DNA of 64,000 nucleotides from Thermoplasmata archaeon (GTDB taxonomy: Archaea > Thermoplasmatota > Thermoplasmata > Methanomassiliicoccales > Methanomethylophilaceae), in contig SUSW01000034.1 in the NCBI GenBank assembly GCA_015063235.1, positions 1 through 64,000 on the forward strand. Direction: 5' to 3'. The position numbers and the translations under genes were made by a program. The notes below the pieces were generated by a model that worked only from the letters and a program-made list of their open reading frames with translations, had not been told where the DNA came from and searched no databases. Within the stretch, counting starts at the first letter, position 1. Every line of letters starts with the position of its first letter. Positions 1 through 64,000 of the stretch are shown in pieces.

Positions 1-32
1 ATACTTTATTACACGCACGTACAGGTGTTCAA

Positions 33-431
33 ATGGCAGAATTCAAAGCTGTTGTTAATGACAAGAAAACCGGAAAGTCCTACAATGTGGCTGTCTCCGG
101 TCACCACGCGAACTCTCTGATTGGTGTGAAGATCGGAGAGACAGTCGACGGAGTCTTCTTTGGTCTCCCCGAGTACAAGATTAAGATCACCGGCGGATCT
201 GATTCCGACGGTACCCCCATGAGGAAGGACCTCCCCGGAAACAAGAGGCTCAAGCTCCTGCTCTCCGACGGAAAGGGATTCCACGAGGTGTACCACGGAG
301 AGAGGAAGAGAACCGCAATCCGCGGAAACACAATCTCCGACGCTATTGTCCAGATCAACTGTGTCATCGAAGAGTACGGACCCAAGTCCATCGAGGAGTG
401 TCTCAACCCCGAGGCACCCGCGGAGAACTGA
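33..431 (+). CDS. rps6e: Ribosomal protein S6e
   Basis: This is 30S ribosomal protein eS6, 132 aa, the short archaeal form without the long phosphorylated C-terminal tail of eukaryotic S6. The start [10 protein letters not shown], the glycine-rich segment [13 protein letters not shown] and the basic stretch GNKRLKLLL are the family's characteristic parts. The ATG at 33 is the only sensible start. The gene is first in the classical archaeal run S6e, aIF2-gamma, PIN protein. Its TGA stop (429-431) shares one base with the aIF2-gamma ATG, so translation is probably coupled. The promoter lies at or beyond the window edge. Confidence 0.97.
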
Positions 432-1669
432 TGAAAGTCCCAAAGCAGCCCGAGATAAACATCGGGATGATCGGTCACGACGACCACGGTAAGACCACTC
501 TTACCAAAGCTCTCTCCGGAGAGTGGACCGACCGTCACTCCGAAGAGCTGAAGAGAGGAATCTCGATCCGTCTCGGGTACGCAGACGTAGCATTCTACAA
601 ATGTCCTGAGTGCCAGGGTGCTGCAGCGTACGGTACCACCAAGAAGTGTAAGAACTGCGGTGCCGACGCCGAGTACCTCAGGGCGGTGTCCTTCGTGGAC
701 GCTCCCGGGCACGAGACCCTGATGGCGACGATGCTGTCGGGGGCTGCTCTCATGGACGGAGCGCTCTTATTGGTAGCTGCCAACGAGAAGTGTCCCCAGC
801 CTCAGACGAAAGAGCATCTCATGGCCCTTTCGATCATCGGTATCGATAAGATCATCATCGTTCAGAACAAGATCGATATCGTCAGCAGGGAGCAGGCAAT
901 CGAGAACTACAAGCAGATCAAAGAGTTCGTCAAGGGAACCATCGCAGAGAACGCACCCATCATCCCCATCTCGGCCAACCGCGGTGTCAACATAGATATG
1001 CTCATCCAGGCTATCGAGGAGAACATCGTCGCCAAGATCAAGAGGGATTCCAAGGCATCCCCGCTGATGCATGTGGCACGTTCATTCGACATCAACTCGC
1101 CCGGTACCAAGCCGGCAGACCTCAAGGGAGGAGTCCTGGGAGGAACACTCATCCAGGGAACCTTGAAGGTCGGCGACGAGATCGAGATTTCCCCTGGAAG
1201 GAAGACCGAGGTAGCCGGAAAGACTGTCTACGAGAGGATCACGGCCACCGTCACCTCACTGGAGGCGGGAGGACGTTCCGTCAAATCGGTCGTTCCCGGA
1301 GGACTCATCGCGATCGGAACAGGATTGGATGCGTCCATCACGAAATCTGACGGATTGACGGGAAGGGTCATCGGTGTTCCCGGTGAGCTCCCTGCGGTCG
1401 TACACGACTTCAAGATGAAGACCACTCTCCTCGACCGTGTCGTAGGTTCTTCTGCTGAACTCTCGGTCGAGGACATTAAGAGCAACGAACCCCTTATGCT
1501 CAGTGTCGGAACCGCGACAACCGTCGGTATCGTCAAGAGTGCAAGGAACGATTCGGCAGAAGTGGTCCTGAAGATCCCGGTTTGCATATTGCCTGGTCAG
1601 AGGGTCGCCATCTCCAGAAGGATCTCCAACAAGTGGAGATTGATCGGATACGGTATTGTCGATCAGTGA
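431..1669 (+). CDS. eif2g: Translation initiation factor aIF2 gamma subunit (GTPase)
   Basis: This is the GTP-binding core of aIF2, which delivers initiator Met-tRNA to the 30S subunit; 412 aa. The G domain shows G1 [11 protein letters not shown]3 DAPGHE and G4 NKID. A zinc knuckle (CPEC ... CKNC) lies between switch 1 and G3, as usual for this subunit. EF-Tu-like domains 2 and 3 follow (for example KGGVLGGTL, and the end [14 protein letters not shown]). The start [16 protein letters not shown] at 431 overlaps the S6e stop by one base. One oddity: the G1 motif, normally GHVDHGKT, reads GHDDHGKT here, an acidic residue where EF-Tu has the hydrophobic-gate Val20. The codon is GAC at roughly 479-481. 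Confidence 0.97.
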
Positions 1670-1673
1670 GATC

Positions 1674-2042
1674 ATGCAGACCGTCGTGCTCGACACAAAC
1701 GCTTTACTCATGCCTTTTGAGATGAAGATGAACCTCGATCTCGCTCTCAGGGATCTCCTGGGCGAGGTCAGGATCGTCGTCCCCGGACCTCTGGTCGGGG
1801 AGCTTAAACATATGAATCACCGCTATGCCAAGGCAGCTATCGCTCTGGCCCGCAAATACGAGATCATTCCGACCGAATACACCGGTGATAACGCTGTCAT
1901 AGAGATGGCGGCTAGAACCGGAGGTTATGTCCTGACCAACGATAAGGAACTGAGGAGGAGGCTCAGGAAGGAGGGCGTGCCGATCATCATGCTCCGTTCC
2001 GGAAGCCACCTCGTTATAGATTCGTACCTCGGCGAGGAATGA
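1674..2042 (+). CDS. PIN-domain ribonuclease, Fcf1/Utp24-like
   Basis: A 122-aa single PIN domain. Acidic metal-binding residues sit in the usual places: VVLDTNALL at the N-terminus, a mid-protein Glu (LVGELKHM) and LTNDKELRRRL near the C-terminus. In archaea this gene follows S6e and aIF2-gamma and is usually annotated as an Fcf1/Utp24-type rRNA-processing nuclease. I chose the ATG at 1674, four bases after the aIF2-gamma stop; an upstream TTG at 1656 would overlap that gene. The rRNA-processing role is inferred from family and context, and a VapC-like function cannot be excluded from the domain alone. Confidence 0.85.
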   Translation: MQTVVLDTNALLMPFEMKMNLDLALRDLLGEVRIVVPGPLVGELKHMNHRYAKAAIALARKYEIIPTEYTGDNAVIEMAARTGGYVLTNDKELRRRLRKEGVPIIMLRSGSHLVIDSYLGEE

Positions 2043-2043
2043 A

Positions 2044-2874
2044 TCAGATAAGCGGATAGGGCGGTTTCTCAGGTGTCGATCCGTCGTAAGGTTCTCTTCC
2101 GAGTTCCTTCAATTTGTCCATGATCAGCTCTTTGCCTTGATCGGTTATTCCGTATACAGGTACTTTGCTGCCCGCTGCCAGATATTTCTCGGGACTCCTG
2201 TGGTACATGTCCCTGATCGATTTAGAGGCGCAAGCGGTTATGACATCGAACAGTTCGAATGCATCCTCGGCCTGTTTCTCGGTCATTCCGGATGTGTGCA
2301 CCCCCATTATGACGAGGTCGCTCCCGAACATGTCCCTCATCACCCATGCATCCTCCACCGATGCGGTGGTGACCGCGACCTTGTGCATCCCTTTGTCATA
2401 TGCTAGGCATACTCCTTCGACCATGTCGATCTTCGCTGTGTCCGGATCGATGACGTTCTCGGGTCCGATGGCCTCGATGACCTTCGGTATGGGTTCGGTC
2501 TCCCTGATCCCGGAAATCCTTCCGCCCATGCCTTGTACGATGCAGGGATTCCTGATGACCGCCGTACCGCAGCCGTCGGCGGCGATGACAGCCGCCTCGA
2601 TTTTCTTATTCTTAAGAGCTAAGCACAGAATCTCTGATATTCCGAATGACAGGAAGTTGTCCATCTCCGTCTGTCTGTTCTCGCAGCACATGCCGAACGT
2701 CTTCATGCGGTACTCTATGTTTTCCCTGACGGTATCCTTGTTGAGTTCCTTGATACCGCGAACCTGATCGAACAGAGGACAGTACTTGACCTTGGGTTCC
2801 GTGACATCGACCACTTTTCCGTCTTCGATGGTCACACGGCTGAGCCCGAGGCACTCCATGACATGTTTGGACAT
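2044..2874 (-). CDS. Methanogenesis marker protein 8 (DUF2099)
   Basis: A 276-aa protein matching the DUF2099/methanogenesis marker 8 family by its start (HVMECLGLSRVTIEDGKVVD), the conserved CPLFDQVRG block and a cysteine-containing central part (GMCCENRQTE, AADGCGTAVI). The family is nearly restricted to methanogens; its biochemical role is not established. The C-terminal half contains a segment about tracking and excluding candidates typical of the family (VTTASVEDAWVMRDMFGSD). It converges on the PIN gene with one base between the stop codons. The gene is a strong taxonomic indicator of a methanogen. Confidence 0.88.
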   Translation of the reverse strand: MSKHVMECLGLSRVTIEDGKVVDVTEPKVKYCPLFDQVRGIKELNKDTVRENIEYRMKTFGMCCENRQTEMDNFLSFGISEILCLALKNKKIEAAVIAADGCGTAVIRNPCIVQGMGGRISGIRETEPIPKVIEAIGPENVIDPDTAKIDMVEGVCLAYDKGMHKVAVTTASVEDAWVMRDMFGSDLVIMGVHTSGMTEKQAEDAFELFDVITACASKSIRDMYHRSPEKYLAAGSKVPVYGITDQGKELIMDKLKELGREPYDGSTPEKPPYPLI

Positions 2875-2964
2875 GATATCGCTCCGAAGACAGTACTCAC
2901 CTGTCCGTTCTTATTGGTTTCTGGACAGGTCTTGGAATGTATGATGGAGAAGAAAGAGAAAGAT

Positions 2965-2984
2965 GGCCGTTCCGAAGAACGGCC
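2965..2984 (-). terminator. Hairpin terminator after the cyclophilin gene
   Basis: A perfect 8-bp stem GGCCGTTC/GAACGGCC with a 4-nt CGAA loop lies 15 bp beyond the cyclophilin stop. On the minus strand it is followed by a pyrimidine-rich tract (TCTTTCTCTTTCTTCT), consistent with archaeal termination. Confidence 0.7.
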
Positions 2985-2999
2985 TTATGATTAGGGGTT

Positions 3000-3479
3000 T
3001 CACTCGATGACTTCGACGGAGACGAGTTTGACCTCTTCGATGGGTCTGTCGCCTCTGTCCGTCCTGACCTTGCTGATCTTGTCCGCAACATCCATTCCCT
3101 CGAGAACGGTACCGAAGACAGGGTGTGCGTAGGGGGTCCTAGGGTCCTCTTTGTCAAGGTATGTGTTGTCGACGACGTTGATGAAGAACTGGCTTCCTCC
3201 CGAATGAGGCCTTCCTGTGTTCGCCATCGCGATGGTTCCTCTTTTGTTCGAGTGTCCGGTTCCGAACTCGTCTTCGATTGTGTATCCGGGTCCGCCCATT
3301 CCGGTTCCCTGGGGGTCTCCTCCCTGGATCATGAAGTCCTCGATGACCCTGTGGAAGATGGTGCCGTTGTAGAATCCTTCCTTGGCGAGTTTGACGAAGT
3401 TGCCTGTGGTGATAGGCATGTCGTCGTGCATCTGGATTTTGATGTCGCCCATCGAGGTGTGCATGATTACTGTTGTCAT
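3000..3479 (-). CDS. Cyclophilin-type peptidyl-prolyl cis-trans isomerase
   Basis: A 159-aa single-domain cytosolic cyclophilin. Active-site blocks are visible: FHRVIEDFMIQGGDPQGTG (catalytic Arg plus FMIQGGD), GTIAMANTG, SGGSQFFI and HPVFGTV. It should catalyse proline isomerisation in protein folding. There is no signal peptide. It is transcribed away from the flavoprotein gene at 3564 and is followed by a clear hairpin. The start ATG at 3479 gives MTTVIMHTSMGDIKIQ, the usual N-terminus. Confidence 0.97.
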   Translation of the reverse strand: MTTVIMHTSMGDIKIQMHDDMPITTGNFVKLAKEGFYNGTIFHRVIEDFMIQGGDPQGTGMGGPGYTIEDEFGTGHSNKRGTIAMANTGRPHSGGSQFFINVVDNTYLDKEDPRTPYAHPVFGTVLEGMDVADKISKVRTDRGDRPIEEVKLVSVEVIE

Positions 3480-3563
3480 GAACGGTGGATATGGGTACTA
3501 AGAGATAAACCTACATGGAAGGCCGGGCAAGACAATATAACCTCAATCGTCCTAGACCGGACC

Positions 3564-4184
3564 ATGAAGGTATTGCTAGTCAACGGAAGCCCCCATGAGA
3601 AGGGCTGTACGTACACATCTCTGAGCGAAGTCGCAAAGACACTGGAGGAGAACGGAATCCAGACCGAGATCCATTGGATCGGCAAGGGAGACATAGTAGG
3701 ATGCAAGGCATGCGGATACTGCAAGCAGAAGGGACGCTGCGTCACGGATGACGATGTGAACAGGGTATCTGAGAGGATCGATGAGTTCGACGGATTCGTG
3801 TTCGGTGCCCCTGTTTACTATTCCGGAGTTGCAGGACAGATGAACTCCTGGATGGACCGTTTCTTCTACGTGAACTCCTCCAAGATGGGCGGGAAGGTAG
3901 GTGCATCCGTGGTCAATGCACGCAGAGGCGGCAACTCGGCATCGTTCGAGAGGCTGAACCAGTATTATCTGATATGCGGAATGGTCGTTCCCGGCTCCCA
4001 GTATTGGAACATGACCCACGGGAACACGGTAGAGGAGGTCGTCCAGGATAAGGAAGGGATGCAGACCATGAGGGCTCTCGGAAGGAACATGGCCTGGCTG
4101 CTGAAATCGATAGAGGCCGGAAAGAAGGAAGGCCTTCAGTTCCCCCAGCGCGAGCCGTGGGAGCGCACGAACTTCATAAGATGA
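3564..4184 (+). CDS. Iron-sulfur flavoprotein-like NAD(P)H/FMN reductase
   Basis: A 206-aa flavodoxin-like protein. It begins MKVLLVNGSPHEKGCTYTSL, the FMN phosphate loop of the NADPH-dependent FMN reductase superfamily. A compact cluster CKACGYCKQKGRC (spacing C-x2-C-x2-C-x4-C) resembles the 4Fe-4S site of methanogen iron-sulfur flavoproteins (Isf). GAPVYYSGVAGQM is the second FMN-binding loop. The frame is open much further upstream, but that part is antisense to the cyclophilin; the ATG at 3564 lies about 28 bp after an AATATAAC TATA-like box, fitting a leaderless message. Role: electron transfer or redox defence. Redox partners are not identifiable here. Confidence 0.85.
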   Translation: MKVLLVNGSPHEKGCTYTSLSEVAKTLEENGIQTEIHWIGKGDIVGCKACGYCKQKGRCVTDDDVNRVSERIDEFDGFVFGAPVYYSGVAGQMNSWMDRFFYVNSSKMGGKVGASVVNARRGGNSASFERLNQYYLICGMVVPGSQYWNMTHGNTVEEVVQDKEGMQTMRALGRNMAWLLKSIEAGKKEGLQFPQREPWERTNFIR

Positions 4185-4188
4185 ACCG

Positions 4189-4205
4189 ACGGGGCATCGC
4201 CCCGT
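4189..4205. terminator. Shared hairpin between convergent genes
   Basis: A 7-bp stem ACGGGGC/GCCCCGT with an ATC loop sits between the convergent flavoprotein and methyltransferase genes. On the plus strand it is followed by TCTTTTCTC. It probably terminates both transcripts. Confidence 0.65.
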
Positions 4206-4212
4206 TCTTTTC

Positions 4213-5331
4213 TCAAACTCCTTTGGATTTCAGGTGTTTTCCCGACAGTATGTTGGTCATGATGCACAGGTCATTGATGATATCCCTGCGGGTCAGGAAG
4301 TAGATCTTTTCGTTGTTCTCCTTGTAGAAATCGACGAATCCAGCATCTTTCAGCTTCTTCATGTCATGCGATGCTAGGGGATACGAGCACCCGAGCAGCT
4401 CGGCGGCCTGACCTACGGTCAGGTCCACAGAGCACATGGATAGGAGGAGCTTTACGCAGTCCTTGTTGGAAAGCACGGACCAGGTATCCTTGATGTCGTC
4501 GGACATCCCGTCCACGAGCCCCATGACAGGTTCCAGCTGATCGGGTCCGGGCCCGTCGGCTATAGATACGTTGGAGTATGGAAGGCGGGCGCATACGGCG
4601 AAGTTCACGGGAGCATGGATGCCGGTATCGCCGGTCCTGTTATCACCGGCATCCAGGTAACGGATGTCTATGTCTCTGAATCCCAGTCTGCTGAGGATGT
4701 TTACATCCCATGTCGGACGGAACTCTCTGCTCAAAGGAAGCTCTTCGGCCAACCTGTCGCATCTGGTGAAATCCACATTGTTCACATTGGTCATGGTATG
4801 AAGGTCTTTACCTTCCCTTGTATTCAGAACGCTATAGGCATCCTCGTGGCTGAAGGACGGGTCGAATTTGTGCAGATAGTAGTTGCCGTCGAATACTATG
4901 ATCTATCCGCCGGGTCTGAGGAGCTTCTTCCATTTGGTATAGGCCTCGGACGGCTTTGTGAGATTCCACAGGCAGTTCCTGGCGATGATAACGTCAAAGG
5001 AACCATGCGGGATCTTTGGGTCCTGGACATCATCCTCTATGAATTCGATATCGGCATCGTAATTCTTTGCCAGCCCTCTTGCTGCTTCAAGCATCACAGG
5101 GTTGTTATCGATGGCATAGACCTCGTGTCCCATGAGTGCGACCTCGATGGCGACCGTTCCCACACCTGTACCCATATCAGCAATCTTGCATCTGCCTTTG
5201 TCCTTCAGGAACATGTTGAGCATGAAGCTCAGGTCCGTATTGGAATTCAGAATAAGGCGAGAGTATTCCAGGAGTCCGGGGATACGGTCCGTCCAGTACC
5301 TTTCGAATTCTTCTTCCAAATCGGAGCGCAT
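4213..5331 (-). CDS. SAM-dependent methyltransferase fused to ArsR-type HTH, with in-frame UAG
   Basis: Read through one TAG, this is a 372-aa protein. Residues 1-142 are a class I SAM methyltransferase: motif I IADMGTGVGT (50-59), acidic loop AIDNN, and IARNCLWNL. The post-motif III strand reads LLRPGG-[UAG143]-IIVFDGNYY; family members have an ordinary residue at this spot (typically LRPGGRLLVFD). Without read-through the Rossmann fold is cut. After the rest of that domain comes a winged helix (about 280-345, LTVGQAAELLGCSYPLASHDMKKL) of ArsR type. The gene diverges from the FecCD importer and may control it or modify its cargo. The final stop is TGA. The alternative, a nonsense-mutated pseudogene, is less likely because the rest of the frame is clean. 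Confidence 0.85.
4903..4905 (-). other. In-frame UAG, candidate pyrrolysine codon 143
   Basis: The minus-strand context is GGC GGA TAG ATC ATA GTA. The codon lies between the conserved LRPGG turn and the following beta strand of the methyltransferase, and the same frame runs on for 229 codons to a TGA. Confidence 0.75.
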
Positions 5332-5587
5332 GCCCTCTACACGTCCTCTTAGATTTATAATAGTAGCACCGTGCCTATTAGATTAACATATTGTTTTATA
5401 TACAACATATTATAAAAAAATTTGATAAAATCACGGTAAATACGGTAATATTTTCATTCTGTTAAGTAACAACACCGATTATTTTCGTATGCCAGCAATT
5501 TAAATTAATTTTTGAATAATACCCTATTAATAAAGGTATGTTTGGTAACACTAATCATAAAATAGTAACACACTTAATGCAGGCCCA
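5332..5587. promoter_or_regulatory. Divergent AT-rich promoter region with GTAACA boxes
   Basis: This 256-bp intergenic region separates the methyltransferase-HTH gene (minus) from the FecCD operon (plus). It is strongly AT-rich. Two direct GTAACAC repeats, at 5545-5551 and 5565-5571, are 20 bp apart and flank a TATA-like CATAAAATAG (5556-5563); a third GTAACA copy is at about 5466. The box positions fit a repressor covering the importer promoter. A TATA-like TTATATACA near 5396 could serve either direction. The binding protein is unknown; the neighbouring ArsR fusion is an obvious candidate. Confidence 0.55.
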
Positions 5588-6658
5588 ATGAGCGAAGACG
5601 ATATCCCTACAAAGTCGAATTTCGAAGCGGAATATCGGAAGATGAAGGCGAAAAGGTTAGGATTCATCATCATCTGCGTGGTGGCCTGTTTGGTATTGGC
5701 CATATTCGCATCGACGGTGGGTTCCTACCCGATCACTTTTGCGGAGGCGATCGATAGTATTCTGGATGCCATTCTCGGAAGGACTCCGGAGGACGTCACT
5801 ATCTATCACATCGTTGTGAATCTGAGAATGCCTGCCATCGTGACCGCATTGGTATGCGGTTTCGGTCTGGCGATCTGCGGTGTCTGCATGCAGAGTATGC
5901 TGAAGAACCCGCTGGCGGATTCGTATACGATGGGTATATCGTCCGGAGCTGGTTTCGGAGCTGCCCTGGCGATGATCCTCGGTATAGAGCTTATCGGCGG
6001 TTCGGGAGTTGTCGCCAACGCTTTCATTTTTTCACTTCTTCCGGCTCTGGTGATTCTTTTCCTGAGCAAGTTCCGTAACGCGACCCCTACGATGATGATT
6101 CTGTGCGGAATAGCACTGATGTATCTGTTCAATGCGGCCACGCAGCTGTTCATGCTGATAGCGGATCCGGAGGACCTTTCAGCCGTTTACAAATGGATGA
6201 TCGGTTCCGTCGACGGTACCAGCATGGAGCAGGCAGCTTTGATTCTTGCAGTGGCGGTCCTCGGAACGATATATGTCCAATACATGTCCAATCAGCTCAA
6301 CCTGATGGGTCTGGGGGACGAGAGCGCCAAGACCCTTGGAGTGGATGTTGAGAGGAAGAGGCTCATCATGCTGATGGTGGTTACGTTGGTGGCCGCGACG
6401 ATTGTCAGTTTTACCGGTATAATCGGTTTCATTGGTCTTGTCGCTCCCCACATGGTAAGGGCGATCATAGGTACGGACAACAGGTATCTGATTCCGGCAT
6501 CAGGTTTCTTCGGAGCGCTCCTGTTATTGGTGTCGCATCTGGTGGCTATGGTGATTGCCGAACCTCTGGTTTTACCGGTAGGAGTCATCACGTCCTGTAT
6601 CGGAGGCCCGCTGTTCCTGTTCCTGATATTGCGCAACTCCAAGGAGGTGTGGTCATGA
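5588..6658 (+). CDS. FecCD/BtuC-family ABC transporter permease
   Basis: A 356-aa inner-membrane permease with about ten hydrophobic segments and family marks such as LRMPAIVTALVCGFGLAICG, MQSMLKNPLADSYTMG (conserved NPLADPY-type motif), FTGIIGFIGLVAPHMVR and the last helix. It transports iron chelates, haem or corrinoids together with the next two genes. The N-terminus carries a charged cytosolic extension before the first helix. The TGA stop overlaps the ATPase start (ATGA). The substrate cannot be told from sequence; in a methylotrophic methanogen both corrinoid and iron are plausible. Confidence 0.93.
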   Translation: MSEDDIPTKSNFEAEYRKMKAKRLGFIIICVVACLVLAIFASTVGSYPITFAEAIDSILDAILGRTPEDVTIYHIVVNLRMPAIVTALVCGFGLAICGVCMQSMLKNPLADSYTMGISSGAGFGAALAMILGIELIGGSGVVANAFIFSLLPALVILFLSKFRNATPTMMILCGIALMYLFNAATQLFMLIADPEDLSAVYKWMIGSVDGTSMEQAALILAVAVLGTIYVQYMSNQLNLMGLGDESAKTLGVDVERKRLIMLMVVTLVAATIVSFTGIIGFIGLVAPHMVRAIIGTDNRYLIPASGFFGALLLLVSHLVAMVIAEPLVLPVGVITSCIGGPLFLFLILRNSKEVWS

Positions 6659-7500
6659 CGCATGGTCATGAAAGCATAGATGGGACATCCATTCTGCTCG
6701 AGCCCCGCAGCAACCAGAACGAGGTCCAGTTCAGCGTGAAGATCGAGGATATGACGTTCGGATACGATGAGAAGACGATATTGGAGCATGTGAATCTGGA
6801 GATAGACCACCCCGGTCTTCTATGTATTCTCGGTCCGAACGGAGTCGGTAAGACTACCATCGTGAAGTGCATGAACAAGCTTCTGAAGCCGAAGAGCGGA
6901 CACGTCTATCTCAACGGGAAGGACATCAGCACGATGAGCCTTCTTGAGGTGGCTCAGACCCTGGCATTCGTTCCAAATTCATCCTCATCGGCCTTCTCCA
7001 TGTCAGTGGCAGAGGCCATCCTCATGGGAAGGCATCCGCGTGCCGGGTGGACCACATCCGAACGTGACATTAAGGTCGTCGATGCGGCCATCGACCTGAT
7101 GGGTCTGCAGGAGTTCGCTTCCAGGGACATCAGGCAGCTGAGCGCAGGACAGACCCAAAGAGTGCTGATAGCACGCGGGCTTGTGCAGGAGCCGGACATC
7201 CTGATCCTGGATGAACCCACGTCAAATTTGGATGTCAAATACCAGATGGATGTGATGAGGTTCCTCAAGGCATACGCACGCGACAGGCAGATACTTGTGA
7301 TCATGGTCTGCCATGATCTGAACATAACTGCCGCCTATGCGGATCGTGTGATCCTCATGTACGGTAAGAACGTGTTCGCAGACGGGGCTCCTGCTGAGGT
7401 CCTGACGGCTGAGAATATCCAAACCGTTTACAATGTTGAAGCTGAAGTAACTGAAAGGAATGGGGTACCGCAGATTCATCTGGTACCCAAATATGATTGA
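6655..7500 (+). CDS. FecE/BtuD-family ABC transporter ATPase
   Basis: A 281-aa nucleotide-binding subunit. Walker A is GPNGVGKTT, the signature is LSAGQTQRVLIARGL, Walker B is ILILDEPTSNLD and the H-loop is VCHDLN. It energises the FecCD-type permease upstream, with which it shares an ATGA overlap; a GTG at 6649 is an alternative start. It carries an unusual N-terminal extension of about 30 residues (MTHGHESIDG...) before the ABC domain. The stop is TGA. Confidence 0.95.
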   Translation: MTHGHESIDGTSILLEPRSNQNEVQFSVKIEDMTFGYDEKTILEHVNLEIDHPGLLCILGPNGVGKTTIVKCMNKLLKPKSGHVYLNGKDISTMSLLEVAQTLAFVPNSSSSAFSMSVAEAILMGRHPRAGWTTSERDIKVVDAAIDLMGLQEFASRDIRQLSAGQTQRVLIARGLVQEPDILILDEPTSNLDVKYQMDVMRFLKAYARDRQILVIMVCHDLNITAAYADRVILMYGKNVFADGAPAEVLTAENIQTVYNVEAEVTERNGVPQIHLVPKYD

Positions 7501-7508
7501 GTGGTAAT

Positions 7509-8912
7509 ATGGCTGTAAGTAAGAATATGATCATAGTTATCGCGGCCGTTGCGGTAATCGCTGTGGTCGCTGTAGCGGCTTTCGCGGTTATGAACAACGG
7601 AGGCGGAAGCGGAGGAGACAATCCTGGAGCTAGAGTGGGCGAGGTCATCGCCGAGAAGAATTTCCCCGACACATCATCCAGGCTTTGGGTGTACGGAAAT
7701 GCGAACGAGGATGATTACATAGACGAGACCGATGTCAGCGTCCTTGAGAACATGGTCAAGGGCAGCGTCAGATCCACCCAGCTAGCCGACACCAACGTTG
7801 ACGGAAAAGTCGACCAGGCTGATGTGGACTATCTCAAAAAGATAATCAATGCGACATCATCGACGGAGATCGATGTCTACTACATCGACAACTACTTCAA
7901 GATCGCAAAGGTCTCATGGCCCGTCAAGACCATCGCCACAAGCTACTGCAGCGGACTCTATACCGCTGAGGCTACCGGACTCACACAGAAACTGATCATG
8001 GTCGACGATACGATTGCGACGTACTGGGCAAAGCTCAACAGCTATGCGGCCAAAGCATCAAGCTTCGGAGCCACCGACTCGCCCAACTATGATCTTCTGA
8101 TGAAGAGCAAAGTGGATGTATATGTTCCCGGATACTGTGACGCCAAGGCCGATGTAGAGTCCCCTACCAAGCTGAACCCTGTCGGAATCGACGTCATGTT
8201 CATGAACACCTGCGACAACAGCGGTGTCGACTATACCAACGAGTACATAGACCGTTCCATCGTGATGTTCGGATTCCTCCTCCAGGGAGATATGGAGCAG
8301 ACATACGAGTATCTGGAGTGGCACGACCACATCCTTTCCACAGTAGAGTCTGCTGCGAAGAAGATCTCGGAGAAGGACAAGGGTGCACTGATCATGTCCA
8401 GGAACTCACCCTCCTATCAGACTACTGGTGTATACAGCATCACAGGAAAGGGTAACACCAACATGATACACGCTGACTGGGCAGGATGTTATGCCGTCGG
8501 AGATCACAGCACCTACCTTCCGAAGAACTACAATGATCTCAAGATGGATACCATCTACACGGTCCTGAAGGAAACAAACGACGGCGGTCACACCACCGTT
8601 TATTGGATCGACAACGAGCATGACGGACTGCGCGGACAGAAGGATCTCGATGAGACCGTGGCAGCATGGGCCGAAGCGCTCGACAAAGTGGCACCCACGA
8701 TGCATTACCTGGGAATGGCCCGTGAGGCAGGAAACAGTCCGCTGTACGTGCTTGAGATGGTGTTCTACATGAACGTCATGCACCCTGACGCGATCGATCT
8801 TGATTACGTGGAATGTTTCTACGACTTCATCGAGAACTTCACCCTGGAGAAATCCAAGTACGAGAGTCAGATGGACATAGACAACTTCTTCAAGGACTAC
8901 GGAGAGATCTGA
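7509..8912 (+). CDS. ABC transporter substrate-binding protein with dockerin-like module
   Basis: A 467-aa surface protein. Residues 7-28 form a single hydrophobic anchor, followed by a Gly-rich linker. Residues 64-113 hold two EF-hand-like repeats, GNANEDDYIDETD and ADTNVDGKVDQAD, in the pattern of type I dockerin domains. From about 120 onward the protein looks like a periplasmic iron-complex (FecB/BtuF-type) binding domain (for example KTIATSYCSGLYTAEATGL, KSKVDVYVPGYCDAK). It would capture a chelate outside the cell for the permease and ATPase immediately upstream. The dockerin-like part could bind calcium or a cohesin partner; none is seen in this window. Confidence 0.82.
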   Translation: MAVSKNMIIVIAAVAVIAVVAVAAFAVMNNGGGSGGDNPGARVGEVIAEKNFPDTSSRLWVYGNANEDDYIDETDVSVLENMVKGSVRSTQLADTNVDGKVDQADVDYLKKIINATSSTEIDVYYIDNYFKIAKVSWPVKTIATSYCSGLYTAEATGLTQKLIMVDDTIATYWAKLNSYAAKASSFGATDSPNYDLLMKSKVDVYVPGYCDAKADVESPTKLNPVGIDVMFMNTCDNSGVDYTNEYIDRSIVMFGFLLQGDMEQTYEYLEWHDHILSTVESAAKKISEKDKGALIMSRNSPSYQTTGVYSITGKGNTNMIHADWAGCYAVGDHSTYLPKNYNDLKMDTIYTVLKETNDGGHTTVYWIDNEHDGLRGQKDLDETVAAWAEALDKVAPTMHYLGMAREAGNSPLYVLEMVFYMNVMHPDAIDLDYVECFYDFIENFTLEKSKYESQMDIDNFFKDYGEI

Positions 8913-8922
8913 TTTCAAACAA

Positions 8923-8939
8923 AGGGGGTTCGACCCCCT
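8923..8939 (+). terminator. Terminator of the FecCD operon
   Basis: A 6-bp stem AGGGGG/CCCCCT with a TTCGA loop starts 11 bp after the binding-protein stop and is followed by a pyrimidine-rich TACCTTCCTTTC. Confidence 0.7.
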
Positions 8940-9099
8940 ACCTTCCTTTCATCTGCACGTTATATTGATATCCGAGATAGTGGATTATTTTCCGAGGCGG
9001 AAGCTGTAAGACCCTGTACTCATACGGAACGACATTCAAAGCTCGGTTCCTTCAACTTGAAAACTAGTCAGGCCTGCGTAGGGACCTGTGCCCGCCGTC

Positions 9100-10140
9100 T
9101 CACTCTGCTGTATTCTCTGTCTTCTCAGGGTCTTCGGAACCGTTGCGGTCTCTGAACTTCAGAAGTTTCTTGAACGGGTTCTCCGGTGGTTCGGGGAACG
9201 CATCCACGACGATGATCTGTATGAAGAAGCCATCTTCGCTGTAGAATCTGACAGTGTCGCATGTGTCCAGATCTCCGGTGTCCGGGTCGATACCCCTCAG
9301 TATGAACCTGTGACTGTCGATCGATGTCGCATCGTTCAGTGATGACAGTGCAGCGTAGATTTTGGAATCTCTCTTCGCGAATACGAATCTGTATTCGTTG
9401 GAATATGATGATTTGAGATGGAACTCGCTGTCATGTTCCCATGTATTGCCGTTCACTGCGTCGGCTATTATCCGAAGGTCCGAACGGAGCATGATGACAC
9501 CTATCGGTACGCCAGTACTCCTGATATCTTGGAATGATGTTTTTATGACATACAGGTTGGTCCCTGAACTGACGGATTTCGATTTCGAGATCATTATCAT
9601 CAGGATGAGCAGGATGCTCATCGGGATCCTGGTGGAGAATACCTGCAGTGTATATCCGAAGCCCATATCGAAACGGATGGGCGTCAACATATTTGTTATG
9701 TTGAGGAACAGCAGGCCCGCAGCAGCACAGAGCATCATCGTCATGTCGTTGGACAGATTCGCGACGAACATCAGGATGTTTATGATCAGGAACACTCCGA
9801 CGAACAGTTCCAACGTTCCTTCAATGAAGGCGAAGACGGAGTAATCCACTACAGGCGCGTATTCAACCAGTATGAGGTATGAGTTGAACAGCGACAGGAC
9901 GCTCAGCATGATTCCCAGGACGATCATCAGGGGTTTCAGGGTCTTCTTCCTTAACAGGAAGAGGGTCAGGATGGATAATACGCAGAGTCCCGGTTCCATG
10001 AGGTCTATGAACACTGCGTCCAGGAAAGATATGTCCCATAATATGAATTGGTAATTCACCCATAGGTATGCGATCAGGTAGGCGATGAGAATTATCATCA
10101 CGGCGCGGTAGTAGAACCTGTCGCTGAGTTCGAGATTCAT
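9100..10140 (-). CDS. Multi-pass membrane protein of unknown function
   Basis: A 346-aa protein not recognised as a named family. About eight hydrophobic helices fill residues 10-210 (for example MIILIAYLIAYLWVNY, LCVLSILTLFLL). A soluble C-terminal domain of about 130 residues follows, ending in an acidic, charged tail (DRNGSEDPEKTENTAE). The layout resembles a membrane sensor, with helices then a cytosolic beta-rich domain, but no kinase or GGDEF signature is present. Its start overlaps the stop of the preceding gene (ATGA), and both share the same architecture, so they are probably a co-translated pair. Confidence 0.6.
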   Translation of the reverse strand: MNLELSDRFYYRAVMIILIAYLIAYLWVNYQFILWDISFLDAVFIDLMEPGLCVLSILTLFLLRKKTLKPLMIVLGIMLSVLSLFNSYLILVEYAPVVDYSVFAFIEGTLELFVGVFLIINILMFVANLSNDMTMMLCAAAGLLFLNITNMLTPIRFDMGFGYTLQVFSTRIPMSILLILMIMISKSKSVSSGTNLYVIKTSFQDIRSTGVPIGVIMLRSDLRIIADAVNGNTWEHDSEFHLKSSYSNEYRFVFAKRDSKIYAALSSLNDATSIDSHRFILRGIDPDTGDLDTCDTVRFYSEDGFFIQIIVVDAFPEPPENPFKKLLKFRDRNGSEDPEKTENTAE

Positions 10141-11108
10141 TGGATCGCCTCCGACGATATCATGATTGATGCACAGACGCCCATGTCGTCAAGAAGGTCT
10201 ATCCTGTCATCATGTCTCTCATAATTGACGGCCCTTATCCTATGCCCGGCAATGTAGGAATCTCTTCCGTCGTCCACGATCGTTATGTACAGTACCGGGT
10301 CCCCTTCCCATCTGCTCATGACCACATCCCTGTCCCCGTGTTTCGTACGGAGCGTGATGTTTTCTTCCTTTAGGCCGATTCCGCCCACAGTTCTTCTTTT
10401 CCATCCCGGTTCGGAGAATCCCTCTATAAGCTTACGGCCGTCCTCTTCGGATACGGATACAACATCACCCACAGACATCCTTTCGGCCGTTGTGGCCGTC
10501 AATCTCCTGACACGTCCCCATGGCGCATTTATCACCAATTCCTTGGAGAAAAGGACGAATACCAGGGCTATATACAGAGGGAGGTATGCCAGAGTATCTC
10601 CTGCATATTGGTATATGAGGGACAGATCCAACCTGGCGTAGAGACAGTACAGGTGCACCAGCAGATAGGTGATCGCGATGATTATGGCGGTATACCTCAT
10701 CAATATGGGATTCCTCGTCCTTACCGTCAGGTGGTTGTATCCTGCTATGACAAGGTTCGCACCGACTATCAGGAAGAGGATGTTCACGTAGAATATCGTG
10801 TCGCTGCCGGAGAACAGACGAGGAAGAGACCTTATAATCCTGGATGCACCCAGGGTGATGGCGTAGACTCCGACTGCGAAATAGTTCCCTTCCTTTCTTT
10901 TCAGCACTATGATGAGTCCGCCTGCAATAAGCATGACTCTGCTAGCAGCAAGGAAGGTATCGATGGTACTTGCGTCTATTCCTTCGGGGTCGATGTAGAA
11001 CCGCGTCTGTGAGATGAGGAGCATCAATCCTGTGAACAGCATGGCCAGGCCAAGGATCGTTCCTGCGACCCATCTTTTGGGTTCTTCTCTGGCGCTTCTA
11101 TTGTCCAT
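10137..11108 (-). CDS. Multi-pass membrane protein, partner of the next gene
   Basis: A 323-aa protein of unknown function. About seven hydrophobic segments (WVAGTILGLAMLFTGLMLLI and following) are succeeded by a soluble domain of about 120 residues beginning near MSVGDVVSVSEEDG. I start it at the ATG at 11108 (MDNRSAREEPKRW); an upstream extension to 11219 would add a low-complexity, non-hydrophobic leader. It has the same plan as the downstream protein at 9100-10140 and is translationally coupled to it. A divergent promoter region separates it from purE. Confidence 0.58.
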   Translation of the reverse strand: MDNRSAREEPKRWVAGTILGLAMLFTGLMLLISQTRFYIDPEGIDASTIDTFLAASRVMLIAGGLIIVLKRKEGNYFAVGVYAITLGASRIIRSLPRLFSGSDTIFYVNILFLIVGANLVIAGYNHLTVRTRNPILMRYTAIIIAITYLLVHLYCLYARLDLSLIYQYAGDTLAYLPLYIALVFVLFSKELVINAPWGRVRRLTATTAERMSVGDVVSVSEEDGRKLIEGFSEPGWKRRTVGGIGLKEENITLRTKHGDRDVVMSRWEGDPVLYITIVDDGRDSYIAGHRIRAVNYERHDDRIDLLDDMGVCASIMISSEAIQ

Positions 11109-11258
11109 CCTCGTCCTTCCTTGTGCGGGCCGTTTGTAGGTCCCTGCTGAATGGGCTGAAATCGACGATGTGGTTTTTAGATTATTGCTGTGTTGCGGTA
11201 TCCAAAAACGGTTGTACAACAGTAGGTTTTATTACAAAAAATCAGGTAACGAGGTCTG

Positions 11259-11738
11259 ATGTCCGAAGTCTCCATCATAATGGGAAGTAAGAGCGACCTG
11301 CCGGTTGCTGAGAAAGCGATCAACATATTGAAGAAGTTCGACGTATCCTTTGAGATTAATGTAGCATCTGCTCACAGGACCCCCCACAGGGTTGAAGAGC
11401 TTGTAACGAAGAGCGATGCCAAAGTCTTCATAGCCATCGCAGGGCTCTCTGCAGCGCTTCCCGGAGTAGTGGCATCATTCACAACGAAACCTGTAATCGG
11501 AGTCCCGGTCAGCGGAGCGATCAATTTCGATGCTCTGCTCTCTGTCGTGCAGATGCCCCCAGGGATACCTGTCGCAGCGGTAGGGATAGACAGAGGGGAC
11601 AATGCGGCAACTCTGGCGGTCGAGATTCTATCCATCGGCGATGCAGATCTTCAGAAGAAACTTGCTGCATACAGGAAGGAGCAGGCCGATAAGGTAATAG
11701 CTGATTCCGAGAAGGTGAAGCAGGATGTTGGGTGCTGA
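11259..11738 (+). CDS. purE: 5-(carboxyamino)imidazole ribonucleotide mutase PurE
   Basis: A 159-aa purine biosynthesis enzyme handling the carboxylation step to [21 protein letters not shown] and the SAHRTP motif ([14 protein letters not shown]) are diagnostic, as is the [20 protein letters not shown] loop. No PurK is in the window, so whether it acts as the bacterial mutase (class I) or a direct AIR carboxylase (class II) is open. It overlaps the GMP synthetase gene by 14 bp, making a purine operon purE-guaAB-guaAA. Confidence 0.96.
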
Positions 11739-12672
11739 GGATTTCATCGAGGAGACTGTCGAGACAGTAAAGAAGCAGATCACCGGCAAGGCCATCATAG
11801 CCTGCTCCGGAGGGGTGGATTCCATGGTTGCAGCCGCATTGGTGAAGAAGGCTATAGGCGACAAGCTCCTCGCGGTATATGTGGACAACGGACTCATGAG
11901 GAAGGGTGAGACCGAGGAAGTCGAGCAGATGTTCAAGTCCATGGGATTCAATTACGTCATAGAGGATGCAAAGGACGAGTTCTTCTCCGCCCTCAAAGGC
12001 GTGACCGAACCTGAGGCCAAGAGGAAGATTATCGGGGAGAAGTTCATCCGTGTGTTCGAGAGGAGGGCCAAGGAGTACGGTGCGGAATTCCTTATCCAGG
12101 GAACGATCGCTCCCGATTGGATCGAGTCAGGTGGCGGAGTCCGCGATACCATCAAGTCGCACCACAACGTGGGAGGTCTCCCCAAAGAGATGGGGATGTC
12201 GCTGTATGAGCCGCTCAGGGATCTGTACAAGGATGAGGTCAGGGATCTGGCCAGGATGCTGGGGGTCGTAGCTTCCGAGAGGCAGCCTTTCCCCGGACCT
12301 GCGCTGGCGGTAAGGTGTCTGGATGAGGTCACTCCCGAGAACATCGCCGTCATCCGTGAGGCATGCTTCATCGTGGAGGACGAGATCAGGAAGTATGTAG
12401 CGGAGGGGAAGATGAAGATGCCTTGGCAGTACTTCGCCGTATTGCTGCCCTCCAGATCCGTCGGCGTCCAGGGAGACCGCAGGGCATACGGAAGGACGAT
12501 AGCTATCAGGGCGGTGGATTCGATAGACGGTATGACCGCAACATATTCCAATATCCCGATAGAAGTTCTAGGAAGGATCTCTCAGCGCATCACGAACACG
12601 ATGAAGGATTCCGTGAACCGTGTCGTTTACGACATCACGAACAAGCCTCCGGCGACCATCGAATGGGAATGA
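11725..12672 (+). CDS. guaAB: GMP synthetase, ATP pyrophosphatase subunit
   Basis: A 315-aa archaeal two-subunit-type GMP synthetase catalytic subunit. The PP-loop is ACSGGVDSM near residues 28-36. The C-terminal dimerisation domain includes [13 protein letters not shown] and the family end [13 protein letters not shown]. With the glutaminase subunit encoded just downstream it converts XMP to GMP. The start ATG at 11725 lies inside purE, so translation is coupled. The stop is TGA. Confidence 0.97.
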
Positions 12673-12674
12673 CG

Positions 12675-12692
12675 GACATTCGAAAGAATGTC
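12675..12692 (+). terminator. Intercistronic hairpin with GAAA loop
   Basis: A 7-bp stem GACATTC/GAATGTC with a GAAA tetraloop lies directly after the guaAB stop, followed by CCTTTT. A TATA-like TTTTTAAATT at about 12714 then precedes guaAA, so the two GMP synthetase genes may be separately initiated. Confidence 0.5.
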
Positions 12693-12744
12693 AAGAATCC
12701 TTTTCCAAAACCATTTTTAAATTCATTTTACAATCCGCTTCGCA

Positions 12745-13323
12745 ATGAAGGTCTACGTGATAGATAACGGGAGCCAGTGGACACACCGTGAATGGAGGGT
12801 CCTCAGATACTTGAAGGTCGATACAGAGGTCGTCCCCAACACCACCCCTTACAGGGAGATAGCCGGTGCGGACGGGCTCATACTATCGGGCGGCGCTCCC
12901 AACGTCTCCGCAGAGAAATCTGCAATGGGAAACAACGGCGAGTATCTGGATAAGTTCAACGGACCTATCCTCGGCGTGTGTGCAGGAATGCAGTTCATGT
13001 GCGAGCATTTCGGAGGAAAGCTGGGCCCCGGCACTGTACCTGAATTCGGGGCAGTGGACCTTAAGGTCACTAATCATAGCGATATTTTCAAGGATCTGCC
13101 GGATAGGATGACGGTCTGGGCCTCGCACAACGATGAGGTCAAGGCCCTGCCCAAAGGTTTCGAAGCAATCGCCTGCTCCGAGTCTTGTCCTTATGAGGCC
13201 GTGCATTGTTTGGATAGGCCGCTGTTCGGTGTGCAGTTCCATCCTGAGGTGGAGAACTCCGAGTACGGTACCGAGGTATTCCAGAATTTCCTGAATGTGG
13301 TCAAAAAGTACATGCTACGCTGA
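12745..13323 (+). CDS. guaAA: GMP synthetase, glutamine amidotransferase subunit
   Basis: A 192-aa class I glutaminase that supplies ammonia to the PP-loop subunit. The catalytic cysteine is in GVCAGMQFMC, the His/Glu pair in QFHPEVENSE, and the oxyanion region in ILSGGAPNV. The start MKVYVIDNGSQWTH is typical of the archaeal subunit. It appears leaderless (TATA about 27-30 bp upstream). It is followed by the structured intergenic region at 13324-13711. Confidence 0.97.
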   Translation: MKVYVIDNGSQWTHREWRVLRYLKVDTEVVPNTTPYREIAGADGLILSGGAPNVSAEKSAMGNNGEYLDKFNGPILGVCAGMQFMCEHFGGKLGPGTVPEFGAVDLKVTNHSDIFKDLPDRMTVWASHNDEVKALPKGFEAIACSESCPYEAVHCLDRPLFGVQFHPEVENSEYGTEVFQNFLNVVKKYMLR

Positions 13324-13711
13324 GTAGCATCCCGGACGACCCGGGTCTGGCAAACCAATTTTCACTTTAAAGGAAGGAAGGAGGGTCGTCCGGTACAGAA
13401 TCCTATTGGCGTCGGATCCTGCAGTTTACACGTCATCTATGAACAGGATTCGGAGTTTCCTGTTCCGTTGATTTTGCGTGTACATATCAGTATTTATCCA
13501 TTTGTTTATAAAACAGTAGGTTAAAAAATAACTTGGCGCTCAAAAAAATTAATGATTTTTTGATTGTGTGTCGTTTAATTGTATACCATTCTTTACAATA
13601 TTGATTAGACATTGAGTTTAAATATCAATTAAATAAAAATCGACTATGACGACAGTTGGATGGGTATCCCATTAAAATACTATGATAGAACCGCGACTAG
13701 GAAATTAACGA
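13324..13711. other. 388-bp non-coding stretch with GC-rich inverted repeats
   Basis: No convincing ORF is present. The left part is GC-rich and structured: CCGGACGACCC (13332-13342) pairs perfectly with GGGTCGTCCGG (13383-13393) across 40 nt, and GAACAGGA (13441-13448) pairs with TCCTGTTC (13458-13465). From about 13480 the sequence is strongly AT-rich, with A and T runs. The left half may be a guaAA terminator or a small structured RNA; the right half probably holds a promoter or 3' untranslated sequence. I could not match it to RNase P or SRP RNA signatures. Confidence 0.5.
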
Positions 13712-13951
13712 TCATTCAATGGGGAAAGTCTCGGATCCGCATTTGGGGCATTTTTTCAGACAAGTGGCCACGGCGCATTTGGGGCATACGCGGTCCGTAC
13801 GGTCATCGGCCACCATATCGGACATGGCCTTCTCGGATTCCAGCAGCGTCCTGTTCTCCTCTTCGCGTCTTTTCGATACCATGGACGCTCGGATGCCAGA
13901 ACCGTATTTCACTGTTTCTGGGAATTTCGGTTTCAGTTGTATGTGATTCAT
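13712..13951 (-). CDS. Small zinc-ribbon protein
   Basis: A 79-aa protein ending in two CxxC pairs (CPKCAVATCLKKCPKCGSET), a probable zinc ribbon. The middle is charged and probably helical (SKRREEENRTLLESEKAMSD). I chose the ATG at 13951 (MNHIQLKPKF); an upstream ATG at 14023 would overlap the Sel1 promoter. Function is unknown; such ribbons are common in archaeal nucleic-acid or regulatory proteins. It diverges from the Sel1-repeat gene. Confidence 0.6.
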   Translation of the reverse strand: MNHIQLKPKFPETVKYGSGIRASMVSKRREEENRTLLESEKAMSDMVADDRTDRVCPKCAVATCLKKCPKCGSETFPIE

Positions 13952-14021
13952 TGAATTTTCAGTATGTCCAGACTGACAAAATATGGATTTCCGATTTATA
14001 TATAGAAGGAGATAACGTATC

Positions 14022-14882
14022 ATGGCAGAGAATTTCGATCAGCTTGTGATAATGGCATCCGATGGGGATGCAGCTGCACAGTGCGACCTTGCTGATATCT
14101 ATTACGACGTCTTCGACGAGCATTTCGATCCCGAAGTGGCAGCAAAGTGGTACATGAAATCCGCAGAGGGCGGCAATGCCGAGGCACAGTTCAGCATCGC
14201 TAGGATGCTCGCCTGGGGAGACGGTATCGAGCAGGATCTCGAGGAGAGCATCAGATGGTACAAGGCAGCTATCAAGCAGGGCCACACGGATGCTATGTGC
14301 GATCTCGCCAGCATGTATCTGTACGATCCAGATGTCAGGAAGAACAAGAAACAGGCCCTGAAGCTCTTCAAGGACGCTTTGGACCTCGGAAACGACAGTG
14401 CCCAGTACTTCCTCGGAATGATTTATCTGGACGGCGAGGATGCAGAGCAGGACTTCGATCTCGCCAAGCAATATCTGAGCATGTCCGCGAAGCAGGAGAA
14501 CCAGTACGCCCAGTTTGCGTTGGGAGAGATGTACTTCCTGGGAATCGGAGTCAAGAAGTCCACTAAGACCGCGTTCAAATGGTACGAGAAGGCAGCCCAG
14601 AACGATCACGCTCTGGCGCAGTACGCTGTCGCCACCATGTACCTCGAAGGGAAGGGCGTGAAGCAGTCGTACAAGGACGCATTCAAATGGATGAAGGAAT
14701 CTGCGGAGCAGGGTGTCAGGAACGCCCAGTACGATCTTGCTCTGATGTATCACTACGGAAGCGGTGTCAAGAAGTCCAACAAGGAAGCCTTCAAGTGGAT
14801 GAGGATCGTCGCTGACGACCTGTTCGATGAGCAGGAAGAGGATTATTCCGAGGAGATCACCGAAGAGGCCGAATCCGAATGA
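14022..14882 (+). CDS. Sel1-repeat (TPR-like) protein
   Basis: A 286-aa protein made almost wholly of Sel1 repeats of about 36 residues (AQYFLGMIYLDGEDAEQD, AQFALGEMYFLGIGVKKS, AQYAVATMYLEGKGVKQS, AQYDLALMYHYGSGVKKS). No signal peptide or membrane helix is seen, and the C-terminus is acidic. It is a probable cytosolic protein-interaction scaffold. A strong Shine-Dalgarno (AGAAGGAGATAAC) and a TATATATA element precede the ATG. A textbook terminator follows. The specific partner is unknown. Confidence 0.9.
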   Translation: MAENFDQLVIMASDGDAAAQCDLADIYYDVFDEHFDPEVAAKWYMKSAEGGNAEAQFSIARMLAWGDGIEQDLEESIRWYKAAIKQGHTDAMCDLASMYLYDPDVRKNKKQALKLFKDALDLGNDSAQYFLGMIYLDGEDAEQDFDLAKQYLSMSAKQENQYAQFALGEMYFLGIGVKKSTKTAFKWYEKAAQNDHALAQYAVATMYLEGKGVKQSYKDAFKWMKESAEQGVRNAQYDLALMYHYGSGVKKSNKEAFKWMRIVADDLFDEQEEDYSEEITEEAESE

Positions 14883-14888
14883 AACCAT

Positions 14889-14920
14889 TGCCCGGTCAAT
14901 CCGGGCACCAGTTTTTTTTT
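14889..14920 (+). terminator. Strong terminator of the Sel1 gene
   Basis: A 7-bp stem TGCCCGG/CCGGGCA with a TCAAT loop is followed within a few bases by nine T residues (14912-14920). Confidence 0.85.
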
Positions 14921-14947
14921 CACAGATTTCAGAAAATAGGGAAAGGC

Positions 14948-14962
14948 CGCGGGCATCCCGCG
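14948..14962 (-). terminator. Terminator of the coo cluster
   Basis: A CGCGGG/CCCGCG stem with a three-base loop lies 15 bp past the last gene of the minus-strand cluster. It is followed on that strand by GCCTTTCCCTATTTTC. Confidence 0.65.
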
Positions 14963-14977
14963 ACCGTTACGGTTTGA

Positions 14978-15400
14978 TCAGATCGTGAAGATCGCTTCGT
15001 ATGGATACTTCTTCAGGATCTTGGATTTCCTTCCGCCGCATGCGGTGATCTCTGCGACGAATCCCACCCTAATGACCCTGCATCCGCATCCTTCGACTGC
15101 CTGGATGAGTTCCAGCTCCTTCTTGCCGTCTTCGAATCTGTCGGTGACGATGACGACATTCCAACCGTCCTTCAGGGCCTTCCTGCAGAACGAGTTAGAA
15201 TCGTCCGCAAATACGATACCGCTCTTCATCCTGTCCGCCAGAACCCCTCCCAGGATCTGTCCGTACGGTCCGCTGGCTATTATACAGTCATAGACTTCGC
15301 GGTCGAACATGGACATGAGCTCTTTGACGGTGGATTCGAATCCTTCGGGGTCCGCGATGACGCAGGAGACCTTCCTGAAATCGTTGATCTCGGGGATCAT
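14978..15400 (-). CDS. Phosphoribosyltransferase-like protein
   Basis: A 140-aa protein with a type I PRTase-like layout: SGPYGQILGGVLADRM resembles the pyrophosphate loop, and NVVIVTDRFEDGKKELELIQA resembles the ribose-phosphate loop (hydrophobic strand, acidic pair, then a short helix) of orotate PRTase-like proteins. It is shorter than true OprT enzymes. It is last in the DUF4198-CooC-CooT cluster, sharing an ATGA overlap with cooT. The name rests on weak similarity; a role linked to nickel handling is only suggested by position. Confidence 0.5.
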   Translation of the reverse strand: MIPEINDFRKVSCVIADPEGFESTVKELMSMFDREVYDCIIASGPYGQILGGVLADRMKSGIVFADDSNSFCRKALKDGWNVVIVTDRFEDGKKELELIQAVEGCGCRVIRVGFVAEITACGGRKSKILKKYPYEAIFTI

Positions 15401-15591
15401 GCCATCGACTCCAGATACATCTCGGCCATGATGGAATCCACCTTGGTGATGTATGCCTTCTCCACACGGTACGTCTTACCGGAGCTATCCATAAGGGAAA
15501 TGTGGTCCGGTTTGACCTTGGATTTGATGACATTCGTGGCCACGATGTCCGAATCCTCATGGCCGTTGAGATATACTGTGAATTCACACAT
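15397..15591 (-). CDS. cooT: CooT-family nickel-binding protein
   Basis: A 64-aa protein with the CooT family pattern: MCEFTVYLNG start (Cys2 is the family's Ni-binding residue), then strands ending with KVDSIMAEMYLE. CooT proteins are dimeric Ni(II) chaperones. Overlaps with cooC upstream (8 bp) and with the PRTase-like gene downstream (ATGA) indicate a single operon. The CooC neighbour strongly supports the call. Confidence 0.82.
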   Translation of the reverse strand: MCEFTVYLNGHEDSDIVATNVIKSKVKPDHISLMDSSGKTYRVEKAYITKVDSIMAEMYLESMA

Positions 15592-16375
15592 GCGATCGCG
15601 CCTCTATGTTCTCTAAGTAGTTTTTCACTGTTGAAATGTTCTTTACCGCCGTTGAGTCGGGGAACGCATCCAGGAGGGCGATGTTGTTCCTGTCCGCGTC
15701 TATAACGCTGTGGTCGAATCCGATCCTGACCGAATCATCCAAAGGCACACCGACAAGGGCGGCGATCCTTGCGAGGTCCTCTTCGGATTCCGATTTGTTG
15801 ATGACCAGGATGTTGTGTTCGATGCCCAGGTTCTTCGCAAGGGACACGACCTGTCTGGATACCTCGGCGGATTTCGGAGTGGGCTCCGTCATCACGAGGT
15901 TGCAGTCGAAGTCCTTGGCAAGCCCTCTTCCGAGGATCTCAGGCCCTGCCTGGGAATCCACGAATGCGATGTCGTAGGTCTCCGGGCATGCGTCCGAGTC
16001 CACATAGCTGAGCAGCATCTTCATGATCGAGATCGCAGAGCACAGGCATCCGTTACCCTCGTCGGGTATCGCTCCCATGACGATGACCCTTATGCCGTCC
16101 TCGTTCACCCTTGAATAATCGTCTATGATCCTCTTTCCGACGAGTACGGGGTCCTCGTCCATCTCGTCCAGCTCCTCGTTGATCTCCTTCTTGTTCTCGG
16201 TAATTGTGGGGACTTCGAGATAAGGTAGTCCGAGCGTCATGGCAAGGTTCATACTGGGATCGGTGTCCAGAACGATGACTTTCTTGCCCGCTCTGGACAT
16301 CATCGTGGCCAAAGTGGATATGGTGGTGGTCTTCCCCACCCCTCCTTTGCCTGTCGTGATGACCTTGAGCATCAT
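15584..16375 (-). CDS. cooC: CooC-type nickel-insertion ATPase
   Basis: A 263-aa MinD/ParA-like P-loop ATPase. The deviant Walker A TTGKGGVGKTTT lies near residues 7-18, the switch DTDPSMNLAMTLG follows, and Walker B is in IAFVDSQAGPE. CNLVMTEPTPKSAEVS is the CooC-type adenine or switch region. CooC family members drive Ni insertion into CO dehydrogenase. A CXC-like pair is present in GNGCLCSAI. The start ATG at 16375 overlaps the stop of the DUF4198 gene. The target enzyme is unclear, since no CODH gene is nearby. Confidence 0.88.
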   Translation of the reverse strand: MMLKVITTGKGGVGKTTTISTLATMMSRAGKKVIVLDTDPSMNLAMTLGLPYLEVPTITENKKEINEELDEMDEDPVLVGKRIIDDYSRVNEDGIRVIVMGAIPDEGNGCLCSAISIMKMLLSYVDSDACPETYDIAFVDSQAGPEILGRGLAKDFDCNLVMTEPTPKSAEVSRQVVSLAKNLGIEHNILVINKSESEEDLARIAALVGVPLDDSVRIGFDHSVIDADRNNIALLDAFPDSTAVKNISTVKNYLENIEARSHV

Positions 16376-17109
16376 TCCGCCTCCATCGTGAGAGCGGTGG
16401 TGAAGGATGTCTCGTCGAATTCCTCGCTGACGCATTTGTTCTCGTCGGTGAACTTCGCTATGAAGACATGCATCGCTTTCTTCCTGACAGGATATTTGAG
16501 GACTCCCTCGGAATCTGTCTTGTAGGTGACGAAGTCCTCATCGTCCTGGGCGTAGGTGATGACCTTCGCGTTGGGAAGCGGCTTCCCCTCGTATAGGACC
16601 CTCAGGGTGAAGTCCTTGCCTGTCTGCAGGGTGGCCCTCTCGGGCATGATCTCCAGGGTGCTGTGCAAGACAGAGCCGGGATTCACACCGTCCCTGGATA
16701 TGATGCGTTTGGCGACCATGTTGAACGCTCCGCTGTACTTCACTTGGGAATAATCCCTCTTGGATCCCCTATGCCATCCTTCGTCGTTCGTGACCCACGT
16801 CGAATTGGAATCGACATACATCGTATACACATCTGCACCCTTGTCCTCGAATGAGAACAGCCATCCGTGGGGGTTCTTGATGATCTCCCTGTCGGGATCC
16901 TCGGTCCTGCCGTTGTCATCATAGAGGAGGACATTGGCGTAATCGGTAGGCATAGGCTTGTCGGGGACCATGGTGTGTCCGTACAGACCGTACACGTTCA
17001 CGATGTTGCCGTCCCTCATGATCTTGTCAAGCCAGATCTCATGCCCGTATATCTGCCTGGAGTAGCTCCTCGCAGTTTCGGGATCCATTTGGATGTGTTC
17101 GTATGCCAT
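16372..17109 (-). CDS. DUF4198-like protein, putative Ni/Co-linked
   Basis: A 245-aa protein. An N-terminal domain beginning YGHEIWLDKIMRDGNIVNVYG resembles the HxxWLD-type start of DUF4198 proteins, which occur with Ni/Co uptake systems. The C-terminal 85 residues form an Ig-like or transthyretin-like module (TGKDFTLRVLYEGKPLPNAK ... TYKTDSEGVLKYPV). With the ATG at 17109, preceded by a TATA-like CTTATATCA at the right distance, no signal peptide is present. A longer form from 17154 would add a hydrophobic leader, so location is uncertain. First gene of the CooC/CooT operon. Confidence 0.55.
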   Translation of the reverse strand: MAYEHIQMDPETARSYSRQIYGHEIWLDKIMRDGNIVNVYGLYGHTMVPDKPMPTDYANVLLYDDNGRTEDPDREIIKNPHGWLFSFEDKGADVYTMYVDSNSTWVTNDEGWHRGSKRDYSQVKYSGAFNMVAKRIISRDGVNPGSVLHSTLEIMPERATLQTGKDFTLRVLYEGKPLPNAKVITYAQDDEDFVTYKTDSEGVLKYPVRKKAMHVFIAKFTDENKCVSEEFDETSFTTALTMEAE

Positions 17110-17146
17110 GAATGCTGGTATTACGAATATGATATAAGTATTACTT

Positions 17147-17175
17147 GGTAACATTTTTAAACAAATCGTGTTACT
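17147..17175. promoter_or_regulatory. GTAACA-N15-TGTTAC inverted repeat between divergent genes
   Basis: GTAACA (17148-17153) and TGTTAC (17169-17174) form an inverted repeat with half-sites about two helical turns apart. It lies just upstream of the TATA-like element (about 17130-17138, minus strand) of the DUF4198-CooC-CooT operon. The half-site TCGTGTTACT is identical to one at 32371-32380 and related to the GTAACAC boxes before the FecCD operon. A metal-responsive operator is a reasonable guess. Confidence 0.5.
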
Positions 17176-17282
17176 ATAATCCGTACCCCCTGGGGGCTCA
17201 TAAAATTGTAATTACCGGTCATACCAGACCATCATGCGGTATTGTTATCTATGCAGTCGCATATCGAACCGGCAGTGATACC

Positions 17283-17765
17283 TTGTTCGGAAAGAAATCG
17301 ACAGAGGAAAGGGTGCGCATACTCTTTCTGGACCGCAAGAACGATTACGTCTCCCAGCTGGCGGAGTACTTCGCCAATCAGTTTTATGAGGGGATCTACG
17401 AGGTCTATAGCGCCGGTTTCGAGCATGATATCATCGACTGCGACCTCATCTCCGTGATGTATCAGAACGGAGAGGATATGAGGAGGCAGGTCGCCAAGGA
17501 TCTGAAGAACGAGGAGCTCCTCCCCAAGGATCTGGTATTCGATTATGTGGTCTACATGGAGCAGCCGATCTTCGACGAGTACTCCAAGAAATCCCCGTGG
17601 CAGGGTAAGCAGATCCTCGCCCCCATGATCGCCAGGGAGGACTTCACCGCCACGGATGACGCCGAGCTCTACGATGATTACGTCAGGGTCATAGAGCAGG
17701 TCAAGGCGTGGGTGAAGGAGAACCTTAAGGACCCGAAGAATCTGGCAGCATTGGTATCCGCATGA
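17283..17765 (+). CDS. Low-molecular-weight phosphatase-like protein
   Basis: About 160 aa. The body VRILFLDRKNDYVSQLAEYFANQ ... VYSAGFEHD and the later VVYMEQPIFDEY resemble the LMW-PTP/arsenate reductase fold, but the catalytic CX5R loop is replaced (LFLDRKNDYVS), so phosphatase activity is doubtful. No ATG lies in the likely start zone; I give the TTG at 17283, with GTG at 17313 as an alternative. It overlaps tsr3 by ATGA. The frame is open from 17145, across the putative operator. Confidence 0.6.
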   Translation: MFGKKSTEERVRILFLDRKNDYVSQLAEYFANQFYEGIYEVYSAGFEHDIIDCDLISVMYQNGEDMRRQVAKDLKNEELLPKDLVFDYVVYMEQPIFDEYSKKSPWQGKQILAPMIAREDFTATDDAELYDDYVRVIEQVKAWVKENLKDPKNLAALVSA

Positions 17766-18301
17766 TCCCGGTCATAATCTACGACAAATGTCAGTGCAAT
17801 CCCAAGAAATGTACCGCCAAGCGCATGCTCAAGTTCAATCTGGGCAAAGAGGCGAAGACCTTAGGGGCCATACCGAAGGGATCCATCGTTCTTTCTCCGT
17901 TCTCCGATAAGGCCATGTCGCCTGCCGACATCCATGCGGCGAGGAAAGGATTGGTGGTCATGGACCTGACATGGACCAACATCGACGAGTTCCCCAGGCT
18001 CAAGACGGTGGAGGAGCGCGCATTGCCGTATCTTCTCGCATCGAATCCGATCAATTGGGGCCGCCCCATGGAGCTGAACAGCGCGGAGGCGGTCATGGCA
18101 GCCCTTTACATTTTGGGAGAGAAGGAGCAGGCTTCGGAGTTTCTGGGAAGATTCAATTGGGCGCCTGAGTTCATGCGTCTCAACGGTGAGATGCTCGAGG
18201 ATTATTCCAAAGCCAAGGATAGTACGGAAGTGGTCCGCATACAGAATGAATACCTCGAAGCGATAAGAGGCGGCTCCGGTCCTGAGGAAGAAACTGATTA
18301 A
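17762..18301 (+). CDS. tsr3: rRNA aminocarboxypropyltransferase Tsr3
   Basis: A 179-aa Tsr3 (DUF367) enzyme that transfers the 3-amino-3-carboxypropyl group of SAM to a small-subunit rRNA pseudouridine or its methylated form. The family blocks are clear: CNPKKCTAKRM, IVLSPFSDKAMSPAD, LVVMDLTW, PYLLASNPINWGRP, LNSAEAVMAALYILGE and FNWAPEFMRLN. Its start overlaps the LMW-PTP-like stop. The stop is TAA, followed by an AGGCG/CGCCT hairpin at 18355-18369. Confidence 0.93.
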   Translation: MIPVIIYDKCQCNPKKCTAKRMLKFNLGKEAKTLGAIPKGSIVLSPFSDKAMSPADIHAARKGLVVMDLTWTNIDEFPRLKTVEERALPYLLASNPINWGRPMELNSAEAVMAALYILGEKEQASEFLGRFNWAPEFMRLNGEMLEDYSKAKDSTEVVRIQNEYLEAIRGGSGPEEETD

Positions 18302-18541
18302 GCCATGTTAACGAAACCGTTTGCTGCATGTTAGCACATCCTTTATCACCGTATAGGCGACAATCGCCTTTGCATCGAAATGAAAGTGAATATGATGGCA
18401 TCGGCATACGTACAGAAGGGGATGGCCATAAACAGGTGGCCACATCGGTTTTCCCGACATGTTTATAACATTCGCCATTACCTTGAAAGAGGCCGTTTCA
18501 ATAGCATAAAATACCTCAATAGGACTACTTCGTTGGCGCTC

Positions 18542-18778
18542 ATGAAGGATGAATTGTTATCGATGATTTGGGAGTCTATAGGGGATGACAGACTCTCCAC
18601 CAGGGATGCCAGCGAGAGGCTCGACAGTCTCTTCGGCTACCGCTGCCCGGATGATCTGGCGAAGACGCTGTCCAAATACCGTAAGGAAGGTAAGATCAAG
18701 GGAGAGATATCCATGAATGTCGGCGGATGGGTCTGGTGGGTCGATGACGAGTGCCGTTCGAAGGGGGAATCGGAATGA
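18542..18778 (+). CDS. Small winged-helix-like protein upstream of mcm
   Basis: A 78-aa protein (start MKDELLSMIWESIGDD) that looks like one compact helix-turn-helix domain: a repeated acidic/basic helix pattern, DDLAKTLSKYRKEGKIKGEI as helix and wing, and a terminal WVWWVDDECRSK. The ATG at 18542 was chosen although the frame is open from 18380. It overlaps the MCM start by ATGA, so the two proteins are made together; an accessory role in replication is inferred from this coupling only. Confidence 0.6.
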   Translation: MKDELLSMIWESIGDDRLSTRDASERLDSLFGYRCPDDLAKTLSKYRKEGKIKGEISMNVGGWVWWVDDECRSKGESE

Positions 18779-20862
18779 CATACGAGGACAGCGAGATAGA
18801 GAAACTGTGGGAGACGGTGTTCGCCACGGACAAGTACCGTGTCATGATAGGGGATATCGCCGATAACTACCCTCAGAAGAAGAGTGTAGAGGTCGATTAC
18901 AATGATATAAACCTCTACGATGTGGCATTTTCCGCATATCTCCTCGAAGAGCCTGACAGATGTATCGAAATCGCGAAGAGGGCAGTCATGAACATGGTTC
19001 CCAACATAGACCGCCCCGGTCAGGCAATCAATGTAAGGATATCCGATCTGCCCCGTGACGCAAAGGTCGAGATCAGGAATCTTAGGGCGGACCATCTCGG
19101 AAAGCTTGTGGCCGTGGAGGGATTGGTCAGGAAGGTCACTACCGTCAAGCCCCGTATAACGCATGCTCTGTTCAGGTGCGCCAGATGCGGCTCGGAGATA
19201 TGGGTGCCGCAGACCGGCATGATCATGAAGGAGCCTCTGATGTGCAACAATCCGGATGGAAGCTGCAACAAGCAGGCGACACGTTTCATAGAGGACCTGA
19301 AGGCATCCACGTACATCGATACCCAGAAAATAGAGATCCAGGAGAGGCCGGAGGGACTCAGGGGAGGTTCCCAGCCCGAGAGGCTGATAGGTTACGTGGA
19401 AGACGACATAGCAGGTCTGGTTACCGCCGGTAACAGCATCACTCTTAACGGAATTCTCCGTTCCCAGGAGAAATCCGACAGGGACAAGTCCACAGTGTTC
19501 GAGACATATCTGGACGTGATCTCCATCGAGTTCGAGCAGCATGAGTACGATGAGATCCAGATAACGGAAGAGGATGAGAGGGAGATCCTCTCCATGTCGA
19601 GGGATCCGAATCTTTACAGCAACATCATTAGATCGATCGCACCGTCCATCTTCGGGATGGATGATGAGAAGAAGGCCATAGCATTGCAGTTGTTTGGAGG
19701 CTGCCATAAGGTCATGGACGACGGTACCAGTCTGAGAGGGGACATCCACATTCTGCTCATCGGAGATCCCGGAGTCGCAAAATCGCAGATCCTCAGGTAC
19801 ATGAGCAACCTTGCTCCGAGAGGAATATACGCATCAGGAAAGTCCGCTTCGGCCGCAGGACTGACAGCCGCTGCGGTAAGGGATGATTTCGGAGACGGAA
19901 GATGGACCCTGGAAGCAGGTGCGCTGGTCTTGGCGGATAAGGGACTGGCCTGCATCGATGAGTTGGATAAGATGACTGACCAGGACAGGTCCTCCCTGCA
20001 TGAGGCAATGGAGGCCCAGAGGATATCAGTCGCGAAAGCAGGTATCAATGCTACATTGCAGTGCAGGTGCTCGATGCTCGCCGCGGCCAACCCCAAGTAC
20101 GGAAGGTTCGAGGAGGAGACCAGCATCTACCAGCAGATCGAACTGCCTCCTCCGCTGATGTCCCGTTTCGATCTCATAGAGATACTCACGGACAAACCCA
20201 ATAAAGCACGTGATCAGAAGCTTTCATCGCACATCCTTGCGACTCAGCTCCGCGGACAGGCCAGGATGCTTCCCGAAGGGGCGAACATCGACGGTATCGA
20301 CGTGGAGGATATATTGAACAAGACCAATGAGATCAAACCCATCTACTCCGTAGAGATGCTCAGGAAGTATGTGGCGTACTCCAAGCGCATCGTGCCGGTC
20401 ATGACACCGGAGGCCAACAAGATCATCCAGGACAGTTTCCTGAGGATCAGGAACCTGGGAAGCGGGGACTCCGTACCTATAACGGCAAGACAGCTCGAAG
20501 GTTACGTGCGTCTCTCCGAGGCATCGGCGAAGATGCGCCTGTCCAACAGGATAACCGAGCAGGACGCCAACAATGCGGCGGAACTCATCGAGGCGTATCT
20601 CAACAGGATCGCAGGCAACGGTGACGGAACTTATGACATCGACAAGATTTCCACGGGAATATCTTCGAAGGACCGTAACAAGCTGGACATCATACGCGGC
20701 ATCATGAACGAGTTTGGAGAGACAGGTCTGAAGATGGACGAGATCATGCTCCATGCTCAGAATCAGGGACTTTCAGACAGCGAGGTCGAACGCGCTGTGA
20801 AGACTCTGAACGACGGCGGAGAGCTGTTCAAGAGTCCATCTGGAATTTACAAGAAGGCTTGA
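18775..20862 (+). CDS. mcm: Replicative DNA helicase MCM
   Basis: A 695-aa archaeal minichromosome maintenance helicase. The N-terminal domain has a zinc site (CARCGSEI ... CNNPDGSC). The AAA+ domain has Walker A GDPGVAKSQ, Walker B CIDELDKM and arginine-finger motif SRFDL, and the family ends in a C-terminal winged helix (about the last 80 residues, GLKMDEIMLHAQNQGLSDSE). It unwinds DNA at the fork as a hexamer. Start MTYEDSEIEKLW overlaps the upstream winged-helix gene. The stop is TGA. Confidence 0.97.
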   Translation: MTYEDSEIEKLWETVFATDKYRVMIGDIADNYPQKKSVEVDYNDINLYDVAFSAYLLEEPDRCIEIAKRAVMNMVPNIDRPGQAINVRISDLPRDAKVEIRNLRADHLGKLVAVEGLVRKVTTVKPRITHALFRCARCGSEIWVPQTGMIMKEPLMCNNPDGSCNKQATRFIEDLKASTYIDTQKIEIQERPEGLRGGSQPERLIGYVEDDIAGLVTAGNSITLNGILRSQEKSDRDKSTVFETYLDVISIEFEQHEYDEIQITEEDEREILSMSRDPNLYSNIIRSIAPSIFGMDDEKKAIALQLFGGCHKVMDDGTSLRGDIHILLIGDPGVAKSQILRYMSNLAPRGIYASGKSASAAGLTAAAVRDDFGDGRWTLEAGALVLADKGLACIDELDKMTDQDRSSLHEAMEAQRISVAKAGINATLQCRCSMLAAANPKYGRFEEETSIYQQIELPPPLMSRFDLIEILTDKPNKARDQKLSSHILATQLRGQARMLPEGANIDGIDVEDILNKTNEIKPIYSVEMLRKYVAYSKRIVPVMTPEANKIIQDSFLRIRNLGSGDSVPITARQLEGYVRLSEASAKMRLSNRITEQDANNAAELIEAYLNRIAGNGDGTYDIDKISTGISSKDRNKLDIIRGIMNEFGETGLKMDEIMLHAQNQGLSDSEVERAVKTLNDGGELFKSPSGIYKKA

Positions 20863-20866
20863 TCAC

Positions 20867-21157
20867 ATGTTCGTGAAGATTCACAAGACCGAGAAAGGCC
20901 CGATACTGGCAGCATGCGATGAGCATCTCATCGGCATGAACTTCAGGGAAGAGGGAAAGAGGCTGGACGTCAGCGAGATATTCTACAAAGGGGAGTCTGT
21001 CGGCAGGGACGTCCTTGTAGAGAGGATGAAGAACGTCTATACGATGAACCTGGTCGGAGACGAGGTCGTCTCGATAGCGATCGAGGAGGGATACGCCTCC
21101 GCGGAGAATGTCATCGAGATTGACGGAGTCAAGCACGTTCAGGTTGTGATATTCTGA
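20867..21157 (+). CDS. DUF424 family protein
   Basis: A 96-aa archaeal protein with the DUF424 pattern: MFVKIHKTEKGPILAACDEH, then GMNFREEGKRLDVSEIFYKG and the final hydrophobic strand. DUF424 proteins occur next to NMD3 or translation factors in archaea, and this one lies four bases after mcm and overlaps nmd3. The molecular function is unknown; a translation link is suggested by context. Confidence 0.85.
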   Translation: MFVKIHKTEKGPILAACDEHLIGMNFREEGKRLDVSEIFYKGESVGRDVLVERMKNVYTMNLVGDEVVSIAIEEGYASAENVIEIDGVKHVQVVIF

Positions 21158-22185
21158 ATTTCTGTGTCAAGTGCGGCCGTGAATGCGAGGAATCCCTTAA
21201 CGGTCTCTGCATAGACTGCTGGTTGGACGGCCGCAGCTTGACAGAACTGCCCCATCATGTCGATCTCAGGGTCTGCACCAACTGCGGCGAATACCTATTC
21301 GGCGATAGGTGGTTGAAGAAGGACGAGGTCACAGCGGTACTCGATGCGGCGGTGAACTCATTATCGGTCATCCGCGATGCCAAGATCGTCGATGTGGAGA
21401 CTTCGTATGAGTGCCAGGACCCTTATGTCTACGTCGTCCATGTCTATTCCAAATGCGATGTCATGGGATACATAGCAGAAGACGAGTCCTCCACCATAGT
21501 CCGTATAAAGAACAATGTCTGCAAGAGATGCTCGAGGCAGCTCGGAAGCTACTATGAGGCGATACTGCAGATACGCACCGGGGCCAAAGGATCTCTGACC
21601 CCGGAGCAGAGAGAGGAGTCTCTGGCCTTCACCGAGGATTATGTCAACAGGGCCGCCCAGACGAACAAATCCCTCTTCATCACGAAGATGGAGATCGTCA
21701 CTGGCGGGGTCGACGTCTACCTTTCATCCATATCGCTGGGAAAGAACCTGGCCAAGGAGTTCTCCGAGCGCTATTGCGCAGAGACCAAGGAATCCCCGAA
21801 GCTGGTCGGACAGACCACCGATGGACAGGACATGTACCGTCTGACCTATCTGGTACGTCTCCCTGAGTACCATCAGGGCGATGTGGTGGTCTTCGAAGGA
21901 AGGTACTGCAAACTTACCCGTGTATCGGGGAACGGAGGGCGTGTCCTGGATCTGATGAATTTCAGGGAGAAGTCCGTAAGGAAATCCGATATGACCGAGA
22001 TCAAGCTCTATGAGAAGGCCGAGGATCTGAAGGAAGCCACCGTCGTGAACACGATGGGGTCCGAGATACAGGTCCTCCATCCCGATAATTACTCCACAGT
22101 GGATCTGAGGGTGCCCGAAGGCTACGAGGCCGGGGAATCGGTGCTGACCGTGGTCATCGAAGATGTCCTGTATCTGGTCCCCTGA
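21154..22185 (+). CDS. nmd3: 60S/50S export-type factor NMD3, CTG start
   Basis: An archaeal NMD3 homologue, 343 aa. The N-terminal zinc module reads NFCVKCGRECEE...LCIDCW, continued by CTNCGEYLFGDRW, and a second C4 pair (CKRCSRQLGSYYEAILQIR) is the NMD3 hallmark. The essential first cysteines lie upstream of any ATG, GTG or TTG. The frame from the upstream TGA (21121) to the first Cys offers only ATT (21151) or CTG (21154); the CTG forms a CTGA overlap with the DUF424 stop and has AGGTTGTGAT just upstream. I therefore start at 21154. NMD3 acts on the large ribosomal subunit. Confidence 0.85.
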   Translation: MNFCVKCGRECEESLNGLCIDCWLDGRSLTELPHHVDLRVCTNCGEYLFGDRWLKKDEVTAVLDAAVNSLSVIRDAKIVDVETSYECQDPYVYVVHVYSKCDVMGYIAEDESSTIVRIKNNVCKRCSRQLGSYYEAILQIRTGAKGSLTPEQREESLAFTEDYVNRAAQTNKSLFITKMEIVTGGVDVYLSSISLGKNLAKEFSERYCAETKESPKLVGQTTDGQDMYRLTYLVRLPEYHQGDVVVFEGRYCKLTRVSGNGGRVLDLMNFREKSVRKSDMTEIKLYEKAEDLKEATVVNTMGSEIQVLHPDNYSTVDLRVPEGYEAGESVLTVVIEDVLYLVP

Positions 22186-22225
22186 ACCCTTATCAAAATA
22201 TACGAGACATGACCTCAGCTCGGTC

Positions 22226-23095
22226 ATGATAAAGCTGCCCGAACCCATCGAGGATGTCGTCGTCAATCTTCTCCGTCTAGCGAATACCAAGCTCCCTGAG
22301 GATATAGGGTGGGCCATGGAGGCCGCCTCGGGGTGGGAGCAGAATGACATCGCATACACTCAGCTGGGTGCGATAATGGACAACGTCAAGAAAGCGGAGC
22401 ACGTTGGCAGACCCATGTGTCAGGATACTGGCATACCTGTTTTCTACGTTAGGGGTAAATTCGATTCTTCCATAGGAAAGGACATCTCCAGGGCAGTGGA
22501 GAGGGCCACCAGGGACATCCCTCTGAGGCCTAACACGGTCGATCCCATAACCCGCGAGAACTGCGGATCCAATCTCGGTCCCGGTATGCCTATCATTCAT
22601 TATCTTCCGACAGACGATGATTTCACGGAGATAACGGTCCTTCCCAAAGGGGCAGGATCGGAGAACATGACCCGTTTGGCCATGCTCAATCCCGCCGACG
22701 GGGTCGAAGGTATCAAGAAGTTCATCATAGACTCGGTCCTGGACGCAGGCGGACGTCCCTGTCCCCCAACGATCGTGGGAGTGGGCATAGGCGGGACATC
22801 GGATGTATGCGTCGCCATGGCCAAAGAAGCGCTGCTGATCCCGCTGGATGAGGAGAATCCAGATCCGGTCCTGAGGCAGATGGAGGAGGATATCTTCGTT
22901 GTTCTGAACGGCTCCGGACTGGGCCCGATGGGCCTGGGAGGCTCCACGACATCCCTCGGAGTCAGAATCAGGAAGTGCGCATGCCATACGGCAAGCCTGC
23001 CGGTGGCCGTCAACATCGGTTGTTGGGCGACCCGCCGTGCATCGGCCAGGATAACCGGAGACGGTGTCACATACTCCCAGGGGGTGAAGTTCTGA
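22226..23095 (+). CDS. fumA: Class I fumarate hydratase, alpha (N-terminal) subunit
   Basis: A 289-aa 4Fe-4S hydro-lyase subunit of the two-subunit class I fumarase/tartrate dehydratase family. Cluster cysteines sit in MCQDTGIPVFYV, ENCGSNLGPGMP and near CHTASLPVAVNIGCW; IGGTSDVCVAMAKEALL is typical. With the beta subunit downstream it interconverts fumarate and malate for the partial TCA arm of methanogens. Some fumarase-like pairs dehydrate tartrate instead. The start MIKLPEPIEDVV is at ATG 22226. Confidence 0.9.
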   Translation: MIKLPEPIEDVVVNLLRLANTKLPEDIGWAMEAASGWEQNDIAYTQLGAIMDNVKKAEHVGRPMCQDTGIPVFYVRGKFDSSIGKDISRAVERATRDIPLRPNTVDPITRENCGSNLGPGMPIIHYLPTDDDFTEITVLPKGAGSENMTRLAMLNPADGVEGIKKFIIDSVLDAGGRPCPPTIVGVGIGGTSDVCVAMAKEALLIPLDEENPDPVLRQMEEDIFVVLNGSGLGPMGLGGSTTSLGVRIRKCACHTASLPVAVNIGCWATRRASARITGDGVTYSQGVKF

Positions 23096-23658
23096 AGACT
23101 CTCAACACGCCTCTCAGCGAGGAGACCGTCAGGTCGCTGGAGCTGGGAGAGACGATATTCCTAAACGGTCTGATCATCACAGGACGTGACGAGATGCACA
23201 TCCGTGCTCTGGATTATGTGAAGGAAGGAAAGGCCGTCCCTGCAGATATTGACGGTTCGGTCCTGTTTCACTGCGGACCCATAATGGTTCAGAGGGAAGA
23301 CGGGTCATGGGCGGTCATAGCCGCAGGACCCACCACGTCGGCAAGGATGAACAAGCTGGAGCCGGAGTTCATCAGGAAGTTCCACATCCGTGCGATCATA
23401 GGGAAAGGCGGGATGTCGAAGGATACCGCCGAAGCCATGAAGGAATGCGGATGCGTATATCTGGCCGCTACCGGCGGAGCTGCAATCAGCCTTGCGGAGG
23501 GGCTCAGGAAGTGCGTCGGCCAGGAATGGCTGGATCTGGGCATGGCCGAGGCAATGTGGAGGTTCGATGCAGAGAAGTTCGGACCTCTGGTCGTAGCGAT
23601 AGACGCAAAAGGCAACAGCCTCTATGATAAGGTGAACGCCTCACTCGTCAGACCTTGA
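23092..23658 (+). CDS. fumB: Class I fumarate hydratase, beta subunit, CTG start
   Basis: A 188-aa beta subunit: FLNGLIITGRDEMHIRALD (family GRD-x-H motif), LFHCGPIMV, GPTTSARMNKLEPEF and IGKGGMSKDT are diagnostic. The family N-terminus (KTLNTPLSEETVRSL) begins right after a CTG at 23092 that overlaps the alpha stop (CTGA) and follows a near-perfect Shine-Dalgarno GGGGGTGA. ATG, GTG or TTG alternatives lie far inside the alpha gene and would add a non-homologous leader. It converges on the next gene, with an 18-bp overlap at the 3' ends. Confidence 0.88.
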   Translation: MKTLNTPLSEETVRSLELGETIFLNGLIITGRDEMHIRALDYVKEGKAVPADIDGSVLFHCGPIMVQREDGSWAVIAAGPTTSARMNKLEPEFIRKFHIRAIIGKGGMSKDTAEAMKECGCVYLAATGGAAISLAEGLRKCVGQEWLDLGMAEAMWRFDAEKFGPLVVAIDAKGNSLYDKVNASLVRP

Positions 23659-24531
23659 ATCCTCTTCCACGATCTCACGCGGTGTCAGATCGTTGACCAC
23701 ATAGATGCTGTCTACCTCCTCGGGTTTTCTGCTGAGGTAGATTGCGATGAGGATCAGGAGCACCACCATGGCCATTCCGATTATCGCGATAGTGTGCCCG
23801 AGGTCCAGGCCCAGGAATACGGCGTGATCCTTCATCGTCATCGTGACCCTTACGGGCTCATCCGATGTCTGGACATCTGTTTTCCAATCCTCGAGTCCGC
23901 TGGCCGTGACGACCATTTCGTAGACCACACCCTTCGATGCGGCGATGTCGAAAATACCGTCCTCATTCGTGTAAGTTTTCAGTATGGTCTTGTTGGATAG
24001 CAGGGTGACTTCTGCGTTCTTAACCGGCATTTCGGAGCCGTTGATGTTTGCCACGACGGATCCATATACGTTCGCGCTAGAACGGGAGATCAGAGCCGTG
24101 AAGCCGTCCGCATCGTAAAGGTTGTGTACGCCCTCTTCGACCGAAGGGGACTCGGACAGTACGATCTCATACAGACCGGAATCTCCGAAGGGGTGCAGCT
24201 CTGAGCATACTCCCTTGACCGTGAACTCTTCCATGGTGAACGAGATGTACTTCACGTTGCTGTCGTAGTTGACTATGAACACCCCATCATCATCCGTGAC
24301 AGCGGTTTCGTAGACCCTGTCAAGGGATACCCAGGTCTTCACGGTGACGCCGGCAATGACAACACGGTCTTTCTCAGCCGGTATGTCGAAGACAATCCCT
24401 CTGAGTTTGTTGATCTCGACCGGTTCAGGTTCAGGAGGATCATCCGCCATAGAAGCGTCAGCGGACAGTACGGCGAAGAGGGACAATGCCGTTAGGCATG
24501 CAACTGCAAGGCCGAATATCCTCTTATCCAT
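23641..24531 (-). CDS. Secreted, membrane-anchored protein with carboxypeptidase-regulatory-like domains
   Basis: A 296-aa cell-surface protein. Residues 1-25 are a signal peptide (MDKRIFGLAVACLTALSLFA). Two Ig-like modules follow, with DDDGVFIVNYD and NEDGIFDIAASKG type turns typical of carboxypeptidase regulatory-like domains, then one transmembrane helix (HTIAIIGMAMVVLLILIAI) and a short charged cytosolic tail. An adhesion or envelope role is likely, but no specific ligand can be named. The ATG at 24531 was chosen because the signal peptide begins there. Confidence 0.75.
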   Translation of the reverse strand: MDKRIFGLAVACLTALSLFAVLSADASMADDPPEPEPVEINKLRGIVFDIPAEKDRVVIAGVTVKTWVSLDRVYETAVTDDDGVFIVNYDSNVKYISFTMEEFTVKGVCSELHPFGDSGLYEIVLSESPSVEEGVHNLYDADGFTALISRSSANVYGSVVANINGSEMPVKNAEVTLLSNKTILKTYTNEDGIFDIAASKGVVYEMVVTASGLEDWKTDVQTSDEPVRVTMTMKDHAVFLGLDLGHTIAIIGMAMVVLLILIAIYLSRKPEEVDSIYVVNDLTPREIVEEDSRSDE

Positions 24532-24711
24532 GCTCCTGAAACGGCATCGGCGATATAAGTAAGAGACGCTTGAATGCATGATTTCTGTTCAAAAAACAGT
24601 AAGTAAGCAGAAAACCGACACTCTCGGAGTCTGTTGGATAGTCAGGGTTATAGTTGCCAACCATGAGAAGACTTAAATTTACCTTAATGTTAAGACAAGC
24701 GGTTAGACCTC

Positions 24712-27700
24712 ATGGTAGAGAAAGTAGATAGGACATACAGTAAGGATGAAGTCATGGGCATGATGGAGCCGCTAATCTCCACATGGTTCAATGAGAAGTA
24801 TGATGACCTCACCATCCCTCAGGCGAAGGCCATCCCCGTCATCCATCAGAGGCGTAATGTTCTGGTGTCCTCTCCGACAGGTTCGGGAAAGACCCTTACG
24901 GCGTTCACCAGCATCATCAATGAGCTGACGCGCTATGCCAGGGAAGGTACTTTGGAGGAGCGTGTCTACTGTATCTACGTATCTCCGCTGAAAGCTTTGG
25001 GAAACGATGTCAACCGCAATCTTAACACCCCGTTGGCTGAGATGAGGGAGGTCGCGGACAGACACGGTATGAACGTTCCGAAGATCACAGTCGCCGTGAG
25101 GTCCGGAGACACATCGCAGGCGGACAGGCAGAAGATGGTCCGCCATCCGCCGCATATCCTTATCACGACGCCGGAGAGCCTCGCGCTGATCCTGGCAGCC
25201 CCCAAGTTCAAAGACGCTTTCAAGAACGTGGAGTGGGTCATTCTGGATGAGATCCATGACATCTGCGATTCCAAGAGGGGAGCGTTCCTCTCGCTGACAC
25301 TGGAACGCCTCAGGAACCATTGCGAGAAGGATTTCGTCCGTATCGGGCTATCCGCAACACTGGCACCCATCGATGCAATAGCCTCCTACCTTGTAGGATG
25401 CAACGACGACGGGTCGATTCGGGATGTGGCCCTGATAGAATCGGGATCGAAGAAGACATTGGATCTGCAGGTCATATGTCCGACCAATGATCTCACAACG
25501 CTTTCATCAGATATCGTCAATTCGATGATGTATGATACTCTAAAGGAGCTCATCGAACAGCATGAGACTACATTGGTCTTCACCAACACCAGATCGGGTG
25601 CGGAGAGTGTCGTCTACAAGCTGAAGGAGAGAGGGCTCGATAACATAGAGGTACACCACAGTTCCTTGGGAAAGGAGATCAGAATGGATGTGGAGGAGCG
25701 TTTGAAGCACGGTGAGATCAAGTGCGTCGTATCTTCCACATCGCTGGAGCTCGGTATCGATATCGGTTCCGTCGATCTAGTGTGCCAGATAGGTTCCCCC
25801 AAGTCGGTTGCCAAAGGTCTGCAGAGGATCGGTAGGAGCGGTCACAGTTTCGGAAAGGTGGCCAAGGGAAGGCTGCTGGTGTTCGATCCGGACGATCTCG
25901 TGGAATGTGCTGTCATGTGCCGTGCGGCCCATAGGGGTGACATCGACCGTGTCGGTATACCCGAGAACTGCCTGGATGTCCTATCGCAGACCATCGTCGG
26001 AATGAGTCTGGATAACAGATGGGATATAGATGAGGCGTTCAGTCTCGTAAAGCATTCGTACTGCTACCGCAACCTGACCAAGGAGAGCTTCATGCAGGTC
26101 ATACGCTACCTGGGAAGCAAGGATGACTTCGAGGGAGTGTACTCCAAGATATGGTATGATGAGGAGGAGAACGTCTTTGGGAAGAAGAAGGGCTCCCGCA
26201 TGATCTATTTCATGAATCTCGGAACGATCCCGGAGGAAGCCAACTATCGCGTCATCACCAATCACGGTTCGATCGCCGGAGAGCTGTCCGAGAAATTCGT
26301 CGAGAGGCTGTCCCCCAGGGACGTCTTCGTTCTGGGAGGGCGTTCGTTCGAGTTCGTCCGTTCCAAGGGGATGACCGCATACGTGAAGGAGGCCAACGGA
26401 AGGAAGCCGACCGTCCCTTCATGGGCGGGAGAGATGCTGCCGAGGAGTTTCGACCTCTCCATGGATGTTGCTGTCTTCAGGCGTGAGATGTCCTAGAAGA
26501 TACAGGAGGATGAGCGCAAGGCGATCAAGGAGCTCTCGGAGGAGTTCGATATCGACGAGGGTTCCGCCAGGAGCATATTCTCGTACTTCAAGGAGCAGGA
26601 AGCGGTCGCCGGATTCATCCCCGACGACAGGAAGCTGGCCGTGGAGGAGTATGTGGATCCGTCCGGCAATCAGAAGCTGGTGTTCCACTTCCCGTTCGGA
26701 CGCAGGGTCAACGATGCCCTTTCGCGTGCATACGCATACAGATTATCTAACATGCTCGGAGCAAACGTCTCCGTCACCATATCGGATGACAGCTTCATGC
26801 TGGGATGCCCTAGGACATTTGACCTGGATAAGCTCCACGGGCTCATAAGAGGAGGGGAGCTGGAGACCATACTGAGGAAGTCGCTCAAGGACTCCGAGAT
26901 ATTCAAGCTTAGGTTCAGGCATACCGCTGCCAGGAGCTTCATGATCCTCAGGAACTACATGGGCCGCCCCATATCCGTTAACAGGCAGCAGATAAGGTCA
27001 ACGTACCTTCTGGAGGCCTTGGGCAACATGGAAGGTGTGCCGGTCATCGAGGAGACATACAGAGAGGTCATGGAGGACGACATGGACATCAAGAATGCCA
27101 AGTACGTCCTGGATCTGATAGACATCGGGGATATGGAGCTGAACATCATCCGTTACACCGGCACTCCGTCTCCGTTCGCACATTCCGCCATCCTGTCAGG
27201 ATTCTCCGACATTGTACTGATGGAGGACCGTTCGGCCCTGCTGAGGGAGCTTCACAGGAAGGTGTTGAGCCGTGCGCTGGGAGATTCGGTCAGCGAATTC
27301 GAGTTCAACGAGGATCAGATCGTCCCATATTACGCTCAGAAGCCCGTCCGCATAGTGTCCAAGGATGACATCCCCAAGCTCCTGAAGCAGACGGGCCCCC
27401 TCCAGGCACTGCGCGAACGCGGAAGGAACATCTACACCTACACGGACGAGGACAGAAAGGTCGTGGACGTGTGGATCAGGGAGCTGATGCATACCGGAGA
27501 GATAGGCACCGTGTTCCTCGACGAACCCCACATCATGGTCTCGGAGGACATCCCGGATTACGCCGCGGCCACCAGGAAGGACCGCGAGCTGAACGATACG
27601 GACCGTGACGTCTACGGATGCATAGGCGTCAACACCCCCATGTCGGAGGTAGTGGAGAAGCTGGAGATCAGCGAGGACATGGTGATAAGATCGATAAGGA

Positions 27701-30072
27701 AGCTGGAATCGATGTATCTGATATCCAGGACCGATCTGTCAGCCAACAAATGGCTGTTCTCCCGTGTGGAGTATCCGGAGAAGGATGCCAACGAGGCCAC
27801 CGACCGCATCGTATCCAGGTTCCTCGAGTGTTTCGCACCGTCCACCGTGCAGGAAGTCTCTTACGCTCTATCCATAACGGAAGAGGATGCCCATAAGGCA
27901 TTGGAGTCCTTGACGGCCAACGAGGTCGTCGTGAAGGGAAGGTTCCTGGTCTCCGAGAACGATCAGTACATGCTCAAGATCGACCATATGAGGCTAAAGG
28001 CGGGACGCGATAACGTGTTCAGCTTCGATGCGGTCGAGAGGTACAGGCTGACCAAGGGTCAGCATTTCGATTCTATAACCGATTACTTCGACTTCCACGG
28101 ATCCGCAGGAAGCGAACTCGATGTCTACAACAGGGTGGATAACTTCGATATCAACGAATGGTACGACATGCGCAGGGACGGAATAATCCAGCTGGGCCGT
28201 TTCGTCAGGGGCAAGGTAAGGTTCGTCATGAGCGATGATGCCGACCGTTATGCGGCCATCAAGGTCGATGAGACATCCCCAGAGGATCTGGATCTCCTCA
28301 ATGTCATAGACGGCATGGGCAGCGCCACACTCAGGCAGCTCGTCGCTGAGACAGGCAAGGACAAAGAGGCCGTTCGTGAATCGATCATGCGTTTGGACAG
28401 GTCGCTCCGCATCATCAGAGCATTCGGCGAGAAGGAGGAATGGGGAACGGAGAACACGTACGAGGTGTTCTATCCGAACGAGCCAGAAGGCGATCCCGCA
28501 AAGGATCTGCTGGCCAAGGCCATCAAGGCCTACGGTCCCATCCCTGCGATGGCCCTGCGCTACATGATCGGCATCCCCTTGGATATGGTCGAAGAGCTTG
28601 CGGCGGAGGTCGGAGCCAAGACCGTCATCGTAGGAGACGGACATACCCAGATGTATGTGATGGAGGACGAAATACCCTTGTTGGATTCCGTCAGGGAGAC
28701 GGAGTACAGCATCCGTATACTTTCGCTGTTCGATCCAGATCTGGGCTCTAAATGGGCCGAGATAGCGGCCCGCTACGGGGACAAATGGATCTATCCCCTG
28801 GTCAAGGGATCCGTCATCGTGGGGGCACTGGAGATCTGGGAGATGTCCGGATGCGTGGAGATACGTTCCATGGATATGGACGACCCGTCGATGCTGAAGG
28901 AGGTCCTTGCTGCCGTGGATCACATGATGGGATTCTACCATCAGAAAGGGATAGAGATCGTCCGCATAAGAGAGGTGCTGAGCACAGACGCTGCAGAGCT
29001 GGATGATGAGAAGAAAGCCATACTCGAGGAGTCCGGATACGTATTTGTCAACGGATTCTTCGCCAAAGGAAGGTTCGATCCCTGGACTATGACCGAGGAT
29101 CAGATGATATCCTATGTGTTCTCGAAGCAGAGGGTGGGCAAGACCAATAAGTATGGTACGGTGGCTGAGTGCGTGGCCGTCAGAGGATACATACGCGGAG
29201 ACCAAGAGATAATGACTCGTGTCCAGGAGAAGACCATCATGAAGAAGCAGATGGAGAAGGGCTATCTGGTGAAGATGTCGCTGGTCCCCGGATATCAGGG
29301 ATATACGGACATGGAGCGTGCATCTATGTTCCGTGCCCACAAGGGTTATGTCCCTGTGGACGATGCAAAGACGATCGTCAACCTCATCGCGAAGAAGCAG
29401 CCCATATCCAAGAAGCAGATCATCCTCGATTCTCCGCTGTCTCAGGAACGTACGACGGAGATATTCAACGAGCTCAACAAGAACTCCTACATCTATCAGG
29501 ATTCCGACTCCAACTACAGCATCGTGCCTGAGAGCGATATGACTCAGGCCGAGGCCACCAAGGAGATTGCCAAGATGCACTTCCGCGATTTCGGGATATT
29601 CTCCGCAGAGGACATGTCACTCTTCCTGGCCAGCAGGATGTCCGTTGCGAGAGCTGTCCTGAGGGAGCTAGAGGACGAGGGATTCCTGAAGAAGGGATTC
29701 TTCATCAAGGACGACCCTACGCTCAGATGGATGATAGCAGAGGATGTCGGTAACATACGCAGGAGAGCAGGTGACTCTTTCATTCTCAACTCGCAGGACA
29801 ACCTCAACGTGTACCTCAGGGATATGATCAAGTCCGATACCGGGACCACCAGATCCGTCATAATTGCCAACAACAAGGTGATAGGGTCGTTCGTAGGGAA
29901 GATATGCCCGTCGGGTGCGAAGGTGGAGGAGTTCGAAGGCAACGACCGTGCTTCCCGTATGATGAAGGAGGCCGCCCAATCCGTCGGCATAAGGCTGGAC
30001 ACCCAGAGACAGAGGGACGATGAGGATTGGGACGTGTCCGAGTTCTACACCAAGGTTAACATGGGAGCATAA
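24712..30072 (+). CDS. lhr: Lhr-type superfamily 2 helicase with in-frame UAG
   Basis: Read through one TAG this is a 1786-aa helicase of the long Lhr family. RecA1 has SSPTGSGKT (53-61), DEIH (179-182) and SAT (214-216); RecA2 has a TNTRSGAESVVYKL block and the QRIGRSGHS motif VI. The winged-helix region runs through PSWAGEMLPRSFDLSMDVAVFRREMS (about 569-594), then UAG595, then KIQEDERKAIKEL and the family block FHFPFGRRVNDALSRA. The last 150 residues resemble the AlkZ-like end of bacterial Lhr (NSQDNLNVYLRDMI ... NKVIGSFVGK). The paralogue at 47604-50348 aligns across the UAG without a gap. The final stop is TAA. Role: DNA repair or RNA/DNA unwinding. Confidence 0.88.
26494..26496 (+). other. 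In-frame UAG, candidate pyrrolysine codon 595
   Basis: The context is ATG TCC TAG AAG ATA CAG. The frame continues for 1191 codons to a TAA. Lhr homology is continuous on both sides of the codon. Confidence 0.78.
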
Positions 30073-30135
30073 CGTCGGTTCCGAGGTCATCCAGCCGGAC
30101 CCCTGGTTTTTATATCAATACCAGAATCTAATTCT

Positions 30136-30534
30136 ATGATGATACCGTGTGAGGTGGTGGTCTGGTACGTCCTGCCGATGATACGCAAGGAGCTGGCAGC
30201 GGAGCTGATCCACGAGCATTCCATGTCTCAGTCGGAGGTTGCCAGAAGGTTCGGGCTGACCGAGGCTGCCATCTCACAGTATATCAGGAAGAAGAGGGGA
30301 GATTGCTCAGAGATCGAACTCAGCCCTAGCTACCCTGTCTTTATGAAGCATGTGAAGCAGTCGGCAGCCCGTATAGCCGACGAAGAGACCGTTTTCGAGA
30401 ATGAGGTCTGCAGGCTTTGCAACATAGTCCGGACTTCAGGGCTCCTGGCGGAGATTTATGAGATGCATGTCGGTGAGCCTCTGTCCACATGCGAGAATTT
30501 CGGTACAAGCGCAGGGATCAATGGTAGGGATTGA
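30136..30534 (+). CDS. HTH transcriptional regulator (COG2522-like)
   Basis: A 132-aa archaeal regulator. It starts MMIPCEVVVWYVLPMIRKEL, the conserved N-terminus of the group, followed by an Xre/cro-type helix-turn-helix (SQSEVARRFGLTEAAISQYI) and a C-terminal Cys cluster (CRLCNIVR ... CENFG) that may hold a metal or an Fe-S cluster. A TATA-like TTTTTATATC precedes it. It ends exactly where the convergent OGG gene ends. The target is unknown. Confidence 0.8.
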   Translation: MMIPCEVVVWYVLPMIRKELAAELIHEHSMSQSEVARRFGLTEAAISQYIRKKRGDCSEIELSPSYPVFMKHVKQSAARIADEETVFENEVCRLCNIVRTSGLLAEIYEMHVGEPLSTCENFGTSAGINGRD

Positions 30535-31341
30535 TCATATCTCTATGAAATCCGCGTGATAGAGGAATTCCTGGGCGTATCCAGAGTATTTTCCGAACTT
30601 AGCCCTTCCGTATTCCGAGACCGTTTTGTAGCTACCGGTGATGCCATAGATGTTCTCCATCACTTTGGATATGCGCGCGTCGATAGGGAACGCTTCCATG
30701 TGCTCGAAGGCGAACAATGCGACGCAGTCGGCCACCTTAGGGCCTACTCCGTTTATTCCCTGCAGTTCCTTCACGCACGTGTCGTAATCCATCTCTGCGA
30801 AGGCCTCAACATCGATATCCCCGGATTCCACACGTTCGGCCAGGGTGATGAACCTCTGCTCCCTGAACCCAAGTTTGCATTCGCCTATGCAGTCGCATCC
30901 GTCCAGGATCTGCTTCGGGGTGGGGAACGCATGTTTGCCGCCAAGGTCCTTTCCGAAGTGATCGCACACCGATTCCACCATCTTCCCTATGCGCGCCACG
31001 TTCGCGTTGGTCGCCAGAACGTATGTCGCCAGGCATTCCCAATGGTCCTGGCGCAGGATACGCATCCCTGGGCAGTTCTCGGCCAGTTTGGCGACGTAAG
31101 CATCCGCCTCTGATATCTTGGATATGATCTCCCCGAGGTCATCATCCGCACCGAGGTACCTGGTGATACCCCTGCGGTCGTCTGTTCCCAGGACTTCCAC
31201 GGATCCAGCGGTGAGCTGCCTCATAATTATGATGCTGTCCCTCCATACTCCCTCCCAGGAGCCGTCATCCGATTTGTGCCAGCGATGGGCCTGTCCGCAT
31301 CCCAGAGTGGGGTCCAGCGACACTTCGAGATCTATCTTCAT
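30535..31341 (-). CDS. ogg: 8-oxoguanine DNA glycosylase/AP lyase (OGG family)
   Basis: A 268-aa base-excision repair glycosylase. The helix-hairpin-helix with catalytic lysine is LQGINGVGPKVADCVALFAF, followed by the catalytic aspartate in FPIDARISK. The N-terminal beta domain (CGQAHRWHKSDDGSWEGVW) matches the eukaryotic-type OGG1 layout. It removes 8-oxoG. The gene diverges from endonuclease IV at 31398, a natural repair partner. Confidence 0.92.
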   Translation of the reverse strand: MKIDLEVSLDPTLGCGQAHRWHKSDDGSWEGVWRDSIIIMRQLTAGSVEVLGTDDRRGITRYLGADDDLGEIISKISEADAYVAKLAENCPGMRILRQDHWECLATYVLATNANVARIGKMVESVCDHFGKDLGGKHAFPTPKQILDGCDCIGECKLGFREQRFITLAERVESGDIDVEAFAEMDYDTCVKELQGINGVGPKVADCVALFAFEHMEAFPIDARISKVMENIYGITGSYKTVSEYGRAKFGKYSGYAQEFLYHADFIEI

Positions 31342-31397
31342 GACACCCCGATGGCTGTTCTAAATAATGATTTATGTGATAAGCGGATGCAGGATGC

Positions 31398-32210
31398 ATG
31401 ATGAGATTCGGTCCCGCAGGATACCCCTCGGCAGGAAAGACTCCGGAGGGCTCTCTGGAATACACAAAGAACCTGGGGCTCAACGCCCTCGAGGTAGAGT
31501 TCGTACGCGGAGCACGTATCAGTCCCGAAAGGGCCCAGCAGGTGGGTTCCAAGGCCAAGGAATTGGACATCAGGCTGAGCTGCCATGCACCGTATTTCAT
31601 CAGCTTCAACTCGGATTCCCAGGAGACTCGTGATAAAAGCATCGGATGGGTCATGGATACTGCACGTGCCGCACACAATCTCGGGGCGTACATCATCGTG
31701 ATCCATGCCGCATCCTACGGTAAATCGCCGGATACGGCGCTGCCTTCTGTTATTGAAGGGCTCTCGAAATGCAAGGATATGCTAGACGACGAGGGAATCA
31801 AGGACGTCATTCTGGGTGTGGAGACCATGGGGAAGCTGGGCCAGTTCGGGACCCTTGATGAGATCGGAAAGGTCATGGAACAGGTCGACGGAGTGCACCC
31901 GGTTCTCGATGTCGCCCATGTCCATGCGAGGGGACACGGATATCTGAAGACCGAAAAGGACATGCAGGGCCTCATAGACCAGTTCTTCCCGCTCTGCGGC
32001 GATATTGCCCATTTTCACATAAGCTGTATCAAATATGGTGATAAGGGTGAGATCTCACATCTGCCCTTGGAGGCGAAGGATCCCGACCTTCAGATGCTGG
32101 CGAACGTGTTGGCCGATACCAAGCAGGAATGCAATTTCATATGCGAATCGCCACTGATAGAGAAGGATGCGGTGGTGTTCAGGGATATGTTCCCGCAGTA
32201 TCGCCAATGA
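31398..32210 (+). CDS. nfo: Endonuclease IV-like AP endonuclease (TIM barrel)
   Basis: A 270-aa xylose-isomerase-type TIM barrel of the endonuclease IV family. Metal-binding His/Glu/Asp positions occur in SCHAPYFI, VIHAASYGK, GVETMGKLGQFG, PVLDVAHVHARGHG, DIAHFHIS and the final FICESPL. It should cleave abasic sites during base-excision repair, acting after OGG, whose gene is divergent from this one. ATG 31398 was used; ATG 31401 is equally possible. The stop is TGA. Confidence 0.9.
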   Translation: MMRFGPAGYPSAGKTPEGSLEYTKNLGLNALEVEFVRGARISPERAQQVGSKAKELDIRLSCHAPYFISFNSDSQETRDKSIGWVMDTARAAHNLGAYIIVIHAASYGKSPDTALPSVIEGLSKCKDMLDDEGIKDVILGVETMGKLGQFGTLDEIGKVMEQVDGVHPVLDVAHVHARGHGYLKTEKDMQGLIDQFFPLCGDIAHFHISCIKYGDKGEISHLPLEAKDPDLQMLANVLADTKQECNFICESPLIEKDAVVFRDMFPQYRQ

Positions 32211-32253
32211 CAGGATGAGTATTTTATAGGACTAAAATATCACTTGGCTTGAG

Positions 32254-32325
32254 GCCGCTGTGGCTTAGTGGTATAGCATCTGATTCGTAATCAGAAGGCC
32301 GAGGGTTCAAATCCCTTCAGCGGCT
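32254..32325 (+). tRNA. tRNA-Thr (CGU anticodon)
   Basis: A complete cloverleaf of 72 nt: acceptor GCCGCTG/CAGCGGC, D arm GCTTAGTGGTATAGC, anticodon stem TCTGA/TCAGA with loop TTCGTAA (anticodon CGT), T arm GAGGG-TTCAAAT-CCCTT and discriminator T. CCA is genome-encoded at 32326-32328. No intron is present. A TATA-like TTTTATAGG lies about 25 bp upstream. Confidence 0.96.
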
Positions 32326-32350
32326 CCATCTTCTTTATTAAGGAAAATTT

Positions 32351-32381
32351 GAGTAACACGATTTAGCATTTCGTGTTACTC
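32351..32381. terminator. 11-bp perfect inverted repeat between tRNA-Thr and thiC
   Basis: GAGTAACACGA and TCGTGTTACTC pair perfectly across a 9-nt loop. On the minus strand, 11 nt past the thiC stop, it is followed by AAATTTTCC, fitting a terminator. The half-site also matches the GTAACAC boxes found at two metal-related promoters in this window. Confidence 0.55.
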
Positions 32382-32391
32382 ATGTTGGTCT

Positions 32392-33702
32392 TCAGCAATC
32401 CTCTTTCGGTAATTTCTTACCATCTGGCTCATTTCCGTTCATGTAGACGTTGACGATCTTTATGGCGCATACGTCGCCGCACATGGAACATCCCTCGCTT
32501 TCCTCCGTGCAGCCCCTTTTCCTGTACCTTCTGGCCTTCTCCTCGTCAATGCAGGTATCGAACATCGTGTTCCAGTCAAGGGCCTTTCTTGCACGGGCCA
32601 TTCTCTCGTCCCTTTCCTGTCCTTTGCCTCTGCAGAGGTCCCCCACATGGGCAGCGATCTTGGAAGCTATCACGCCTTCCCTGACATCGTCCACATCAGG
32701 CAGGGACAGGTGCTCCGCAGGAGTGAGGTAGCAAAGGAAGTCGGCCCCGTTCTGAGCGGCCACCGCACCGCCTATTGCCCCGACAATATGGTCATAGCCG
32801 GGCGCTATGTCGGTCACCAGAGGTCCGAGGACGTAGAAGGGCGCATTGTCGCACATCCTCTTCTCAAGCTGCATGTTCATGGCAACCTGGTCCAAAGGTA
32901 CGTGTCCGGGGCCTTCCACCATGCTCTGAACACCTGCCTCACGGGCCCTCTTCACCAGGTGCCCCAATGTCATCAGCTCCGATAACTGGGCCTGGTCGCT
33001 GGCATCTTTGATGCATCCTGGTCTGAATCCATCCCCCAGAGACAGGGTGAATTCGTATTTCCTGGCCAGTTCCAGGAGGTAGTCGAAGTTCTTGTAAAGG
33101 GGATTCTCCTGTTCGTTATGGAGGATCCAGGCCGTGAGGAAAGATCCGCCCCTGGAGACAACATTGGTGATCCTGTCGCTCTTTTTGAGCCACTGGACCG
33201 TCTCTTTGGTTATGCCACAGTGGACCGTCATGAAATCCATTCCGTCCTTGGCATGTTTTTCTATTCCGTTGAAGATGTCATCCTCGGTCATTTCCACTAT
33301 GGCGTTTTTCCTGGCGGCCATCACACCGGTCTGATAGATAGGTACGGAACCCATCATCACCGGGCACTCTTTCAGCAGTCTGGCTCTTATGGCATCAATA
33401 TCCCCTCCGGTGCTCAGATCCATGACAGCATCCGCACCGTATTTCAGGGCTACTCTGAGCTTTTCGGACTCAGCATCCACATCCACCATGTCGCGGGAAG
33501 TTCCGAGATTCACGTTGATCTTGACGGACATTCCCTCACCTATTGCCCCGGGTTCTATGTCATGATTGGGGTTGTGGGGGACGCAGATTCTTCCTGATGC
33601 TATTCCGTTCCTTACGAACTCCTCGCTGACTCTCTCCTTTTTGGCGATTTCTTTCACGAGAGGTGATACGCCCCTGCGGGCTTCTTCCATGATGGTGGAC
33701 AT
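32392..33702 (-). CDS. thiC: Phosphomethylpyrimidine synthase ThiC
   Basis: A 436-aa radical-SAM-type enzyme that converts AIR to HMP phosphate in thiamine synthesis. The C-terminal CSMCGDVC motif (CxxCx4C, here CSMCGDVCAI) binds the 4Fe-4S cluster. GGSFLTAWILHNEQENPLY, SLGDGFRPG, VEGPGHVPLDQV, VLGPLVTDIAPGYDHI and CYLTPAEHLSLP are ThiC hallmarks. It is transcribed away from gyrB; the TATA-like TTTTGATATAC of thiC sits about 35 bp before the ATG. No TPP riboswitch is obvious in the short upstream region. Confidence 0.96.
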   Translation of the reverse strand: MSTIMEEARRGVSPLVKEIAKKERVSEEFVRNGIASGRICVPHNPNHDIEPGAIGEGMSVKINVNLGTSRDMVDVDAESEKLRVALKYGADAVMDLSTGGDIDAIRARLLKECPVMMGSVPIYQTGVMAARKNAIVEMTEDDIFNGIEKHAKDGMDFMTVHCGITKETVQWLKKSDRITNVVSRGGSFLTAWILHNEQENPLYKNFDYLLELARKYEFTLSLGDGFRPGCIKDASDQAQLSELMTLGHLVKRAREAGVQSMVEGPGHVPLDQVAMNMQLEKRMCDNAPFYVLGPLVTDIAPGYDHIVGAIGGAVAAQNGADFLCYLTPAEHLSLPDVDDVREGVIASKIAAHVGDLCRGKGQERDERMARARKALDWNTMFDTCIDEEKARRYRKRGCTEESEGCSMCGDVCAIKIVNVYMNGNEPDGKKLPKEDC

Positions 33703-33707
33703 TTTGA

Positions 33708-35738
<2,031 letters not shown>

Positions 35739-35742
35739 TATC

Positions 35743-38208
35743 ATGGAAGAGGAGAATCACAAGAGGACGATCAACCAGACTATCGAGCAGGAGATGCAGC
35801 GCTCCTATATCGACTATTCCATGAGCGTTATAGTCGGGCGTGCCCTTCCGGACGTCCGCGACGGACTCAAACCTGTCCACAGGAAGATCCTGTATGCGAT
35901 GGATCAGCTCAGCCTTACGTACAACAGGCCTCACAAGAAATCGGCCACAGTGGTCGGAGAGGTCCTCGGTAAGTACCATCCTCACGGAGATTCGGCCGCA
36001 TACGAGGCCATGGTGAGGCTTGCGCAGCCCTTCTCCCTCAGATACCCGCTGGTGGACGGACAGGGTAACTTCGGTTCCGTGGACGGAGATTCCGCAGCTG
36101 CGATGCGTTACACCGAGGCCAGGATGACGAAGATGGCTAGCGATCTCCTGCTGGACCTGGACAAGGACACAGTGGACATGGTGGACAACTATGACGGTTC
36201 TCTCAAGGAGCCTTCAGTCCTCCCTTCGAAGTTCCCCAACCTTCTGGTGAACGGATCGGACGGTATCGCTGTCGGAATGGCCACGAAGATGCCTCCGCAC
36301 AACCTCACCGAGGTCTGCAGGGCAATCGAGTACACGATAGACAATCCGGATGCCCAGGTCGCAGACCTGATGCAGTACGTGAAAGGTCCCGACTTCCCTA
36401 CCGGAGGAACCATCTACGGGCTTTCCGGAATAAGGTCCGCATACGAGACCGGAAAAGGTAAACTCAGGGTCAGGTCCAAGGTCCATTTCGAGGAGATGGA
36501 CAACGGGAAGACCAGGATAATTGTCGATGAGATCCCCTACCAGGTCAACAAGGCTATGCTAATAGTGCAGATCGCCGACCGCGTCAAGGACAAGGAGATC
36601 GAGGGGATCACGGATCTGAGGGATGAATCGGACAGGCACGGAATGCGCATCGTCATAGAGCTTCACAAAGATGCCATACCGCAGGTGGTCCTGGAGAACC
36701 TCTGGAAGAAGACCAACATGGAGATCACATACGGTGTCATCAACATCGCGCTGGTGGACAACAAGCCTACACTTCTGGGTCTGAAGGAGCTCATCGTTCA
36801 GTACATCAAGCACAGGAAGAGCGTCGTCACCAGGAGGACACAGTACGAGCTGGACCAGGCAGCGAAGAGGTTCCACATACTGGAGGGTTTGATGAAGGCC
36901 ATCAACATGCTTGACGAGACCATCGCCCTCATCCGCGAATCATCCGATGGGGAGACGGCAAACATCGGGCTGCAGAACCTTCTGGGCATCGATCAGGAGC
37001 AGGCGAAGTCCATCTTGGACATGAGGCTCCAGAAACTGACGGGACTCGAACTGAACTCCATCAGGGAGGAGTATGAGCAGCTCATCATCAAGATGAATGA
37101 CCTGAAGGACATCCTGGCTCACGAGCAGAGGGTCCTGAATATCATCAAGACCGAGCTTACGGAGATGTCTGACACATATGGAGACGAGCGCCGTACCGAG
37201 ATCGATCCCAACGAGATCGATGCAGACGAGGAGGACCTCATCCCTAACGAGAAGGTAGTCGTCACGGTATCCAATGACAATTACATCAAGAGGATCCCGC
37301 TCAGCACCTACAGGCAGCAGTCCAGAGGAGGTGTCGGACTCACCGCTATGCAGACCAAGGAGGAGGACCACGTGGCAGCGATGTTCGTCATGATGTCCCA
37401 CGACTATATCCTATTCATCACCAACAAGGGACGCATGCAGTGGCTGAAGGGATACAGGATCCCCGAGGGAAGCAGGCAGTCCAAGGGCAAACCCCTGGTC
37501 AACCTCATCCCCGACCTGGAGGAGGGCGAGAAGATCATCAACTCCATCACCACAAAGGAGTTCCCAGAGGACAGGTATCTGGTGTTCTGTACCAGGAACG
37601 GTCTGTTTAAGAAGACCGTGATGTCCGCCTACGGAAATGTCAGGGCCAGGGGAATCAAGGCCATTAAGCTGGATGATGACGACGAGCTGATCAGCATGGG
37701 AATCACCGACGGAGAGGATCAGATAATCATAGCATCCGCCGACGGACAGGCCGTGAGATTTGACGAGACCGACGCCCGCCCGCTGGGAAGGGACACAATG
37801 GGAGTCAAGGGAATGACGCTTTCCGACGGAGACAGTGTTGTTTCGATGGCCGTTGTGAAATCCGGCGACAGGCTCCTGACCGTCACCGAGAACGGATACG
37901 GTAAGATATCCGATGTCGATGATTACCGCAAGACCAGGCGCGGAGGCAAAGGAGTCATAACCATCAAGACCGACGAGCGCAACGGAAAGGTCGTGAGCGT
38001 CTCCAAGGTAGATGTGGGAGACGAGCTGATGCTCCAGTCCAGGAGCGGTAAGATCATCCGTATGCAGACCGACACCATCCGCGAGACCGGCCGCAACGCC
38101 AAGGGCGTGAGGGTCATGGACCTCCGCGACGGCGATACGATCATAGCCGTGGAGCCGCTGGTATCGGAGGATGCTGACATACCGGAGGACCAGACGAACG
38201 AGCAATGA
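35743..38208 (+). CDS. gyrA: DNA gyrase subunit A
   Basis: An 821-aa subunit. The catalytic tyrosine is in [10 protein letters not shown], with [16 protein letters not shown] before it, [17 protein letters not shown] near the start and the DNA gate coiled coil in the middle. The C-terminal half is the beta-pinwheel; the GyrA-box-type sequence QQSRGGVGL marks gyrase rather than Topo IV. I chose the ATG at 35743 ([15 protein letters not shown]). It is co-transcribed with gyrB, and a hairpin follows directly after the stop. Confidence 0.97.
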
Positions 38209-38240
38209 GGTCGGGAAGGGGCGTACAGCCTCTTCCGGCC
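38209..38240 (+). terminator. Hairpin after gyrA
   Basis: A long, slightly imperfect stem pairs GGTCGGGAAGGGGC with GCCTCTTCCGGCC around a GTACA loop, immediately after the gyrA stop. It is followed by TCTC and then by the TATA element (ACTTATAAAG) of tRNA-Phe. Confidence 0.6.
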
Positions 38241-38284
38241 TCTCAAAAAGACTTATAAAGGGAATGTCCATAGGGGGGAATTGC

Positions 38285-38357
38285 GCCGTGGTAACTCAGT
38301 TGGGAGAGTGCGTGACTGAAGATCACGAAGTCGCTGGTTCGAGCCCGGCTCACGGCA
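38285..38357 (+). tRNA. tRNA-Phe (GAA anticodon)
   Basis: A complete cloverleaf: acceptor GCCGTGG pairs with TCACGGC (one G-U), the D arm contains CTCAGTTGGGAGAG, the anticodon stem CGTGA/TCACG encloses CTGAAGA (anticodon GAA), and the T arm is GCTGG-TTCGAGC-CCGGC. Discriminator A and an encoded CCA (38358-38360) follow. A TATA element is centred about 30 bp upstream. Confidence 0.96.
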
Positions 38358-38393
38358 CCATCCCTTCTCGCATCATTATCAAAGGGTACCGCC

Positions 38394-38552
38394 ATGGAGC
38401 CTGACATCGTTTTCATCGATATCCGTAAGTCCCCTCTCACGATGGGCCAGGTCATCGAGGAAGTGGCACGTCTCCAGAAGGAGAATCCCGAATACGAGAT
38501 ATTCATGGACGGGGATGCCTATGCTATCGTCGGCAGAAGGAGGAAGAACTGA
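38394..38552 (+). CDS. 52-aa conserved-looking protein before DUF531
   Basis: A small ORF, MEPDIVFIDIRKSPLTMGQV ... EIFMDGDAYAIVGRRRKN, too short for most gene finders. Its codon use resembles the neighbours, it ends in TGA that overlaps the DUF531 ATG by one base (TGATG), and it has an alternating strand-helix-strand pattern consistent with a small fold. I do not recognise a named family. Coupling suggests it works with the DUF531 protein. Confidence 0.65.
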   Translation: MEPDIVFIDIRKSPLTMGQVIEEVARLQKENPEYEIFMDGDAYAIVGRRRKN

Positions 38553-39091
38553 TGGGAAGAGGAAGGATTACAATCGGACTCTACAACTCATATGATCAGA
38601 ACTTCAGGGAGCCACATAGGCGCATCATAGCTCGCGCAGGCGACCTAGCGATGGCGTTCGATATGAATCTGGCACTTTTCGGATTCCCGATTCCGGAGAC
38701 CACCAAGACCCCGGTGGAGGTGGCCAATTGGATCGCGGGGACCACGAGCATCGGCCATCACGGGGATTACTTCGTGGATCTGGCCGAGAAGGGCCGTTTC
38801 CAGAAGTTTCCATATCCCTCCAAGGGTTTCCCGCCGCAGCTGGGGGAACCGATTCTCACTACATGCCGTGCAGAGGAGTCCAAGAAGGTCACCGTAGGGC
38901 AGCTGACCGACATGGTGGAGCATGGCCAGAGCATTCTCCTGGTATTCGGGATAGGCCCCCACGGGGTTCCGAAGGATGTCATGAAGATACCGCGCTACAA
39001 CCTGGACATAACCACAGGGGGTTTCTCCCTGGAGACTTGCGCAGCTCTGGGCTCGGTATGCGGAGCGCTGTACGCCAAGCTCAATTATTGA
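38552..39091 (+). CDS. DUF531 family protein
   Basis: A 179-aa archaeal protein with DUF531 features: LYNSYDQNFREPHRRIIARAG, FDMNLALFGFPIPE, the middle GRFQKFPYPSKGFPPQLGEP, and the C-terminal LLVFGIGPHGVPKDVMKIPRYNLDITTGGFSLET. The glycine-rich GIGPHGVP loop recalls knotted SPOUT methyltransferases, but I cannot establish that. Function is unknown. It overlaps the 52-aa gene upstream, and T-rich sequence (CTTTTTTAG) follows the stop. Confidence 0.8.
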   Translation: MGRGRITIGLYNSYDQNFREPHRRIIARAGDLAMAFDMNLALFGFPIPETTKTPVEVANWIAGTTSIGHHGDYFVDLAEKGRFQKFPYPSKGFPPQLGEPILTTCRAEESKKVTVGQLTDMVEHGQSILLVFGIGPHGVPKDVMKIPRYNLDITTGGFSLETCAALGSVCGALYAKLNY

Positions 39092-39142
39092 CACGAAGCA
39101 ATCTTTTTTAGTGTTTTGAATAAGATATATGGTCCGATACCG

Positions 39143-40387
39143 ATGGTCGACACCCTTGCCATTGCGGAACAGATAGTGGCCCATAGCCGTACTAATCTCA
39201 GTATGGATTTGCGTTTCATAACCCATGCAGTGCTGTCTATAAAGGTGGAGCTGCTGGAAGGCGACGGCCCCTATTCCTACGATGGCAGCCATCTGTATAT
39301 GTACATCAACAGGGTGATCGCCGATTACAAGACCGATCCGAACAGGGTGCCGAGGGTGATAGCCCATATGGTCCTCCATCTGGTGCTGGGTCATTACAAG
39401 AAGAATCTGGATCCCCTTCGCGATCTGGCAGAGGATATGATCGTCGAATACGCCTTGGATATGATCGATACGCCGAACATCACTCTTCCGGGGAAGGATG
39501 ATCGTATTTTCGTATTCGACCGTCTTCTCAAGAAGGCAGGGGCACCTACCCCGGAGCTGCTGACCGAAGAGCTGAAGGACGTATCCGAATGGCAGATGAA
39601 GACTTACCCGCCCCTGTTCTGCAGGGATTCCCATGACAGGAGGGACGGGATGGAGCATCCGGAATGGTCGGAGATATCCACGCAGATGATGATCGAGATC
39701 GAAGGATTCTCCAAGAATCTTGAAGGCAGCTCGGATGCGCTCATGAGGGTTCTGCGTCTTCGCAACAGGAAGGAGGTAGACTACCGTGCTTTCCTGAGGA
39801 AATTCATGACTTCCAAGGAGAGGGTCAAGGTGGATGTCAACGAGTTCGACCCGGCATATTACACCTACGGTCTCAGCCTGTACGGGAATATTCCGCTGAT
39901 CGATGCCCTGGAACATTCCAATTCACCTATGATAGAGGATTTCGTCATAGCCATCGATACTTCAGGATCTACAATGAGGGGCCCTGTGGTGCAGTTCATC
40001 CAGGACGTCTATGGGATTATGGAGCAGTGCGATATCACAAACAGGACCAATCTGCATATTGTCCAATGCGACAACGATGTTAGATGCGACGATGTGATCC
40101 GGAACAGGCAGGATATGCACGACCTTATAGACAATCTGGAGCTCCACGGAGGTAAGGGGACCGACTTCAGGCCTGTGTTCTATTATGTCGACAGTCTGCG
40201 TTCCGAAGGGGAGCTCACAAAGATCAAGGGATTGATCTATTTTACCGATGGGATGGGCGTGTATCCTTCGAAGAAGCCCGATTATCCGGTTGCATTCCTT
40301 TTCTGCGACGACCGCTTCCTTGACCTGGAGGTGCCCGTCTGGGCCATGAAGGTTCAGATAGGCACGGGCCAATTGGCAGTAAGGTGA
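39143..40387 (+). CDS. VWA-like protein with DUF2201-type metallopeptidase region
   Basis: A 414-aa protein. The N-terminal half holds an HMVLHLVLGHYKKN stretch, an HExxH-like position with the Glu replaced (HMVLH), as in DUF2201 putative metallopeptidases. The C-terminal half is a VWA domain with the MIDAS-like DTSGSTM and a distal YFTDGMG. I start at the ATG at 39143 (MVDTLAIAEQIV). Together with the MoxR-type ATPase that follows it forms the MoxR-VWA pair seen in bacteria and archaea, where the ATPase remodels proteins or inserts cofactors. The substrate is unknown. Confidence 0.75.
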   Translation: MVDTLAIAEQIVAHSRTNLSMDLRFITHAVLSIKVELLEGDGPYSYDGSHLYMYINRVIADYKTDPNRVPRVIAHMVLHLVLGHYKKNLDPLRDLAEDMIVEYALDMIDTPNITLPGKDDRIFVFDRLLKKAGAPTPELLTEELKDVSEWQMKTYPPLFCRDSHDRRDGMEHPEWSEISTQMMIEIEGFSKNLEGSSDALMRVLRLRNRKEVDYRAFLRKFMTSKERVKVDVNEFDPAYYTYGLSLYGNIPLIDALEHSNSPMIEDFVIAIDTSGSTMRGPVVQFIQDVYGIMEQCDITNRTNLHIVQCDNDVRCDDVIRNRQDMHDLIDNLELHGGKGTDFRPVFYYVDSLRSEGELTKIKGLIYFTDGMGVYPSKKPDYPVAFLFCDDRFLDLEVPVWAMKVQIGTGQLAVR

Positions 40388-40439
40388 GCATAGTTTCCTC
40401 CTACAGTAAAATATTCCAGACCGCGTTTCGGTGATTGTC

Positions 40440-41801
40440 ATGATGAACATTCAGGATGCCAAGGATCAAATCAAGGATGCGATTGAGGTCTATCTGAGCA
40501 AAGACGCGGCAGGAAATTACGTAATCCCCCGTTCCAGGCAGAGGCCGATAATGCTCCTCGGACCGCCAGGGCTGGGAAAGACGGCCATAATGTCTCAGAT
40601 CGCTGCTGAACTGGGTATAGGGTATCTTCCGTACACTATCACCCACCATACCCGTCAGTCTGCGATAGGTCTCCCCATGATCGAGAAGGTGGATTACGGC
40701 GGATATGAGTGTACCGTAACCAACTACACCATGAGTGAGATAATATCCTCGGTCTACGAAGTCATATACAACGAAGGGAAACCCGAGGGCATTCTGTTCA
40801 TCGATGAGATAAACTGCGTGTCGGAGACCTTGGCACCGGCGATGCTGGACCTGCTCCAGAACAAGAAGTTCGGACCCCACCTCATCCCGGACGGATGGGT
40901 TCTGGTATCCGCAGGGAATCCTCAGGAATACAACGATTCCGCCAGGGACTTCGATGTGGCAACTCTTGACAGGGTCAGGGTTATCGAGGTCCAATCCGAT
41001 TCCGATGTGTGGCTGAGATACGCTATGAGCGCAGGAATAAATGACGCCATTATCTATTATCTGAAGGTGAAGCCTCAGAATCTACTCAAGATCGAGCGTA
41101 CGGTGGATGGTACACAGTTCGTCACTCCCCGTGCATGGGAGGATCTCTCCGTGGTCCTGAATGAGTATGAATCCAAAGGGATATGGGCCGGAGTCGGTCT
41201 GATATCTCAGTATGTCAGGGATCCTGAGATCGCAACTGAGTTCAACAAGTACAGGGAATTCTACAGGAAATACCGCGAGGATTACAACGCGGATTCCATA
41301 CTGGCCGGATCGTTCGAGGTAGCACCTTCAGCGGTAAGTGCAGAGGGCAGACTGGCAGTCATCTCGATTCTTGTCGGAAAGCTCAACTCGGAGGCTGGAA
41401 GGGGACTCGATATCCAATATGCAAGAGACCTAATCAAGGATAGCCCCGGCGTCACGTACGCGGATATCAGCAAGAAGCTGAAATCCAATCTCACCCAGGA
41501 GGAGAGGAGGGGGCTCCAGTTCGCCTCGGAATGTCTCATCGAGAGTGCCACTGATGAGTCGCTGAATGATCTGCTCACGGATGCGAGACGGCGTTTCGAG
41601 GATCATTTAATGAATGCTGTGGAGTTCGCCAAGACAGCATTCGGCATCGGCCCGGAGACGATATCTCTTCTCACAGGTCTCATCTCATGTTACAATGTAG
41701 TGATGTTCTCGCTCCCCGGAGGTGCGCTGTACACATATAACGACGATCTACTGAGCGCAGGAAGGGATAGGAACCTGCAGAATTTGCTGGAGGGGATGTG
41801 A
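40440..41801 (+). CDS. MoxR-like AAA+ ATPase
   Basis: A 453-aa AAA+ protein. Walker A is LLGPPGLGKTAIMSQ, Walker B is GILFIDEINCVSET, sensor 1 is WVLVSAGNPQEYND and the arginine-finger region is FDVATLDRVRVIEV. The C-terminal third is a helical domain not named here. It partners with the VWA protein upstream and overlaps the LRR-like gene downstream (TGATG), so the three form one module. A TATA-like GTAAAATATTCC precedes it. Start at ATG 40440 or 40443. Confidence 0.85.
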   Translation: MMNIQDAKDQIKDAIEVYLSKDAAGNYVIPRSRQRPIMLLGPPGLGKTAIMSQIAAELGIGYLPYTITHHTRQSAIGLPMIEKVDYGGYECTVTNYTMSEIISSVYEVIYNEGKPEGILFIDEINCVSETLAPAMLDLLQNKKFGPHLIPDGWVLVSAGNPQEYNDSARDFDVATLDRVRVIEVQSDSDVWLRYAMSAGINDAIIYYLKVKPQNLLKIERTVDGTQFVTPRAWEDLSVVLNEYESKGIWAGVGLISQYVRDPEIATEFNKYREFYRKYREDYNADSILAGSFEVAPSAVSAEGRLAVISILVGKLNSEAGRGLDIQYARDLIKDSPGVTYADISKKLKSNLTQEERRGLQFASECLIESATDESLNDLLTDARRRFEDHLMNAVEFAKTAFGIGPETISLLTGLISCYNVVMFSLPGGALYTYNDDLLSAGRDRNLQNLLEGM

Positions 41802-42472
41802 TGACGATCAGGGTAGAGACGGCGTTGGTGGAAGGGGGTCTGGAGATAACCAGGCTTGTGACCAATGATGTCAAGATAGTAATTCCCGCTCAGATTAACG
41901 GGCGTCCTGTCGTGTCGCTCGGACCCATGTTCCTAAGAGACTCCCATGGGCCCGGAAGCCGTATGCTAATCATCCCAGCTTCCGTCACCAGAGCTTCAAA
42001 TGAGGCTCTTGTCTCCACGGTTATCAAGACGATAAGCTATCTGGGGGACTTTTCTACTTTCAATTCGTTCAAATGGACCATAAGCAACGATTGTCAGGTT
42101 ATATGCGGCGACGGATTCACCTTCGATTTCCTATCAGGATATCCGATGAGCTTCCCAGAGTTCGACAATGTGATCCTGGCATCACACCAGAGGATATGCG
42201 AGTCTACGGTGATGGCCCGCCTGAAGGATCCTTATATGCTTACGGATGAGAACCGTGAGAAATACATACATTATATGAGGTCGCGCACCGTTCCGATGGC
42301 GGAGCATGCCATTTTGGAGAACGATATGGCTACGCTGAAATCCGTTATAGAGACAAAACTGCTGTCCGATGACGATCTAAGGTCGCTATTGGAGAGTTCC
42401 GTCAGATCGGGAAGGACTTCTTCCACATCCATGATCATGACCACTCTGAATGCTAAATACCGCAGTGAATGA
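41801..42472 (+). CDS. LRR_5/BspA-like repeat protein
   Basis: A 223-aa protein. The beginning, ITRLVTNDVKIVIPAQINGRPVVSLGPMFL, matches the VVIPxxINGxPVxxIG unit of BspA-type LRR_5 repeats, and a second unit follows (RMLIIPASVTRASNEAL). The C-terminal 90 residues are helical and charged. No signal peptide is seen, so unlike most LRR_5 proteins it is probably cytosolic. It is translationally coupled to the MoxR ATPase and may act as its adaptor; that is inference from position. Confidence 0.6.
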   Translation: MTIRVETALVEGGLEITRLVTNDVKIVIPAQINGRPVVSLGPMFLRDSHGPGSRMLIIPASVTRASNEALVSTVIKTISYLGDFSTFNSFKWTISNDCQVICGDGFTFDFLSGYPMSFPEFDNVILASHQRICESTVMARLKDPYMLTDENREKYIHYMRSRTVPMAEHAILENDMATLKSVIETKLLSDDDLRSLLESSVRSGRTSSTSMIMTTLNAKYRSE

Positions 42473-42511
42473 CGGGAAATAGAGCCGGGATAAAGACAAT
42501 AAAATTATAGT

Positions 42512-43492
42512 ATGGACCGTATCGCAACCGTGATGGCGTCAGGTGCTAGCGATTGGCAGGATATCATCTCTGATGATCTGAAGAGGGTCTCGGAGATCAT
42601 GCGCGAGGCCACTCGCGACAGCAATCCGGAGGTCCAGGAGGTTTTGGATTATGCTTTGGACTCGCCGGGTAAGCTCATACGTCCGTCCATCGTTATTCTG
42701 GTTTGCAGGGCGATTGGTGAAAAATCCAATGAGAACGCCCTGAAATACGCAGCGGCATCCGAGCTGGTACATATGGCTACCCTCATCCATGACGACATCA
42801 ATGATGAGAGCGAGAGTCGCCGCGGAAAGCAGGCCACCTATAGGAAGTACGGTGTCAGGAAGGCATTGACCACGGGAGATACCATGTTCGTCAAGGCCAT
42901 GACCCTCTTTGACTCCAATCCATCGCTTCTGAGGAGTATCATCGATATGGGATCGTCTCTAGCCGACAGCGAGTTCCTTCAGTACAATCACAAGTATGAT
43001 CTTGACATAACCGAAGAGGAGTACTATCAGGTCATTTCAGGCAAGACGGCATCACTGATCTCCGAATGTGCCAAGACAGGAGCTATCGCCGCCGATGCCC
43101 CCAAAGAGGTAATTGACGAGATGGGCCGTTTCGGACAGCTTTACGGAATGGCTTTCCAGATTGCGGACGATCTTATCGATCTCACAGGTTCGGAATCGAT
43201 TTCGGGAAAGACCTCGATGAGGGACCTGGGAGAGGGAGTAATAACCCTCCCGACCATCATAGCGATGCGTGACAAGAAGGTCGGAGGCAAGATTTCTCGT
43301 CTTTTCAAATCAGGGGCTCCACTGGAGGAGATCCGTGCTCTGATAATGGAGACCGATGCTATTGCGGAATGCAAGACCATCATCAGCGATTATGTGGATG
43401 AGGCGATAGAGGCTCTGAACATACTATCTCCCAGCGAATACAGGGAATCCCTGGCCAAGATGACCAGGCTTAATCTGACGAGACTGAGCTGA
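42512..43492 (+). CDS. idsA: Geranylgeranyl/farnesyl diphosphate synthase
   Basis: A 326-aa trans-isoprenyl diphosphate synthase. The first Asp-rich motif is LIHDDINDES followed by SRRGKQA, and the second is FQIADDLIDLTG; KLIRPSIVIL and the GKTASLISECA block are typical. It makes the C15-C20 chains used for archaeal ether lipids. The product length cannot be fixed from sequence alone. The ATG at 42512 lies close to TATA-like TAAAATTATAG, so the message is probably leaderless. Confidence 0.9.
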   Translation: MDRIATVMASGASDWQDIISDDLKRVSEIMREATRDSNPEVQEVLDYALDSPGKLIRPSIVILVCRAIGEKSNENALKYAAASELVHMATLIHDDINDESESRRGKQATYRKYGVRKALTTGDTMFVKAMTLFDSNPSLLRSIIDMGSSLADSEFLQYNHKYDLDITEEEYYQVISGKTASLISECAKTGAIAADAPKEVIDEMGRFGQLYGMAFQIADDLIDLTGSESISGKTSMRDLGEGVITLPTIIAMRDKKVGGKISRLFKSGAPLEEIRALIMETDAIAECKTIISDYVDEAIEALNILSPSEYRESLAKMTRLNLTRLS

Positions 43493-43493
43493 A

Positions 43494-44510
43494 TCAGTAG
43501 TGGTCGTACAGGATGTTGCCGGGTTCCAGCAGCACGCCGTCGCCTTTCTGCACGCGTCCGACTATCTCGGCGTTCCGATACTCCTTGGCGATCTGTTCAG
43601 CCTCCTCTGCAGGGGCGATGATGGTGAATCCCATGCTCATGTTGAGGGTCTGGTAGATCTCCTTGTCCTCCACCTCTCCGAGCTCCTGGAGCTTTGTGAA
43701 AATGGGTGCAGGCTTGACAGGATCGCTGATGACGTACTGGAGTCCCTTCTTCATACGGAGGATGTTCCTGAGTCCTCCGCCAGTGATGTCGACCAATCCG
43801 TGGACCTCGTATTTCGAGGTTATCTCCAGGACCTGCCTGACATAGATTTCTGTGGGTGTGAGGAGTTCCTCTCCGATTTTCTTGGAAAGACCGGGGACGG
43901 AATCGGTCCAAGCGATGTTGTTGGCTTCCACGATCTTCCTGGCGAGGGTGAGTCCATTGGAGTGTATTCCCGAGGATCTGAGAGATACGATGAGGTCTTT
44001 CTCGGCACACTTGTCGCCTGTTATGATCTTGTCCTTCTCGACGTATCCGAGACATGTTCCGGACAGGTCGACGCCGTTAACGATCTCTGGCAGGACAGCG
44101 ATCTCTCCGCCGACGATCTCCATGTTTGAGAGCTCGGCACCTTTCTGCAACCCGATCCCGATCTCCCTGGTGATCTTCTCATTGGGCTTATCGATGGCGA
44201 TGTAGTCTACGAAGGATGTGGGCTCTGCATTTACACATATTGTGTCGTTTACATTCATTGCGATGCAGTCGATTCCGACCGTATCCCACTTGTTGAGGGC
44301 TTCTGCGATCATCAGTTTCGTTCCGACACCGTCGGTGGCGAGTGTTATATATCTGTCTCCGAAGTCGATCAGACTGGCGAACAGGCCGGGCATGCGGACG
44401 TTTTGTCCTATTCCGTCCCTCTTGTACTCCAATTTGTCAACTAGTGCCTTTATAGCACTGGATTTCTGGTCGATGCTTACGCCTGATTTCTCGTAGGTCC
44501 AACCGCTCAT
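43494..44510 (-). CDS. purM: Phosphoribosylformylglycinamidine cyclo-ligase (AIR synthetase)
   Basis: A 338-aa PurM-type ATP-grasp-like enzyme (AIR synthase fold) that closes FGAM to AIR in purine synthesis. TYEKSGVSIDQKSSAI, LATDGVGTKLMIA, GIDCIAMNVNDTICVNAEP, GGEIAVLPE, SSGIHSNGLTLARK and VDITGGGLRNI are diagnostic. I use the ATG at 44510 (MSGWTYEK), preceded by GAGGATC as a Shine-Dalgarno; the ATG at 44522 is an alternative. The stop codons of this gene and of idsA are almost adjacent. Confidence 0.95.
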   Translation of the reverse strand: MSGWTYEKSGVSIDQKSSAIKALVDKLEYKRDGIGQNVRMPGLFASLIDFGDRYITLATDGVGTKLMIAEALNKWDTVGIDCIAMNVNDTICVNAEPTSFVDYIAIDKPNEKITREIGIGLQKGAELSNMEIVGGEIAVLPEIVNGVDLSGTCLGYVEKDKIITGDKCAEKDLIVSLRSSGIHSNGLTLARKIVEANNIAWTDSVPGLSKKIGEELLTPTEIYVRQVLEITSKYEVHGLVDITGGGLRNILRMKKGLQYVISDPVKPAPIFTKLQELGEVEDKEIYQTLNMSMGFTIIAPAEEAEQIAKEYRNAEIVGRVQKGDGVLLEPGNILYDHY

Positions 44511-44608
44511 TTTGATCCTCATCGGTCGGTATGTGATGCCAGTAATTTAGGGATTCGGTCAGAGGGATAAAGGTCAGGGCGGTATTCCGCCGGTTTTCAG
44601 CTGACGGT

Positions 44609-45061
44609 TCAGCTCACGATTTCTTTGATCCAGAGTTTCTCTTTGTAGGAGATTTCGCCGTCTACGGCGCAGACCATCATGATGACCAGGATGATGTCGT
44701 TCCTGAGATCGTCATCCGCCTTATCAAGGACATCTTTCATCTGTTTGATGACGTGCCTGTCGTCATCGTTCTTCTTTCTTCTCTCCTCGAACCTGGCCTT
44801 GACATCTTTGTAGTGGAGCTCCTTGCCTGTCATGGTCTCGAGGGCCGGGCGTATCAGTTCGAACTCCTTCTTCTCCAGTTTTCCGTCCGATGTCACGGCT
44901 TCGATGATGAATAACTTGAACACATCCAAGCCGGTCTCGCCCTCCTCTGAGATCTCCTCCAGCGCCTTAACGACCCTGATGGATTTCTCCTCGAATACCG
45001 ATGAATAGGATGCGGGATCCAAGGATTCGAACTGTTTGCATAATATCTCGAAATCTGTCAT
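44609..45061 (-). CDS. TerB-like domain protein
   Basis: A 150-aa, mostly helical acidic protein. The EAVTSDGKLEKKEFELIRPAL and VCAVDGEISYKEKLWIKEIVS segments are the two DG-E pairs typical of TerB-like folds, a tellurite-resistance-associated family that can bind metal. Function in archaea is unclear. It lies 16 bp downstream of the flavoprotein gene and is probably co-transcribed with it. Confidence 0.65.
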   Translation of the reverse strand: MTDFEILCKQFESLDPASYSSVFEEKSIRVVKALEEISEEGETGLDVFKLFIIEAVTSDGKLEKKEFELIRPALETMTGKELHYKDVKARFEERRKKNDDDRHVIKQMKDVLDKADDDLRNDIILVIMMVCAVDGEISYKEKLWIKEIVS

Positions 45062-45077
45062 CTTGAATCACCACTCT

Positions 45078-45584
45078 TCACTGAATAGAGGCTCCCAGCG
45101 ATTCTGCCTGAGTGGCCCCTCTGGAACCGAGGACCTCGCCCAGATTGTTCCATCCCACGTTGTCGATGAAGTTCCTGTACCATGTTACAGCCTCTTCGTA
45201 CGTAGGGTCGTCCGATGTCATCAGCAGGATGCTGTCCCTTTGGCAGGATTCCGCACCGTATTTGGTGAACATCGCGAACAGACGGTCGATGGCCGTCTTC
45301 AGCGTACCGGCCACCCCCAGGAAATAGACGGGGGATGAGAGCACAACCACATCTGCTGTCTTGAACGCATCGTATATCTGGGACATCTCGTCCTTCTGTG
45401 TGCAGGGATCCGCATTGCGGGTACACCCCATGCATCCTATGCATCCGCGGATGTTCATCGTCTGCAGATAGAATTCCCTGACGTTGTTGCCTGAAGATTT
45501 CGCTCCTTTGGTGAATGACTGCACCAATGCGCTGGTGTTTCCGTTCTTCCTAGCGGCTGCATTGAGAATGATGATCTCGGACAT
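45078..45584 (-). CDS. Iron-sulfur flavoprotein-like NAD(P)H/FMN reductase
   Basis: A 168-aa flavodoxin-like protein starting MSEIIILNAAARKNGNTSAL. The cysteine cluster CIGCMGCTRNADPC (C-x2-C-x2-C-x6-C) resembles methanogen Isf proteins and the paralogue at 3564-4184. SSPVYFLGVAGTLKTAIDRL is the FMN loop. It is probably a small electron carrier or reductase. It heads a two-gene operon with the TerB-like protein. Confidence 0.82.
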   Translation of the reverse strand: MSEIIILNAAARKNGNTSALVQSFTKGAKSSGNNVREFYLQTMNIRGCIGCMGCTRNADPCTQKDEMSQIYDAFKTADVVVLSSPVYFLGVAGTLKTAIDRLFAMFTKYGAESCQRDSILLMTSDDPTYEEAVTWYRNFIDNVGWNNLGEVLGSRGATQAESLGASIQ

Positions 45585-45678
45585 GGGTCTACCACAGATG
45601 AGAACAATGCTGGTGGCAGTAGATAATGCCTTGTCACCGGTCCTACAACATTAATATAAGAATCCCGTAACCTCCAGC

Positions 45679-46362
45679 ATGGCTGACCTACACGACCGCT
45701 GGGTGGCAGAGAGGAGGCATGAGCACTACTACAAGCTCGCCAAGAAGCTTAACTACCGCTCCAGGGCATCCTTTAAGCTGATCCAGATCGATGAGAGGTT
45801 CGGTATTTTCAAAGAAGGGGATTCCGTTGTGGACCTGGGAGCATGTCCTGGAGGATGGTGTCAGGTCGCTCAGGAGAGGACATGGCCTAACGGTCACGTC
45901 ATCGGCGTGGATCTGAGGTACATCAAACCTCTGGACGGCGTGGAGTTCATCATCGGGGATATAACCGAGGATTCCACTATGAGGGAGCTTCTCGAGAGGT
46001 TCCATGGAAAGGCCGATGTCGTTTTGTCGGATATGGCGCCCAACATCGCCGGACATTATTCAACCGACCATGCGAGATCGATACATCTGTGCATGTTCGC
46101 CGTAGATGTATGCGACCGCATCCTGAAGAAGGAGGGGAAGCTGGTCATGAAGGTCTTCATGGGAGACATGTTTGACACACTCATAGATGAGCTGGATAAG
46201 CGTTTCCAATCTGTGAAGGTCCATTCACCAGACGCGTCCAGGCCCACATCTTCAGAGGTCTATGTCATTGCCCAGGGTTTCTTCGGTAAATCCGTGAAGC
46301 TCAAGGACGTCACCGAGAAGGAGAAGAAACCGGAGTTCACCGTCAAGGGCGGATTCATATGA
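45679..46362 (+). CDS. rlmE: RlmE/FtsJ-type rRNA 2'-O-methyltransferase
   Basis: A 227-aa SAM methyltransferase of the RrmJ family. The K-D-K-E tetrad is visible as SRASFKL (Lys), DMAPN in VVLSDMAPNIAG (Asp), KLVMKVF (Lys) and RPTSSEVYVIAQGF (Glu). The SAM loop is VVDLGACPGGWCQVA. It probably methylates a ribose in 23S rRNA; archaeal members may also act on tRNA. ATG 45679 is preceded by a TATA-like ATTAATATAAG. The stop overlaps the FAH start (ATGA). Confidence 0.92.
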   Translation: MADLHDRWVAERRHEHYYKLAKKLNYRSRASFKLIQIDERFGIFKEGDSVVDLGACPGGWCQVAQERTWPNGHVIGVDLRYIKPLDGVEFIIGDITEDSTMRELLERFHGKADVVLSDMAPNIAGHYSTDHARSIHLCMFAVDVCDRILKKEGKLVMKVFMGDMFDTLIDELDKRFQSVKVHSPDASRPTSSEVYVIAQGFFGKSVKLKDVTEKEKKPEFTVKGGFI

Positions 46363-46988
46363 AACCTACCAAGATAGTCTGCATCGGGTGGAACTACAAA
46401 TCCCATATATCGGAGCTGAAGTCGAAATTTCCAGAGGTGCCTACAGTGTTCTTCAAGCCTGTTAGCTGCCTTATAGGGAACGGTGAGGACATAGTGATAC
46501 CCAAAGGGATTACTAATGTGCAGCACGAGGTGGAGCTGGCACTCATATTCGGGAAGGATTGCAAAGGCGTCTCAGAAGAGGATGCGATGGATTCCATATC
46601 GCATGTCGCCGTTTTCAACGACGTGTCCGCCAGGGACATGCAGTGGAAGGCCCGCGATGAGGGGAACACATGGGACCTCAGCAAAGGGATGGATACTTTC
46701 GGACCGATGTCGGAACCGATTCCTCTCAAAGATGCGGGCGATCTGCAGCATCTCGATCTGGAGCTTACGGTCAACGGGGAGGTCAGGCAGAGGGGGAACA
46801 CCTCCAATATGATCTTCACCATACCGTTCCTCGTATCATACGTCTCGAGATACATCACCATGAATGCAGGCGATATACTTATCACCGGTACTCCTGAGGG
46901 TGTATCGGAGATCAAGCCAGGGGATGTGGTTGTTGCTAAGATCCAAAATGTTGGTTCCCTCACCAACGGCGTCAGGTCCGAGCGATAA
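46359..46988 (+). CDS. Fumarylacetoacetate hydrolase-family protein
   Basis: A 209-aa FAH-fold protein. Family marks: KIVCIGWNYKSHISEL, VQHEVELALIFGKD, VFNDVSARDMQWK, KGMDTFGPMSEPI and DILITGTPEGVSEIKPGD. FAH members hydrolyse, decarboxylate or tautomerise acyl-pyruvates and oxaloacetate; the substrate here is unknown. Translation is coupled to rlmE. The stop is TAA. Confidence 0.87.
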   Translation: MKPTKIVCIGWNYKSHISELKSKFPEVPTVFFKPVSCLIGNGEDIVIPKGITNVQHEVELALIFGKDCKGVSEEDAMDSISHVAVFNDVSARDMQWKARDEGNTWDLSKGMDTFGPMSEPIPLKDAGDLQHLDLELTVNGEVRQRGNTSNMIFTIPFLVSYVSRYITMNAGDILITGTPEGVSEIKPGDVVVAKIQNVGSLTNGVRSER

Positions 46989-47078
46989 AGCCGTCACCGC
47001 AAAGATGAAGTTCCTTCTTCAGCAGAAGTGACGGGAGCCAGCCTTAATCGATTTATATCTAAAACATTTAGAACATGC

Positions 47079-47555
47079 ATGAACAGGGCCGTCATGGCGA
47101 TATCCGCATTAGCAGTCGTATTGGTTGCAGGCATAGGCCTCTATTTCGCTCTCAATGGCGGGCAGGGCGATGAACCCTCTCCTGTGGATCCAGGGGTCGA
47201 TGACATGGATTTGATTCTTACGATAGACGGAAAGAAGGTGGATGTGATCTGGGAGGATAATCCGTCGGTTGATGCCATCAAGGTATTGGCGAAGAATACG
47301 ATGACGGTCAGAATGGAACGCTACGGAGGTTTCGAGCAGACCGGAAGCATGCCGAAGTCTGTCGTAAAGAACGATTCGTGGATAGACGTCGGTACGGGAG
47401 ACATCATGCTGTATAGAGGAGTCCAGATCAGCATATTCTTTGACGATAACGCTTACGATTATACCAAACTGGGGAAAATCTCAGGGATGTCGGAGTCAGA
47501 GATAACGGCGATGCTGAACAAGCCAAACGTGACCGTTGTTTTCACGTTGGTCTGA
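47079..47555 (+). CDS. Membrane-anchored cyclophilin-like domain protein
   Basis: A 158-aa protein. The N-terminal helix AVMAISALAVVLVAGIGLYFAL anchors or exports it, followed by an Asp/Pro linker. The rest matches the Cyclophil_like fold: LTIDGKKVDVIWEDNPSVDAI, MTVRMERYGGFEQTGSMP, IDVGTGDIMLYRGVQISIFFD and the C-terminal YTKLGKI. These domains usually lack isomerase activity. I start at the ATG at 47079 because ATTTATATC lies about 25 bp upstream. Role unknown; an extracytoplasmic binding protein is plausible. Confidence 0.75.
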   Translation: MNRAVMAISALAVVLVAGIGLYFALNGGQGDEPSPVDPGVDDMDLILTIDGKKVDVIWEDNPSVDAIKVLAKNTMTVRMERYGGFEQTGSMPKSVVKNDSWIDVGTGDIMLYRGVQISIFFDDNAYDYTKLGKISGMSESEITAMLNKPNVTVVFTLV

Positions 47556-47603
47556 TGGCCTCTGCAATTGTTTCAGGGCTGGGCAGAGGGCTTTCGGTCC
47601 GAA

Positions 47604-50348
47604 TCAATCCCAGAATCTCTTGTTCTTGGCGAACAGGATCTCCGCATTCATAATGTCCCTGAGGAACTCGTCCTCATCGGTATGGAGAGTACGTAGGATC
47701 CTGGCGGCGGTATCCGGGCCTATACCTCTTCCAGCTAGGACTAGTACCGCGCGCTGACCCTGCTCGAAAACCAGATTGGCGTTGCGCCCCATCTTCTGAA
47801 GGTCCTGCTTCTCCTGTTTCGACAGCGCCGGTTCCTTCAGCAGTTTGACAGTATCTCTTTCATAGTTCTTCAGTACGGCGATCATCACGCCTCCGCACTG
47901 AGGACACCTGAATCTCTTGGGAGCATCGCCGACCCTGAATCTGTTTTGGGATCCGCAATGCATGCATGATGCGAACAGAATCTCATCCTGGAGCCTCTTC
48001 TTCAGGGCCATTAGGATGGAGTGGTCTGCGCGTACCGGCTGCATGAGCTCCTTCGACCTTGTTATCCCTTCGAGACCAATAGCGGAGATCCTTCCGGTAA
48101 TCAGTTCGATCTCGCCGTCTGCGATCATCGATACCACCTTCTCGGTATTGGGGATGTCCAGATCCTCCCAGAGGACCTTATTGATGGCCTCTTTGTATGC
48201 TGGAGTGTCCTTATGGAGCTCGAACAGCCTTCCGAAGTTCATGAAACGGTGGTCTGCCTCCTTCTCGACTATACCGAATTTCTTAGCGACATAGACGAAT
48301 CTCCATCTCAGGAACGAAGAGTTGGTGATGGTCATCCTGGCCAGCGCCTCGATGGTGCCGGGCTTTACCGTTCTTATCGTATTCATCATGGTTTCGTGGT
48401 CCACATGCCTGGGGAGCTCGAGGATTATACGGTACGGATCCGCTGTGACCCCGATGGATTCTCCGAGACGTGCGGATAGCAGCGCAGAATAGATCTTTCC
48501 CAGAGTCTCGTTCACCCTGCTTCCGAAGCAGCAGTTTATTATGGCCATCTGCTCCCCGATCTCCACCGTAACGATCTTATCGGTTGGCATTACCGACTTC
48601 TCGTCCTGGTCGGCGAAGTACTTCTTCAGGACTCTGGCACAGCCCTCGTCCCCTGGATAGTCGGAGAAGTTCCTGAGCCTTCTCATCCTTCCGACCTCCA
48701 TGGCGACCTCGAACGGGACCGGGATATCGGATCCCACCCAATTGGGTACAGAACCGACCTCTTTGGCCTCTTCGACGAGGATCTCATCCTCCCTCATCTC
48801 GACTATGCGCCAGGTGCGTCCTTTGGCGATGAACATCGCATATTCTTCTGCGAAGGATGCCACGAAACTCTCGTCCAGAGTACCGATTATCGCTCTGGTA
48901 CCGATGTCGCGTACCATGTAAGTGCGCTCATCCGGGATCATCGAGATGTTATCGTAGAAGTAGTTCATTCCTTTCTTCGAGCGCTTGAACGTATTGCCGT
49001 CGTCGAAGATCATCTTGATGCCCTTGAGCTGTTCCATTACATCCAGCATGATGCCCATGGTGAGGTTCCTGAACGGATAGGCGTTGTGGATTACCTTGTA
49101 TGCGAGCTCCTTATCCATGGCGCCGGTCATGGTCATGGCCACGAGTTGGTTGGCCAGTACGCTTAGCGGGCATTCCCTGCCCTCGAAATACTCCAATTCT
49201 TTCGAATCACATCTGCGTGCGACCACTATGGCCTCGGCGACCTCGTCTGGAGCCGTGGCGATGATCTTTGCTCTGATCTTCTCCCCGATCCTGTGTCCCG
49301 CGCGTCCCGCGCGCTGAATCATGCGCGAGACCTGTCTGGGAGAGTTGTACTGTATCACCATATCGGTGGTTCCGACATCGATACCCAGCTCCAGAGAGGA
49401 TGTGCATATCAGGCTCCTCACCTCTCCTCTCTTGAAACGGTCCTCCATGTCCATCCTGTTCTCCTTGGACAGCGAACCGTGATGGACTTCTATCGAGATG
49501 TTCTCGTCCCAGAGGTGATAGCGTGCTGCGAGCCATTCGGCCGTCTCCCTGGTATTCACGAAGAAAAGGGTGGACTTTCCGCTCTCAATTATCTGTCTGG
49601 CTCTTTTCATGACACCTAGGATGTCCGGGTCGCTCTGAAGCTTGTCGAGGAGCTCCGAATCCTCCGTATCCGGTTCCGGACTCTCGACCTTTATGTCGAA
49701 ATCCCTGTGTGTATCGTGTTTCCTGATCACGACTTGCCTGTTGTTCCCTGCGAGGAATCTTGCGACGTTATCCACGTTACCCACAGTGGCCGACAGTCCG
49801 ATTCTCTGGTAGTTCCCAGCCAGAAGGACCAATCTCTCCAGCGCGACGCTCATCTGCGCTCCCCTCTCGGTATTGGCCAGCTCATGGATCTCATCCACGA
49901 TGACCCATTCCACATGCTTCATGTGCTGGACGAGTCTCTTCCCGGTGAACATGACCTGGAGGGTCTCCGGCGTTGTGATCAATATGTCCGGCGGATGTTC
50001 CGATTGTTTGGTCCTCTCAGCCTGGGATGTGTCACCGTGTCTCACCCCCACCTTGATGTCCAGCTGCCTTCCGTATTCCTCCATCCTCTTCAGCATATCC
50101 CTGTTAAGGGCTCTGAGTGGCGTGATGTAGATGCATCTGATCCCGGGCTTTCCTTTGGACCTCATTATCATCTCGAGGATCGGCAGGACGGCGGCTTCGG
50201 TCTTTCCGATACCGGTCGGCGCTACCAGCAGGAGGTTCTCGCCCCTGATTATCCTCGGGATGGAATCCAGCTGCGGGGGTGTCGGCTCCTTTATACCTCT
50301 GGACTCGAGAACGCGTATGATGTCCGGGCAGAGTTCGGGGAATGACAT
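47604..50348 (-). CDS. lhr2: Lhr-type superfamily 2 helicase (paralogue)
   Basis: A 914-aa aLhr helicase. Motifs: LLVAPTGIGKTE (Walker A), DEIHE, GLSATVG, FVNTRETAEWLAARY and QRAGRAGHR (motif VI). The winged-helix and Lhr core blocks include PNWVGSDIPVPFEVAMEVGRM and NCCFGSRVNETLGKIYSALL. Near the C-terminus a four-Cys zinc ribbon appears (CMHCGSQNRF ... RCPQCGG), then a helix-hairpin-helix-like end (LAGRGIGPDTAARILRTL). This protein has no in-frame stop where its larger paralogue carries a UAG. Confidence 0.9.
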   Translation of the reverse strand: MSFPELCPDIIRVLESRGIKEPTPPQLDSIPRIIRGENLLLVAPTGIGKTEAAVLPILEMIMRSKGKPGIRCIYITPLRALNRDMLKRMEEYGRQLDIKVGVRHGDTSQAERTKQSEHPPDILITTPETLQVMFTGKRLVQHMKHVEWVIVDEIHELANTERGAQMSVALERLVLLAGNYQRIGLSATVGNVDNVARFLAGNNRQVVIRKHDTHRDFDIKVESPEPDTEDSELLDKLQSDPDILGVMKRARQIIESGKSTLFFVNTRETAEWLAARYHLWDENISIEVHHGSLSKENRMDMEDRFKRGEVRSLICTSSLELGIDVGTTDMVIQYNSPRQVSRMIQRAGRAGHRIGEKIRAKIIATAPDEVAEAIVVARRCDSKELEYFEGRECPLSVLANQLVAMTMTGAMDKELAYKVIHNAYPFRNLTMGIMLDVMEQLKGIKMIFDDGNTFKRSKKGMNYFYDNISMIPDERTYMVRDIGTRAIIGTLDESFVASFAEEYAMFIAKGRTWRIVEMREDEILVEEAKEVGSVPNWVGSDIPVPFEVAMEVGRMRRLRNFSDYPGDEGCARVLKKYFADQDEKSVMPTDKIVTVEIGEQMAIINCCFGSRVNETLGKIYSALLSARLGESIGVTADPYRIILELPRHVDHETMMNTIRTVKPGTIEALARMTITNSSFLRWRFVYVAKKFGIVEKEADHRFMNFGRLFELHKDTPAYKEAINKVLWEDLDIPNTEKVVSMIADGEIELITGRISAIGLEGITRSKELMQPVRADHSILMALKKRLQDEILFASCMHCGSQNRFRVGDAPKRFRCPQCGGVMIAVLKNYERDTVKLLKEPALSKQEKQDLQKMGRNANLVFEQGQRAVLVLAGRGIGPDTAARILRTLHTDEDEFLRDIMNAEILFAKNKRFWD

Positions 50349-50365
50349 TTCGTAGAATTATAGGA

Positions 50366-50383
50366 AGGGGGACGCATCCCCCT
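50366..50383 (-). terminator. Terminator after hdrD
   Basis: A 6-bp stem AGGGGG/CCCCCT with a 6-nt loop lies 17 bp beyond the hdrD stop on the minus strand; the following sequence is TTCCTATAATTC. Confidence 0.6.
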
Positions 50384-50400
50384 CATGATTTGTTCGGGTT

Positions 50401-51624
50401 TCAGGCCTGCGCTGCAGGTGCAGGGGCAGGCTCTTTGGGTGCGGTGACCTCGAGGAGGACCTGTGACAGATCCATGACCTTGATGTTTGAACCGATCTTC
50501 TTGGCCGCCTGTGTGAGGTTCAGGACGCAGAAGGGACAGCAGCTGATAAGGATCTCTGCTCCCGTTGCCTCTGCATCGTGGATCCTCTCGATACCGACGT
50601 TGAGAGCGAAGTCAGGGTAGGTACTCTTGTATCCTCCTCCTGCTCCGCAGCACCTGGAGTTCTCTCTGGACCTCTCCATCTCGACGAACTCGACACCCTT
50701 GATCTTCTTGATGACGTTCCTGGGAGCGTCGTAGACTCCGGAGTGCCTTCCGAGGTGGCAGGGGTCGTGGTATGTGACCTTGTGGTTGAACTCGTTGTTG
50801 AGGGGCAGCTTCCTGTCGTTGATGAGCTGTTCGACGTACTGTGAGAAGTGGTAGACGTTCTGTCCGGCTTTGGCGTAGAACCTTCCAAAGTCGCAGGAGA
50901 CTGTCTTGTAGCATCCTGAACAGGTCATGACCATGTCCTTGGCACCCAATCCGTCTGCCTTCTCGACATTGTGCTGGGCGCAGTCTGTGGATTCCCTCTC
51001 GTTTCCTGTCCTGATAAGGGGGGAGGAACAGCACCACTCGTCGGGTCCGAGACAGTTCATTTTGACGCCTGCGCGGTCGAGGACCTTTACTCCGGCCTGT
51101 GCGATGTGCTGCATCCTGTAGGATCCGGTACATCCTGCGAAGAATATGACGTTGGCGGGGACACATCTCTCGACATCTGCCGGCCACCACGCATCCCTCT
51201 TGGAGTCGGGCTCGTTGTAGGGGTTGTGGTTCTTGTGGATGCTCTGTCCCATTTTGACCGCTGCGGGCATGGGTCCGACACCGATCTGGACCATCCATTT
51301 CCTCATAGTCTCCCAAAGGTCCACCAGGCGAATCTTGGCATGGCAGACAACTTCGCAGTTTCCGCAGCCTGTACATTTGTACATGGCGTCAACGAACTCG
51401 GGGCTGATCTCGACAGGCCTGTTCAGGAGCTTGTCCAGCTTTCCGGTTCCCTTCAGGTCGAGCTGCTTGATGTAGTAGATTTTTCCCCTGGGTGTAACCG
51501 AGTCCCAAGGTGTCTGGGCGTGTGCTTCGCAGACGTCGATACAATATCCGCACTGTACGCACTGTGTAAGTTCCTGTGCGATGTGGGGGAGATTGTGGAT
51601 TTTGATTCCCATTAGCTCTGGCAT
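50401..51624 (-). CDS. hdrD: Heterodisulfide reductase subunit D
   Basis: A 407-aa HdrD. The N-terminal ferredoxin-like part has two clusters, CVQCGYCIDVC and CTGCGNCEVVCH. The C-terminal part has CCG-type cysteine motifs (CCSSP, CCGAGGGYK, CCPFCVL), which in HdrD/HdrB carry the unusual 4Fe-4S centres reducing CoM-S-S-CoB. In Methanomassiliicoccales HdrD is thought to take electrons from a membrane Fpo-like complex instead of cytochrome-bearing HdrE, and no hdrE is seen here. The 5' leader holds a GGAGC/GCTCC hairpin at 51640-51653. An Ala-rich tail (PKEPAPAPAAQA) closes the protein. Confidence 0.93.
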   Translation of the reverse strand: MPELMGIKIHNLPHIAQELTQCVQCGYCIDVCEAHAQTPWDSVTPRGKIYYIKQLDLKGTGKLDKLLNRPVEISPEFVDAMYKCTGCGNCEVVCHAKIRLVDLWETMRKWMVQIGVGPMPAAVKMGQSIHKNHNPYNEPDSKRDAWWPADVERCVPANVIFFAGCTGSYRMQHIAQAGVKVLDRAGVKMNCLGPDEWCCSSPLIRTGNERESTDCAQHNVEKADGLGAKDMVMTCSGCYKTVSCDFGRFYAKAGQNVYHFSQYVEQLINDRKLPLNNEFNHKVTYHDPCHLGRHSGVYDAPRNVIKKIKGVEFVEMERSRENSRCCGAGGGYKSTYPDFALNVGIERIHDAEATGAEILISCCPFCVLNLTQAAKKIGSNIKVMDLSQVLLEVTAPKEPAPAPAAQA

Positions 51625-51782
51625 TCTTATTCCTCACTTGGAGCATAAGCTCCGGATGTAACGGTCGAGCGACAGGTTCTCCTTATTTAATGATTATAGG
51701 GAGGAAAGTGAAGAAACCGCACATTCAGGATGGATGTAATGAGAATAAATGAGATTATATCCTAGCACTCGGATGACCGTCC

Positions 51783-52955
51783 GTGAAGAGCGTCTATGAC
51801 GATTGGACCGGGAACATCGTCCAGAATACTGACATCAGAAGTCTTGACCCGGAGGCTGTGAGGGCGGTCAGGGCGACCTATCTCTCCGAACATCAGGATA
51901 TGAGGGAAGCCGTGTCAGCGATGGATGATATGGGTTTCCTCTCTCATGTCGGCATGCTTAAGAGGGGAAAGATGACCATCGCAGCCATGATACTGCTGGG
52001 GAAATCTTCAGAGAAGGTACTGCCTCCTACCGTTTGCGTCAGATGGAGGCTAATAGATGTGGACGGCAGGGAGATAGAGTCGCGCTCAGTCAACGGATCA
52101 ATGGTGCTAGCTATCAGGAAGATAGCTTCTATAATCAGCAACTCTACCGTGAAGATAGACGACGGCAATGGACCAATTTTCGTCAGTACGTACCGCATCG
52201 CATCGTTGACCGAGGCGATGTTCAACGCTCTTCAGCATCAGGATTATACTATGGGAGGGGCCATCGATGTCATCGAGAGGGAGAACGAATCGGTCACGAT
52301 CGTCAGCAGAGGATCTTTCCCCGACGTTCAGCCGGAATCCTTCGTCAAAGGTCAGAACCAGACAATGGCGTCCAGGAACAGCTTCCTCATCAACGCGATG
52401 ACGAACATAGGTCTGGTGACCAATTCCGGTGCAGGCATACGCAACATGTATCTTTCTCAGATACACAAGCATTTCCCGCTGCCCCGTTTTCATATAGATG
52501 ACAACTCCGTCTCTGTGACATTCCCCGGAAGAAGGGAAGGTTCTCTTGCCCGTGCTTTGGATATCCGCAGGGACCTGGAGGTATCGGATATCCTGGACAT
52601 GGACAGACTGGATTCGGGAAGGTACATCTCCAATAAGAGGATGGAATCCCTGATATCGAGAGGATTGGTCACCGTATACGACGGAGTACCTTGCATCAAT
52701 TTATCCTATGAGGATCCGTCATCCCGTTTCAGCAAGGGCTCGGACTGCGATGCAGTCATCACACTCCTTAAGGAGAACGGCTCCGTGACACGCGCGGATG
52801 TGGTAGATGTGCTGAGGTTCCGTGACAGGAAGGGTATGACAGAGGAACAGCTGTCGGTGAAGGCCACGAACCTTCTGCAGAACATGAGGAAGGATGGCAG
52901 GATCGCCAAGGCCGAGGGCAGCACACGTTCGGCCAGATATGTTCTGAATGAATGA
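51783..52955 (+). CDS. ATP-binding transcriptional regulator lacking AlbA_2 domain
   Basis: A 390-aa protein resembling COG2865-type regulators: GHKL-like ATP-binding block EAMFNALQHQDYTMGGAIDVIE and NSGAGIRNMYL, then a C-terminal winged helix (VTRADVVDVLRFRDRKGMT). Members normally carry an N-terminal AlbA_2 domain; here the protein starts at the GTG at 51783, right after a TGA at 51774, and the missing domain is not upstream. A TATATCC element about 25 bp upstream fits a leaderless GTG start. Confidence 0.72.
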   Translation: MKSVYDDWTGNIVQNTDIRSLDPEAVRAVRATYLSEHQDMREAVSAMDDMGFLSHVGMLKRGKMTIAAMILLGKSSEKVLPPTVCVRWRLIDVDGREIESRSVNGSMVLAIRKIASIISNSTVKIDDGNGPIFVSTYRIASLTEAMFNALQHQDYTMGGAIDVIERENESVTIVSRGSFPDVQPESFVKGQNQTMASRNSFLINAMTNIGLVTNSGAGIRNMYLSQIHKHFPLPRFHIDDNSVSVTFPGRREGSLARALDIRRDLEVSDILDMDRLDSGRYISNKRMESLISRGLVTVYDGVPCINLSYEDPSSRFSKGSDCDAVITLLKENGSVTRADVVDVLRFRDRKGMTEEQLSVKATNLLQNMRKDGRIAKAEGSTRSARYVLNE

Positions 52956-52957
52956 TG

Positions 52958-53836
52958 TCAGGCAGCATCGGCATTCTCTGTGCCTCTGCTTAGGAGTATC
53001 ACGGATCCCAGGATAAGGACGATACCGATTACGTTGCTTATCCCGAACGGGTCGCCTATCATCAGGCTCAGGATTGTGGCCACCATAGGCTCTACGAACG
53101 CTATTATCGAAGCCTTTCCCGCATCCATGCTCTTCAACCCCTTGGTGTAGAAATAATACGGCAGCACCGTGGAGATTATACCGAGACCCAGTATGTTCAA
53201 GATGATCTCGGTGTCATTACAAAGGTCTACCATAGTCATCGGTTCGCAGAAAGGCAACAGGCATAAGGATGCGATGAGGAAGGTGTAGAAGAGGATGGTT
53301 ACCAGGCTGTACTTCTTCAGTGCGAATTTGCTGAATATGGAATACAGGGCATAGCCGAATCCGGCAAGTATTCCGAACAGGATCCCTATGTTCAGTTCTT
53401 CGGAGCCAATGCCGGCGGAGAATACGCATCCCGCGAATGCTAAGATAAGCGCCAATATCTTCAGTCTGGTGATCCTCTCTTTGAAGAGGAACATGCTCAT
53501 GATCATGACGAAGCACGGCGCGGTGTAGAGTAACACGGATGCTATCGACAGTGATACCATCTGCTGTGTCGTGAAGTACATCACGTTGAAGAAGACAATA
53601 CTGAACAGACCTGTTCCGATGAACATCCAGATGTCTTTCGGGTCGATTCTGAAAAGCTTCCGATCCATTACAAGGATGGTTGCGGTCATCACGGCGAGGG
53701 CGACAAGGCATCTGGTCAGGGTAATCTGCATCGGGGACAGGCCGCTTGAGTACAGGAAGCGGGTGAACAGCCCAATTATGCCCCATAGGGCGGCTCCCAA
53801 GGCCACGTATAATATCCCGATTCTGGCAGATTCCAT
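52958..53836 (-). CDS. EamA/DMT-family transporter
   Basis: A 292-aa membrane protein with ten predicted helices in two EamA repeats. The first repeat starts ILYVALGAALWGIIGLFTRFL and the second starts IGILFGILAGFGYALYSIFSKF; a PYYFYTKGLKSMDAGKA segment is typical of the family. It probably exports or imports a metabolite such as an amino acid or nucleoside; the substrate cannot be read from sequence. Its stop lies two bases from the convergent regulator's stop. The stop is TGA. Confidence 0.88.
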   Translation of the reverse strand: MESARIGILYVALGAALWGIIGLFTRFLYSSGLSPMQITLTRCLVALAVMTATILVMDRKLFRIDPKDIWMFIGTGLFSIVFFNVMYFTTQQMVSLSIASVLLYTAPCFVMIMSMFLFKERITRLKILALILAFAGCVFSAGIGSEELNIGILFGILAGFGYALYSIFSKFALKKYSLVTILFYTFLIASLCLLPFCEPMTMVDLCNDTEIILNILGLGIISTVLPYYFYTKGLKSMDAGKASIIAFVEPMVATILSLMIGDPFGISNVIGIVLILGSVILLSRGTENADAA

Positions 53837-53950
53837 GTTTTCTGAGGTGGCGATTGTCTATCGGTGATAATACAGTTATCTCCGTAACAGGGATTGATAT
53901 TTCCTGTTCGGACAGCATCTACTAAACACAATGAACGTCATCCGACCCTT

Positions 53951-55381
53951 ATGGCAGTTTACAAATGCACGATATGCGGAGAGATCTACGACGATGACGA
54001 AGAGGCCGTTAGGTTCGAAGATCTTCCAGATGATTGGGTCTGTCCCTTATGCCGTTCTCCCAAGAGTGCATTCGTGAGGGTAGACGTGGATACACCGGCG
54101 AAGGTAGAGGCCGAAGTTCCCGAGAAACCGGCAGAAAAGAGGGAGAAGGCTCCTGGGAAAAAGGACATCTCCTATGATCCCAACCTCGTAAAATATGACA
54201 ACGGCCCGATGGACGAGATCCATGCCATAGCTGTCAGCGGTAAGAGCGTAGGGGAACCCATGGATACACTTCAGCCGATCCCCTCATTCGATGACATCTT
54301 GTTCCTCGGAGGACAGCTGGCACACCCGCCGTTGGATGACGGGGCGGAAGTAGATATTAGTGTCATCATAGGTAAAAAGGCAGTCAAGCCCATGAGGATA
54401 GAGACACCTATCTACGTTTCGCATATGAGCTTCGGAGCTTTATCCGGAAGGGCCAAGAAAGCCTTGGCCATGGGTTCCGCCAGAGCGAAGACTGCCATGT
54501 GCAGCGGGGAGGGAGGGGTCCTCTTCGACGAGGTCAGCAATTCATACAAATACATTTTCGAGTACGTTCCGAACAAATACAGCACCACCATCGATACCTA
54601 CGAGAGGTGTGATGCTGTAGAGATAAAGATCGGACAGGGGACCAAGCCCGGAATGGGAGGGCATCTCCCGGGGGACAAGGTCACAGACATCATCTCGGTC
54701 ATGAGGGGAAGGCCGAAAGGCAAGGATATCCTGAGTCCTTCGAGGTTCCCAGAGATCAACTCCCCGGAGGACTTGAAGGCCATGGTCGATATGCTCCGTA
54801 AAGAGACCGGCGGTAAACCTATCGGTGTGAAGATCGCTGCAGAGCATATCGAGGAAGATTTAGAATACATCTCTAAATCCGGATGCGATTTCATCACCAT
54901 AGACGGGAGAGGAGGAGCTACGGGATCGTCCCCGAAATACCTCAAGGATGCCACGACGGTGCCTACACTATATGCGCTGTCAAGGGCTAGGAAATACATG
55001 AACGAGCACGGCATGGAGCAGGAACTCGTCATAACAGGCGGTCTGAGGACCAGCAAGGACTTCATCAAGGCCCTCGCCATGGGGGCGGATGCGATAGCGG
55101 TCGCTTCGGCCGCGCTGATGGCACTCGGATGCCAGAAGTACAGGGCATGCAACTCTGGAAAATGTCCTATGGGGATTGCTACCCAGGATCCCGAGCTGGA
55201 GTCCCGTCTGGATTTGGAGATCGGCGCACAGAGGCTGGCGAATTATCTGAATGTCAGTTCCGAGGAGCTCAGGGTGTTCCTCCGTGTATCCGGCCACAAA
55301 GCTCTCGATGAGCTTTCTCTGAATGACCTCTGTACGGTGAGTTCAGAGATCTCCCAGCATACCGGCATAAGGCATGCTTGA
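53951..55381 (+). CDS. Rubredoxin-glutamate synthase (GltS domain) fusion
   Basis: A 476-aa fusion. Residues 1-50 are a rubredoxin ([12 protein letters not shown] ... [14 protein letters not shown], the CxxCG...CPLC iron site). A charged Lys/Pro linker follows, then an FMN-containing glutamate synthase-type domain: [65 protein letters not shown] and an iron-sulfur loop [18 protein letters not shown]. The rubredoxin should hand electrons to the synthase centre. The ATG at 53951 starts directly at the rubredoxin. Glutamate production is the likely role; other GltB2-like activities are possible. Confidence 0.9.
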
Positions 55382-55404
55382 ATTCTAATAAAACGATTAA
55401 AGGC

Positions 55405-55426
55405 GGATGGGGGTCTCCCCCCATCC
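55405..55426. terminator. Shared terminator between gltS fusion and zip
   Basis: A 9-bp stem GGATGGGGG/CCCCCATCC with a TCTC loop lies between two converging genes, followed by TTTT on the plus strand. Confidence 0.75.
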
Positions 55427-55429
55427 TTT

Positions 55430-56206
55430 TCAGTGCGAGTGGGGGAACAGCAGAGCCAGAGCAACCATTATTCCTACTCCGATAAGGAGCAGTGCAAGGC
55501 TCTTGAAGTCCTTTTCTTCCCTGTGGAAAGCCTCCGGAATGAGGTCGCACATGGTCACGTACATCAAGGTTCCTCCAGCAAACGCCAGCGGAAGTCCGAG
55601 TGTACCTTCGACCTCCATGTCACTGAAGAGCAGGAAGAACAGTGCTCCGGCGATAGGGGTAATCAGTGCGAATAGTCCTAGGCGGGTCATGGCCTTTTTC
55701 TTATCTATGTCCGTTAATGCCATCGTGGATGACAACGAGAACAGCTCAACGAATTTGTGTATGCACAGTCCGATCGTTGCCATAAGACCCATCTCTTCTC
55801 CGGACATGAATACTGCCGCAAGTGCCAAACCGTCACAAGCAGCATGGATGGCCAGACCGATGAAGGTGCTGATCGAAACGAGCTCATGTGAGTGCTCATC
55901 TTCATGACATCCGCAGTGTTCGTGGTGCTGATGTTTGAATATAGCGTTGAAGATCAGGATCAGAACGAATCCCAAGGCCACCATCATCATGGCGTAGTGT
56001 GTGTCTATTCCGCCCTCTTCGCTTTCCTCCAAAGCTTCGGGCAACAGTATGAACATTAGGAGTCCCAGAAAAATTCCGGCACTCAGTGCTATCATAAGGT
56101 GCGCACGGTCATCCTTCAGTTTGCCTATCTGGGGGAGATAGGCCCCAGCGATGGAGACCGCTAGCAGTATGATGGCGTAAATCGCAAACAGCAATCCTGG
56201 TTCCAT
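55430..56206 (-). CDS. ZIP-family metal transporter
   Basis: A 258-aa transporter with eight helices. A His-rich cytosolic loop (HQHHEHCGCHEDEHSHE) sits between helices 3 and 4. The metal path motifs are LAIHAACDGLALA and IGLCIHKFVELFSL (helices 4 and 5 of ZIPs, HxxxDG and HxxxE-like). It imports zinc or a related divalent metal into the cell. The NikR-like regulator is divergent from it across a 170-bp region, suggesting metal control. Confidence 0.9.
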   Translation of the reverse strand: MEPGLLFAIYAIILLAVSIAGAYLPQIGKLKDDRAHLMIALSAGIFLGLLMFILLPEALEESEEGGIDTHYAMMMVALGFVLILIFNAIFKHQHHEHCGCHEDEHSHELVSISTFIGLAIHAACDGLALAAVFMSGEEMGLMATIGLCIHKFVELFSLSSTMALTDIDKKKAMTRLGLFALITPIAGALFFLLFSDMEVEGTLGLPLAFAGGTLMYVTMCDLIPEAFHREEKDFKSLALLLIGVGIMVALALLFPHSH

Positions 56207-56376
56207 GATTCCAAACTTTATCTTGTGGTATAAGAGCCTTGGTCTGTTGTTAATAAAATAATAGAATAGTTTATATACTTGATATCAACAAATTAATAAC
56301 ATTTCAGCTTAAAAATTGCATTTAGTAGAGCGGTATTATATACTAAAGACTCCTAAATTAATAACCGGGTGATTTC
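56207..56376. promoter_or_regulatory. ZIP/NikR-like divergent promoter region
   Basis: A 170-bp AT-rich region. It contains a perfect palindrome TTGATATCAA (56279-56288) near TATA-like TTTATATAC, and an imperfect GTATTATATAC (56333-56343) overlapping a second TATA element. GGTGAT precedes the NikR-like ATG as Shine-Dalgarno. A classical GTATGA-N16-TCATAC nickel operator is not evident. Confidence 0.5.
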
Positions 56377-56760
56377 ATGAGTGTGATTAGTATATCTCTC
56401 AGCGACGAGTATTTGGGCGCTTTGGATGACATAGCAGATGCCTATGCCCTGGTCGGTCGTTCCGAAGCCGTCCGTATGTCGATATCTGTTGCCAAAGATG
56501 AGCTGCACGCGTTCAGTCCCTTGAAGGGGGATGTCGAAGGGGTACTGATCATAGTCCGTGGGGATCACGCAGATCCCTGGATGCTCCAGGTTCAGGCGAA
56601 GTATCAGAGCGCAATAAAGACTCAGATGCATTCCCATCTCAAGAACAGCAACTGTCTAGAGGTCATGGTCATCTCGTGCGATGCCGCGATTCTGAAAGAA
56701 ATGATCGCCGAGATTAGGTCCAAGGGAAAGGCGCTGTACGTTAAGTTCGTCAAGGAATGA
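56377..56760 (+). CDS. NikR-like metal-responsive regulator with altered metal site
   Basis: A 127-aa ribbon-helix-helix repressor. The N-terminal strand and helices (VISISLSDEYLGALDDIADAY) match CopG/NikR DNA-binding domains. The C-terminal ACT-like domain has IKTQMHSHLKNSNCLEVMVI: residues H85, H87 and C93 correspond to E. coli NikR H87, H89 and C95, but the residue matching H76 is A74. The fourth nickel ligand is therefore missing, and metal choice may differ. It diverges from the ZIP transporter, so zinc or another metal is plausible. Confidence 0.85.
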   Translation: MSVISISLSDEYLGALDDIADAYALVGRSEAVRMSISVAKDELHAFSPLKGDVEGVLIIVRGDHADPWMLQVQAKYQSAIKTQMHSHLKNSNCLEVMVISCDAAILKEMIAEIRSKGKALYVKFVKE

Positions 56761-56819
56761 GAGGTCTGTAGAATTATTCCGTTCTGCGATATTATTTACT
56801 TAGATATTCTTACAGTCGC

Positions 56820-57329
56820 ATGGAAGGTATGGAAATCGTTCTATCTCCGCTGCAGCCGAACGATCGCGATTCTTTTATCAAAGACAATCAGGAAGCATTC
56901 AGATACGGAGCGACCGAAGAATTCGGTTTGAAGGATGAACATTTCGAAGAGCCCGGGGAGATCATCTCCAGAAGCACCATCGAGAAATCCATCGACGGCG
57001 GAGAGGCATACAGGATAATCCTCGAAGGGGAAAAGGTCGGCGGTGCCGTAGTCAAGGTGGAAGGCAGCAAAGGCGAACTGGAGATTCTTTTTGTATCTCC
57101 AAAGGCTCACAGCAAAGGTATCGGATATGCCGCTTGGTGCAGAATCGAGGAGATGTATCCTGATGTAGAGGTGTGGAGCACCGTAACACCTTACTTCGAG
57201 AAGAGGAACATCCATTTCTATGTGAACAGATGCGGTTTCAGTATCACAGAGTTCTACAACAGCCATCATAAGGATCCGAATGAGGATGACGGCAGCGAGA
57301 TGTTCCGTTTCAAGAAGAGGATGCGCTGA
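56820..57329 (+). CDS. GNAT-family N-acetyltransferase
   Basis: A 169-aa acetyltransferase. The acetyl-CoA site reads LEILFVSPKAHSKGIGYAAW (the Q/R-x-x-G-x-G/A loop as HSKGIG), and the C-terminal FEKRNIHFYVNRCGFSITEFY is the last GNAT strand-helix. The substrate is unknown. TATA-like GATATTATTTAC lies about 25-30 bp ahead of the start, fitting a leaderless message. The stop is TGA. Confidence 0.87.
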   Translation: MEGMEIVLSPLQPNDRDSFIKDNQEAFRYGATEEFGLKDEHFEEPGEIISRSTIEKSIDGGEAYRIILEGEKVGGAVVKVEGSKGELEILFVSPKAHSKGIGYAAWCRIEEMYPDVEVWSTVTPYFEKRNIHFYVNRCGFSITEFYNSHHKDPNEDDGSEMFRFKKRMR

Positions 57330-57340
57330 ACTGCAGAGTT

Positions 57341-57676
57341 TCAGCTTTTTGTCAGATTGTTTTTTGCTTCCGGATTATTACCGATGACAACAGATACCTT
57401 CTTGCAGCAGTCGATCTCACTGCAGTCGCTGCATGTCTCATAACCTCTACCCACGGCGCATTTGCGAATCTCGCAAAGGGATCCGCAGTAGACAGTCTTG
57501 ACGCCGTCTGTCCTGCATCCGACGCAATTGATCATCTCAGGGGTGATCTCGATACCGTTGAGCTCGCTCCATACTTTGGCGACCTTTGCCCTTAGAGAAT
57601 CATCGTCGTTCAGGGTAGCGATACGTGCCTCGCATTTCTCGCAATCAAGTCCGCAGTATCCGATCAGCTGTTTCAT
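57341..57676 (-). CDS. DUF3795 Cys-rich protein
   Basis: A 111-aa protein beginning MKQLIGYCGLDCEKCEAR, the signature of DUF3795, with further cysteines in NCVGC, CGSLCEIRKC, CSDC and DCCKK, 14 in all. Such spacing suggests zinc or Fe-S binding. The function is unknown; the family is common in anaerobes and methanogens. ATG 57676 was chosen since the family motif begins there. It diverges from the AraC-type gene. Confidence 0.8.
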   Translation of the reverse strand: MKQLIGYCGLDCEKCEARIATLNDDDSLRAKVAKVWSELNGIEITPEMINCVGCRTDGVKTVYCGSLCEIRKCAVGRGYETCSDCSEIDCCKKVSVVIGNNPEAKNNLTKS

Positions 57677-57748
57677 GACATCGTGATGTTTGAGTATCCA
57701 GAAATATTTTGTCCAGCGTGTCCGATTAAAGATCAAGTGTTGCGACTA

Positions 57749-57813
57749 CTCCGGCATCGCGATCATTGTCTGTTGTTTTCGTCGATTTGATAACAACAGT
57801 GTATCATCCGGAG
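57749..57813. repeat. Nested inverted repeats upstream of the AraC-type gene
   Basis: The outer pair is CTCCGG (57749-57754) and CCGGAG (57808-57813). The inner pair is CTGTTGTT (57770-57777) and AACAACAG (57792-57799), across 14 nt. The set lies between two divergent genes and could be an operator or a cruciform. Confidence 0.55.
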
Positions 57814-57891
57814 CGTCATCTCCCACTGTTACATCGGGAATGCAATCTTGGTTCTGTTTTTATCACATGATTGCGTTCACGATTCGAGAGA

Positions 57892-58857
57892 ATGGAGATA
57901 AGGGTCTACAACGATTTCATCAGCACTCCGGTCAACAAAGGGCGTGTGTACGAGATGAAACTTGATGACGGCTTCGCAAAGGTCACCAATTTCATCTTCG
58001 AGAAGTACGGGTTCGTCATCAATTACTATGACATGGAGACATCATTTTTCACAAACCAGGACAGAGTGGGTGAGATGGACTACATCCTGTTCAATGCTAC
58101 TCTGTTCGGAAGATTCGTCGGCAGATTCGATGAGGCAACTGTTTCAAAGCTGCCGGGAACGGGATTGATGCATCGCCCCTCCGATAAAAGGAGTTACGTG
58201 AATCTGCCTTGCAAAGGATATGTCGGATTGGGCATCGGTTTCGATTACAAGAATTTTAAGTTCTTCGATCCCGGTATGGAGATGGCTGGGTCGGATTTCC
58301 TGAGAGCGATCGAATCTAAGTACAGGGCGGACGGTCTGTCCGTCTTCTGTTTAGATGATGATGTAATGATGGAGATGTATGCGCTGCAGGCGATTCTGGA
58401 CAATCCGGATTCTATCGATGATGACAAAGTATCGGCAATAGTGTCCGATATGCTGCGCAGATTGTACAGAGTGAAGGAGATTAGATTCACCGATGTTTCA
58501 TCAGAGGCGGAACCTCTTCTCGAGGATGCTGTGTACAGCCGTATTATGTCCGATCTCAGCAAAGCGCCTCGGATAGACGAGGTCTGCAGCGAGCTTAACA
58601 CTGTCAAGTATTAGGTGAACAGACGTTTCAAGATGACCTATGGGGAAACACCTTATTCTATGCAGAGGCACCACCGTCTTCTCAAGGCGGGGAGTATGCT
58701 GATGCTCGGTGAGCGGAACATGGGGGCCGTGGCCAAAGCCATAGGATACGCCACCGAGAACAAGTTCGCTACTGCCTTTAGGAAGGAGTTCGGTTTCAGA
58801 CCAAAGCATTTTGACAGAGAGTTCGGGAATCCGCTAACACAGAATCGGAACGTATGA
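57892..58857 (+). CDS. AraC-family regulator with in-frame UAG
   Basis: Read through one TAG this is a 321-aa AraC-type regulator. Residues 1-210 form a sensory domain I do not recognise. The C-terminal 95 residues are the double helix-turn-helix: IDEVCSELNTVKY-[UAG241]-VNRRFKMTYGETPYSM, HHRLLKAGSMLML, then GAVAKAIGYATENKFATAFRKEFGFRPKHF. The second half is unmistakable AraC. The UAG sits in the first recognition helix, where relatives have an ordinary residue just before the conserved L in S-x-x-x-L-x-R-x-F. It precedes two ABC exporters/importers and probably controls them. It looks bacterial in origin. The final stop is TGA. Confidence 0.88.
58612..58614 (+). other. In-frame UAG, candidate pyrrolysine codon 241
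   Basis: The context is AAG TAT TAG GTG AAC AGA. It falls inside the first helix-turn-helix of the AraC domain, and the frame continues for 80 sense codons to TGA. Confidence 0.8.
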
Positions 58858-59084
58858 AGGTGCTCCGTCTTCCCTTTGTGCAAGACCAATATCCAATTTG
58901 TTTATTTTTCTAAACTGTCGGAATTAAAAAGAATCCAAAATTGAATTTTTAGGCATAACTAAATTATACTCATTCGGTGACATTCCCTCAGACATTGCTA
59001 CCTAAGGGTATAGGGCCCTTTACGGGTGCGATCAGGTCCGCAGATCGCAGAAAAATACAGGTATGCAAAAACGGAGGACCAAAA
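58858..59084 (+). promoter_or_regulatory. 227-bp leader of the ABC pair
   Basis: No gene is seen. TATA-like AAATTATAC (about 58962-58970) would start a transcript near 58990, leaving roughly a 90-nt leader. That leader contains AAGGG and CCCTT, which could form a short hairpin at about 59004-59021. A GGAGG Shine-Dalgarno at 59074 precedes the ATG. A structured or AraC-controlled leader is possible. Confidence 0.45.
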
Positions 59085-60872
59085 ATGGTTAAAGAAAAGA
59101 AGAAGGGCCGGATGGCAGAATTCGAAAAGTATGCTGAGGGCAGACATCACTTCGTTGCTATCGCGATGATTGGAGCAGCTGCTTCTGCTATACTGTCGGT
59201 TTTGCCATTCTACTATATTTGGCTTATAATAAATGAGGCGTTAGGTGATTGCGATACCGATCTTATGATCAGCTATGGATGGATGGCATTGGCGCTAGCT
59301 TTGCTGTCTTTGTTGGTATACATCGTGGCTTTGATGATGTCGCATCTTGCGGCTTTCCGCATTTCAAAGAATCTGAAGAAGACGATGATCACTCATGTCA
59401 TGACGCTGTCTCCAGGTGCGCTGGACGAAGAAGGCAGCGGTAGAGTCAGGAGGGTAATCCAGGATTCAGTCGAATCTACACATACATACATAGCTCATAA
59501 CCAGCCCGATCTGGCATCGACATTCGCTCTGCCTGTGGCCATAGTAGCTCTTTTGTTGATTTTTGATTGGAGATTCGCTTTGGCGGCTTTGATCCCAGTG
59601 GTGTTGGGGATCTATATGGCCGTAGGCATGCTCGGAAGAGAGAAGCTGAAGGAGAGCACGATCCAATGGCAGAACTCCATGGAGGATGTCAACAACAAGG
59701 CGGTGGAATTCGTTCGCGGAATCTCAGTGGTGAAGGTATTCCAGCAGACTGTCGATTCATTCCAGAGCTTGAAAGGGTCTATCGACAGATATTCGGATTT
59801 CTGTCAGGATTATACGAGGATGGCACGTCCGCATATGTCAGGAATGTTTACGCTCATCAACAGCTGTGGTGCGTTCATAATAGCGATGGCAGTAGTGCTA
59901 ATCGAGTTCTTTGAGAACGGTGCTATAAACAGCGATCTGATAGTCAATGCAATCTTTTACATCACGTTCACACCGATCATCAGCGTGCTGATGATGAGGA
60001 TTCTATCCCTTTCAGATCAGACGTACAAGGTGGACGATGCGATAGCACGTGTCAATAATCTCCTCTCGCTCAAACCGCTTGAAGAACCGAACGCTCCTGA
60101 GAATCCGGAGGAGTATTCCATCTCTTTCAGGGATGTCAGATTCTCCTATTCGGAGGATGCATCTCCGGCGGTGGACGGAGTCTCTTTGGATATGAGGCAG
60201 GGTACTGTGACGGCTTTGGTCGGACCGTCCGGAAGCGGAAAGTCCACAGTGGCCGGGCTGGCAGCAAGATTCTGGGATCCGCAAGAAGGTACAATTCAGA
60301 TTGGCGGCAGGGACCTTAAGAGCATAGGGAGCAAGAACATACGCAGTATTGAGAGCTATGTATTCCAGAACAATCATCTGATCAAGGGTACCCTTCTTGA
60401 CAACGTCCGTCTGGGCAAACCAGATGCAACAGAGGAAGCAGTGGCAGAGGCTTTAAGGCTGGCGCAATGTGACGATATCGTCAGGAAGATGCCTAAGGGT
60501 CTTGATACGGTGATAGGCCCGGGAGGAGTATACCTGTCAGGCGGAGAGGTTCAGAGAGTATCCATCGCCAGAGCGATACTCAGGAACGCCCCCATAGTGA
60601 TACTGGATGAGGCGACAGCATTCGCAGATCCCGAGAACGAGCATCTGATCCAGAAGGCGTTCGAGGAGTTGGCGAAAGGCCGTACGGTCCTGCTGATCGC
60701 TCACCGTCTGACAACAGTCCGCAACGCCGATATGATCTGCGTGATGGATCATGGAAGGATCGTCGAATCAGGAAAGCATGACGAGCTCGTTTCCAGATCC
60801 GGAAAGTACAGTGCAATGTGGGATGATTATCAGAAAGCGCTGTCATGGAAAGTCAAAGGGGTGTCCGCATGA
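59085..60872 (+). CDS. ABC half-transporter, YbtPQ/IrtAB-like (first)
   Basis: A 595-aa half-transporter. The N-terminal 320 residues form six membrane helices (HHFVAIAMIGAAASAILSVL ...). The ATPase domain has Walker A GPSGSGKST, signature LSGGEVQRVSIARA, Walker B IVILDEATAFADPENEH and H-loop LLIAHRL. Note FADPENEH instead of the common LD-T/S-ESE. The start MVKEKKKGRMAEF follows a GGAGG. It overlaps its partner gene (ATGA), so the two form a heterodimer. Similar bacterial pairs import metal-siderophores or export small molecules. Confidence 0.9.
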   Translation: MVKEKKKGRMAEFEKYAEGRHHFVAIAMIGAAASAILSVLPFYYIWLIINEALGDCDTDLMISYGWMALALALLSLLVYIVALMMSHLAAFRISKNLKKTMITHVMTLSPGALDEEGSGRVRRVIQDSVESTHTYIAHNQPDLASTFALPVAIVALLLIFDWRFALAALIPVVLGIYMAVGMLGREKLKESTIQWQNSMEDVNNKAVEFVRGISVVKVFQQTVDSFQSLKGSIDRYSDFCQDYTRMARPHMSGMFTLINSCGAFIIAMAVVLIEFFENGAINSDLIVNAIFYITFTPIISVLMMRILSLSDQTYKVDDAIARVNNLLSLKPLEEPNAPENPEEYSISFRDVRFSYSEDASPAVDGVSLDMRQGTVTALVGPSGSGKSTVAGLAARFWDPQEGTIQIGGRDLKSIGSKNIRSIESYVFQNNHLIKGTLLDNVRLGKPDATEEAVAEALRLAQCDDIVRKMPKGLDTVIGPGGVYLSGGEVQRVSIARAILRNAPIVILDEATAFADPENEHLIQKAFEELAKGRTVLLIAHRLTTVRNADMICVMDHGRIVESGKHDELVSRSGKYSAMWDDYQKALSWKVKGVSA

Positions 60873-62611
60873 GCATCTCCGAATCTATGAAGAGGAAGTT
60901 TGGTCTTTCAGACAGACAGTGGATCAATCTCAAAGGAGCATCACTGTCAGCTGTTATCACAGATTTCGTTCTGATGGTCCCTATGATGATCTCGATCATG
61001 TTCGTTGCCGATATCATCGGTGATAATGAGTACGATTTTAATCTCAATTTGTGGATCTATGTGGGTTTGAGCGTACTTCTGATATTCGTACTGTTCATCG
61101 TCTATTCCTACGAGTATAACAGATGCTTCGCCTACACTTACAGAGAGAGCAAGGATGTCCGCATATCGATGGCGGAGAAGTTGGGAAAGGCTCCGCTGTC
61201 GTTCTTCTCCAAGAAGGACCCGACGGATCTCACAGTGCGTATGATGGGGGATGTCACCATGCAGGAGAGCGCTCTTTCGCATTGGATGCCGGCATTGATA
61301 GCATCGCTGATCTTCACGCCTCTGATTGCAATAATGATTGTCATATGGTCACCCCTGATCGGAATTGCGATGATCTGGCCGATTCCGGTAGCACTCGCGA
61401 TAGTAGCGCTGTCATCCAAGGTGCAGAAGAAACAGAACAGAATCAAATTCGACAGAGTGGAGAAGGTCACAGAGATGATCCAGGAATCTATCGAATGTTC
61501 GGTGGATCTGAAAGCAAACGATGCACAGGACATATATCTGAAGAAATTCAACAAGGAATTGGATTCGGTCGAGAGTTCCGAGATCAGGTGTGAGTTAACC
61601 ACTGCATTATTCGTAGTAGGTGCACAGGCCGTATTGAAATTCGGAATCGCGACCACCGCCATAGTGGGTACGATTCTGGTAGCGGACAGTACTCTGCCGA
61701 TAATTGTTCTCATCATAGCATTGATCATGGCAGGACGTATCTACGATCCTATAAACATCGCCCTTCAGAATCTGGCAGCGATACTTACCGCAGAGGATCA
61801 CTGCGACCGTATACAGGAGATCAACGAACTGGAGCAGCAGGTCGGTTCGAAGGAATTCAATCCTGCGAATTACGATATCGAGTTCAGGAATGTTGGATTC
61901 TCCTACGACAATGAGAGGAATGTGCTCGAAGACGTGTCCTTTGTGGCCAAGCAGGGTGAGGTAACAGCTTTGGTCGGACCGTCCGGAGGAGGAAAATCCA
62001 CAGTGGCGAGACTTGCCACCAGGTTTTGGGATATCGATAAAGGGCAGATCACTCTGGGGGGTGTTGACATCGCTACTGTGGATCCCGAGTCTTTGATGTC
62101 AAGGTATTCCATAGTCTTCCAGGACGTCGTCCTGTTCAACACGACCGTGATGGATAATATCCGCATCGGGAAGAAGGGGGCCTCGGACGAAGATGTCTTG
62201 GCAGCTGCGAAAGCAGCAATGTGCGATGAGTTCGTATCCAGCCTTCCGGAGGGATACAACACGATCATCGGAGAGAACGGAGGCAAGCTGTCCGGAGGAG
62301 AAAGGCAAAGGATCTCCATCGCCAGAGCCATCCTGAAGGACGCACCCATCATCATAATGGATGAGGCAACTGCATCCCTGGATACCGAATCCGAGAGCAG
62401 GGTTCAGGAGGCATTATCCAGATTGGTGTCGGATAAGACGGTCATAATCATAGCGCACCGCATGAGAACTGTCGAGAATGCCGACAGGATCGTTGTTCTT
62501 TCCGGAGGGAAGGTCGCAGAGGAAGGTTCCCCATCCGAACTAAGAGAATCAGACGGAATGTTCTCCAGGATGGTAGAGTTGCAGACAAACAGCGGTTCTT
62601 GGAGCCTTTAA
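60869..62611 (+). CDS. ABC half-transporter, YbtPQ/IrtAB-like (second)
   Basis: A 580-aa partner of the preceding half-transporter. Six helices fill residues 20-300, beginning WINLKGASLSAVITDFVLMV. The ATPase domain has GPSGGGKST, LSGGERQRISIARAIL, IIIMDEATASLDTESE and IIAHRM, a canonical active site. Start MSISESMKRKF by ATGA overlap with the first gene. The stop is TAA, followed by a strong hairpin. In gut bacteria such gene pairs commonly follow an AraC-type regulator, as here. Confidence 0.92.
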   Translation: MSISESMKRKFGLSDRQWINLKGASLSAVITDFVLMVPMMISIMFVADIIGDNEYDFNLNLWIYVGLSVLLIFVLFIVYSYEYNRCFAYTYRESKDVRISMAEKLGKAPLSFFSKKDPTDLTVRMMGDVTMQESALSHWMPALIASLIFTPLIAIMIVIWSPLIGIAMIWPIPVALAIVALSSKVQKKQNRIKFDRVEKVTEMIQESIECSVDLKANDAQDIYLKKFNKELDSVESSEIRCELTTALFVVGAQAVLKFGIATTAIVGTILVADSTLPIIVLIIALIMAGRIYDPINIALQNLAAILTAEDHCDRIQEINELEQQVGSKEFNPANYDIEFRNVGFSYDNERNVLEDVSFVAKQGEVTALVGPSGGGKSTVARLATRFWDIDKGQITLGGVDIATVDPESLMSRYSIVFQDVVLFNTTVMDNIRIGKKGASDEDVLAAAKAAMCDEFVSSLPEGYNTIIGENGGKLSGGERQRISIARAILKDAPIIIMDEATASLDTESESRVQEALSRLVSDKTVIIIAHRMRTVENADRIVVLSGGKVAEEGSPSELRESDGMFSRMVELQTNSGSWSL

Positions 62612-62620
62612 ACGATTTCT

Positions 62621-62640
62621 GACCGGCCTGATGGCCGGTC
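62621..62640. terminator. Shared terminator between ABC pair and MFS gene
   Basis: An 8-bp perfect stem GACCGGCC/GGCCGGTC with a TGAT loop lies between the converging transcripts. Confidence 0.75.
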
Positions 62641-62668
62641 ATCTCATAATGACGATTCGAATAATTAT

Positions 62669-64000
62669 TCACATACTATCCGTTGCCGGACCATCTTTCA
62701 TGTTTCTGACGGATAGCGTTAGGATAGCTCCTAGGGCGGCCATCACTATGCACACCATGCAGCAGAAACGGAATCCACTGCCCAGTCCTTCTGTGATCGC
62801 GATGTCGACAAATATGTCGAAAACAGACACTCCAAGCGATGCGCCCAGGAAGGAGATCATGGTTCCGAAGGTGGCCGCTTCGTCTTTGAGGGGCCCCGGC
62901 ATGTGCCTGATCAGCCTGACGTAATGGGCAGTTTCGTATATTGCATATGCAGTTCCCATTGTAAGCAGCGTCAGGACGAGCATGACGATGCCCCAGCTCT
63001 CTTCCATGAAGATGAAAAGCAGGCTGAACACTGCCGACAATATGCATCCTCCGACCAGAACGTTCCTGCACCCTTTCGTTTCGCAGATCCTTCCGACTGG
63101 GATGGAGATGAAGACGACCGCCACGGAGATGATGGCGAAATATACTCCGGATTCGAAGACAGTCATGTTCCAACCGATCTCCAGATAGTACGGGATCAGG
63201 AAGAGCATCCCTTCTATGAGCATGACAGCCAGCAGCATGGATAAGGACAGTATCCTGAATTCTTTGTTGGCTATTATGGAGTGGCTGATGATTCCGTTAT
63301 CCCCGTGCTTTCTTATATGCAGCACAAGGAGGCAACCGCTCACCACCCAGATCACGGCGTAGACGATGACGATGGTGCCGCCGTCGACCACATCCTCAAA
63401 GAACATCAGCATGGATACCACGAATGTGACAGAGAGCAGCATTCCTTTGATATCGAAGTGCGGTTTGGCCATCCGGGTATTCTTCGGGACGAATTTCATC
63501 GATAGGATCAGGGCGATTATGCAGACGGGTACGTTTACAAGGAATATGTACTGCCATCCGAGCGTACCGGTGAGCCATCCTCCCAGGATTGGTGCAATTA
63601 TCATCGAGGCTCCTGCACCGGTGAGCATGGCTCCGGTCACACGGCCCTGCATATCTTCCGGGAACATCGTGACTATCAGGATGGGCAGGGTCGCAGCGCA
63701 TAGGACCGCTCCTATCCCCTCAACGACCCTGAAAGCAATGAGAATCCAGTAGTTGAAATCAGAAAAGAAGCACATGACCGTTCCGATGATGAATATGCTC
63801 AGACCAATGATCAGCATGTTCCTGGAATGGCCGTGCTTGGCCAGCTTCGAGAGCGGAATGAGCATGGCGCACAGGATCAGGTCGTATCCCATCACCAGCC
63901 AGGATCCGTCCGAGACTCCCAGGCCGAAGAATAAAGAGACTTCCGGCCCCGCTATGAATATGATCGTGGAATCCAGATAGTCCATGAATGTGACCAGGCA
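62669..64000 (-). CDS. MFS transporter, DHA2-like, truncated by the window edge
   Basis: At least 443 aa are visible; the 5' end runs off the window. The first visible residues, CLVTFMDYLDSTI, match the conserved start of DHA2-type multidrug or metabolite antiporters (FMxxLDxTIVNVA). Multiple helices follow, with the motif GRVTGAMLTGAGASMIIAPILGGW. Since M at 63985 is inside the conserved helix, it is not the true start. It probably exports drugs or small metabolites. The stop is TGA. Confidence 0.88.
   Translation of the reverse strand, partial: CLVTFMDYLDSTIIFIAGPEVSLFFGLGVSDGSWLVMGYDLILCAMLIPLSKLAKHGHSRNMLIIGLSIFIIGTVMCFFSDFNYWILIAFRVVEGIGAVLCAATLPILIVTMFPEDMQGRVTGAMLTGAGASMIIAPILGGWLTGTLGWQYIFLVNVPVCIIALILSMKFVPKNTRMAKPHFDIKGMLLSVTFVVSMLMFFEDVVDGGTIVIVYAVIWVVSGCLLVLHIRKHGDNGIISHSIIANKEFRILSLSMLLAVMLIEGMLFLIPYYLEIGWNMTVFESGVYFAIISVAVVFISIPVGRICETKGCRNVLVGGCILSAVFSLLFIFMEESWGIVMLVLTLLTMGTAYAIYETAHYVRLIRHMPGPLKDEAATFGTMISFLGASLGVSVFDIFVDIAITEGLGSGFRFCCMVCIVMAALGAILTLSVRNMKDGPATDSM

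Follow-up and report, generated by a model that had tools for sequence, protein, structure and literature searches.

A UAG codon shared between distant relatives in a methyltransferase/winged-helix fusion gene beside a FecCD-type importer of Methanomethylophilaceae

A gene within a 64,000-nucleotide stretch of a Thermoplasmata archaeon genome (contig SUSW01000034.1, positions 1 to 64,000; hereafter the window) contains a single in-frame UAG, and a distant relative has UAG at the same codon. We consider it probable that this codon, number 143, stands for pyrrolysine and that the gene yields a 372-residue methyltransferase/ArsR-like protein, which most likely controls a divergent importer. What is unusual is that UAG 143 is shared over a long distance, whereas all seven of the other non-methylamine UAGs checked in this genome are private. 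It is a well-supported example of a UAG at one codon common to distant species, outside the methylamine methyltransferases, in a probable regulator. The features concerned are listed below.

4213..5331, minus strand: methyltransferase/ArsR-like winged-helix fusion, 372 aa, complete only if UAG 143 is a sense codon
4903..4905, minus strand: in-frame UAG, codon 143, directly behind LLRPGG; TAG at the same codon in G087:C41
4843..5196, minus strand: residues 46-163, core of the class I SAM methyltransferase, which includes the UAG (PF13847/PF08241; AlphaFold strand 138-149)
4330..4455, minus strand: ArsR-family winged helix, residues 293-334 (HTH_5; family profile matches SmtB and CzrA)
5545..5571, plus strand: tandem GTAACAC boxes (5545-5551 and 5565-5571, starts 20 bp apart), candidate operator
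5588..6658, plus strand: permease of the FecCD-type importer, oriented away from the fusion gene (PF01032, 286.8 bits)
6649..7500, plus strand: importer ATPase (PF00005; heme, corrinoid and F420-0 ABC models all below cut-off)
7497..8912, plus strand: membrane-anchored substrate-binding protein, 471 aa, with dockerin-like repeats (Dockerin_1; start probably ATG 7509)

The fusion gene lies on the minus strand, where positions 5331 to 4213 form a clean frame of 372 codons that ends in TGA and is broken only by the TAG at 4905-4903; the frame of the plus strand is meaningless here. The sequence-only reading had placed this UAG between LLRPGG and IIVFDGNYY with a clean frame on both sides, which we confirm for the minus strand (LLRPGG-O-IIVFDGNYY). 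Under translation table 11 the region is called as two ORFs, of 142 aa (4903-5331) and 193 aa (4213-4794), and the frame is continuous only with UAG 143 as sense. Codon use is coding-like on either side of the UAG (mean codon scores of 0.17 and 0.18). Open extensions of at least 229 aa behind a TGA or TAA stop are uncommon, occurring in 9 of 258 genes (3.5%). By eye, a ribosome-binding-like GAGGG precedes codon 1 of the fusion, and no obvious ribosome-binding sequence precedes the internal ATG at 4794. A search 3' of the UAG for a read-through RNA element revealed no excess stability in either of the two UAG-143 genomes (z of 0.24 and 0.05), though read-through may not require such a structure.

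The domain assignment is firm for the methyltransferase and clear, at the family level, for the winged helix. Pfam methyltransferase families match up to residue 163, and scores above the gathering threshold, a Gly-rich SAM motif and a Rossmann fold place this part among class I SAM methyltransferases; D52, G54 and G58 are invariant in 20 sequences. The C-terminal winged helix that had been proposed from the sequence was recovered as HTH_5, at a marginal 21.9 bits for the whole protein and 22.8 bits for the C-terminal part alone (cut-off 22). A profile of 20 family members nevertheless matches SmtB (7.5e-18) and CzrA (5e-16). In the AlphaFold model (mean pLDDT 83.4, pTM 0.64) one strand, 138-149, crosses codon 143. 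The earlier proposal is supported that read-through is required both to complete the methyltransferase sheet and to attach the winged helix. In a class I fold, the strand behind LLRPGG would start at the far end of the sheet from the SAM pocket. A Foldseek search with the model retrieved methyltransferases, among them Rv2258c, in which a methyltransferase is combined with a winged-helix-like domain. More specific models remained below their cut-offs: the fusion scored 30.9 bits with the NCBIfam ArsR/SmtB metalloregulator model (cut-off 55) and 57.8 bits with NF043040, which describes the corrinoid protein-associated methyltransferase CpaM (cut-off 180). Judged against the canonical pattern, ArsR/SmtB metal-ligand motifs are not clearly present in the fusion; Cys292 and Cys315 are kept in the pair of proteins with UAG 143, and Cys300 is not.

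UAG appears to be a sense codon throughout the sampled genome (1,782,499 bases in 54 contigs, 87% complete). Its pyl cassette is complete: a tRNA-Pyl with anticodon CUA adjoins pylS on contig C47, and the PylS, PylB, PylC and PylD models all score above their cut-offs. Its mttB and two mtmB genes each read through one UAG. At least one MtmB gene with a single TAG was present in all six genomes checked, and the four genomes with UAG-carrying fusions all have both PylS and a one-TAG MtmB; PylS was found in 92 of the 147 genomes of the order. We also took a census of stop codons in 616,710 bases, using a simple codon-score script rather than a trained gene caller. The 474 genes called end in TGA (419), TAA (41) or TAG (14). 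Eleven of the 14 TAG-ended genes extend in frame by at least 80 aa, and the other three by 7-12 aa. Extensions of at least 40 aa with a score above 0.05 follow 10 of 14 TAG codons, as against 18 of 419 TGA and 3 of 41 TAA codons. UAG is thus read through, almost certainly as pyrrolysine, as the pyl genes suggest. Given this census, the fusion gene is less exceptional than the sequence-only reading had implied, UAG being broadly sense in the lineage.

Homologues of the fusion (E<=1e-15) occur in 43 of the 147 genomes, counting the window's own. We aligned 30 loci, including the window gene and leaving out further matches without loci. Just two of them, the window gene and G087:C41, have TAG at codon 143; in the remaining 28 loci the codon stands for S, T, A, E, I, H, F, Y, R or K, which bears out the expectation of an ordinary residue at this position in homologues. 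The G087 gene, from the same genus, is the nearest homologue found and the only close one among the genomes searched. It is 47% identical over 372 columns (48% by search). In a tree of 24 rows the two genes group together with 100/100 support, at a distance of about 1.45 changes per column. Identity is 49% before the UAG and 46% after it, with dN of 0.40 and 0.53, respectively; dS is saturated, being not computable before the UAG and 2.8 after it. Frame decay, which would have spoken against read-through, was not seen in this nearest relative. Because an independent genome has this UAG too, chance and sequencing error can be ruled out. Another pair of fusions, in G073 and G088 (50.5% identical, in a separate 100/100 clade), have in common a TAG that aligns elsewhere (codons 99 and 96, counted within the stretches matched). 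Since the two fusion clades have UAG at different codons, we regard them as two independent gains. G087 also codes for a second fusion paralogue (G087:C207, locus L064), which has no UAG and is clustered with a stand-alone methyltransferase.

To put the shared codon in perspective, we considered the other non-methylamine UAG codons of this genome, all seven of which are private as far as tested; the nearest relatives compared were 36-87% identical and came from genomes of the genus or family. TAG-bearing paralogues of about 34% identity fell outside the comparison of positions (G085 and G089 for the PRK13795-like protein, G085 for the helicase). Two of the genes lie in the window.

24712-30072, plus strand: Lhr-type helicase, 1786 aa, with one UAG at codon 595 (26494-26496)
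57871-58857, plus strand: AraC-type HTH protein with UAG at codon 248 (58612-58614), within the HTH_18 match (residues 239-316)

No TAG was present among the helicase orthologues listed in 30 other genomes of the genus, and the site of codon 595 is S, Q, D or A in nine aligned orthologues, so this UAG looks like a recent private gain. Likewise, no TAG was found among the matches listed for the LeuA/homocitrate-synthase-like protein (27 other genomes with a match), in the one match of a 469-aa protein of contig C16 or in the two matches of a protein of contig C1. One close orthologue of the PRK13795-like protein (G100) and one of four matches of the DnaJ-like protein (G087) have TAG, both at a different codon. 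Relatives of the AraC-type gene have their TAGs at other codons as well. Within the genus, 5 of 11 near-full-length copies of the AraC-type family have at least one TAG, and the copies of G086 and G082 have it in the same alignment column; the alignment was made without L113 and four hits lacking loci, of which G080:C58 was checked separately. G082 gave no PylS hit and has PylB at a contig start, its PylS having probably been lost to an assembly gap.

The sharing of UAG 143, set against seven private controls, hints at selection. However, selection on UAG 143 is not proven, because the residue at this position varies across the family. We estimate that an old neutral UAG at an average site would survive 1.45 changes per column in roughly one case in four. 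Moreover, recent gains look private whatever the rate of loss, and a recent gain is indistinguishable from fast loss; the private controls therefore do not prove selection.

The neighbourhood of the fusion is recurrent. Of 25 fusion regions, the window included, 22 have the FecCD permease, and the other three end at contig ends. The ATPase and the binding protein each occur in 21 regions, and 15 regions have a stand-alone methyltransferase. The survey overlooked one fusion ORF (L054) that runs off a contig end. In G087 all these genes lie on one strand: the fusion comes first, followed by the binding-protein gene, an ORF of 151 aa and the genes for permease and ATPase, which share 47% and 45% identity, respectively, with their counterparts in the window. 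Five bacterial relatives (L092-L095 and L097) have the methyltransferase part; tblastn with the window's importer found no FecCD in these loci; three of them gave hits to ATPases, all distant.

The neighbouring genes constitute an importer of the FecBCD class, in which the FecCD permease and the ATPase are accompanied by a siderophore/heme-type binding protein. The profile of the binding-protein family matches IsdE (1.2e-07), CeuE (about 1e-06) and, weakly, dockerins, which points to an importer of the iron-chelate/heme/corrinoid class. The divergent partner had been taken for a metal or corrinoid importer. The FecCD-type importer stands, but corrinoid specificity is unsupported: the best solved-structure matches of the binding protein are heme and enterochelin binders, and the corrinoid models score below their cut-offs (BtuC PRK03784, 197.6 bits against 334; BtuD PRK03695, 128.1 bits against 281). 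The predicted structure of the binding protein was set aside (mean pLDDT 51). An N-terminal membrane anchor together with dockerin-like repeats is a feature of siderophore/heme-type binding proteins in these methanogens, both in the window (7497-8912) and in related loci.

The GTAACAC boxes end 16 bases before the permease start. Nowhere else in the 616,710 bases do two exact copies lie on one strand within 60 bp of each other, and there are 46 single copies. Two copies in the intergenic region would rarely arise by chance (P of 0.0012 by first-order shuffles), although the word was chosen after it had been seen. No pairs of GTAACA[CT] 6-40 bp apart were found in 25 related loci (L051-L075). 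Given this lack of recurrent pairs, the operator is not established. Elsewhere in the window, at 32353-32379 between tRNA-Thr and thiC, an inverted repeat GTAACAC...GTGTTAC (32353/32373), unrelated to the boxes, is perhaps a terminator-like hairpin.

Taken in its simplest reading, pyrrolysine 143 is an ordinary structural residue in an enzyme-regulator of the importer. tRNA-Pyl and PylS would translate the UAG as pyrrolysine, giving an N-terminal class I SAM methyltransferase joined to a C-terminal ArsR-like winged helix. As the gene order and the winged helix suggest, the fusion would most likely control the divergent importer, whose ligand may be a metal chelate, heme or corrinoid. The methyltransferase domain might sense the ligand or SAM/SAH, act enzymatically on what is imported, or do both. 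Pyrrolysine is probably tolerated rather than catalytic, because the position behind the LLRPGG turn is variable. The same cluster leaves some room, albeit little, for a protein that is mainly an enzyme acting on an imported chelate or corrinoid, with the winged helix as a dimerisation module. The paralogous stand-alone methyltransferase in 15 of 25 regions and the domain combination of Rv2258c would fit such an enzyme, but the winged helix best matches DNA-binding ArsR/SmtB repressors and the window gene is divergent from the importer.

If UAG 143 were a working stop, the gene would give two products, a methyltransferase fragment of 142 aa and a winged-helix protein of 193 aa, as table 11 has it, and in most archaea the release factor does recognise UAG. 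We regard this as very improbable: the fragment would be without the strands behind LLRPGG, the other 28 aligned loci have a sense codon, no obvious ribosome-binding sequence serves the second ORF, and the sampled genome hardly uses TAG as a stop. A pseudogene or a sequencing error usually shows itself by just such a lone stop in a frame that is intact elsewhere; we give this explanation next to no credence, since an independent assembly has the UAG too and the protein sequence is constrained on both sides of it. The split gene, the pseudogene and the sequencing error were thus rejected on account of the conserved UAG, its constrained flanks and the rarity of TAG stops. The UAG might instead act as a switch, with the full-length regulator made only when pyrrolysine is plentiful and a truncated one otherwise, so that the importer would track the methylamine/pyrrolysine supply. 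The UAG does precede the DNA-binding domain, as does the other UAG of the G073/G088 clade, and it is kept across 47% identity while the seven other sites are private. We nevertheless do not favour a switch and think it unlikely, because UAG is sense, seemingly constitutively, throughout the sampled genome; UAGs are not limited to regulators, and the common UAG could be chance retention. Similarly, there is a slim chance that selection has given pyrrolysine a function in the DNA-binding regulators of these archaea: a complete regulator would be made or not according to the pyrrolysine supply, which would couple metal/corrinoid uptake to methylamine metabolism. UAGs in two fusion clades, the codon common to two AraC-type regulators and the private state of the seven other codons would all fit selection of this kind.

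Compared with known ArsR/SmtB metalloregulators (SmtB, CzrA, NmtR), the fusion shares the winged-helix profile but differs in its N-terminal methyltransferase, in having no evident canonical metal-ligand pattern and in its score below the NCBIfam cut-off. The importer resembles FecBCD/BtuCDF-class systems in its permease, ATPase and heme/siderophore-type binding protein, and is unlike them in the dockerin-like repeats of the latter. The regulator SahR may have a methyltransferase-like domain. As described in the available text of PMC4239095, SahR is likewise an ArsR-family protein with a SAM/SAH link, responding to SAH, and offers a possible precedent for sensing; it differs in governing a proteobacterial methionine regulon, and the likeness is one of description.

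Widespread use of UAG in the order is already published; what is new here is this fusion gene. An archaeal genetic code in which all TAG codons stand for pyrrolysine was reportedly described in Science in 2025. According to the available parts of Borrel et al. 2014 (PMC4153887), 1.6% of stops in M. alvus are TAG, and 16 pyrrolysine proteins are predicted beyond the methylamine enzymes; those with in-frame UAG include one of 262 aa described as a putative methyltransferase and another described as an Rv0623-like transcription factor. For ISO4-H5, the available parts of PMC5011839 give 46 genes with in-frame amber codons. Our case is like these in belonging to the same order, with a complete pyl cassette, rare TAG stops and non-methylamine UAG genes. 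It is unlike them in that Table 7 of PMC4153887 and the available text of PMC5011839 name no methyltransferase/winged-helix fusion, nor is a single UAG site conserved between distant species a topic in the available text of either. No description of such a fusion was found in the literature, as covered mostly by listings. The gene offers a good test case for whether pyrrolysine outside methanogenesis enzymes is tolerated or selected. Standard gene calling splits such UAG proteins and thereby hides a recurrent regulator-importer cluster. Further probable UAG genes of the genome from which the window comes are a TPR protein (L043:10357-11958), a TerB-domain protein (L038:4807-7179), DnaJ-like, LeuA/homocitrate-synthase-like and PAPS-reductase-like proteins (L133:11762-12529, L121:4514-6085 and L044:6857-8860, respectively) and two genes with no family match (L116:8191-8919 and L047:17194-18603).

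Follow-up and report, generated by a model that had tools for sequence, protein, structure and literature searches.

An archaeal genetic code in which every TAG codon stands for pyrrolysine was reportedly described by Kivenson and colleagues around 2025, with proteomic evidence from some archaea, and sense use of nearly all TAGs is also what we find in the stretches sampled from the genome studied here. Regulators with an in-frame UAG are already known: Methanosarcina acetivorans has a TetR-family regulator of this kind (PMC3639795), and an Rv0623-like transcription factor of 'Ca. M. alvus' is predicted to contain pyrrolysine (PMC4153887). The preliminary description of the present locus knew of no pyrrolysine-containing transcription factor, and these two precede it. 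The gene at this locus resembles the M. acetivorans one in encoding a regulator for which pyrrolysine is annotated or predicted, but belongs to another family and another archaeal order. With the 'Ca. M. alvus' proteins (PMC4153887) it shares a UAG outside the methylamine methyltransferases, UAG-free homologues and a genome in which TAG is rarely a stop, while differing from that list in being AraC-type with the UAG in the DNA-recognition helix. Family sets it apart from both earlier cases, and helix position from the 'Ca. M. alvus' one; a search of mainly freely accessible papers gave no AraC-type case with a UAG in the recognition helix. To the AraC/XylS regulators (SoxS, MarA and Rob, the ToxT/Rns fold and the YbtA type) it is similar in terms of its cupin-like N-terminal domain, seven-helix double helix-turn-helix (HTH) and adjoining transporter genes; unlike them, it is archaeal and has UAG as one codon of a recognition helix.

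The regulator gene and the place of codon 241

The gene lies in the window, i.e. the whole stretch of 64,000 nucleotides that was analysed, which comes from a rumen-type methanogenic archaeon, and has the following features:

57892..58857, + strand: AraC-type transcriptional regulator gene of 321 codons and a terminal TGA; one TAG lies in frame (translation, HTH_18, homologues, AlphaFold model)
57916..58245, + strand: N-terminal beta-barrel (cupin-like) sensor domain, approximately residues 9-118 (model strands and Foldseek)
58573..58824, + strand: AraC-type DNA-binding domain with two HTHs, approximately residues 228-311 (PF12833, model, Foldseek)
58606..58641, + strand: recognition helix of the first HTH, residues 239-250 (model; aligned to SoxS KWYLQRMF)
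58612..58614, + strand: in-frame TAG, codon 241, read here as probable pyrrolysine (frame, translation, relatives, pyl machinery)

The frame runs for 240 codons to the TAG, continues for 80 codons and ends at TGA 58855-58857, and translation revealed no other stop or frameshift up to that TGA. The sole Pfam match of the read-through protein was HTH_18 (PF12833) at residues 232-309, with the UAG inside the match. It scored 51-53 bits against a curated cut-off of 33.6, with 78 of the 80 domain positions matched in a single frame, and three orthologues aligned without a gap across the UAG site. Judged from the sequence, the HTH match across the UAG exceeds chance by far, and translation, domain match and alignment together bear out the preliminary description of an AraC frame that continues unshifted through this TAG. 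Sequence profiles also matched SoxS, XylR, Rob and MarA, and the conserved double-HTH domain assigns the predicted protein to AraC/XylS. Coding statistics persisted in the same frame 3' of the UAG, where the coding score was modest. An independent gene starting at GTG 58615 was considered and ruled out, because such a gene would begin midway through the first HTH, which homologues hold complete in a single frame.

The AlphaFold model had a mean pLDDT of 88.6 and placed helices of the DNA-binding domain at residues 228-234, 239-250, 254-271, 277-283, 289-300 and 304-312. Foldseek matched the regulator to ToxT, CsvR, Rns and CuxR, and its sensor domain to ToxT, Rns, CuxR and the AraC dimerisation domain. 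The C-terminal part superimposed on 6swi with an rmsd of 1.6 A over 101 columns; whole-chain TM values reached only about 0.3 and the rmsd was large, a result that we read as the domains being placed differently in the model.

In the model the first two of these helices form the first HTH. The second is the recognition helix, and the UAG at 241 occupies its third position. In the SoxS alignment K-Y-UAG-V-N-R-R-F pairs with K-W-Y-L-Q-R-M-F. MarA helix 3 contacts bases through Trp42, Gln45 and Arg46 (PMC3315485), and the same spacing makes Tyr240, Asn243 and Arg244 the equivalents of these residues and UAG 241 that of MarA His43. Since it aligns beside the contact residues, residue 241 need not touch bases itself. 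The earlier proposal of pyrrolysine in a DNA-contacting helix therefore stands as regards the helix, and pyrrolysine is the best reading of the codon, but a role of the residue itself as a base contact is unsupported by the MarA/SoxS alignment. The site is also variable, as family members have Ala or Gly (orthologues) and Gly, Ala or Asn (other paralogues) at this position.

TAG usage in the genome

The preliminary description had made its reading depend on pylT and pylS. The same genome was found to encode pylS, pylB, pylC and pylD, all above curated cut-offs, together with tRNA-Pyl with a CUA anticodon; it also has three full-length MtmB genes with one TAG apiece. TAG usage was sampled with a simple codon model on 346 kb, about one fifth of the genome, and a stop triplet was scored as continuing when followed by at least 40 codons of in-frame coding-like sequence. 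Coding-like stretches in the sample ended 298 times, at 251 TGA, 30 TAA and 17 TAG. Coding continued in frame after 15 of the 17 TAGs, the regulator's TAG being counted among the 15, but after only 11 of 251 TGAs and 1 of 30 TAAs (TAG versus TGA/TAA, 12/281; Fisher p ~3e-16). Of 23 TAGs in two same-family relatives lacking a full pylS match, 2 continued (p ~4e-7). Almost all UAGs of this genome thus serve as sense codons. This agrees with the published work on 'Ca. M. alvus', in which TAG makes up 1.6% of stops and 16 proteins besides the methyltransferases are predicted to contain pyrrolysine (PMC4153887).

The supported in-frame TAGs include five in methylamine methyltransferases, identified by position and sequence, one each in an Lhr-type helicase and a methyltransferase, and those of the following genes of the same genome:

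L060:2810-5179: TerB_N protein gene, supported in-frame TAG
L068:6853-7383: GNAT protein gene, supported in-frame TAG
L070:1507-3180: Na/Pi-PhoU protein gene, supported in-frame TAG
L073:10360-11958: TPR protein gene, supported in-frame TAG
L074:1206-2327: aldo/keto reductase gene, supported in-frame TAG

The Lhr-type helicase (window 24712-30069, + strand) is read through a TAG at 26494 and has DEAD, Helicase_C, WH_Lhr and DEAD_assoc matches, with an AlkZ-like one further on; RNA around its TAG folds unusually well (z = -3.2). The class I methyltransferase (window 4216-5331, - strand), read through a TAG at 4903, has a weak C-terminal match to an ArsR-type HTH and may be a further regulator-like protein encoded with a UAG in the window. 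As for the regulator, no PYLIS-like RNA structure was detected 3' of its UAG (z = -0.07), nor in an MtmB control from the same genome (z = 1.44); such a stem-loop after UAG was once proposed and later shown to be dispensable in E. coli (PMC8211752).

Orthologues and the upstream element

Full-length members of the regulator family were found in 8 of the 147 genomes of the order, all from one genus, and named records assign them to Candidatus Methanomethylophilaceae, mostly of ruminant origin. The three orthologues are 54-55% identical to the regulator (49% 5' of the UAG, 69-73% 3' of it), with synonymous sites near saturation. The preliminary description had proposed comparing orthologues at codon 241. 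They have GCG, GGG and GGG there, and nothing in the comparison suggests that pyrrolysine is needed at this site: the UAG is conserved in none of the three and was seen in one assembly only. This argues against a required role for pyrrolysine, but not against decoding. Among the 25 HTH_18 matches in the order, the regulator's is the one with a stop inside the domain.

The upstream region contains one further feature:

57842..57863, + strand: conserved upstream element GCAATCTTGGTTCTGTTTTTAT, 22 nt, about 50 nt before the ATG, 20/22 identical in the three orthologues

The best of 100 shuffles reached 16 identities out of 22 for this element, which is conserved despite the near-saturated synonymous sites and is likely a promoter (with a TATA-like end) or an operator. 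A search for direct repeats as candidate operators gave none, and one imperfect palindrome only. This inverted repeat of 20 nt, with a loop of 8 nt (window 57761-57808), is situated between a DUF3795 gene and the regulator gene; it may be a terminator or an operator, and was not seen in the upstream regions of the orthologues.

Conservation on both sides of the UAG and at the promoter makes the gene look alive, with the caveat that a recent nonsense change would leave the same conservation from before the change. That the UAG is such a change, terminating translation and leaving a young pseudogene or a truncated sensor, we nevertheless consider very unlikely. It is in keeping with this possibility that the codon is confined to a single assembly and absent from the orthologues, and that real UAG stops may occur in pyl-bearing genomes (2/17 here). 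Speaking against it are the reading through of nearly all TAGs in the genome, a gene otherwise free of stops and frameshifts, and the retained promoter element.

The same confinement to a single metagenome-assembled genome, and the two base changes that separate TAG from the closest orthologue codons, would also fit an assembly or sequencing error at 58612. A second copy from the same species was not present among the 147 genomes of the order, and an exact-pattern search of viral contigs gave no match. An error would, however, have had to yield exactly TAG, in a genome that tolerates this codon, and four homologues from other assemblies have TAGs elsewhere in the gene. We therefore regard this explanation as extremely unlikely.

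The regulator family, its neighbours and the possible role of pyrrolysine

The regulator gene is followed by two transporter genes:

58977..60872, + strand: ABC transporter, membrane and ATPase fusion, first of the downstream pair; likely start ATG 59086 (PF00664 and PF00005; ORF list)
60845..62611, + strand: ABC transporter, second of the pair (PF00664 and PF00005)

This arrangement of a regulator and an ABC pair resembles ybtA-ybtP-ybtQ. Genes of YbtA-like regulators of metallophore transport adjoin either a pair of ABC half-transporter genes or import genes of the FecCD type, as this regulator gene does. Most homologues are flanked by FecCD permease, Peripla_BP_2 and ABC genes; at this locus the ABC pair alone adjoins, and neither a FecCD gene nor one for a binding protein is seen. 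Because of the genes that adjoin its homologues, the regulator probably controls its neighbouring ABC genes, which would serve transport of the metal-chelate or corrinoid type. Close upstream (window 55430-56760), genes for a ZIP-type metal transporter and a NikR-like regulator fit a metal-related neighbourhood. Near codon 19, two FecCD permease genes beside UAG-free orthologues (L050:6883-8058 and L051:6123-7301) contain a TAG in frame; a relative has Tyr there, and the TAG may precede or follow the true start.

Within the matched region the 11 family members contain six in-frame TAGs, with neither TAA nor TGA, which speaks against decay and thus against a nonsense mutation. Besides codon 241, UAGs occur in paralogues from four other species (G019, G003, G026 and G017), all 5' of the DNA-binding domain: column 92 is common to G019 and G003 and column 168 to G026 and G017, and G017 has a second UAG at column 143. 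3' of the UAG that they share, G026 and G017 differ by 19 synonymous and 20 nonsynonymous changes. Because nonsynonymous changes are significantly below the neutral expectation of about 78% (p = 2e-4), this UAG is most likely translated through, judging from the substitution pattern, and selection 3' of a shared UAG likewise counts against the nonsense reading of codon 241. The UAG shared by G019 and G003 was also considered as proof of conservation, but is only suggestive, since the two are sisters with a support of 80/80 and G003 is on a long branch.

When the present gene is set aside, the family has 5 UAGs in about 3,100 codons (about 16 per 10,000), roughly ten times the genome-wide density of about 1.6 per 10,000. 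The neighbouring transport genes have 2 UAGs in about 13,500 codons (1.5 per 10,000; p = 0.003 by codon and 0.02 by event against the family), and the ABC-membrane domain matches from the genus, about 150 in number, had none. This density, together with UAG columns common to two species pairs, is what would be expected if UAGs were selectively kept in the family as a decoding-based sensor tying the full-length regulator, and with it iron or corrinoid uptake, to the supply of pyrrolysine. Plentiful pyrrolysine would then give the full-length protein and control of metal or corrinoid uptake, and scarce pyrrolysine a sensor-only product that would be a decoy or be incapable of DNA binding; FecCD-type import encoded nearby could supply corrinoid or iron for growth on methylamines. 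We nonetheless think such a switch improbable. The UAG columns vary by clade (92, 143, 168 and 243), the three orthologues and altogether 6 of the 11 members are without UAG, and no special RNA structure follows the codon. Moreover, the fast evolution of this accessory family may be enough on its own to raise the number of tolerated UAGs.

A reading of the UAG as pyrrolysine is thus strongly favoured over a stop, a pseudogene or an assembly error. Very probably the gene is expressed as a full-length AraC-type regulator with pyrrolysine at position 241, a tolerated substitution specific to its lineage, and with probable control of the neighbouring ABC genes. tRNA-Pyl would decode the UAG to give a regulator with a cupin-like sensor, for a presumed ligand, and a double HTH able to bind DNA, in which residue 241 of the first recognition helix would be pyrrolysine. 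The UAG would have become fixed at a tolerant position, a cheap change where UAG scarcely serves as a stop. As almost all TAGs of the genome are sense codons, the comparison of sequences makes such a tolerated substitution, with no conserved function for pyrrolysine, most likely.

Standard annotation, which stops at the UAG, yields a 240-residue fragment without the DNA-binding domain, so that regulators of such archaea are missed. If pyrrolysine is inserted, the 22nd amino acid would lie in the helix with which a transcription factor reads DNA, and the use of UAG as a sense codon would extend to regulatory proteins, tying their production to tRNA-Pyl. The UAGs clustered in this regulator family make it possible to test whether the codon is simply tolerated or serves for control.
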